38,337 nt of DNA from NCBI GenBank assembly GCA_943331345.2, contig CALQLF020000023.1:1-38337 (forward strand). Reading direction: 5' to 3'. Every line of letters starts with the position of its first letter. Position 1 is the first letter of the stretch. Below the pieces are notes generated by a model, which saw only the letters and a program-made list of their open reading frames with translations, was not told the DNA's origin and did not search any database. The position numbers and the translations under genes were made by a program. This document shows positions 1 to 38,337 of the stretch, piece after piece. The DNA comes from Candidatus Planktophila lacus. GTDB taxonomy: Bacteria; Pseudomonadota; Gammaproteobacteria; Steroidobacterales; Steroidobacteraceae.

Positions 1-785
1 CCGCCGCTCCCGGTTGTCATCCGTCGGCCGTAGTGGACGCCACTGCCAGCATTGCGCCTTCTGCGCATGTGGCGGCGCTGGCTTACGTGGGCCCGCGTGC
101 CGTTATTGGTGAACGCGCCTTCGTTGGTCCCGGATGTGTAGTCGAGGCTGATAGCGTCGTCGGTGAGGACACCCGCCTCGTGGCCCGCGTCACGCTGGGC
201 ACGCGCGTTAGGCTGGGCAAGCGCGTCATCCTTCACCCGGGCGTGGTGGTAGGGGGCGATGGCTTTGGTTTGGCGCCCGACAAAGACGGTTGGGTGAAAG
301 TGCCGCAAGTGGGTGGCGTGGTCATCGGCGACGACTGCGAAGTGGGCGCCAATACCACCATCGACCGCGGCGCCATCGAGGACACGGTCCTCGAAGAAGA
401 CGTCCGCCTCGACAACCAGATTCAGGTGGGCCACAACGTCCGCATTGGTGCGCATACGGCCATTGCCGCGTGCAGTGGCATTTCCGGCTCCACCACCATC
501 GGCAAGCGCTGCATCATCGGCGGCATGGTGGGCTTCGTTGGGCACCTCACCGTGGCGGATGGCACCATCGTCACAGGGCTCACCATGGTGAGCCATAGCA
601 TTCATACCGGGGGGGTATACTCCTCGGGCCTGCCCGCGGAAGACGGCGTCAAATGGCGCCGCACCGTGGCCCACTTGAAACGCCTCGACAAACTCGTCTC
701 TCGCGTGAAGGCGCTGGAGGGGGCTACCGGCCTCTCTGGCGGGGCAGGAGATGACACCGACAACGCCGAGAAGGAAGCAGAATGA
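1..785 (+). CDS. lpxD: UDP-3-O-acylglucosamine N-acyltransferase LpxD (5' end cut by window edge)
   Basis: Third step of lipid A synthesis: transfers a 3-hydroxyacyl chain from acyl-ACP to the 2-amino group of UDP-3-O-acyl-glucosamine in the cytoplasm. The reading frame is open from base 3, ahead of the first possible start (GTG at 33). The peptide before it reads [13 protein letters not shown], a normal LpxD interior, so the N-terminal uridine-binding domain lies outside the window. What is visible is the left-handed beta-helix of hexapeptide repeats, the motif QVGHNVRIG carrying the catalytic histidine (His239 in E. coli), GGMVGFVGH, and the C-terminal helical stretch [22 protein letters not shown]. 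The TGA stop overlaps the fabZ start by 4 bases. The identification rests on these motifs and on the lpxD-fabZ-lpxA order. Confidence 0.95.
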
Positions 786-1312
786 GCGCTGAGCCGTACA
801 TGGATATCGACGCGGTACGCAAGCAATTGCCGCACCGGTACCCGTTCCTCCTGGTCGACCGCGTGCTCGAGTGCGAGCCGGGCAAGACCATCCGCGCGCT
901 CAAGAACGTGACGGTGAATGAACCCTATTTCCCGGGGCATTTCCCGCACCGTCCGGTCATGCCGGGCGTCATGATTCTCGAGGCGCTAGCCCAAGCCGCT
1001 GGCATCCTCGCCTTCCGCACCGTGAATGTGGTGCCGGACGAAAACACCAAGTTTTATTTCGTCGGTATCGACGAGGCGCGGTTTCGCCGCCCCGTACAGC
1101 CCGGCGATCAGATCATCCTCGAGGCGACGCTGCTGCGGGCCCTGCGTGGCATCTGGAAGTTCGAGACGAAGGCCTTCGTGGATGGCGTGGAAGTCTGTTG
1201 CGCCATCATGATGGTGGCTCCGGAAACCGGTTCCAGTGCCCGTCAGGCCAAGCCGCCTAGTACTCAAGCCGGGGCGGATGCCGCTGCGGAGGCAGGCGAG
1301 GGCGCAGCATGA
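782..1312 (+). CDS. fabZ: 3-hydroxyacyl-ACP dehydratase FabZ
   Basis: Dehydrates 3-hydroxyacyl-ACP in fatty acid elongation, competing with LpxA and LpxD for hydroxyacyl-ACP. The hot-dog fold signature is clear: [13 protein letters not shown] near residue 16, then [21 protein letters not shown] with the catalytic His and, 14 residues on, the Glu. The protein has 176 residues against the usual 145-155. The excess is a C-terminal tail of about 25-30 residues rich in Ala, Gly and Glu after the core ends at MMVAPETG. It has no recognisable domain and is probably disordered. The ATG overlaps the lpxD stop and the TGA overlaps the lpxA start, so translation is probably coupled on both sides. Confidence 0.96.
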
Positions 1313-2079
1313 TTGACCCGCGCGCCGTCATTTCGCCCAAGGCACACCTCGACGAGGGCGTGTCGGTAGGTCCCTTCGCCGTCATCGGCGATGATGTCGT
1401 CATTGGCAAGGGCACCATCATTGCGCCCCACGCCATGGTGAACGGGCCCACCACCATGGGCTGCGACAACCACGTGTTCCAGTTCGCCTCCATCGGCGAC
1501 GCCCCGCAAGACAAGAAATACAAGGGCGAGCCTACGCGGCTGGAAATTGGCGACCGCAACGTGTTTCGCGAGAGCTGCACCATGAATCGCGGCACGGCGC
1601 AGGGCCATGGGGTAACGCGCATCGGCAGCGACAACCTTTTCATGGCTTATTCGCATGTGGGCCACGACAGTGTCGTTGGCGACCGCTGCATCCTGTCGAA
1701 CTGCACGGCGCTGGCGGGGCATGTGGAACTCGACGACTGGGTCATCCTCTCCGGCTATGCCGCAGTGCACCAGTTCTGCAAGATTGGCGCGCACGCGTTC
1801 TTGGCGAACAATGCTGCCGTGACGCGCGATGTGCCGCCTTACCTCATGGTGGCTGGTTCGCCGGCAGAGCCCGTCACCATCAATTCCGAAGGGTTGAAGC
1901 GGCGCGGGTTTTCGCCCGAGCAAATCGTCAACCTCAAGCATGCCTACAAGGTGCTGTACCGCCAGGGCCTGAAGCTGGCGGAAGCGGAGCTCGAACTGCG
2001 GCAGTTGGCCGCTACGCAGCCCGAGGTCGCGGCCTTCGTCGAGTTCTTCCCGCGCATCACGCGCTCCCTCATCCGCTGA
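1309..2079 (+). CDS. lpxA: UDP-N-acetylglucosamine O-acyltransferase LpxA
   Basis: First committed step of lipid A synthesis: moves 3-hydroxyacyl from ACP to the 3-OH of UDP-GlcNAc. It has 256 residues, close to the 262 of E. coli. It opens with hexapeptide repeats ([20 protein letters not shown]), contains the LpxA motif [18 protein letters not shown], and has [12 protein letters not shown] with the catalytic His (His125 in E. coli). The C-terminal helical domain ([23 protein letters not shown]) is intact. The start ATG overlaps the fabZ stop by 4 bases. The acyl-chain length it prefers cannot be told from the sequence alone. Confidence 0.97.
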
Positions 2080-2090
2080 GGCGGGTGCGT

Positions 2091-3287
2091 ATGGCCGCGC
2101 TGCGCATCGGCATCGTCGCCGGCGAGCATTCCGGCGACAACCTTGGTGCCGCTTTCATGCGCGAGGTGCTGGCCCGCGCTCCTGAAACCACATTTACTGG
2201 CATCGCGGGTCCTCGCATGCGCGCCGCTGGCTGTACGGTGCTGGCCGATGCGGAAGAGCTCGCCGTGATGGGCTTGTTCGAAGTGTTGCGTCATTTGCCG
2301 CGTTTGTTGCGGTTGCGCCGGCGCGTCGTCGAGGCCTTCCTGAAAGCCCCACCCGATGTCTTCGTTGGTATCGATGCGCCTGAGTTCAACCTGAACGTCG
2401 CCCCTCGGCTGCATGCCGCGGGAATTCCGACGGTGCAGTACGTCAGTCCGCAGGTGTGGGCGTGGCGGCAAGGGCGCGTCAAAAAGATGGCTCGCTCGCT
2501 CGACGAAGTGCTGTGCCTGCTGCCCTTCGAGACGCCGTTTTATTCGGGCCACGGGCTACCGGCCACGTTTGTCGGGCACCCACTCGCGGACCAACTCCCG
2601 CTGCAGCCTGACCGTGCCGCGGCGCGTGCTGCGCTCGGGCTACCGGCCGTGGGTCCCGTGGTGGCGGTGCTACCTGGCAGCCGTCGCGGTGAAGTGGAGC
2701 GCTTGGCACCGGTGTTTGCCGAAGCTTGCAGTTGGCTGCGAACGCATCTGCCCTTGGTGGAATGCGTGGCGCCCATGGCCAGTTCCGCTACCCGTGAGTT
2801 GTTCTCCAATGCTTGGTCTGCAGTCCATGCCGGGCCCGTGAAGTTGTTGGACGGGCAGGCGCAGTTGGCCATGACGGCGGCCGATGTGGTGCTGGTCGCT
2901 TCGGGCACTGCCACGCTCGAAGCCACCTTGTGCAAGCGCCCGATGGTGGTGGCGTATCGCTTATCGGGGGCCACGGCCGCCACCTTCCGCCTGCTTGGCT
3001 TGATGAAAGCCCCGTATTTTGCGCAGCCGAATTTGCTCGCTGGCGAGAGTGTTGTGCCCGAGCTTTTTCAGGAAGCGGCCAACGGACCGCAATTGGGCCA
3101 GGCCTTGCTGGACTGGTTCGAACAACCTGCGCGCGTTGCGGCACTGGAAGAACGCTTTCTTGGCATTCACCAACAGTTGCGGCGTGATGCCAGTGCGCGT
3201 GCCGCTGAAGCGGTGCTCGCGGTTGCGGCACGCAAGCGTGGCGCTGTGCCGACGCCCGGCGGTGCCGACGCAGGTGGCGCGCGATGA
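2091..3287 (+). CDS. lpxB: Lipid-A-disaccharide synthase LpxB
   Basis: Peripheral membrane GT19 glycosyltransferase that joins UDP-2,3-diacylglucosamine and lipid X into the lipid A disaccharide. Family marks are [15 protein letters not shown] at the N terminus, the IDAPEFNL and [18 protein letters not shown] segments, [20 protein letters not shown], and [11 protein letters not shown] in the UDP-binding half. It has 398 residues from the chosen ATG at 2091, which has a GAGG sequence about 9 bases upstream. A GTG six bases earlier (2085) is an alternative. There are only 11 bases after lpxA, and the TGA overlaps the rnhB start by 4 bases. Confidence 0.96.
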
Positions 3288-3961
3288 CGCGGCTCGCTGG
3301 CGTGGACGAGGCGGGCCGTGGTCCGCTCGCGGGTCCCGTGGTGGCTGCGGCCGTCATCCTGCCGCCGCCGCCGGTAGCAGGCGAAGCAGGCGAGTGGGCT
3401 CGCCTTTACCCGCGCCTGCGCGATTCGAAAAAACTCACACCTGCCGCGCGTGCCGATTTGGCACCCCGCATTCGCGCTTGCGCGATAGCGTGGGGGTTGG
3501 GCGTGGCAGATGCTGCCGAGATTGATGCCTTGAATATTTTGCGGGCCACGCACTTGGCGATGCGTCGTGCCTTGCTGGCGCTACAGGTGGTTCCCACGCA
3601 AGTGGTGGTGGATGGCAATCGCTTGCCGCCGACTACGGGCCTTGGGTTCACCGCGGAGTTCGCTGCCGTAGTGAAGGCGGACGCCACGGTGCCGGCAGTG
3701 TCGGCAGCCAGCATTCTGGCCAAGACCTGGCGCGACGACTGGATGGATGCCGCAGCAGAGCATTACGCGCCGTGGCAATTCACGGTGCACAAGGGGTACC
3801 CGGTGCCCGCGCATCTCGAAGCCGTGCGGGTGCATGGCGTATGCGGGCTGCACCGGCGTAGCTTCGCGCCCGTGCGCGCCGCCATCGAAGCGGCAGCTGC
3901 AGTTGCCAGTTCCACCAGTGTTGCCAGTGTTGCCAGTGCCACCGCGGAGTTCGCGGCATGA
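3284..3961 (+). CDS. rnhB: Ribonuclease HII
   Basis: Cleaves the RNA strand of RNA-DNA hybrids and nicks 5' of single ribonucleotides left in DNA. The active site [14 protein letters not shown] gives Asp8 and Glu9. VVVDGN carries the third acidic residue, and [15 protein letters not shown] and [13 protein letters not shown] are typical. The core ends around [12 protein letters not shown]. The last 25 or so residues are low-complexity Ala/Ser/Val, encoded partly by a 9-base tandem repeat, and are probably dispensable. Both ends overlap their neighbours (lpxB, dnaE) by 4 bases. Confidence 0.95.
3902..3937 (+). repeat. 9-base tandem repeat in the rnhB 3' end
   Basis: GTTGCCAGT occurs at 3902-3910, 3920-3928 and 3929-3937, with the related unit TCCACCAGT between the first two. 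Being in multiples of three it keeps the frame and encodes the Val-Ala-Ser-rich tail of RNase HII. It looks like replication slippage in a tolerant C-terminus. Confidence 0.75.
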
Positions 3962-6900
3962 GTTTCGTTCACCTGCGCGTCCACAGCGAATATTCGCTGG
4001 TCGACGGCGTGGTGCGCGTCGACGAACTGGTCGAGGCCTGCGCCAGTGGCGGCATGCCGGCTGTGGCCATCACCGACCAGGGCAACCTGTTCTCGATGGT
4101 GAAGTTCTACAAAGCGGCGCAGAGCAAAGGCATCAAACCCGTGGTGGGCGTGGACCTCTGGGTGCGCGCTGAAGGCGCAAGCACTGCGCCGGTGTCGGCG
4201 GCGATGGCCGCCAATGCGGCGCCGGAGTTGCACCGGCTGACCTTGCTCTGTCAGAACCTCGTGGGTTACCGCAACCTGACGCGGTTGGTCTCGCGCACCT
4301 GGCTGGAAGGCCAGCAGAAGGGCGTGCCGACTTGCGAGCGGAGCTGGCTGACCGCCGAGGCTACGCAAGGCCTCATCGCGCTTTCCGGGGCGCGTGAAGG
4401 CGATATCGGTCGCGCTCTGCTGGGTGGCAAGCAAGAGGAGGCGGTGCGCTTGTTGCAGGGCTGGCTGCGCTTGTTCGGCGACCGCTATTACCTGGAAGTT
4501 CAGCGAACCGGGCGCCCGCAGGAAGAAACGCTCATCGATGCCACGCTGGAACTGGTGCGTGAAGTGGCGGCACCGCTGGTGGCCACGAACGACGTGCGGT
4601 TCCTCGCCCCGGATGACTTTGAGGCCCACGAGGCGCGCGTCTGCATTCATGAAGGGCGGCAACTGGCGGACAACACCCGTCCGCGCGTTTATACCGACCA
4701 GCAATATCTGCGCACACCGGCCGAGATGCGCGAACTCTTCTCTGACCTGCCTGGCGCCTGCGATAACACGGTGGCTATCGCGCGTCGCTGTTCGTTGGAA
4801 GTACGTCTCGGCAAGAGCTTCCTGCCGGAGTACCCCGTACCGGATGGCATGACGACCGCGCAGTTTCTTCGCGACGAATCTGTAGTGGGCCTCAACCGTC
4901 GATTGGCGGCGCTGGAAGCGGCTCCGCAGTTGGTCATCCGTCCGTTGCCGCGTGTCGAGTACGACGCACGCTTGCAACTCGAGCTGGATTGCATCTGCAA
5001 CATGGGCTTCGAGGGTTACTTCCTCATCGTGGCCGACTTCATTCGCTGGTCACGTGAAAACGGCGTGCCCGTGGGGCCGGGGCGTGGTTCGGGCGCCGGT
5101 TCGCTGGTGGCCTATGTACTCGGCATCACGGATCTCGACCCCTTGCAGCATGACTTGCTGTTCGAGCGCTTTCTGAACCCCGAACGCGTGTCGATGCCTG
5201 ACTTCGACGTCGACTTCTGCATGGAAGGCCGCGACCGGGTTATTGAATACGTAGCACAGAAGTATGGTCGCGAGCGCGTCTCGCAAATCATCACTTACGG
5301 CACCATGGCCGCGAAGGCTGTGGTGCGCGATGCGGGGCGCGTGCTGGGGCAGGGCTATGGCCTCTGCGACCGCATCGCCAAGCTCATTCCCTTCGAAGTT
5401 GGCATCGAGCTGAAGGATGCCCTCGAGAAGGAAGAGGAGCTGAAGAAGCTCTATGAAAACGACGCCGATGTGCGCGAGGTCATCGACCTCGCCTTGAAGT
5501 TGGAAGGACTGACGCGTAACGCTGGCATGCACGCGGGCGGTGTCGTTATTGCGCCGTCAGTACTCACGGACTTTGCCCCGTTGTACTGTGAAGAAGGCGG
5601 CGGCGGTGTCGTCACGCAGTTCGACAAGGACGACGTGGAAGCGGCGGGCCTCGTGAAGTTCGACTTCCTTGGTCTGCGGACGTTAACTGTCATCGATTGG
5701 GCCTTGCGCAGTATCAACCGCAAGCGCGCGCTGGTGGGTGAGCCCGCGCTCGACGTTAACTTGCTGCCACTGGACGACGCTCCGACTTACGAGTTGCTGA
5801 AGGCTTGCAAGACCACCGCGGTATTCCAGTTGGAAAGCCGCGGCATGAAGGACTTGGAGAAGCGGCTCCAACCGGACTGCTTCAACGACATCGTCGCACT
5901 GGTGGCGCTGTTCCGTCCGGGTCCGCTGGAGTCTGGCATGGTCGACGACTACGTCGACCGCAAGCATGGTCGCGTCGAAGGGCCTATCGATTACCTGCAC
6001 CCCAAGCTCACGGGTATTTTGAAGCCCACGCATGGCGTCATCCTGTATCAGGAACAGGTGATGCAGATTGCGCAGGTGCTGGCCGGCTACACGCTAGGCG
6101 GTGCCGACATGCTCCGCCGCGCCATGGGCAAGAAGAAGCCCGAGGAAATGGCCAAACAGCGGTCCATCTTCGTGGAAGGCGCGGTCGGCCTGGGCGTCGA
6201 GGAGGCCAACGCGGCCTACATCTTCGACCTCATGGAGAAGTTTGCGGGCTACGGCTTCAACAAGTCGCACTCCGCGGCCTACGCGCTGCTGTCCTACCAG
6301 ACGGCGTGGCTCAAGGTGCATTACCCGGCGGACTTCATGGCTGCCGTGCTCTCGTCCGACATGGACAAGACTGACAAGGTGGTGACGCTCATCGACGAGG
6401 CCAAGGCGATGGACCTCAAGGTACTACCGCCCGATGTGAATCACTCCGACTTCCAGTTCACCGTGTCGGACCCGCGCACCATCCGCTATGGCCTTGGCGC
6501 AGTGAAGGGCGTGGGCGAGGGGGCGGTAGCGTCCATCATGGAGGAGCGCAAGACGCGTCCCTTCGCGGACTTGGCCAACCTCTGCCAACGCCTCGACTTG
6601 CAGAAGGCCAACCGCCGTACGCTCGAAGCGCTCATCAAGGCCGGCTGCATGGACAGCTTCGGCCATACGCGCGCGACGCTGATGGAGTCCCTGCCTGCCG
6701 CCATGCAGTTGGGTGAACAGAAATCGCGTGCGGCCACTACCGGGCAAGAAGACCTGTTTGGTGGTTTCTCGGTCGAGTCGGCGCCAGAAGTGGCCAGTGT
6801 GGCGCTGAAGGAAATGCCGGAGTGGTCCGAGCGCGAACGTCTGCAGGGCGAGCGCGACACGCTCGGCCTTTACCTTACCGGCCACCCGCTCGATGAGTTC

Positions 6901-7506
6901 CGCGTGGAGGCCAAGGCCTTCACTTCGGGGCGTCTGGTGGATGTAGGTGGCGCACCAAAACCCGCCAGCAACAAGAACCAGTGGAGCGGCGGCAAGCAAG
7001 CCACGATCGCGGGCCTCGTGCTGGAAGTGCGCAAGCGCCAGAACCGTACCATCCTGGTGTTGGACGATGGCAGTGCGCGCATGGAAGTGACGCTGTTCGA
7101 CGATTTGGTGCAACAACACCGCGATCTGGTGCAGAAAGACGCGCTGATTCTGGTGGAGGGCCAACTCCGCTACGACGATTTCATCGACGACTGGCGTCTG
7201 CAGGCCAAGAAGTTGCATTCGCTGCAGGCACTGCGTGAACGCGACGCCCGTCGTTTGGTCATTCGCTGGCCGGAGGGCACCAATGGCCATGGCCCGAAGC
7301 TGGTGAAGCAGTTGGAAGAGGCCATGCGGCCGCACCGCGCCGGGCGCTGTGCCGTGTCCGTGCAATACTCCGGGGAGCCCGGCAGTGCCCGGGTGGACTT
7401 GGGCGAGGCTTGGAGCGTCAAACCCGTGCAGGCTTTGCTGGAGAAGGTGGGCCAGATTGTCGGGCGCGATGGCTGGAAGCTGGTTTATGCCCCCCGCCTC
7501 GAATGA
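3958..7506 (+). CDS. dnaE: DNA polymerase III alpha subunit
   Basis: Catalytic subunit of the replicative polymerase. It has 1182 residues (E. coli: 1160). Domains in order: an N-terminal PHP domain ([19 protein letters not shown], then AITDQGNL); the palm with [14 protein letters not shown] and PDFDVDFC, whose aspartates at about 415 and 417 match E. coli D401/D403; and fingers including [27 protein letters not shown] and [10 protein letters not shown]. Then come a helix-hairpin-helix near residues 870-900, the internal clamp-binding motif QEDLF at 930-934, an OB fold around [22 protein letters not shown], and the C-terminal tau-binding region. The ATG overlaps the rnhB stop. This is the DnaE1 type; there is no exonuclease insertion. 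Confidence 0.98.
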
Positions 7507-7509
7507 CCG

Positions 7510-7533
7510 GGGCCAAGGTCCAGTGCTTGGCCC
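7510..7533 (+). terminator. Hairpin just after dnaE (possible attenuator or terminator)
   Basis: A perfect 8-base stem, GGGCCAAG at 7510-7517 with CTTGGCCC at 7526-7533 and an 8-base loop, starts 4 bases after the dnaE stop. There is no T-run after it, so it is not a canonical intrinsic terminator. It could instead protect a 3' end. Confidence 0.35.
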
Positions 7534-7571
7534 ATCCGTGGGCCGGCCTGTTCGCTGCGGGCACGGCCGAC

Positions 7572-7600
7572 TTGTCACCCGCGCTTGGCACCGCTATGGT
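7572..7600 (+). promoter_or_regulatory. Candidate sigma-70 promoter for accA
   Basis: TTGTCA (7572-7577) and TATGGT (7595-7600) are separated by 17 bases, a good fit to the housekeeping consensus. They lie in the 156-base gap between dnaE and accA, the largest gap of the first 14 kb, and would give a leader of about 55 bases. Judged by consensus only. Confidence 0.45.
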
Positions 7601-7662
7601 GCGCGCAAACTTCGCTCCGGTGCGCTTGCCGCTTCGGGGTGGTCGTCAGTAAAGGGAAACCC

Positions 7663-8622
7663 ATGGACCTGAATTTCCTGGATTTCGAGCAGCCCATCGC
7701 CGAGTTGGAAGCGAAGATCGACGAGCTTCGCTTCCTCGGCAATGACGCCGAGATCAATATCGTGGAGGAGGTGAACCGCCTCCGCGCCAAGAGTCGTACG
7801 CTCACCAAGAGCATCTTCTCGAACCTCACTCCGTGGCAGGTGGCGCAGTTGGCGCGGCATCCGCAGCGCCCATACACCTTCGACTACATCGCGCTGCTTT
7901 GCACGGACTTCCAGGAACTCCATGGCGACCGCATGTACGCGGACGACTTGGCTATCGTGGGCGGGCCGGCGCGTATCGATGGCCGTCCGGTCATGATCAT
8001 CGGTCAGCAGAAGGGTCGCGACACTAAAGAGCGCGTGCGCCGCAACTACGGCATGCCGCGTCCCGAGGGCTATCGCAAGGCGCTGCGTCTGATGCGTACG
8101 GCGGAACGCTTCAAACTGCCCATCATCACGTTCATCGATACGCCGGGTGCCTACCCGGGCGTGGGTTCTGAAGAGCGCAATCAGAGCGAGGCCATCGCGC
8201 GCAATCTGTTCGAGATGGCGCAGTTGCCCGTGCCTATCATCAGCACCGTCATTGGTGAGGGTGGTTCGGGCGGTGCATTGGCCATTGGCGTGTGTGATCG
8301 CTTGCTGATGCTTCAGTACAGCGTGTATTCGGTCATCTCACCGGAAGGCTGCGCGAGCATCCTGTGGAAGAGTTCCGACAAGAAAGAACTCGCTGCCGAA
8401 GCGATGGGCATTACGGCGGACCGCTTGAAGGGTCTCGGCCTCGTCGACGAAGTGCTCCCCGAGCCTTTGGGCGGTGCGCATCGCGATATTCAGGCCACCG
8501 TCGATTCCGTGAAGGCCGCCATCCTCAAACACCTCGACGCGCTGGAGAAGTTCACTCCCACCGAATTGCTGGCGCAGCGTGAAAAGCGCCTGGACGGCTT
8601 CGGTGTGTTCCGCGATCACTAA
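7663..8622 (+). CDS. accA: Acetyl-CoA carboxylase carboxyltransferase subunit alpha
   Basis: Alpha subunit of the carboxyltransferase that, with AccD, moves the carboxyl group from biotin to acetyl-CoA to make malonyl-CoA. It has 319 residues, the family length. It starts [22 protein letters not shown] and carries [56 protein letters not shown] and the closing [12 protein letters not shown]. The ATG at 7663 was chosen because it matches the family N terminus and has AAAGGG about 7 bases upstream. The frame is open 26 codons further up but shows no homology there. No accD is in the window. Confidence 0.97.
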
Positions 8623-8653
8623 CGACACGGATCACCAGCCGGCCAGCGCCCTC

Positions 8654-10273
8654 GTGCGTGGTCTCACCAGTGGGCTCATCACGGGTTTAGCGCGTTGTCT
8701 GGACCGTTGTCGTGAAGAACGGGGTGGGGCCGTGCCTTCGTTGGTGGCCGTGGCCGCCTCTGGCGGTGGCGATTCCAGCGCCTTGTTGCTCGCGCTGGCG
8801 CAGTTCACGGCGGTCGACTGGCAAACGGCTGGTTGGTCTACCCCTCCCCAATTGCGTGCGGTTCATTGCGACCATGGCCTGACGGCAGCCTCTCCAGCGC
8901 TGGAAGCCGCCGCCAAGGCCACCGCTGCTGCCGCTGGTGTGGTTTGCGAAGTACTGCGCCTGAATATCCCGCCTTCCCCCGGCGAGAGCATCGAGGCTAT
9001 CGCGCGGCTGCATCGGTATCGGGCGCTGGCGGACTGGCTGCCTGCGGGGGCTTGGGTGCTTACCGCCCACCATGCGGATGACCAAGCCGAGACATTGCTG
9101 CTGCAGGCGTTCCGTGGCGCCGGCCTTGAAGGGTTGGCAGCCATGCCTTGGCAAGCGGCGCTGGGCGCGGGAACCCACGCTCGCCCCTTGTTGGGGACGG
9201 CGCGCGCCACCCTTGCAGCGGCCGGGGCAGCACTCGGGTTGCAGGAAGGCGAGCATTTCACGCTAGACCCCATGAACGTGGACCCGCGACTGGACCGCGC
9301 TTACCTGCGCCACACCGTTTGGCCTTTGCTCGAGGCGCGCTGGCCGGGTGCGAACCTCACGCTTTCCCGCTCGGCTGGGCATTTGCAGGACGCCTTGCGG
9401 GTAGTGGACGAGGCGGTGGATGCCGATTTGCAGCCGCTGCTAGCCCCGCTGGATTGCCCGGGGGTGCCGTTTGGCAGGAAGCCTGACATGGGAGCTTGCT
9501 CCCGACAGGAAGAGTCGCGAGCAAGCTCGCTCCCACAAAAGCCTGTGGGGTTGCTTCCACGTCTGGCTGCAACGACTCTCGACCAAGCGGGGTTGAAGGC
9601 TTTGCCTTTGGCCCGTCGGGCGCAGGTGCTGCGGGCCTGGGTTCGCGGCGAAGGTCACCGTTCGCCGCCGGCGGCGCGCGTGGGCACGCTGGTGGACCAG
9701 ATGCTCGAGGCCCGCGGCGATGCCGCACCCTGCGTCCTCTGGGGCGAAAGCGAGATTCATGCTTGGCGCGGGCGCTATTACCTCGGGCACGCGGCGGGCA
9801 AGACCTTGGCACAACGCTTGGCAAGCATGGCCGACCCACCACCACCCTGGCGGCAGGAACTGCCCCGCATGGGCGCCTTGCCGGTGGTGCCGGGCTGCCC
9901 GGCCGTCGATTTGGGGCCCGCGGGCCGGTTGTCGCTCGTGGCGGCGACGGAAGGCCCGCGCCTCGTGGCCCCGCCCGACCAAGTATTCATGGTGCGCGGG
10001 CGGGTAGGGGGCGAGCGCCTGCGCATTCGCCCTTTGGTACAGGGCGCCCATCAGGACGTGCGCAAATTGCTGCAATCGGTGGCCGTTCCGCCCTGGCTGC
10101 GCGATGACGTGCCCTACCTCTGGCTGGTGCCTGCCGCGACGGCTGCAGCCGCGGAACGCAGCTTCGTTCCCGGGGAATTGGTGGCGGTCGGCGAGCGGTT
10201 CCTGGACGTCTTTCTGCTGGCCCGCGGCGAAGAACCCGGTTGGCGGGTAGTCTGGGAAGCGCCGTTCGCGTAA
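8654..10273 (+). CDS. tilS: tRNA(Ile)-lysidine synthase TilS
   Basis: Uses ATP and lysine to turn C34 of tRNA-Ile(CAU) into lysidine, so that it reads AUA codons. The PP-loop ATPase motif ASGGGDSSALL lies near residue 36 (the usual form is SGGxDS). AVHCDHGL, HHADDQAETLLLQAFRGAGLEGLAAM and RPLL follow. The central dimerisation and C-terminal tRNA-binding domains follow a linker (ALPLARRAQVLRAW; RVGGERLRIRPLVQGAHQDVRKLLQ; PPWLRDDVPYLW). The start is uncertain: the frame is open back to a GTG at 8579 inside accA. GTG 8654 is the first start after the accA stop; none has a clear ribosome site. In the linker, a REPIN palindrome adds exactly 20 codons (9479-9538) encoding a Ser/Gln/Arg-rich peptide absent from the usual family layout. 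Confidence 0.9.
   Translation: MRGLTSGLITGLARCLDRCREERGGAVPSLVAVAASGGGDSSALLLALAQFTAVDWQTAGWSTPPQLRAVHCDHGLTAASPALEAAAKATAAAAGVVCEVLRLNIPPSPGESIEAIARLHRYRALADWLPAGAWVLTAHHADDQAETLLLQAFRGAGLEGLAAMPWQAALGAGTHARPLLGTARATLAAAGAALGLQEGEHFTLDPMNVDPRLDRAYLRHTVWPLLEARWPGANLTLSRSAGHLQDALRVVDEAVDADLQPLLAPLDCPGVPFGRKPDMGACSRQEESRASSLPQKPVGLLPRLAATTLDQAGLKALPLARRAQVLRAWVRGEGHRSPPAARVGTLVDQMLEARGDAAPCVLWGESEIHAWRGRYYLGHAAGKTLAQRLASMADPPPPWRQELPRMGALPVVPGCPAVDLGPAGRLSLVAATEGPRLVAPPDQVFMVRGRVGGERLRIRPLVQGAHQDVRKLLQSVAVPPWLRDDVPYLWLVPAATAAAAERSFVPGELVAVGERFLDVFLLARGEEPGWRVVWEAPFA
9486..9538 (+). repeat. REPIN (inverted REP pair) inside tilS
   Basis: Two REP palindromes lie in inverted orientation. The first has stem GGGAGC/GCTCCC (9490-9495 and 9498-9503). 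The second has GCGAGC/GCTCGC (9517-9522 and 9525-9530) and ends in TCCCACA. The halves also pair with each other: 9494-9506 is complementary to 9514-9526 with one mismatch in 13. The unit is of the Pseudomonas GTGGGAGCGAGCTTGCTCGC class. AAGCCTG flanks it at 9479-9485 and 9539-9545. Bases 9513-9537 are identical to 28534-28558 downstream of murI. It is translated in frame within tilS. Confidence 0.85.
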
Positions 10274-14156
<3,883 letters not shown>

Positions 14157-14159
<3 letters not shown>

Positions 14160-14165
14160 TAGATT
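14157..14165 (+). promoter_or_regulatory. Extended -10 promoter candidate for ftsB (leaderless)
   Basis: TGA (the eno stop) followed by TAGATT gives an extended -10 element, TGnTAGATT. The ATG of ftsB follows after 7 bases, so transcription would begin at or next to the start codon. No Shine-Dalgarno sequence is present. Confidence 0.4.
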
Positions 14166-14172
14166 CGCGCTT

Positions 14173-14583
14173 ATGAAGTTCCTCGCTGGCCTCCTGCTCG
14201 CCTTGTTTGTACTCCTGCAGTATCGGCTGTGGCTGAGTGAAAACGGCGTCCGCGAGTCGATGCATTTGCGGTCCGCGGTAGCGGCGCAGCAGTCGGAAAA
14301 CGAAGCTCTCGAGCGGCGTAATCGCGAACTGGCGGCGGAAGTCATCGACCTGCGCTCGGGTAGTGCGGCGCTCGAAGAGCGCGCCCGCAACGACCTCGGC
14401 ATGATTGGCCGCGCGGAAACCTTTTACCAGGTGGTGCCGCCGGGTACGCCATTGAGCGCCCGTCCGGGTGGCGTGCCCACGCCAGCGGAAGCGCCGCTGG
14501 TGCCTGCCGCCGCCGCCGGCACCGGTGCACTTCAACCGGCACCGCAGGTGCTGTCCGCGCCGGTAGCCGGGCCGGCGCACTAG
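14173..14583 (+). CDS. ftsB: Cell division protein FtsB
   Basis: Bitopic inner-membrane protein of the FtsQ-FtsB-FtsL divisome complex. It has 136 residues. One N-terminal membrane segment (FLAGLLLALFVLLQY, about residues 3-17) is followed by RLWLSENGVRES. A coiled coil covers about 25-65 (AAQQSENEALERRNRELAAEVIDL). Then comes the FtsB motif EERARNDLGMIGRAETFYQVV. The last 45 residues are a Pro/Ala-rich tail longer than in E. coli FtsB (103 residues). The ATG at 14173 gives the correct short cytoplasmic N terminus. The eno-ftsB-ispD-ispF order is the standard gammaproteobacterial one. Confidence 0.93.
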   Translation: MKFLAGLLLALFVLLQYRLWLSENGVRESMHLRSAVAAQQSENEALERRNRELAAEVIDLRSGSAALEERARNDLGMIGRAETFYQVVPPGTPLSARPGGVPTPAEAPLVPAAAAGTGALQPAPQVLSAPVAGPAH

Positions 14584-14627
14584 GTGTCGCGCCCAGTGTC
14601 CGCTGGGCCCACCCGCGCCTTTGCACC

Positions 14628-15377
14628 ATGAACTACTGGGTGGTCCTGCCAGCCGCCGGCCGCGGTGAGCGTTTCGGTGGCCCCGTTCCCAAGCAGTACG
14701 AAGCTTTGCCGGGCGGTTTGGTCATCGAGCATGCGCTCGCGCCGTTCCTGCCAAGCAAGGGGCTGCGCGGTGTAGTCGTCGCTTTGGGCGCAGACGACAC
14801 TCGCTTCGCGGCCTTGCCAGTGGCCAAACACCCTCAAGTGACCACCACGACGGGTGGTGCCTCGCGCGCCGAGAGTGTGCTGGCCGGTCTGAACGCTGTG
14901 CGGGCTCGTGGCGGTACCGAGAACGACTGGGTGCTGGTGCACGATGCGGCGCGGCCATGCCTTGGCGCGGAAGAACTGGCAGCATTGCTAACTGCCTTGG
15001 CAACACCGGAAGGTGCCAGCAGTGGCGCTTTGTTGGCCTTGCCAGTGGCCGATACGGTGAAGCGTAGCGGCGCCTTGGGCCCGACCGGCATGGCGCCTGT
15101 GACCGCCACCGTCCCGCGCGAAGGTTTGTGGCGCGCACTGACGCCCCAAGCATTTTGCTTGGGGCCTTTGACGGCTGCCCTAGAAAACGCCCTGCGCTTG
15201 GCCGCGGCCCCGGGCGGTGAGGTGCCCACGGACGACGCGGCCGCCATCGAGGCCATGGGCGGTGCGCCGCTGTTGGTGCCGGGCAGCCCTTACAACGTGA
15301 AGGTCACGCTACCCGCAGACCTGACCTTTGCCGCCACGGTACTGCGTTCGCGTACGGAGACGACACGCCATGACTGA
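14628..15377 (+). CDS. ispD: 2-C-methyl-D-erythritol 4-phosphate cytidylyltransferase
   Basis: MEP-pathway step that couples methylerythritol phosphate to CTP. It has 249 residues. The nucleotide-binding motif [20 protein letters not shown] is at the N terminus. [50 protein letters not shown] and the end [14 protein letters not shown] complete the family pattern. It lies 44 bases after ftsB and its stop overlaps the ispF start by 8 bases. No ribosome site is obvious before the ATG. Confidence 0.96.
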
Positions 15378-15882
15378 AAACACACTTCATCGCGGTCCAC
15401 GCGTTGGCTTCGGTTTCGATGTACATGCCTTTGGCCCGGGCGACCATGTGTGGTTGGCGGGCGTGCGCGTGCCGCACAGCCATGGCATCGTCGCGCACTC
15501 GGATGGCGATGTTCTCCTTCACGCCTTGTGCGATGCCTTGCTCGGTGCCGTGGCGCTCGGCGATATCGGCCAGCACTTTCCGGACACGGATCCGCAATGG
15601 CGCGGTGCTGCCAGCCACCAATTCGTTACGCACTGCCTTGGGCTGGTGCGCGCACGCGGCTATGTGGTGGGCAACGCGGACCTGACTTTGTTGGCAGAAG
15701 CCCCACGGCTGAAGGCTTACCGAGAGGCCATGCAGCAGCGCGTGGCGGAACTGCTAGAAGTGCCCGCAGACGCCGTGGGCCTCAAGGCCACCACCACCGA
15801 ACAGATGGGCTTCACCGGGCGGCGCGAGGGCTTGGCAGCCCAAGCCGCGGTGATGCTCTGGCCAATCGCCACTGGGCCCTGA
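15370..15882 (+). CDS. ispF: 2-C-methyl-D-erythritol 2,4-cyclodiphosphate synthase
   Basis: Cyclises CDP-methylerythritol 2-phosphate, the next MEP-pathway step but one after IspD. It has 170 residues. Metal ligands appear in [10 protein letters not shown] (Asp-x-His) and [28 protein letters not shown] and the closing [15 protein letters not shown] are diagnostic. The start is the ATG at 15370, which overlaps the end of ispD. The 14 codons open upstream show no homology. ispE is not in the window. Confidence 0.97.
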
Positions 15883-15923
15883 TGCCCAGCCGCCTTCATT
15901 CATCCCGTTTTCCCGGAGCTTTC

Positions 15924-17021
15924 ATGTATACCCCTCTCGATTTGGCGCTCGCGCCCCCGCGGGCCTTTGGCCCTGCCTTGGGCAACGCCAGCCTGCGTAA
16001 CTCCCCTGAAGACTTCCGGGTAGATGAACAGCTGGCCTTTGCGGCCGACGGCGGCGCGGCTCATTGGCTGGTGTGCTTGGAAAAACGCGGCGTCACCACG
16101 CTGGCCGCGGTGGGCGCACTCTCGCGTCATGCCGGTGTCTCCGAGCGCGACATCGGGTTTGCCGGCTTCAAGGACCGGCATGCGGTCACGTCGCAGCACT
16201 TCACGGTGCCCGCACGTTCACCGAAGGCGGGGCCTGCGCCTTCCTGGGCGGAAGACGCGTTGGGCGAACCTTTCCGCGTGCTGTCGGCGTTGCCGCATGC
16301 GCGCAAGTTGCCGCGTGGTGCACTCGCAGGTAATCGCTTCACTGTCGTCGCGCGCGGCCTAGCCGACACGGTTTCCCGTGCGGCCGTGGAAGAGCGGCTG
16401 GCACAAATTTCGAAACGTGGGGTGCCGAACTATTTCGGCGAGCAGCGCTATGGTCGCGGCGCTTCCAACCTCACGGCCGTCGAGGCTTGGGCCGGTGGTG
16501 GCGAACTGCCGGGCCGACGCGAGGAGCGCGGCTTTGTGTTGTCGGCGGCGCGTTCGCTGTTGTTCAACGCCGCCTTGGCGGCGCGCGTCGACGCGGGTAA
16601 CTGGGATGTACTGCTCCCCGGCGACTTGGCGAACCTCGACGGTTCGCGCAGCCGTTTCAAGGTGACGGAACTCGACGACACCTTGCGCGAGCGGCTGGCG
16701 ACGTTCGATATCCACCCCACCGGCACGCTGGCGGGCAGTGGTGAGACGGGCTTGCTGGGTGAGGGCTTGGCACTGGAACAAGCGGCGTGGGCGGCTCTGC
16801 CAGCCCCTTGGGGCGCGGTACCGGCCGTCCTGGCCGGTGCTGGGGTGGAAGTCGATACACGGCCCTTGCGGCTGCCCGTGCGCGATCTGCAGTGGAACTG
16901 GGCCGACGATGCCGCGGGCGGTGTCCTTACCTTGTCGTTCGGCTTGCCGGCTGGCGGCTACGCCACCACGGTGCTGCGTGAATTGTTCGACACCGGCTAC
17001 GTGGCGGAAGACGGCGGCTGA
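15924..17021 (+). CDS. truD: tRNA pseudouridine(13) synthase TruD
   Basis: Makes pseudouridine-13 in tRNA-Glu. It has 365 residues from the chosen ATG. It opens with LRNSPEDFRVDE, has GFAGFKDRHAVTSQ with the catalytic Asp84, and RVPNYFGEQRYG-type sequence (GVPNYFGEQRYGR), followed by the TRUD insertion domain and the closing LSFGLPAGGYATTVLRELF. The start at 15924 has GGAG about 7 bases upstream. An ATG overlapping the ispF stop (15882) would add 14 residues. The frame is open much further 5' only as a shadow of ispF. It is convergent with the smr gene, 6 bases apart. Confidence 0.95.
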   Translation: MYTPLDLALAPPRAFGPALGNASLRNSPEDFRVDEQLAFAADGGAAHWLVCLEKRGVTTLAAVGALSRHAGVSERDIGFAGFKDRHAVTSQHFTVPARSPKAGPAPSWAEDALGEPFRVLSALPHARKLPRGALAGNRFTVVARGLADTVSRAAVEERLAQISKRGVPNYFGEQRYGRGASNLTAVEAWAGGGELPGRREERGFVLSAARSLLFNAALAARVDAGNWDVLLPGDLANLDGSRSRFKVTELDDTLRERLATFDIHPTGTLAGSGETGLLGEGLALEQAAWAALPAPWGAVPAVLAGAGVEVDTRPLRLPVRDLQWNWADDAAGGVLTLSFGLPAGGYATTVLRELFDTGYVAEDGG

Positions 17022-17027
17022 CGCACG

Positions 17028-17609
17028 CTAACGCGACAGCAGGACATAGATGGCGCCCGTGCCGCCATCCATGCCGCGCGCCGAGGCAAACGCCAGTACG
17101 GCGTCGAAATGGCGCAGCCATACGTTCACGGCGTGCTTCAACACGGGGCCACGCGGCCCAGAGCGCAACCCCTTGCCGTGAATGACGCGCACGCAGTGGC
17201 AGCGATGGCGCAGCGCGTCGTTCAAGAAGCCGCGTAGCGCTTCGCGCGCTTGCGGGCTGTTCAGCCCGTGCAGGTCCAGTTCACCTTCCACCGCGAACTC
17301 GCCGCGCCGCAGGCGACGCAGTAGCCCGTCCGTGAGGTGCGCGCGGCGGAACAGCAGTTCTTCGCCGGTTTCCACCAGCAGTTCGCCCGGGCCCAGCAAC
17401 AAGCTGTCGTTCAGCACCTGCTGTTCGTCCAAGCGCGCGAAGGCTGCCCGGGCCGGGGGCGGTGGCCGTTTCGGCGGTGGCGGGCGCGGGGGCAAGGGCT
17501 TCACGTCCTTCACGGCGTCGCGGAAATCGTCGCCCACGACCGGCACCGCCGGGGCAGGGGCCGCGGGCGGTGGTGGGGTTGGCTTCGAGTAGCGTGAAGG
17601 GCGGGGCAC
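17028..17609 (-). CDS. Smr-domain protein (SmrA/YfcN-like)
   Basis: Small MutS-related protein of 193 residues. The N-terminal 55 residues are Pro-rich and probably disordered. A helical segment follows ([14 protein letters not shown]), then the Smr endonuclease domain with the paired motifs [20 protein letters not shown] and [21 protein letters not shown]. In this family such domains nick DNA or act on RNA, and SmrB rescues collided ribosomes; which role applies here is unknown. It starts with GTG, with GGAG about 10 bases upstream. It is divergent from surE with only 31 bases between the starts. Confidence 0.88.
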
Positions 17610-17626
17610 GGCGGTGTCGTCTCCGG

Positions 17627-17632
17627 TATATT
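17627..17632 (+). promoter_or_regulatory. -10 box candidate for surE (near-leaderless)
   Basis: TATATT lies 8 bases before the surE ATG, with no Shine-Dalgarno sequence between them. The same bases read on the other strand (AATATA) could serve as the -10 of the divergent smr gene. No good -35 was found for either. Confidence 0.35.
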
Positions 17633-17640
17633 TCCCGTGT

Positions 17641-18414
17641 ATGCGAATCTTACTGTCGAACGATGACGGCTACCGCGCTCCCGGCCTGAAGGCCCTTGCG
17701 GACGGCTTGGCCGGTCTTGGCGAACTCACCGTGGTGGCTCCCGAGGCTAACCGCAGTGGCGCCAGCAACTCCCTCACGCTGGAAATGCCGCTGCGGGTCC
17801 ATGATGCCGGGCCCGGTTGGCATTTCGTCAACGGTACCCCAACGGACTGTGTCTTGCTTGCCGTCTCCGGCTTGTTCGAACACACCTTCGACCGTGTGGT
17901 GTCGGGCATTAATGATGGCGCAAATCTCGGCGACGATGTCCTGTACAGCGGCACGGTCGCGGCCGCCGTGGAGGGCCGCTTCCTCGGTCTGCCCACCATG
18001 GCCTTGTCCTTGGCTGTGGCGCACCAGCACGACCCGGCGAACGCGGCGCAGAAAAACTTCGCCACTGCTGCCCGCGTGGCGCGCGAGCTCATCGAACGGC
18101 AGGCCCACCATCCCTTGCCGCAATCCACCATTCTCAATGTGAATGTGCCGGACCTGCCGTACGAGCAGTTGCGCGGCTTTCAGGCCACGCGTCTCGGGTT
18201 CCGGCATCGTGCCGAAAAAATCGTCGCCAGCCAGGACGGACGTGGGCGGCCCATCTACTGGATTGGCCCGGCTGGTAAAGGGCAAGACGCGGGCCCTGGC
18301 ACGGACTTCCATGCAGTGGAACACGGCTATGTGTCCGTGACGCCGTTGCAGATTGACCTCACCCGCCATGCGGCACTCGACAGCCTTGGCCATTGGCTGA
18401 ACCGCGCACCGTGA
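17641..18414 (+). CDS. surE: 5'/3'-nucleotidase SurE
   Basis: Metal-dependent phosphatase of nucleoside monophosphates, linked to stationary-phase survival. It has 257 residues. It begins [15 protein letters not shown] with the metal ligands Asp8 and Asp9, then [50 protein letters not shown] and, near the end, [16 protein letters not shown]. The ATG at 17641 is fixed by the family N terminus. The TGA overlaps the pcm GTG by 4 bases (GTGA), the usual surE-pcm coupling. Confidence 0.96.
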
Positions 18415-19100
18415 CGAACTCTGCTGGCAACCCGGCTGCCCGTCCGCCATTGCGTGGCGTTGGCATGACCTCCGCTCGGACGCGCGAGCGCTTGCTGGAC
18501 CGCTTGCGTGAGCAAGGTATACGTGACGAGGCGGTGCTCGAGCGCATTCGCCAAGTGCCGCGTCATCTGTTCATCGAGGAAGCCCTGGCGACGCGCGCTT
18601 ACGAAGATACGGCACTGCCTATTGGTTTTCTGCAGACCATCTCGCAGCCCTATGTGGTGGCGCGCATGACCGAAGCCTTGCTGGCCGGCGGCACGCGCTA
18701 CAACGTGCTGGAAGTGGGCACGGGCTGTGGTTATCAGACCGCCGTGCTGGCAGGGCTGGTCGGCCGCGTATGCACAGTGGAACGTATTGGTCCGCTGCAG
18801 TTGCAGGCGCGTCAACGGCTACAGGCATTGGGCATCGAGAACGTACGCTTCCGCCATGGCGACGGCTTCGAGGGCTTCAAGCTCCACGCGCCCTTCGACG
18901 GCATCATCGTGACTGCGGCGCCAGAAGCCATACCGCAAGCGCTGCTCAAGCAACTGAGTCCGAAGGGTGGCCGGCTCATCGTGCCGGTCGGTCCAGAAGG
19001 GCGACAGGAACTGATGTGCATCGTGCGCCGCGAAGAGCTCTACATGCGCGAGAAGCTCGGGCTGGTCAGTTTCGTGCCGCTACTGCCCGGGCTCGCCTGA
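18411..19100 (+). CDS. pcm: Protein-L-isoaspartate O-methyltransferase
   Basis: Repairs isoaspartyl residues in ageing proteins by SAM-dependent methylation. The catalytic fold is recognised by [19 protein letters not shown], the SAM motif [33 protein letters not shown] and [10 protein letters not shown]. The GTG at 18411 overlaps the surE stop and gives 229 residues. The ATG at 18465 ([20 protein letters not shown]) gives 211 residues, close to the E. coli length (208), and may be the true start. nlpD follows after 4 bases. Confidence 0.93.
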
Positions 19101-19104
19101 AGCC

Positions 19105-19824
19105 ATGCGCCCGCCGGAGGTGTTGGTGCGGGCGGTTTCGGTGTGCCTTTTGCTGCTGCTTGCCGGCTGTGGCAGTTCGCCACCGCCACGCAGCGCTGCC
19201 ACCTACGTGGTGCAAGCCGGCGATACGCTCTACGCCATTGCTTGGCGCAACAATCTGGATTGGCGCGAACTTGCCCGCTGGAACGGCCTTGGCGAAGACG
19301 CGCATCTGAACGTTGGGCAGCGCTTGGTGTTGCAGCCGCGGCGTGGTGTGGCGGTACCGAAGACCGCTCGGCGCAAACCGCAGGCCGCAGCGCCTGGCTC
19401 CGCGCGAGATGCGCAGCAGCTGCCACCCGTGGTGGCCGGGCCTGCACCTGCGTTTGTCTGGCCGGTGGGCGGTGCAGTACTGGGTGAACAAGCGCAGCCT
19501 TCGGGTGGCTTCGGCTTGCGGTTGAAGGTGCAGCCGGGCGAAGAAGTGCATGCCGCCGCCGCGGGCCGTGTCGCCTATGTTGGCAGTGGCTTGCGCAGCT
19601 ACGGGCAACTCGTCATCGTGAAGCACCCTGAAGGATGGCTTTCCGCTTACGGCTACAACCGCGCCCCGCGCGTGAAAGAAGGCGACAACGTGCAGCGTGG
19701 CCAAGTGTTGGCGGAAGCGGGCGAAGGGCCGTTGCCAGCGGGTGGCACGGCGCCGCAGCTGTATTTCGAAATTCGCCGTCTAGGCCGCGCAGTGGACCCG
19801 CGCACGGTGTTGCCAGCGCGTTAA
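19105..19824 (+). CDS. nlpD: NlpD-like lipoprotein, LysM plus degenerate LytM (M23) domain
   Basis: Envelope lipoprotein expected to activate a peptidoglycan amidase (AmiC) at the septum. It has 239 residues. A signal peptide ends in the lipobox LLAGC (Cys22). A LysM domain follows (YVVQAGDTLYAIAWRNN to VGQRLVL, about 34-78). After a linker comes an M23/LytM domain (about 120-237) ending LYFEIRRLGRAVDPRTVLP. The metal-binding His residues of active M23 enzymes are missing: there is no HxxxD, and LYFE replaces LHFE. So it should be an activator, not a hydrolase. In many gammaproteobacteria rpoS comes next; here a convergent DUF2058 gene does. Confidence 0.88.
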   Translation: MRPPEVLVRAVSVCLLLLLAGCGSSPPPRSAATYVVQAGDTLYAIAWRNNLDWRELARWNGLGEDAHLNVGQRLVLQPRRGVAVPKTARRKPQAAAPGSARDAQQLPPVVAGPAPAFVWPVGGAVLGEQAQPSGGFGLRLKVQPGEEVHAAAAGRVAYVGSGLRSYGQLVIVKHPEGWLSAYGYNRAPRVKEGDNVQRGQVLAEAGEGPLPAGGTAPQLYFEIRRLGRAVDPRTVLPAR

Positions 19825-19862
19825 GGCGCGCTCAAAGACGAACCAGCGCGTTAAGGCGCGCT
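19813..19862. terminator. Duplicated 20-base hairpin between convergent genes
   Basis: A 20-base sequence at 19813-19832 is repeated exactly at 19843-19862, a 30-base period. Each copy holds the perfect stem AGCGCG/CGCGCT around the loop TTAAGG. The first copy contains the nlpD stop codon and the second abuts the stop of the DUF2058 gene. The site could stop transcription from both sides, but there is no T-run. Confidence 0.5.
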
Positions 19863-20425
19863 TACCAAGTCAAGTCGTCGGGAACGACGAAATCCTTGTA
19901 GGGGTCTTCCGCATCGGCCGCGGTGTTCGCGTTGCCAGTGTTGTTGCCCGTGTTGTTGCCCACAGGTGCGTTCGGGTCGATGACCACGGCCGGGTCGCGC
20001 TCGCGCAAACGCTCCGCAGCGCTGGCAGGAATGATGTCGTAGCGCCCGGCAAAGCTGGCGATGAGCAGCGTACCGGCCGAGAGCCCGGCGCGGCGCTCTG
20101 CATCCACCGGCACGCGCGCGATGCGCTGCCCGTTCATGAAGCTGAAGTAGTCATCCGTTTGCAACGGCGGTAGACGGTGCTGGTCGATGAGCTGGCGCAA
20201 CTGCGCCGCGCGGGCACGCGCTTCCAGCTTCGCCTGTTCCTTGCGGTTCAGTTCCTGGTCGCGCAGCAGCTTGGCGGCCTGCGCGCGTTGGGCCGCCGTG
20301 GCAGCGGGGTCCGGCTTCGCGGGTTGATGGCGCGAGGGCTTAGGCTTGTGCGCCGTCGCTTGCTTGGCCTGTTGCTTGTTCGCCAACCCCAGCTTCAGGA
20401 GTTGGTCGCGGAGTGAATCAGTCAT
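19862..20425 (-). CDS. DUF2058 family protein (YaiL-like)
   Basis: Conserved gammaproteobacterial protein of unknown function, 187 residues. It starts TDSLRDQLLKLGLANKQQAKQ and has a charged helical region (about 20-80, rich in Lys, Gln, Arg and Ala). The DUF2058 core follows with DDYFSFMNGQRIARVPV and GRYDIIPASAAERL, and the family ending DPYKDFVVPDDLTW. Just before the end is a short GNNTGNN repeat. It lies 12 bases after the aroQ-pheC gene but has its own promoter candidate. E. coli YaiL has been called a nucleoprotein; no role is claimed here. Confidence 0.85.
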   Translation of the reverse strand: MTDSLRDQLLKLGLANKQQAKQATAHKPKPSRHQPAKPDPAATAAQRAQAAKLLRDQELNRKEQAKLEARARAAQLRQLIDQHRLPPLQTDDYFSFMNGQRIARVPVDAERRAGLSAGTLLIASFAGRYDIIPASAAERLRERDPAVVIDPNAPVGNNTGNNTGNANTAADAEDPYKDFVVPDDLTW

Positions 20426-20431
20426 GCGTTC

Positions 20432-20440
20432 ATTATCTCA
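20432..20440 (-). promoter_or_regulatory. Extended -10 promoter candidate for the DUF2058 gene (leaderless)
   Basis: Read on the minus strand, TGA (the stop of aroQ-pheC) is followed by GATAAT, an extended -10 element. The ATG follows after 6 bases, so the transcript would begin at the start codon. No Shine-Dalgarno sequence is seen. Confidence 0.45.
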
Positions 20441-21751
20441 CGGGACCGGTGGTTGGGCTTGCCGCAGCGCCTGCTCCAGCAGCAGTGCCGGCACGCCGGC
20501 GCGCAGTTCGCGCTCCATCCATTCATTCACCACGGCCTCGAGAGCGGGGTCTCGCCGCATCATCACGGCTTTGGTAGAAGGTTCGAACAGCAAATTCGTG
20601 GCACGGCACAGGGCCGGGTGACGCCGCGTTTGCAGCGCTACTTCCACATCGTCGGTCACCATCAAATCGCCATCACCCGCCAGCAGCGCCGCGAAAACGG
20701 CGCGATTGTCCGCCACTACTTTCACCTGCGCTTGGTGAAACTGCGCCCGTACGAACCGCTCGTTGGTCCCGCCCGGGTTCACCAGCACCCGCACTGCGGC
20801 TTGGTCCGCCAACGCGAGTGTGGCGTAACGTTCGCCGTCCGCGCAGCGGGCGATGAAGGTCTTGCCGCCTTGGTGGTAGGGCGGAGTGAAGGCCGCCGCC
20901 GCGAGGCGGTCTGGTGTCACGCTAATGCCCCCCAGTGCTACGTCGAACTTTCCGGCGAGCAAGTCGGGCAGCAAGGTACGCCACGTGGTGCGGATGTAGC
21001 GGACTTTGCCGCCATGCAGGCCATCGAATACCGCATCTACCAAGCGCTCCGCCAGAATGACATCGGTTCCTTCCAGCGAGCCGTCCGGTTGCTCGAGACT
21101 GAACGGCGCGTAATCGCCGGTAAGACCCACGCGCAGCACCGCCGTCGTGAGTGTTCGCTGCAGCGATGCGCCAGGCGCATTTTCCAGCGCCACGAGGGCG
21201 GCCCATACGGTTGCGCGGTCCGCCTCTGGTAACTGCGCCAGCGCGGTGAGTGAAGGTTGGTGGGTGAGGTAGGCTTCCTGCAGGGTCGCCGTATCGCCCC
21301 AGTCTGCTTGGTCTCGCGCCAAGAGCCCCAACTGCTTGGCAGTAATGCGGTCGAGTTGCGGGCGTATTTCTTTGGCGAGATCCGGCACGGTCATAGTCGC
21401 GGGAAGGTCGCCCTGTGCGCGCCAGGTTTGTTGACGGCGCTCCTGCCATTCGCGCGCGAGGCGCATTTGCAGCGCGAACCAATCGCGAACCGGTTCGGTG
21501 GCGAGCCCGTACTGCGTCGCTTGCCGCGTCACTTGCTCCAGCACTTCCGCTTCGCGTGCGGCATCAAGGACCGGTTTGCCGCTACGCCATTTGGCGGCGG
21601 CCACACCGTCCATGAGCGCGAGGCGCGCGTCGATGGTCTGCAAGGTCTCGAAGGCCGTGGCGGCGGGGTTGGTGAATGCCGTGGGATGGGCCGGCGACGC
21701 CGCGCTCGCGACCAGCAGCAGCGCTGTGCCCAGCGCACGCCAAAGCTTCAC
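20438..21751 (-). CDS. Periplasmic AroQ-gamma chorismate mutase fused to PheC-type cyclohexadienyl dehydratase
   Basis: 437 residues. A signal peptide (MKLWRALGTALLLVASAASPA) predicts export. Residues about 33-185 look like the secreted AroQ-gamma chorismate mutase: DARLALMDGVAAAKWRSGKP, then LDAAREAEVLEQVTRQATQYGL and VRDWFALQMRLAREWQ. Residues about 205-430 are a periplasmic-binding-protein fold of the PheC type: VLRVGLTGDYAPFSL, ALGGISVTPDR, FTPPYHQGGKTFIARC, VNPGGTNERFVRAQF, DGDLMVTDDVEVALQTRRHPALC. The NPGGTNE glutamate (Glu331) matches the catalytic acid reported for cyclohexadienyl dehydratase. Together they would turn chorismate into prephenate and then phenylpyruvate (or arogenate into phenylalanine) in the periplasm. 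A plain amino-acid binding protein is the alternative for the second half, but the HPALC and NPGGTNE motifs argue for PheC. Confidence 0.82.
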   Translation of the reverse strand: MKLWRALGTALLLVASAASPAHPTAFTNPAATAFETLQTIDARLALMDGVAAAKWRSGKPVLDAAREAEVLEQVTRQATQYGLATEPVRDWFALQMRLAREWQERRQQTWRAQGDLPATMTVPDLAKEIRPQLDRITAKQLGLLARDQADWGDTATLQEAYLTHQPSLTALAQLPEADRATVWAALVALENAPGASLQRTLTTAVLRVGLTGDYAPFSLEQPDGSLEGTDVILAERLVDAVFDGLHGGKVRYIRTTWRTLLPDLLAGKFDVALGGISVTPDRLAAAAFTPPYHQGGKTFIARCADGERYATLALADQAAVRVLVNPGGTNERFVRAQFHQAQVKVVADNRAVFAALLAGDGDLMVTDDVEVALQTRRHPALCRATNLLFEPSTKAVMMRRDPALEAVVNEWMERELRAGVPALLLEQALRQAQPPVP

Positions 21752-22113
21752 AGCAGGGCCAGCGTCACGGCGCGCGCTTCACTCACCAATACGTTGTAGG
21801 TGCGGCAGGCGGCGCGTGAATCCATCACTTCGAAGCCAATGCGACGTGAGAGCATGGCACCCATGAGCGCAGCCGAGGGAAACTGCTGCCGCTCCCCGGT
21901 GCCGAGCAGTAATATTTCCGGCTGCCAGGCGAGGATTTCCGCGAAATGCTCGAAGCCGAGCGTGGCCACGGGTGCTGCCTGCCAAGGGTGGAGCAGTTGC
22001 TCTGCCGCAAGTGCCACGGGGCCTTCGAGACGGCGCGGACCCAGTTGGATGGCACCGGGGACGTACCCGGTGACGACGTTCATCGCCGGGCGGACTTCCT
22101 GCAAGAATTTCAT
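21748..22113 (-). CDS. Mth938-like domain protein (DUF498/NDUFAF3 family)
   Basis: Small 121-residue protein of the Mth938 family, whose mitochondrial relative NDUFAF3 helps assemble complex I; the bacterial role is not established. Visible marks: an N-terminal strand region (VTGYVPGAIQLGPRRLEGPVAL), ILLLGTGERQQFP, RRIGFEVMDSRAACRTYNVLVSEARAVTLALL. The TGA overlaps the start of the aroQ-pheC gene by 4 bases, so the two are probably co-translated. It is divergent from the rpfE-like gene with 17 bases between start codons. Confidence 0.85.
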   Translation of the reverse strand: MKFLQEVRPAMNVVTGYVPGAIQLGPRRLEGPVALAAEQLLHPWQAAPVATLGFEHFAEILAWQPEILLLGTGERQQFPSAALMGAMLSRRIGFEVMDSRAACRTYNVLVSEARAVTLALL

Positions 22114-22119
22114 GGGCGT

Positions 22120-22126
22120 TACGATA
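22120..22126. promoter_or_regulatory. Overlapping divergent -10 boxes between the Mth938 and rpfE-like genes
   Basis: The 17-base gap between two divergent start codons holds TACGAT (22120-22125, +) 5 bases before the rpfE-like ATG. The overlapping TATCGT (22126-22121, -) lies 7 bases before the Mth938-gene ATG. Both would give leaderless mRNAs, and only one polymerase could bind at a time. Confidence 0.35.
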
Positions 22127-22130
22127 CCGC

Positions 22131-23066
22131 ATGTGGCATTTCCTAATCACTGACCTCGCTGCGCCGGCTCGGGCGACTGCCGAAGAGTTCTTGCCTCGGC
22201 TGCCGCGGTTGGAGGCCCTGCTGGCCCGCGGGCAGGTAACCGCCCAGGCGCCCAGCTGGCGGCACCATCTGCTGTCCTTGGCCGGGCAGCCATGGCCGGT
22301 CGAGCGCGAAGTGCCGGTGGGGGCGCATCTGGCAGCGGCCGCAGGTTTGTCGGCGGCTGCGGGGTGGGCCGTTGCCACCCCCGTACGCTGCGTGGCGGGT
22401 CTCGACCACGTCCAACTGCATGAACTCGGTGCGCCGCTGTCGGCGGCACTGGTGGCAGATTTCAATGCGGCGCTGGGCGGCCCTTCCGGGCAATTGCACC
22501 TCACCGTCCACGCCAATCTCTGGTCGTTCCCGCAGCCCTTGGCCGTGACGACCCACGACCCGGCGCCTTTGGTCGGGCACGACGTCGGCCCGTGCCTGCC
22601 TGCCGGGCCCGATGCTGCAGCGCTACGGCGCTGGATGACCGAAGCCCAGATGTGGCTCCACGGCGCCGGGGAACCCGGGCGGGTGAACTCGCTGTGGCCA
22701 TGGGGCGTGGGCGGCGCTGCCGATGCGGCAAGCCCGCCGACCTTGCCGTGGGCGGTGGAAGGGGCTGACGCTTGGGTGGCGGCCCTGCCTTGTACGTCGG
22801 CGGCAGCCAACGCGGCAGCTGAAAGGCCCGAGCCGATCGTGACTCACGAGTCCACGCGCGTGACCTTGTGGCGCCTCGCCGACCACGCGAGTGCGGCGGG
22901 CGCTTTCGCTGCCGCTGACGTTGCGTGGAGCGAAGCGCTGCAGGCGGCGCTAAGCGAGCGCGGCGCGCTAACGGTATGGCTGGCGGGTCGTTGTCATGAA
23001 CTACGCGCCGCAGACCGTTGGCGCTTCTGGCGAAGGTGGCATACTCCGCGCCCCTGGTGGCAATAA
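22131..23066 (+). CDS. RpfE-type protein (phosphoglycerate mutase-related)
   Basis: 311 residues, no signal peptide or membrane segment. The best match from memory is the RpfE type of Xanthomonas, a family also annotated as cofactor-independent phosphoglycerate mutase-like. Supporting features are VNSLWPWGVGG (family NSLWxWG), HLTVHANLWSF, the C-terminal LWRLADHA and the ending WRFWRRWHTPRPWW. It sits directly before recJ, with 9 bases between, as rpfE does near recJ in Xanthomonas. In that organism rpf genes regulate extracellular enzymes, but rpfE itself has a weak phenotype and no proven enzyme activity. None of the DSF genes (rpfB, rpfF, rpfC, rpfG) is in this window. The identification is moderate. 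Confidence 0.6.
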   Translation: MWHFLITDLAAPARATAEEFLPRLPRLEALLARGQVTAQAPSWRHHLLSLAGQPWPVEREVPVGAHLAAAAGLSAAAGWAVATPVRCVAGLDHVQLHELGAPLSAALVADFNAALGGPSGQLHLTVHANLWSFPQPLAVTTHDPAPLVGHDVGPCLPAGPDAAALRRWMTEAQMWLHGAGEPGRVNSLWPWGVGGAADAASPPTLPWAVEGADAWVAALPCTSAAANAAAERPEPIVTHESTRVTLWRLADHASAAGAFAAADVAWSEALQAALSERGALTVWLAGRCHELRAADRWRFWRRWHTPRPWWQ

Positions 23067-23075
23067 GGTGAAGGC

Positions 23076-24893
23076 ATGAAATCGCTCGCGCAGGTGCTCG
23101 TTGGCCTGCAAGCACCGGGGACCACCCTCGCTCCTGAAGCTGCCGCGGTGCCGCTGGAGCCCGCTGTTGCAGCGCGCCCGCCGGGGAGTCGGCGCATTGA
23201 GCGCCGCGAGCAGCCCACCGTGACTCTCGACGGCCTGCCGCCGCTATTGCAGCGGCTGTACACCGCCCGTGGCGTGCAGCACGCGAACGAACTGGCCTTG
23301 GGGCTGGATGGGCTGCTGCCCATCACTTCGCTCGAGGGCGTGGAAGCGGCGGCTGAACTGCTGGCCAAGCACCACGCCGCGGGCAGCCGCGTGTTGGTGG
23401 TAGGCGACTTCGACGCGGACGGCGCCACTTCCTCGGCGCTCATGGTGCGTTGCTTGCGCGCGTTCGGCTTCAACGATCCGGGCTTTTTGGTGGGCGACCG
23501 TATCAAGCACGGCTACGGACTAACGCCTACCGTGGTCGAGCTAGCGGCCGAGCGCCAACCGCAGTTGCTCATCACCGTGGACAACGGTGTGTCGAGCATC
23601 GAGGGTGTGGCGCGGGCGCGCGAGCTCGGCATGGACGTGCTGGTCACGGACCATCACTTGCCCGGCAATACCTTGCCCGATGCGAACGTGATGGTGAACC
23701 CGAACCTGCATGGCGCGAGTTTTGGGAGCCGTGCGCTGGCGGGCGTCGGCGTGGCGTTCTATGTGATGTTGGCTACGGCGCGCCGCCTTGGCGTGCCGAC
23801 GAAGCCTGTCGTGGACTGTCTCGACTTGGTGGCCCTTGGCACCGTGGCGGATGTGGTGCCACTCGACCGCAACAATCGCATCTTGGTGCAACAGGGTCTG
23901 GCGCGCATTCGCGCGGGCCGCTGCGTGCCGGGCATCCGCGCCTTGCTGGAAGTGGCCGGCAAATCGTTGGAGCGCATTTGCGCCAGCGATCTTGGGTTTC
24001 AGGTGGGCCCGCGCATCAATGCCGCGGGTCGCATGGATGACATGACCATTGGCGTCAATTGTCTGCTGTCAGTGGATGCCGTCGAGGCGCGGACGCTGGC
24101 CACACAGCTCGACACCTTCAACAAGGAACGTCGCGAAGTGGAGGCGGACATGCAGGAGCAAGCCCTCGATATTGTGAAAGCCTTGCATGCTAGCGCTGCG
24201 CGCGGCTTGCCCGCTGGCCTGTGCCTGCACGACCCAGACTGGCACCCCGGTGTAGTCGGGCTCGTCGCTTCTCGCGTCAAGGATCGCGTGCATCGTCCGG
24301 TCATCGCTTTTGCCACGGACGCTGACGGGTGCTGGCGTGGCTCGGCCCGGTCGGTACCGGGCGTGCATATTCGCGATTTGCTGGACGAAGTGAACACTCG
24401 CCATCCGGGCGTCATTGAACGCTTCGGCGGCCACGCCATGGCGGCTGGCCTCACGCTGGAAAGCGGCGCCGAAGAAACGTTTGCGCGCGCTTTCGCCACG
24501 GTGTGTGCCAAGTACCTGCCGCCGGCCCATTTGCGTGGCGTGCTCGTCACCGATGGCCCGTTGGACGTCCGCGAACTGTCCCTCGATACCGCCAAACTCC
24601 TGCGCGACGCGGGGCCGTGGGGTTCCGCATTCCCTGAGCCCACCTTCGACGGCGAGTTCGACGTGGTGGAAACGAAGGTGCTGGGTGGCAAACACTTGAA
24701 GCTGTTCGTGCGTGCGCACCCGAAGGCCAAGCCCATGGAGGCCATGGCTTTCGGGTACTTGGCCGAGGAAGGCCGGCAAACGCCGGGTGAAGGGCAGCGG
24801 CTGCGGTTGGTGTACCGCTTGGACGTGAACCACTACCTCGGCTCCGAACGGGCGCAGTTGCTGGTAGAGCATCTGGAGCCCGTGCTGGGATAG
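23076..24893 (+). CDS. recJ: Single-stranded-DNA-specific exonuclease RecJ
   Basis: 5'-3' ssDNA exonuclease of recombination and mismatch repair. It has 605 residues (E. coli: 577). DHH-family motifs in order: LVVGDFDADGATSSAL (about 108-121), DRIKHGYGLT, LLITVDNGVSSIEG, VLVTDHHLPGNTLPDANVMV, LDLVALGTVADVVPL, then QVGPRINAAGRMDDM, DPDWHPGVVGLVASRVK, and the DHHA1 glycine cluster ERFGGHAMAAGLTL, followed by a C-terminal OB-like domain. The first 50 residues are Ala/Pro-rich with little homology, so a later start cannot be excluded. It is probably co-transcribed with the rpfE-like gene. Confidence 0.96.
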   Translation: MKSLAQVLVGLQAPGTTLAPEAAAVPLEPAVAARPPGSRRIERREQPTVTLDGLPPLLQRLYTARGVQHANELALGLDGLLPITSLEGVEAAAELLAKHHAAGSRVLVVGDFDADGATSSALMVRCLRAFGFNDPGFLVGDRIKHGYGLTPTVVELAAERQPQLLITVDNGVSSIEGVARARELGMDVLVTDHHLPGNTLPDANVMVNPNLHGASFGSRALAGVGVAFYVMLATARRLGVPTKPVVDCLDLVALGTVADVVPLDRNNRILVQQGLARIRAGRCVPGIRALLEVAGKSLERICASDLGFQVGPRINAAGRMDDMTIGVNCLLSVDAVEARTLATQLDTFNKERREVEADMQEQALDIVKALHASAARGLPAGLCLHDPDWHPGVVGLVASRVKDRVHRPVIAFATDADGCWRGSARSVPGVHIRDLLDEVNTRHPGVIERFGGHAMAAGLTLESGAEETFARAFATVCAKYLPPAHLRGVLVTDGPLDVRELSLDTAKLLRDAGPWGSAFPEPTFDGEFDVVETKVLGGKHLKLFVRAHPKAKPMEAMAFGYLAEEGRQTPGEGQRLRLVYRLDVNHYLGSERAQLLVEHLEPVLG

Positions 24894-24961
24894 CTCGATG
24901 GACCCCTGCTGGGCCACCACTGGCACAGGGTGCCGGGGTAGGGCAGTCGGCCTGCGTACCC

Positions 24962-24970
24962 TGCTAGAAT
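24962..24970 (+). promoter_or_regulatory. Extended -10 promoter candidate for prfB (leaderless)
   Basis: TGCTAGAAT is an extended -10 element (TGn plus TAGAAT). The prfB ATG at 24977 follows after 6 bases, where transcription should begin. There is no Shine-Dalgarno sequence before the ATG and no convincing -35. Confidence 0.5.
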
Positions 24971-24976
24971 ACGCAG

Positions 24977-26072
24977 ATGGAAATCAACCCGATCCGCCGC
25001 CAACTGGAAGACCTCCGCGAGCGCCTCACGGCGCTGCGGGGGTATCTTTGACTACGACCGCAAGCATGAGCGCCTCGTCGAGGTAAGCCGCGAGCTCGAA
25101 GACCCCAAGGTCTGGGAAACGCCCGAGCGTGCCCAAGAACTGGGCCGCGAACGCGCCAAGCTCGAAGTGGTCTGCGGAAAAATCGACTCCGCTTCTGCCG
25201 CTACCGAAGGCGCACTCGAACTGCTCGAGATGGCTGAAGGCGAGGGCGACATGGAGGCCGTGGCCGAAGTGGCCAAGGACGCTGACCGCGTCGAGTCCGT
25301 CATCAAGACGCTCGAATTCCAGCGCATGTTCCCGGGCGAGATGGACCCGAACAGCGCTTACATGGACATTCAAGCCGGCGCGGGCGGCACCGAGGCCCAA
25401 GACTGGGCCAACATGCTCATGCGCATGTACTTGAAGTGGGCGGACCAACGCGGCTTCAAGACGGAAGTGATGGACCAGTCGGACGGTGAAGTGGCCGGCA
25501 TCAAAGGCGCCACCATCCATTTCGAGGGCGATTACGCCTACGGTTGGCTGCGGACGGAAATTGGCGTGCACCGCTTGGTGCGCAAGAGCCCGTTCGACAG
25601 CGGTGGCCGTCGGCATACCAGCTTTGCCTCGGTGTTTATCTCGCCGGAAATCGACGACAACATCAGCATCGACATCAACCCCGCGGACCTTGAGACGGAC
25701 ACGTTCCGCTCGAGCGGCGCTGGTGGTCAGCACGTGAACAAGACGGAATCTGCGGTGCGTATCCGGCACGTGCCGAGCGGCATCGTGGTGGCGTGCCAAG
25801 GCGAACGCAGTCAGCACAAGAACCGCGCCACCGCCATGAAGATGCTCAAAGCCAAGCTCTACGAGCTCGAAGTGAACAAACGCAACGCGGCCGCGCAGGT
25901 GCTCGAGGACAGCAAGACCGACGTGGGTTGGGGACACCAGATCCGCAGCTACGTGCTGGACCAGTCCCGCATTAAAGATCTGCGCACCGGCGTCGAAATC
26001 GGCAACACCACTGCCGTGCTCGACGGCATGCTCGACCCGTTCATGGAAGCCAGCCTGAAGCAGGGTCTGTAA
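24977..26072 (+). CDS. prfB: Peptide chain release factor 2, with programmed +1 frameshift
   Basis: Recognises UGA and UAA stops and releases the peptide. The first frame runs from the ATG at 24977 for 24 codons to an in-frame TGA at 25049-25051. The second frame resumes at GAC (25050) and runs to TAA at 26072, for 364 residues in total (E. coli: 365). The stop-codon-reading tripeptide SPF is in [12 protein letters not shown], and the catalytic GGQ in [16 protein letters not shown]. The two-frame structure is normal RF2 autoregulation, not a sequencing error: low RF2 slows termination at the TGA and lets the ribosome slip. lysS follows, as in many bacteria. Confidence 0.97.
25037..25052 (+). 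promoter_or_regulatory. RF2 +1 frameshift signal
   Basis: CGGGGGTATCTTTGAC contains the slippery CTT followed by TGA and C. The internal G-rich Shine-Dalgarno-like stretch lies 3 bases before CTT, matching the E. coli prfB site except for its first base. Confidence 0.95.
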
Positions 26073-26073
26073 T

Positions 26074-26145
26074 CCAAGCTTTCGGCCAAGCTTTCGGCCA
26101 GAACTTTAGCCAGACCTGTAGCCAGACCTGTAGCCACACAGGCAG
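26074..26145. repeat. 12-base periodic tandem array between prfB and lysS
   Basis: Six consecutive 12-base units each begin CCA: CCAAGCTTTCGG twice (26074, 26086), CCAGAACTTTAG (26098), CCAGACCTGTAG twice (26110, 26122) and the diverged CCACACAGGCAG (26134). The array starts one base after the prfB stop and fills most of the gap before lysS. It looks like a minisatellite formed by slippage. Confidence 0.85.
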
Positions 26146-26163
26146 CCTTCCCGAGGAATAACG

Positions 26164-27666
26164 ATGACTGAAGCCATTCCCGCCGCGCCCCAAGACGAGA
26201 ACCATCTCATCGCCGAGCGCCGCGCCAAGCTCCAGCGCCTGCGCGAGCAGGGCAACGCCTTCCCCAACGACTTCCGCCGCGATTCGCTGGCCGCGGACTT
26301 GACGCTGGCCTACGAGGGTAAGGATGCCGAGTGGTTGGAAGCCAACCCGACCACGGTACGTGTGGGTGGGCGCATGCTCGCCAAGCGGCTCATGGGCAAG
26401 GCCAGCTTCACGAAAATTCAGGACCGCACCGGCGAGCTGCAGCTCTATGTGACGAAGGACGCGCTGGGCGAGATCTACGAAGCCTTCAAGGGCTGGGATG
26501 TGGGCGACATCGTCGGCTGCGAAGGCACGCTCATGCGTACCCGCACTGGCGAGCTTTCCGTGAAGGCCGCCAGCATTCGCCTGCTGACGAAGAGCCTGCG
26601 CCCGCTGCCCGACAAGTGGCACGGCCTGACGGATACGGACACCAAGTACCGTCAGCGTTATGTGGATCTCATCGTTAGTCCGGAAAGCCGCAAGATTTTC
26701 CAGGCGCGTACCCGCACCGTTCGGCACATCCGCGATTTCCTCGATGCGCAGGACTTCATGGAAGTGGAAACGCCCATGATGCAGCCCATCCCCGGCGGTG
26801 CCGCGGCGCGGCCGTTCGTCACGCACCACAATGCGCTCGACATGCCCATGTACCTGCGCATTGCGCCGGAGCTTTATTTAAAGCGCCTCACGGTGGGCGG
26901 CTTCGAGCGTGTCTACGAGATTAACCGCAACTTCCGCAACGAGGGTATGAGCACACGCCACAACCCCGAGTTCACCATGCTCGAGCTTTATCAGGCCTAC
27001 GCGGATTACCACGACCTGATGGACCTCGTGGAAAACCTTTTGCACGGCCTGGCAGACAACATTGCTGGTACGCGCGAATTGGTTTACCAAGGCACGCCCA
27101 TTAGTGTGGCTGGCAAGTTCCGCCGCGTGAGCGTGGCAGACAGCATTCTCGAGATGAACCCCGGTCTCGACGCCACGCGTTTGCGGGACCTCGACTACCT
27201 GCGCGGTGTCTGTGCCGACATGGGCATTGTTCCAGAGGCGCACGATGGCGCGGGCAAGCTGCAGATTGAAATCTTCGACAAGACGGTGGAGCACACGCTG
27301 GTGCAGCCCACTTTCGTCTACGCGTACCCCACCGAAGTGTCGCCGCTGTCGCGTTGCAACGACGCCGACCCGTTCCTCACGGACCGGTTCGAGTTCTTTG
27401 TGGGCGGACGCGAACTGGCGAATGGCTTCTCGGAGCTGAACGACGCCGAAGACCAAGCGGCGCGTTTTGAGGCCCAAGTGGCCCGCAAGGGTGCTGGCGA
27501 TGAAGAAGCCATGTTCTTCGATGCGGACTACATTCGTGCGCTGGAATATGGCTTGCCGCCGACAGCCGGCCTTGGCATCGGCATCGACCGCTTGGTCATG
27601 TTGCTGACGGACGCGCCGAGTATCCGCGACGTGTTGCTGTTCCCGCACCTGCGTCCAGAAACCTGA
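26164..27666 (+). CDS. lysS: Lysine--tRNA ligase (class II)
   Basis: Charges tRNA-Lys. It has 500 residues (E. coli LysS: 505). An N-terminal OB-fold anticodon-binding domain ([32 protein letters not shown]-type sequence, about 60-150) is followed by the class II catalytic core. This includes [21 protein letters not shown] (motif 1 region), [20 protein letters not shown] (motif 2), [15 protein letters not shown] and [15 protein letters not shown] (motif 3). The ATG at 26164 has GAGG about 9 bases upstream. It lies in the conserved prfB-lysS pair. Confidence 0.97.
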
Positions 27667-27688
27667 AGTCAGGGCGGGCAGGTAGCGA

Positions 27689-28531
27689 ATGGACACCAAG
27701 CCCGCCATTGCCCGCGCCGCGCCTATTGGAGTGTTCGATTCCGGCGTGGGCGGCCTAACCGTGCTGCGCGCGCTGGCGGAACAATTGCCCGCCGAGCGCT
27801 TCCTTTACCTTGGTGACACCGCGCGTTTGCCTTACGGCACCAAGACCGCGGACACGGTCATCCGCTATTCCGTGCAATGCGCCGGGCGTTTGGTAGAGCG
27901 CGGCGTGAAGGCTCTGGTTGTTGCCTGCAACACTGCGAGCAGCGTGGCTTTGCCTGCCTTGGCGGCGGCGTACCCCGGTATTCCAGTGCTGGGTGTGGTG
28001 GAGCCAGGCGCGGAGGCGGCCGTCGCCGCCACCCGTAACGGCCACGTGGCGGTTATTGCTACCGAAGGTACTGTACGCGGTGGGGCGTATTTGCGGGCGT
28101 TGCAGACGCGCCGGCCGGGGCTACGCGTGACGCAAGTTCCGTGCGCACTATTCGTTTCGTTGGCTGAAGAGGGCTGGACGGACGGCGCCGTGGCGGAAGC
28201 GGTAGCGCATCGCTACCTCGATACGGTCTTCACGGGCCCCGATGCGCCCGATACCTTGCTGCTGGGTTGCACGCACTTTCCCGTGTTGAAGGCGATGCTT
28301 GGTCGGGTCGTGGGTTCAGGTGTGACGCTGGTCGACAGCGCCGCTACCACTGCGGCAGCCATGGAGGTTTTGTTGGCCGGCATGGAGGCGCGGGAGCAAG
28401 CTCCCTCCTACAGCGACGTCTCGCGCTTCCACTTTCTGGCTACCGACGGCCTGGAGCGCTTTGCGCGGGTGGGCGCCACCTTCATGGGCACACCGATCGC
28501 CACGGACGAATTGGAACTCGTAGACCTCTAG
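27689..28531 (+). CDS. murI: Glutamate racemase
   Basis: Makes D-glutamate for peptidoglycan without a cofactor. It has 280 residues. IGVFDSGVGGLTVLRAL is at the N terminus. The two catalytic cysteines are in VVACNTASSVALPAL (Cys80) and LLLGCTHFPVLKAML (Cys194); YLGDTARLPYG is also typical. A G-rich region and CAGGTAG precede the ATG. Near the C terminus, REAREQAPSYSD-type residues (GMEAREQAPSYSD) are encoded by a REP-like palindrome at 28392-28412, in a loop that varies between homologues. The catalytic residues are unaffected. Confidence 0.95.
   Translation: MDTKPAIARAAPIGVFDSGVGGLTVLRALAEQLPAERFLYLGDTARLPYGTKTADTVIRYSVQCAGRLVERGVKALVVACNTASSVALPALAAAYPGIPVLGVVEPGAEAAVAATRNGHVAVIATEGTVRGGAYLRALQTRRPGLRVTQVPCALFVSLAEEGWTDGAVAEAVAHRYLDTVFTGPDAPDTLLLGCTHFPVLKAMLGRVVGSGVTLVDSAATTAAAMEVLLAGMEAREQAPSYSDVSRFHFLATDGLERFARVGATFMGTPIATDELELVDL
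28392..28412 (+). repeat. REP-like palindrome inside murI
   Basis: GGGAGC-AA-GCTCCC (28392-28405 region) followed by TCCTACA repeats the core and tail of the REP element found in tilS and after murI, in the same orientation as the copy after murI. It is translated as part of MurI. Confidence 0.7.
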
Positions 28532-28533
28532 GG

Positions 28534-28558
28534 AGTCGCGAGCAAGCTCGCTCCCACA
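28534..28558 (+). repeat. REP element downstream of murI
   Basis: A 25-base copy, identical to 9513-9537 in tilS, starts 3 bases after the murI stop. It has stem GCGAGC/GCTCGC and tail TCCCACA. It lies between convergent genes, the usual location for REP elements, and could stabilise or terminate the murI transcript. Confidence 0.85.
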
Positions 28559-28590
28559 GGTGCCGCGGCACATGCAGGTGCTTCTTCGGG

Positions 28591-29652
28591 TTAGCGCGCC
28601 TCGCGCAAACGCTTCAAGGCAGGTGCCTCGGCGTCTTCAATGCCCGGCGGAACGTTTTCGTACCAGTGGATATTCACGAAGCCCTTCGGGAAGGTGCGGT
28701 ACAGCTGCGCCTTCAGCTTCGGGTCCACCAATTTCAACGTGCCGCGGGCGGCACTGAAATTGCCGGCCGACTTGGTGATGCGCGCGGCAATTTCCGGGCG
28801 CGAAGCGAAGTTGATCCACGCGTAGGCAGCCGCGTCGTTGCCGCCCTTCGCCGGAATGGTGGTGGCCACAATCCAACCGAGCATGCCGGATTTCGGCGTT
28901 ACGTAGCGCACCGGCGCGGCCTCGCGGTTCAATGCCCAGGACGGCGAGTCCCAGAACATGGCGGCGGTAATCTGCCCGGAACGGAAGGCGTCCTGCAGTT
29001 CCTTCTCGCCACTGAAGATTTTGCCCGCATTGCGCTGGCAGGGAATGAGCTTGTCCACGACGCGGTTCGCCATGGCGGCGTAGGCCTTCGGATCGCGGTA
29101 GAGCGCGAAGGGGTCTTCGCCGTAGGCGAAGGCGAAAGCAATGAGCACCGGACGCACCGCGCGCATTGCCGTCTTGCCGCGCAGGTCTTCCCGACAAAGG
29201 TCGGTGTAGTCGTTAACGTTCTTGGCCCGCCGCGTATTCACGGTCAGGCCTTCCGTGCCCCACAAGTAGGGAACGCCGTACACCTGGCCATTCACGGTGG
29301 TGTTCTTCTGGGTGGCTGCCATCATTTCCGGCAGGAAGCGGTCCACCTGAATGCGGCTAAGGTCCAGCGGCTTGTAGATACGGTACTGCTGCTGCGCACC
29401 CGCGACGCGGTCGTGGGAGGGGTGCACGAGGTCGTAGCCGGCACCACCGCTGCTACGCAGACGCGCAATGATGTCTTCGTTGTTGGTCAGCGTGACGACA
29501 ATCTCCACGCCGGTTTCCTTGCGGAAATCTTCAGCCACATCCGCAGGGATGTAGTCCGACCAGGTGAGTACCCGCAGTTTGCCGGGGTCCGCCGCGGCGA
29601 CCAAGGGGACGCCGAGCGCGAGGAGAAGCAGGCCGAAGCGGAGAGTTTTCAT
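28591..29652 (-). CDS. Periplasmic polyamine-type substrate-binding protein (PotD/PotF-like)
   Basis: 353 residues. A signal peptide (KTLRFGLLLLALGVPLVAAA, cleavage before about residue 22) is followed by KLRVLTWSDYIPADVAEDF, the PotD/PotF opening. NNEDIIARLRSSGGAGYDLVHPSHD, VYGVPYLWGTEGLTVNT, YGEDPFALYRDP, DAFRSGQITAAMFWDS and AYAWINFASRPEIAARI match the family-1 solute-binding proteins for putrescine or spermidine. The ATG at 29652 gives a proper signal peptide; the frame is open 138 codons upstream but without homology. No potABC-type ATPase or permease is adjacent, so it is either an orphan binding protein or serves a transporter encoded elsewhere. The ligand is inferred. Confidence 0.85.
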   Translation of the reverse strand: MKTLRFGLLLLALGVPLVAAADPGKLRVLTWSDYIPADVAEDFRKETGVEIVVTLTNNEDIIARLRSSGGAGYDLVHPSHDRVAGAQQQYRIYKPLDLSRIQVDRFLPEMMAATQKNTTVNGQVYGVPYLWGTEGLTVNTRRAKNVNDYTDLCREDLRGKTAMRAVRPVLIAFAFAYGEDPFALYRDPKAYAAMANRVVDKLIPCQRNAGKIFSGEKELQDAFRSGQITAAMFWDSPSWALNREAAPVRYVTPKSGMLGWIVATTIPAKGGNDAAAYAWINFASRPEIAARITKSAGNFSAARGTLKLVDPKLKAQLYRTFPKGFVNIHWYENVPPGIEDAEAPALKRLREAR

Positions 29653-29660
29653 GGCAGCGG

Positions 29661-29709
29661 AGGTTAACCCGTCGTCGTTCAGGTTGTCACCTTTAGTAAT
29701 GTTGTCACC
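29661..29709 (-). promoter_or_regulatory. Promoter candidate and direct repeats upstream of the PotF-like gene
   Basis: On the minus strand, GTGACA (29690-29685) and TAACCT (29666-29661) are 18 bases apart, 8 bases ahead of the ATG. The -35 lies inside GGTGACAAC, which is repeated exactly 18 bases upstream (plus-strand GTTGTCACC at 29683-29691 and 29701-29709). The repeats could bind a regulator. The region also lies 94 bases ahead of the cheA start. Confidence 0.4.
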
Positions 29710-29802
29710 ACTGTCGCCCTGCAAAAAGGCTAACATCGACGCAGCCCGGCTCGGGGATTCTCCGCCGGCGACTTCAGGCAAACACGCACGGGTACCCGGG
29801 AA

Positions 29803-32148
29803 GTGGCAGCAGCGAACGACATCCTGGAAGCGGTAGCGGAGGTGCTGGCGCGATTGGCCGAGGAACTGGCCTTCGCTGAACCCGGCACGGATACGGCTTT
29901 GCTTCCCGTGAACGCTTTGCTGATGGATCTGGAACAGGTCCCGGCAGGTGCCCTTCCGGGTTCGCTGGTGGCTGCGTTGGCGCTGCCCCGCGGGTGGATT
30001 GATGCCACGCTGGACGGCAGTGGCAAGTTCGACGAGGCGACCCTGCAGCGCCTGAACGTATGGCATGGCTGGGTGCTCGACTGCCTGATGAGCGAATCCG
30101 CAGGGCTGGACGCACCAGAAGCACCGCCCGAACTGACCGTGGAGACCGCGCCGGCCACGCCTCCGGCCGTAGCAGCCCCTGCGCCGCCGGCCCCCGTGGT
30201 TGCGGCTCCAGCAGTCCCCGCACCGTCACCGGCGCCCGCACCCGCGGTAGTGCCCGCTGCAGCCCCCGAGGCTCCTTCCATGCCTGCTCCTGCCGCAGCG
30301 GCCGCCGAAGCGGCACCCGCCGCCGGTATCGCCACGATGGTGTTGCGGCTCCCCGGGGACCTCGATCTGCTCGGCGAATTCCACAGCGAGTCGTTGGAAC
30401 TGTTGCGTTCCATCGAGCAAGCCGTACTGACGCTAGAAGAATCCCCGACGGCGGCTGAGGCCATCAACGCCATCTTCCGCGCCTTTCATACGTTCAAGGG
30501 CAGCGCGGGCTTCTTGCAGTTGGACGCCTTGCGCGATTTCGCGCATGAGTTGGAGTCCTTGCTCGAAGTCGTCCGCAGTGGCGAGGTGAAGGTCTCTCGT
30601 CCGGTCATCGATTCCATCCTCGCCGGCGCTGACGTGCTGGCGGAATGCACGCGCGAGGTGGGCTTGCAGGTGGGCGGGGTGAACCCTGGCCAACCCATCC
30701 CAGTGCCGTCGGGACCTGTATTGGCACTGGTCCGCGCCGCCTTGCGCGGAGAAGCGCCGCCGGCCGCAGCACCGCCAGTGGCTGCGGTGGCTGCCGCCCC
30801 GGTTGAAACCCCGGTGGCGCCGCAGGCAACGGCCGAGGCTTCGGCCCAAGCGGTTGCCACGCCTGCCACGGCTGCTCCCGCCGCTCCGGCGCCCGTAGCA
30901 GCGGCGGCACCCGCCCCGAAGGCCGCGGCGCCTGCCCAGGCCGCCGCCGACAATTTCGTTCGTCTTGACGCCTCGAAGCTGGACGACTTGGTCAACCTCG
31001 TCGGTGAACTGGTCGTGGCGCAGGCTTTCGTCGTGGAAAGCGGCGAGGTGCGCGCTTCCGCGAATTTGGAGCTGGCCCATGCCGTACGCAAACTGGCGCG
31101 CATTACGCGCGAGTTGCAGCACAACGCCATGTCGTTGCGCATGGTTCCCGTGGGCGGGCTCTTCCGGAAAATGACGCGGCTCGTGCGTGACCTGGCAGCT
31201 TCCCAAGGCAAGCAGGTGCGGTTGGTATTGAAGGGCGAAGACACCGAACTCGACCGACAGTTGGTGGAGAAGATGGGCGACCCGCTCATCCACATGATTC
31301 GCAATTCAGTCGACCATGGCCTCGAGACTGCTGAGCAGCGAATTGCCGCCGGTAAAGACCCGACCGGTACCATCGAACTTTCCGCTGCCCATCGGCATGG
31401 CGGTATCGTGCTGCGGGTATCGGACGACGGTCGCGGCCTGAACGTCGAACGTTTGCGTGCCAAAGCCATCGAGAAAAAGCTGCTGGACCCGACGGTGCAG
31501 TTGGACGCCCAGGCAGCGCTGGAATTGGTCTTTCTGCCCGGGCTGTCCACGGCGACGGCCATCACCGATATTTCGGGGCGCGGCGTGGGTATGGACGTGG
31601 TGCGCGGACATATCGAGAGCCTACGTGGGCACGTGCACATTGAATCCACACCCGGTGCTGGTGCCGCCTTCACTATTCGCCTGCCACTCACCCTGGCCCT
31701 CATCGACGGCTTGCTCGTGGGGCTGGGCGATGAACGTTACATAATCCCGGCCTTGGCGGTGCGCGAGACCTTCCGTCCTAAACCGGGCGGGGTCTCCACG
31801 GTGCATGAGCAGGGGGAGATGGTCGCGTTCCGTGGTGAGCAGTTGCCGGTCATCCGGCTCGGTCACGTGCTGCGTCGTCCTGCCCGCGCGGTTCAGCCGG
31901 AACAAGGCATAATCGTGGTGGTGGAGTCGGGCAACACGGTACGTGCCTTGCTCGTCGACGAATTCCTCGGCAAACGCGAAATCATCATCAAGAACATGGG
32001 CGATACTTTTGCCGGACAGACACTGGTGGCGGGCGGCGCCATCCTCGGCGACGGTTCCGTTGGGCTTATCCTCGACGTCGACTCCGTCGTTCGTGCTCCA
32101 CGCATGGCAGTTCCGGTAGCAACCACGACGCAAATGGTGCAGGCATGA
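29803..32148 (+). CDS. cheA: Chemotaxis-type histidine kinase CheA
   Basis: 781 residues. Residues 1-100 are an unrecognised, mostly helical N-terminal domain, followed by an Ala/Pro linker to about 175. The HPt domain (about 185-290) has the phosphorylated His229 in FRAFHTFKGSAGF. A second Ala/Pro linker (310-383) replaces the usual P2 domain. Then come the dimerisation helices (SKLDDLVNLVGELVVAQ), the ATPase with N-box HMIRNSVDHG (497-506), G1 DDGRG (541-545) and G2 GRGVGMDVV (592-600), and a C-terminal CheW-like domain (about 635-770). The start is GTG at 29803, the only standard start in the short open stretch after the upstream stop; the ribosome site is weak. The TGA overlaps the cheW start by 4 bases. 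Expected partners are the receptor, CheW, CheY and the receiver-PP2C protein. Confidence 0.95.
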   Translation: MAAANDILEAVAEVLARLAEELAFAEPGTDTALLPVNALLMDLEQVPAGALPGSLVAALALPRGWIDATLDGSGKFDEATLQRLNVWHGWVLDCLMSESAGLDAPEAPPELTVETAPATPPAVAAPAPPAPVVAAPAVPAPSPAPAPAVVPAAAPEAPSMPAPAAAAAEAAPAAGIATMVLRLPGDLDLLGEFHSESLELLRSIEQAVLTLEESPTAAEAINAIFRAFHTFKGSAGFLQLDALRDFAHELESLLEVVRSGEVKVSRPVIDSILAGADVLAECTREVGLQVGGVNPGQPIPVPSGPVLALVRAALRGEAPPAAAPPVAAVAAAPVETPVAPQATAEASAQAVATPATAAPAAPAPVAAAAPAPKAAAPAQAAADNFVRLDASKLDDLVNLVGELVVAQAFVVESGEVRASANLELAHAVRKLARITRELQHNAMSLRMVPVGGLFRKMTRLVRDLAASQGKQVRLVLKGEDTELDRQLVEKMGDPLIHMIRNSVDHGLETAEQRIAAGKDPTGTIELSAAHRHGGIVLRVSDDGRGLNVERLRAKAIEKKLLDPTVQLDAQAALELVFLPGLSTATAITDISGRGVGMDVVRGHIESLRGHVHIESTPGAGAAFTIRLPLTLALIDGLLVGLGDERYIIPALAVRETFRPKPGGVSTVHEQGEMVAFRGEQLPVIRLGHVLRRPARAVQPEQGIIVVVESGNTVRALLVDEFLGKREIIIKNMGDTFAGQTLVAGGAILGDGSVGLILDVDSVVRAPRMAVPVATTTQMVQA

Positions 32149-32666
32149 CCACCCACTCCGTGCCCGCGCCGGGCCGCTTTCTCACTTTTCATCTAGGTGC
32201 CTCTTACTACGGGGTGCCCATCCGGGAAGTTCGTGAAGTGGTGCGCTTGTGCCCCATCACGGGCGTGCCGAACATGCCCGTCCATATTCGTGGCGTCATC
32301 AATCTGCGTGGTTCGGTGTTGCCGGTGTTCGACCTGCGTGCCAAGTTCGGCATGGCCGCGGTGGACTATGACGACCGCGGCTGTATCGTTGTCTTCGACC
32401 GCCAGCAAGACCGTCCGCGGCAAGCAGGCGCTATCGGCGCCATCGTGGATGGCGTGGACGACGTGCTGGTCCTGGCTCAATCGCAGTTGGCTTCTGCCCC
32501 CGATTTTGCCGGCAGTGTCGAGGCCGACTACCTCCTGGGTGTCGGCACGACGGCGGACCGCGTGTTCTCTCTGCTGCACATGAAAAACATCCTCGCTGCC
32601 GATGGCAGCGTGCTCATGCCAACAATTACCCCCAAGGCCGCCGCGGGCGGCACAGAGTCCCAATGA
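32145..32666 (+). CDS. cheW: Chemotaxis coupling protein CheW
   Basis: Adaptor linking the receptor to CheA. It has 173 residues and is one CheW domain: [22 protein letters not shown], then [43 protein letters not shown] and [12 protein letters not shown]. It overlaps cheA and the receptor gene by 4 bases at each end, so it is translated as part of the operon. Confidence 0.96.
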
Positions 32667-34294
32667 ATACCAGTGGTTGGACCATTACGCGCCGCATCAC
32701 CATGGGCCTTGGTGCCCTGCTGGCGATGCTCGTTCTCATCAGTGCGCTCGCTTTGCTGCGCATGGCTTCGCTCCGCGGCAACGTCGGCGGCTTGGCGGAG
32801 AATTCCTTGCCGAGCGTGGTGCTGCTGGGTGAGGTTTCTGTCCGCGTACAACGCCAGCAGCTTAACCGCAGCAAGATTCTCGATGCGCCCATCGATGAGG
32901 CGCAGCGCTTGGAGAAGGACAACAACGCTCTCGAAAAAGAGGTTGTCGGCTTTCTCGACGAATACGAATCCAACTTCGTCCTGGATGACGACACCCGCCG
33001 TCTCTACGCGGATATGCGCACGGCGCACGACGCCATCGTCACCACGCGCGCGAAAATCACTGCCTTGGATGAAGCCGGGTCGGGCGACGAATTCGCGCAG
33101 CTCATCGAGCAGCAGCGGCTGATCAAGGAAGTGCAGGATCCGAACTACGCGCGCTTCCTGACTGCCGTGCAGGCTGCTGCCACGCACAGTTACAAGGAAG
33201 GCCAATCAGTGGCGGAGTCGAGCCGCACTTCCACGGGCTACACCATGTGGCTGCTCGGCATTGTTTCTCTGGCCGCCATGGTGGGGGCGGGCTTCTTGGC
33301 CTGGGTGACCGTGCGCGAGATTGCAACCGCGCTCGGCGGCATTACGGTCGACCTTAACCGCGGTGCACGGCATACGGCTGCGGCGGCACGCCAAGTGGCT
33401 ATTGCCAGCCAGTCGCTGTCCGGTGGTGCCAGCGAGCAGGCGGCGGCCATCGAGGAAACGAGCACCTCGCTGGAAGAGATGTCGGCCATGATTCGCGCGA
33501 CTGCCGAAAATTCGCAGAAGGCGAAGGCGCTCGCCTCGGATGCCCGCTCCGTCGCTGGTGCCGGGCTTGGCACCATGGAACTCATGTCGGCGGCCATGGA
33601 AGAGATTGGTACCGCGAGCGCCGACGTTTCCAAGATCGTCAAGAACATCGACGAAATTGCCTTCCAGACCAACATTCTCGCTTTGAACGCCGCGGTGGAA
33701 GCAGCGCGTGCCGGTGAAGCTGGTGCTGGCTTCGCAGTGGTGGCGGATGAAGTGCGTTCGCTGGCCCAGCGCAGTGCTGCTGCCGCCCGCGAGACTGCCG
33801 AGAAGATCGACGTGGCCATTGCCAGCGCCCGCCGCGGTGCGGAGCGCAGTGCCGAGGTCGCCCGTTCGCTCAAAGAGATTACGGACAAGGTTATTGCTAC
33901 CGACATGCTGGTAGCAGAAATTGCCACGGCAGCCGGTGAGCAGGCGCAAGGCGTTACGCAAGTGAACACCGCTTTGGCCCAGATGGACCGCATTGCCCAA
34001 AGCAATGCCGCCAGTGCCGAGCAGAGCGCCACGGCTGCCGAGCAGTTGGACGTGCAGGCGGCGAACTTGAAGCAGAGCGTGGAGCGCCTCGAAGGCTTGG
34101 TGGGTCGTGTCGACGACCACGGTGAAGCCGCGGCCGAGGAGGAGGAGGCGGAGTCAGCGGGGATGGATGGGCGGGTGCAGCGTATGGCCCGGCTCGAGCG
34201 CGCCCCCCGTGTTTCATCGCAGGCGCTGAGCCGCATCCCGATGCCGGCGATTCCTCGCCAGTCGCGAGATGACGAAGACTTCCGCCGGTTCTGA
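32663..34294 (+). CDS. Methyl-accepting chemotaxis protein without a full HAMP domain
   Basis: 543 residues. The first membrane segment is at about 12-33 and the second at about 194-215. Between them, a periplasmic region of about 160 residues looks like a four-helix-bundle sensor (4HB_MCP). Only about 35 residues separate the second membrane segment from the cytoplasmic signalling coiled coil, too few for a normal HAMP domain. The signalling hairpin tip [20 protein letters not shown] (331-350) and [16 protein letters not shown] are intact. Possible methylation Glu/Gln residues lie in [18 protein letters not shown]. There is no C-terminal CheR-docking pentapeptide. As the only receptor in the operon, it is the likely input. 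Confidence 0.93.
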
Positions 34295-34306
34295 AGCTAG
34301 TCGCCA

Positions 34307-35164
34307 GTGAATAGTGCTGCCGCCCTTCCGCTTGCTGGTGGCAGCATCTCGCCGCGGGCGTTTCGTACGATTGTAGAGGTGGTGCACAGCTACTGTGGCA
34401 TTGCGCTCGGGCCCGACAAGCAGAACCTCGTGGCGAACCGTTTGCGCAAGCGCTTGGTGGTGCTTGGGCTGCGCACCTACGACGACTATTGCGACCTGCT
34501 TGCTGCCGACAGCACCGATACTGAGATCGAGTCGCTCATCGACTTGATCACCACCAACCACACCTTGTTTTTTCGTGAACCGGAGCACTTCCGGTTCTTG
34601 AGTGAGCGGGTGTTGCCGCTACTGGGGCCGACCATGGCCCGTAGCGGCAAGCCCGTGCGCATGTGGTCCGCGGCGTGTTCCTCTGGTGAAGAACCGTACA
34701 CCATGGCTATTGTTGCTGCCGAGACGCAGCGCCGCGAGGGTGGTTTTCAATGGCGCTTGCTGGGCTCGGACATTTCCCGGGCGATGGTCGCGGCGTCCAC
34801 TCGTGCCGTGTACTCGTCCTCCAGCCTCAACGGCGTTCCAGCGGATCTGCTGCATCGTTACTTCCTGCGGGGGGTACGTTCGCGGGATGGTTACGTACGG
34901 GTTGATCCGGAGTTGCAGCGGCAGGTGCGGTTTGATCGCATCAATCTGCTCGACCCGGTGTATCCCGTCGGCGAGCTGCAGCACGTCATCTTCTGCCGCA
35001 ACGTCATGATTTATTTCGACGAGGAGTCGCGGGCCAAGGTCGTCAAACAACTCGTGCGTCACTTGTTGCCGGGTGGCTACTTGTTTGTGGGCTATTCGGA
35101 AAGTTTGGGCGGCTTGGCGCACGGGCTCGAAGCCGTCAGCCATGGCGTGTATCGGCGGCCATGA
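34307..35164 (+). CDS. cheR: Chemotaxis protein methyltransferase CheR
   Basis: Methylates receptor glutamates using SAM. It has 285 residues. An N-terminal helical domain (SPRAFRTIVEVVHSYCGIALGPDKQNLVANRL) precedes the methyltransferase domain: LITTNHTLFFREPEHF, VRMWSAACSSGEEPYTMAI, LGSDISRAMVAAST, HVIFCRNVMIYFD and the closing GYLFVGYSESLGGL. The start is GTG at 34307, 12 bases after the receptor gene. The stop overlaps cheB by 4 bases. Confidence 0.96.
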   Translation: MNSAAALPLAGGSISPRAFRTIVEVVHSYCGIALGPDKQNLVANRLRKRLVVLGLRTYDDYCDLLAADSTDTEIESLIDLITTNHTLFFREPEHFRFLSERVLPLLGPTMARSGKPVRMWSAACSSGEEPYTMAIVAAETQRREGGFQWRLLGSDISRAMVAASTRAVYSSSSLNGVPADLLHRYFLRGVRSRDGYVRVDPELQRQVRFDRINLLDPVYPVGELQHVIFCRNVMIYFDEESRAKVVKQLVRHLLPGGYLFVGYSESLGGLAHGLEAVSHGVYRRP

Positions 35165-36216
35165 ACAGCGCCCTCCGTCGCGTGCGTGTCCTCGTGGTCG
35201 ATGACTCGGCATTGGCGCGGCGCGCCATTCATGAAGCCTTGACGAGCGACCCGGCGATTGAGGTCGTCGGCATGGCGGCGGATGCCTACCAGGCCCGCGA
35301 GCAGATTCTGGCGCTGGAGCCGGAAGTCATCACGCTCGACTTGCAGATGCCGCTCATGGATGGACTCACGTTCCTGAAGATCCTGCAGGAACATCACCCC
35401 ATACCTGTCATCGTGGTCAGTTCCTTGACGCCGGCCGGTTCCGAACTGGCGATGGAAGCGCTGGAGGCCGGCGCTGTGGACGTCATTCAGAAGCCGGAGG
35501 GTTCGCGTCCAGCGCTGCAATTGGCGCGCCGGCTGCCCGCCTTGGTGCGTGCTGCAGCTCGTTCGCGGCGTACCGGCGTGCGCGAAAAAACGACTCCGAC
35601 GGCTGCGGTTGCGGCATGGTCCGGTCCCGTGGATGGTCGCAGGGTCATTCTCATCGGTGCTTCCACCGGTGGCGTGGAAGCCTTGCGTTTCCTGTTGCCA
35701 CAGTTACCGCCGGGCCTCCCGCCCATTGTGGTGGTGCAGCACATTCCGCCGAACTTCTCGCGGGTCATGGCCGAGCACATCAACCGCTTGGCACCCTACG
35801 AGGTACGCGAGGCGGTGGATGGCGAACTACTGCGCCCGGGCCTTTGCGTGGTCGCGCCCGGCGATTTTCACGTGTTGCTGCAACGCTATGGGAACGGCTA
35901 TCGGGTGAAGCTGTCGCAGACCGCTCCAGTCAATCACTGTCGCCCGTCGGTAGACGTGCTCTTCCGTTCAGGAGCAGAACAGGCGGGCGCACACGCGGTG
36001 GCGGTAGTGCTGACCGGCATGGGCGCGGATGGCGCACGTGGCATGCAACTCTTGCGCGCCGCCGGTGCAAGGACTTTGGCAGAATCTGAAGAAAGCTGTG
36101 TGGTGTTCGGCATGCCGCAAGCGGCCATCAAGACCGGCGCAGTAGAGCGGGTCGTTCCGTTACAGCAGATGCCGCGCGCTATTCTGGATGTTCTCCGTCA
36201 GGAACCGGTGAAATGA
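35161..36216 (+). CDS. cheB: Protein-glutamate methylesterase/response regulator CheB
   Basis: Removes receptor methyl groups when phosphorylated by CheA. It has 351 residues. The receiver domain has the acidic pair in VLVVDDSAL and the phospho-acceptor Asp60 in ITLDLQMPLMDG. A linker leads to the methylesterase domain with catalytic Ser168 (GASTGGVEAL), His194 (VVQHIPPNFS) and Asp290 (LTGMGADGARG). Together with CheR it implies that the receptor adapts. It overlaps both neighbours by 4 bases. Confidence 0.97.
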   Translation: MNSALRRVRVLVVDDSALARRAIHEALTSDPAIEVVGMAADAYQAREQILALEPEVITLDLQMPLMDGLTFLKILQEHHPIPVIVVSSLTPAGSELAMEALEAGAVDVIQKPEGSRPALQLARRLPALVRAAARSRRTGVREKTTPTAAVAAWSGPVDGRRVILIGASTGGVEALRFLLPQLPPGLPPIVVVQHIPPNFSRVMAEHINRLAPYEVREAVDGELLRPGLCVVAPGDFHVLLQRYGNGYRVKLSQTAPVNHCRPSVDVLFRSGAEQAGAHAVAVVLTGMGADGARGMQLLRAAGARTLAESEESCVVFGMPQAAIKTGAVERVVPLQQMPRAILDVLRQEPVK

Positions 36217-36755
36217 CTCAGTCCGCAAAAGAAAACTCGGCGCTGGGCGCTGCTGCGTTGGCAAGCGCCGCCCAAGAAGTGCTTGGTGCCGCCTGGGGCT
36301 GTGTTCCGGATGATGGCTCGGCCAATGCGTCTGCCGATGCTCCGGCGAATACTTCTGGCAGTGCCTTGCCGTCGGCCGCTTGGTACGGCAGCGCTTTGCC
36401 CTTGTCCGTGGATGGCCTGCGTCAAGAACTGCAGTTGCAGGCAACGGTGGGCGTCGTGGCTGGTTTGTTGCCGCGCATGCTCGGCCGCGCTGCGTCCGCC
36501 GAAGAAGTGGACGAGATGGCGGAAGAACTAGTGGCTGAATTGGTGAACCAGGTAGCCGGGCATTTGGCTGGGTTACTGGGTGAGGATGGCATGGAAGTGG
36601 AACTAGGTATCCCGACTTGGTTGCCCATCGGCACGAACTTGAGCACCACACCGATTAGCGGGGAGGGTCCTCGGGCAGAGGCCGTTGTGCGCTGGACGCT
36701 TGATGGGAATCCGCTCGTGCTTTCGCTGTCTTGCGCTGCTGCGAGCCTTTCATGA
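36213..36755 (+). CDS. CheX-like chemotaxis phosphatase domain protein
   Basis: 180 residues. The first 60 or so are Ala/Ser-rich and probably disordered. The rest fits the CheC/CheX/FliY class: a helix EEVDEMAEELVAELVNQVAG contains the phosphatase motif ExxN (Glu109, Asn112) just before Gly116, followed by strands GMEVELGIPTWLPIGTNL and AVVRWTLDGNPLVLSLSC. Such proteins dephosphorylate CheY-P, so it probably resets the pathway in place of CheZ. Only one ExxN motif is present, as in CheX. The family call is by motif and context; it overlaps cheB and cheY by 4 bases. Confidence 0.72.
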   Translation: MTQSAKENSALGAAALASAAQEVLGAAWGCVPDDGSANASADAPANTSGSALPSAAWYGSALPLSVDGLRQELQLQATVGVVAGLLPRMLGRAASAEEVDEMAEELVAELVNQVAGHLAGLLGEDGMEVELGIPTWLPIGTNLSTTPISGEGPRAEAVVRWTLDGNPLVLSLSCAAASLS

Positions 36756-37144
36756 AAGCGCCCGTCATCCTGACAGTTGATGACAGCCGCGTGCTGCGTC
36801 TCTCGCTGGTGGAACTGTTTCGCCCCTACGACTGCCAATTGGTGCAGGCCGCCGATGGCCTGCTGGGCTTGGCCGCCGTGCGCGAACATCACCCGGACCT
36901 GGTGCTGCTGGACTACAACATGCCCGTCATGGATGGGCTTGGCATGCTGCGCGAACTGCGCGCGGACCCGGCCCTTGTGGCCACGAAGGTCATCATGCTC
37001 ACTGCCAACAACTCTCCCCAGACGCTCGCGGCTGTTGCGCGGCTCGGGGTACGCGACTATGTCCTCAAGCCGCATGACGGCCCGTCGTTGCTGGCGAAGG
37101 CCGCGCGGCTCGTTAATCTCGTTCCCCGTGAAACCGCTGAATGA
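36752..37144 (+). CDS. cheY: Single-domain response regulator CheY
   Basis: 130-residue receiver domain: acidic pocket VDDSRVL (Asp10, Asp11), phospho-acceptor Asp54 in VLLDYNMPVMDG, switch Thr in IMLTANN, and the conserved Lys in YVLKP. The ATG at 36752 overlaps the CheX-like stop by 4 bases. It could be the soluble output or a phosphate sink competing with the receiver-PP2C protein. No flagellar motor genes are in the window to decide this. Confidence 0.93.
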   Translation: MKAPVILTVDDSRVLRLSLVELFRPYDCQLVQAADGLLGLAAVREHHPDLVLLDYNMPVMDGLGMLRELRADPALVATKVIMLTANNSPQTLAAVARLGVRDYVLKPHDGPSLLAKAARLVNLVPRETAE

Positions 37145-37156
37145 ACCAGGTGACCC

Positions 37157-38337
37157 ATGACTGAAACCTCCTCGATGTCGGCTGTGGCCGAAGGCGCTCC
37201 CGATCCTGCCGCCATGCTGGGGCTAGCCCAGGTGCTGGTGGTCGACGACAGCCGCTTGATGCGCCTCGGGCTCATTCGCGCGCTCAAGGAACTGGGCATC
37301 CAGTCCATCGCCGAAGCGGGCAACGGCCGCGAAGCTTTGGAGAAGATTCGCGCGACCTCGTTCGATCTCATGCTGCTCGACATCGAGATGCCCGAGATGA
37401 ACGGTTTGGAATTGCTGCAGGCCATGAAGGATGAACCCGCGCTGGGGCGCGTGCCGGTCATCGTCATCTCCAGTTCCGAACAGATCGACACGGCGGTACG
37501 CTGTATCGAGGCGGGCGCCGAAGACTACTTGCCCAAGACGTTCAACCCGACACTGCTGCGCGCGCGCGTTACTACTTCCATCGACAAGAAGCGGTTGCGT
37601 GATCTCGACGCCAGGCGCGTCATCGAACTGCAGCGCGAAAAAGACTTGTTGGAGCAGACGCAGCGTCGCCTCGACGAGGAACTGGCGGAGGCCATGCGCT
37701 ATATCCGCTCCAGCCTACCCGAGCCCACCACCTCGCCGTTGAAGATCGACTGGTTTTACCAGCCGTCGACGGAACTCGGCGGTGACGCCTTCGGTTACCA
37801 CTGGATCGATGACGACCATTTCGCCGTTTACTTGTTGGACGTGTGCGGCCACGGCGTGGGCGCCTGTTTGCTCGCCGTTACTGCCATCAATGTCATTCGT
37901 TCCGGTTCCCTGCCGGGAGTCGACTTCCGCGATGCCGCGGCCGCGATGGGTGGCATTAGCAATGCGTTCCTGTGCGAGAAGCACAACGACATGTATTTCA
38001 CCTTGTGGTACGGCGTGTACCGCAAGTCGACCCGCACGCTCAGCCATGCCAGCGGAGGACACCCGGCCGCCTTGTTGCTTTCGGCGCCCGACGCCGCCGG
38101 ACAATGCACCAGCGAACGCTTGCGTTCTCCGGGCCTCATTGTTGGTGTCATGGAAGACATCCAGTACACGGCGCAGACGCTGCAGGTGCCGGAGGGCTCA
38201 TCGCTCATTGTGTTGTGCGACGGCTGCTTCGAAATCATGGACCAGCAGGGCGTGGACGCCACGTTCGAAGATTTCGAAAACTACATGCAAAAGCATGGCA
38301 CCGCACCGGACGGCCTCGAGTCGTTGTTCGGCTGGGC
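37157..38337 (+). CDS. Response regulator fused to SpoIIE/PP2C serine phosphatase (3' end cut by window edge)
   Basis: At least 393 residues, open at the right edge. Residues 24-140 are a receiver: LVVDDSRLMR, phospho-acceptor Asp75 in LMLLDIEMPEMNG, VIVISSS and the Lys in YLPKTF. A coiled coil (about 143-180) leads to a PP2C domain of the SpoIIE/RsbU class: LGGDAFGYHW, YLLDVCGHGVGACLLA, MYFTLWYGVY, HASGGHPAALLL, GLIVGV and LIVLCDGCFEIMD, keeping the metal-binding aspartates. Phosphorylation by CheA should control dephosphorylation of a partner, typically a STAS anti-sigma antagonist, possibly encoded just beyond the edge. It starts 12 bases after cheY. The start ATG 37157 was chosen as the first after the cheY stop. 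Confidence 0.93.
   Translation, partial: MTETSSMSAVAEGAPDPAAMLGLAQVLVVDDSRLMRLGLIRALKELGIQSIAEAGNGREALEKIRATSFDLMLLDIEMPEMNGLELLQAMKDEPALGRVPVIVISSSEQIDTAVRCIEAGAEDYLPKTFNPTLLRARVTTSIDKKRLRDLDARRVIELQREKDLLEQTQRRLDEELAEAMRYIRSSLPEPTTSPLKIDWFYQPSTELGGDAFGYHWIDDDHFAVYLLDVCGHGVGACLLAVTAINVIRSGSLPGVDFRDAAAAMGGISNAFLCEKHNDMYFTLWYGVYRKSTRTLSHASGGHPAALLLSAPDAAGQCTSERLRSPGLIVGVMEDIQYTAQTLQVPEGSSLIVLCDGCFEIMDQQGVDATFEDFENYMQKHGTAPDGLESLFGW

Follow-up and report, generated by a model that had tools for sequence, protein, structure and literature searches.

The tilS gene described here contains REPIN-derived DNA within its reading frame, very probably an old insert in a tolerant loop of TilS that has been kept in frame, is decaying in sister species and may have been renewed in this genome. 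The gene, encoding tRNA(Ile)-lysidine synthetase, occupies positions 8579-10273 (plus strand) of the 38,337-nucleotide stretch of DNA analysed as a whole (the window), with 564 amino acids according to the ORF list and the true start maybe downstream. The window belongs to genome G000 (3.17 Mb, 184 contigs, 96% complete). The translated ORF matches the Pfam domains PF01171 (ATP_bind_3, 56-245), PF09179 (TilS, 334-400) and PF11734 (TilS_C, 471-516) in this order as well as TIGR02432/TIGR02433, and orthologs are present in three congeners, i.e. G001 and G002, which are closest to G000 among the species compared (85-86% tilS nucleotide identity), and G003, a more distant member of the same genus (60%). 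Based on the alignment the insert comprises 27 codons in G000 (F298-G324, 9470-9550, plus strand). The original prediction had placed it between the ATPase and substrate-binding domains, which agrees with the Pfam domain order. The tilS frame is open across the whole insert and encodes the peptide FGRKPDMGACSRQEESRASSLPQKPVG. Frame, orthologs and domain order leave little alternative to the insert being translated within TilS.

Two inverted REP palindromes are found in frame at 9489-9537, as had been predicted. The left one is a short-type (GG/CC) palindrome, TGGGAGCTTGCTCCCGAC (9489-9506, plus strand), with its 5' head missing or altered: the upstream sequence is CTGACAT instead of TGTRGGA, and thus provides no GTAG or GTGG head. 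It is followed by the REPIN spacer AGGAAGA (9507-9513, plus strand), which is identical in the best other copy of the genome (C33:26303), and by a complete long-type (CG/CG) REP, TGTGGGAGCGAGCTTGCTCGCGAC (9514-9537, minus strand), which carries the GTGG head and shows no mismatch to the genome-wide core. The inverted arms comprise 9492-9506 and 9514-9528, and the close pair is able to form one hairpin, an arrangement also seen in other genomic copies. Over 49 bases the tilS unit and C33:26303 are identical at 47 positions. As the left unit is without a head we refer to it as a headless derivative and to the whole as REPIN-derived, there being no intact REPIN. The location of the unit is not extragenic, as is otherwise expected of a REP. 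We did not treat this as excluding, since intragenic units are counted as REPs in the consulted part of a previous study (PMC3733652). The pair is flanked by two copies of AAGCCTG (9479-9485 and 9539-9545, both plus strand) with a spacing of 60, again as predicted. At the homologous positions the left copy reads AAGCCCG in G001 and AAGCCTG in G002, and the right copy AAACCCG and AAGCCCG, respectively.

The palindromes are abundant in G000. A genome-wide count, suggested together with the prediction, shows that they are not unique in the genome: the long type has 312 sites at up to two mismatches (reversed pattern: 1) and the short type 152 at up to one mismatch (reversed pattern: 0). Taken as the full 23-mer with its GTRG head, the repeat occurs (up to one mismatch) 403 times in G000, 31 times in G001, 41 times in G002 and 23 times in G003, with no match of the reversed control in any of them. 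Among 116 other genomes of the family one has any such site (two sites), and one shows a single control match. Judged by eye, the three stem types (CG/CG, GG/CC and GC/GC) share one common frame, TGTRGGAG..AGCTTGCT..CGAC.

The search for a RAYT gene, likewise proposed at the outset, identified one in G000 (C19:170-571; L143:119-643; minus strand; NF047646 with 114 bits vs a cut-off of 80). On either side of it stands a perfect long REP, the two being inverted relative to each other (C19:76-95(+) and C19:774-793(-)), which corresponds to the RAYT organisation published in the part of PMC2817692 consulted. With the same REPs inverted on both sides it qualifies as the RAYT cognate to the tilS REPs. 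High copy number, a RAYT with the same REPs and the open frame together support the original notion that REPIN-derived DNA has turned into coding sequence. A profile search did not find a RAYT in G001 (99% complete), G003 (100%) or G002 (only 75% complete), which leaves a role of RAYT in the first insertion at tilS conjectural. Still, G001 and G003 contain 31 and 23 REPs.

The prediction had described an exact insertion of 60 bases or 20 codons, which would be absent from sister species and whose flanks would collapse there to a single AAGCCTG. This part is not borne out by the congeners. In G001 and G002 the insert is retained in a decayed form that is 18 bases (6 codons) shorter, lacking the short REP and with both flank repeats altered. 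At the aligned loop the closest match to a REP has two mismatches in G001 and three in G002, while control windows of the same length elsewhere in tilS give 0/173 and 0/172 matches, respectively, even at up to four mismatches. This is further supported by a scan of G001 made blind to tilS, which picks up the loop (C301:21087, two mismatches; 82 sites vs 5 in the control). In the G003 gene 27 codons are missing by alignment (9470-9550), including both AAGCCTG copies. Outside the genus we aligned the best 26 loci of the 168 family genomes with a match. All 25 loci that cover the site are devoid of the insert and one (L061) ends before it, so the peptide is not conserved in these family TilS proteins. 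The loop of one family TilS (L051) is longer in a different way and by eye is not REP-like. No clean empty site close enough for reading the junction was found, and none of G001, G002 and G003 shows flanks reduced to a single AAGCCTG.

The position and the residual REP sequence are common to G000, G001 and G002, which shows, at the level of the alignments, that REP DNA was at the tilS site before the three separated. G001 and G002 are nearest kin, with a difference at fourfold sites of tilS of 0.16 compared to 0.38 and 0.36 to G000, and the shorter form therefore fits a common G001/G002 lineage. The flank repeat is likewise old, judging from the survival of both copies, altered, in G001 and G002.

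The G000 copy itself looks younger than its site. None of the 37 bases of its REP cores deviates from the consensus, while the gene-average rate predicts 2.8 changes along the branch to G000 (P0 0.05) and the fourfold rate 7.0 (P0 0.0004). Cores at consensus and the 47/49 match to a genomic copy, despite high silent divergence, suggest that the copy was renewed after the split, by re-insertion or gene conversion. We give this moderate weight, as the test concerns one gene that was picked for clean palindromes, a bias, and is only borderline at the gene-average rate. In a comparison across genes, all chosen for REPs in G000, the arrays of G000 are often longer than those of its sisters; the reverse is seen in IleS and RibD (G001) and in AceF and PPT (G002). 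In a zinc-dehydrogenase gene a perfect REP core is located in the same loop in G000 (L176:2596-2696, C6) and G003 (L305:138-160, C49), although 39% of fourfold sites differ in the rest of the gene. This REP may stem from repeated insertion or from homogenisation.

In another possible history, which we regard as unlikely, a REPIN was inserted just once, in the ancestor and with a target-site duplication of 7-8 bases, and then only decayed, with an 18-base in-frame deletion in the ancestor of G001 and G002 and no renewal in G000. It would account for the flank repeats that can still be made out in G000, G001 and G002 (AAGCC[CT]G on the left, A[AG]CC[CT]G on the right) and for the same shorter form in the two nearest kin, but not for the unchanged G000 cores. 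Nor do REP sites in general clearly point to such duplications. Direct repeats of at least 6 bases flank 5 of 112 G000 REP clusters (60-nt rule, clusters near slice ends excluded) compared to a shuffle mean of 2.4 (P 0.094), and repeats of at least 7 bases flank 2 of 112 compared to 0.6 (P 0.121). Looser flanks admitting two element bases give 8/112 with at least 6 bases, vs 3.1 expected; the stricter version was used instead. Furthermore, IS200/IS605 transposases make no larger target duplications, as stated in the part of PMC2817692 consulted. Target-site duplication as a general rule at REP sites is thus not supported. The AAGCCTG flank noticed originally is real at tilS, where a 7-base repeat would suit a MITE/DDE-type target duplication, but it has no counterpart in a significant excess across the 112 clusters.

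A second alternative takes AAGCCTG as part of a degraded REP array, so that the insertion would exceed 60 bases, the right AAGCCTGTGGGGTTGCTTCC resembling a decayed REP head plus stem. The absence of 27 rather than 20 codons from G003 agrees with it, as does C33:26303, whose match extends across 60 bases and takes in the right-hand GCCTGTGGG, but C33 passes into unrelated sequence beyond GCCTGTGGG. Clusters of 3-7 REPs are common in G000 (63 of 108 clusters, holding 332 REPs in total, in 1,026,925 surveyed bases, a third of the genome with the window included, from contigs partly chosen for holding REPs and hence no random sample). However, AAGCC occurs in the 16 bases upstream of just 3 of these 332 REPs, tilS included, and LLPRLAATTL aligns with VFPTAAQDTL of G003, indicating that the right part may be native. 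We consider this array improbable, more so than the single insertion.

Folded as single-stranded DNA, 9479-9545 reaches -15.8 kcal/mol compared to -8.9 in shuffles (z -3.1), and only 1 of 200 shuffles is as good. In an AlphaFold2 model based on 30 TilS sequences (mean pLDDT 80.5, pTM 0.73) residues 294-325 have a pLDDT below 50, with 95 and 92 for the nearest folded blocks before and after them. The REP-encoded peptide is accordingly modelled, and here predicted, as a disordered loop between the TilS domains. That the insert was co-opted, with the loop or an mRNA hairpin tuning TilS expression or tRNA binding, is very doubtful: the strong DNA hairpin of G000 and the conservation of SLP-KPVGLLPR, at the C-terminal side of the peptide, in G000, G001 and G002 are countered by the decayed REP and changed peptide of G001 and G002, by the predicted disorder and by the presence of the same REPs in many unrelated proteins. 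Most likely the insert in TilS is without useful function.

We thus favour the old, probably renewed insert of REPIN origin. A pair of GTAG/GTGG-superfamily REPs, inverted and with the left one headless, has become coding in the loop between the PP-loop ATPase and the substrate-binding domains, the REP DNA entering this loop before G000, G001 and G002 split. As the consensus shows, a REP of the GTGG form has no stop in any of the six frames and yields a short peptide, and the model predicts a disordered loop; both would explain why the insert was tolerated. Selection would have restricted changes in length to whole codons. In G001 and G002 the REP has decayed, and the difference of 18 bases would reflect either a loss in these two or a gain in G000. 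In G000, with its RAYT and many more REPs, the copy was probably renewed by re-insertion or gene conversion after the split.

Besides tilS, the genus has further sites of this kind. We scored a REP cluster as intragenic if an open frame and coding-like sequence were present on both sides (ORF plus hexamer coding score). With the strict 23-mer this holds for 19 of 98 clusters (G000), 3 of 24 (G001) and 1 of 12 (G003), after clusters at slice edges had been dropped (9, 1 and 2, respectively); the counts for G001 and G003 took in all REPs of those genomes. By this criterion 1914 of 3000 random positions in the G000 DNA would count as intragenic. REPs therefore avoid genes approximately threefold, yet a fifth of the scored G000 clusters are intragenic, and the coding REPIN-derived DNA at tilS is real as predicted but not singular. 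A role of genes as a refuge for REP relics after RAYT loss is not supported with the strict 23-mer, as the intragenic clusters of G001 and G003 show no enrichment.

The hosts of intragenic REPs, with the REPs located in or beside the domains, include an exosortase, an ABC-F ATPase, IleRS, RibD, phosphoglucose isomerase, two 2-oxoacid dehydrogenase E2 proteins, DNA polymerase I, lipoyl-Lpd, zinc dehydrogenase, a double ABC ATPase, TrpF, a phosphopantetheinyl transferase, a PLP decarboxylase and a trehalase. They derive from the 19 best-scoring ORFs, for which tilS and 16 of the 18 others were scanned with Pfam (15 of the 16 with a domain), a GltX-like and an acyl-CoA dehydrogenase gene being outside the scan; several ORF names are a reading of the translations. 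These 19 ORFs and the 19 intragenic clusters rest on different REP definitions and are not matched one by one.

In DNA polymerase I five REPs spanning about 57 codons (L238:2070-2239 in ORF 230-3277; C112 of G000) are inserted between the 5'-nuclease and 3'-5' exonuclease domains. In each of the three congeners this linker is shorter and includes a REP match at two mismatches. The GltX-like gene (G000 C19:20114-20237) contains, beside a REP, a tandem array of three GNAAAM units plus a partial fourth that is not found in the orthologs of G001, G002 and G003. Within the window an S-type REP palindrome, read as REQAPSY, is located at 28390-28412 (minus strand) close to the C-terminal end of an ORF of the Asp/Glu racemase family (27689-28531), which we take from its translation to be MurI-like. 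A perfect long REP (28535-28558) lies just past the stop codon of this ORF.

The consensus is open in six frames in the GTGG form and in five in the GTAG form. The 49 intragenic full REPs use five frames, and none of them (0/49) is in frame with the TAG of the head, although REPs within a cluster are not independent. GTGG heads are found in 33 of 49 REPs in genes compared to 125 of 235 (Fisher P 0.08), which is a trend only. Among genes with an ortholog found and the loop covered, the loop contains a REP at up to two mismatches in 9 of 15 cases in G001, 4 of 9 in G002 and 4 of 16 in G003, and at up to three mismatches in 11 of 15 (G001) and 7 of 9 (G002). Control windows at up to two mismatches are clean in the sisters except for ModF (4/152) and AceF (5/172 and 6/149), perhaps due to other REPs nearby. 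On these alignments, intragenic REP sites are common to species of the genus, which says nothing on whether G000 is typical.

Rickettsia palindromic elements (RPEs) are cited to Ogata 2000/2002. The tilS REPs resemble them in being in-frame palindromes in core genes, with insertion at the same locus in orthologs even though the repeat has diverged (PMC3767692, PMC10969869, as far as consulted). According to the same parts of these sources RPEs differ in being longer (100-150 bp), alphaproteobacterial and marked by a CGTC end, and CGTC repeats are listed without association with a transposase gene. The heads of the tilS REPs read GTRG, with no CGTC at one end, and we therefore speak of RPE-like behaviour but do not class them as RPEs. 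Likeness to REPINs and RAYTs is seen in the inverted doublet with a predicted hairpin and in a RAYT between two inverted REPs, and similar REP words, e.g. GTAGGAGCCAGCTTGCTGGCGAA, are listed for Pseudomonas; in contrast to the tilS unit inside a reading frame, the elements are described as extragenic in the portions of PMC3116915 and PMC2817692 used here.

The closest precedent is the GTAG REPs inside ORFs of Di Nocera et al. 2013 (PMC3733652), which belong to the same superfamily and in one family have GTGG heads. In the sections consulted, over half of the intragenic REPs occur as dimers or groups and add 20-30 residues to the protein, the targets include tRNA synthetases and DNA polymerase I, and tolerance in linkers or loops is proposed; tilS is not among the genes named there. 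The cross-species comparison in those sections concerns few genes (recB of two Xanthomonas, at about the same site), whereas here about 15 sites were followed in congeners. A literature search for TilS together with a REP element found nothing related by title. Intragenic REPs and site-conserved coding palindromes, i.e. the Rickettsia RPEs, are thus already published, and tilS adds a good comparative setting.

As far as the literature considered goes, the history of intragenic REPs, which are known as such, has rarely been traced. Here, four congeners present the same codons under REP DNA at different stages of decay, and one RAYT-bearing, REP-rich species stands beside relatives in which no RAYT was found. 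This setting makes it possible to test the rewriting of coding REPs by RAYT, the avoidance of frameshifts and the feeding of new linkers into essential enzymes by mobile DNA. We tentatively suggest that loops in this genus may be long-lived, self-renewing docking sites for REPs, which are occupied across species and in which palindromes are replaced or multiplied where a RAYT is active. If so, the linkers of TilS, PolA, AceF, IleS and TrpF would evolve in concert as one population of mobile DNA.
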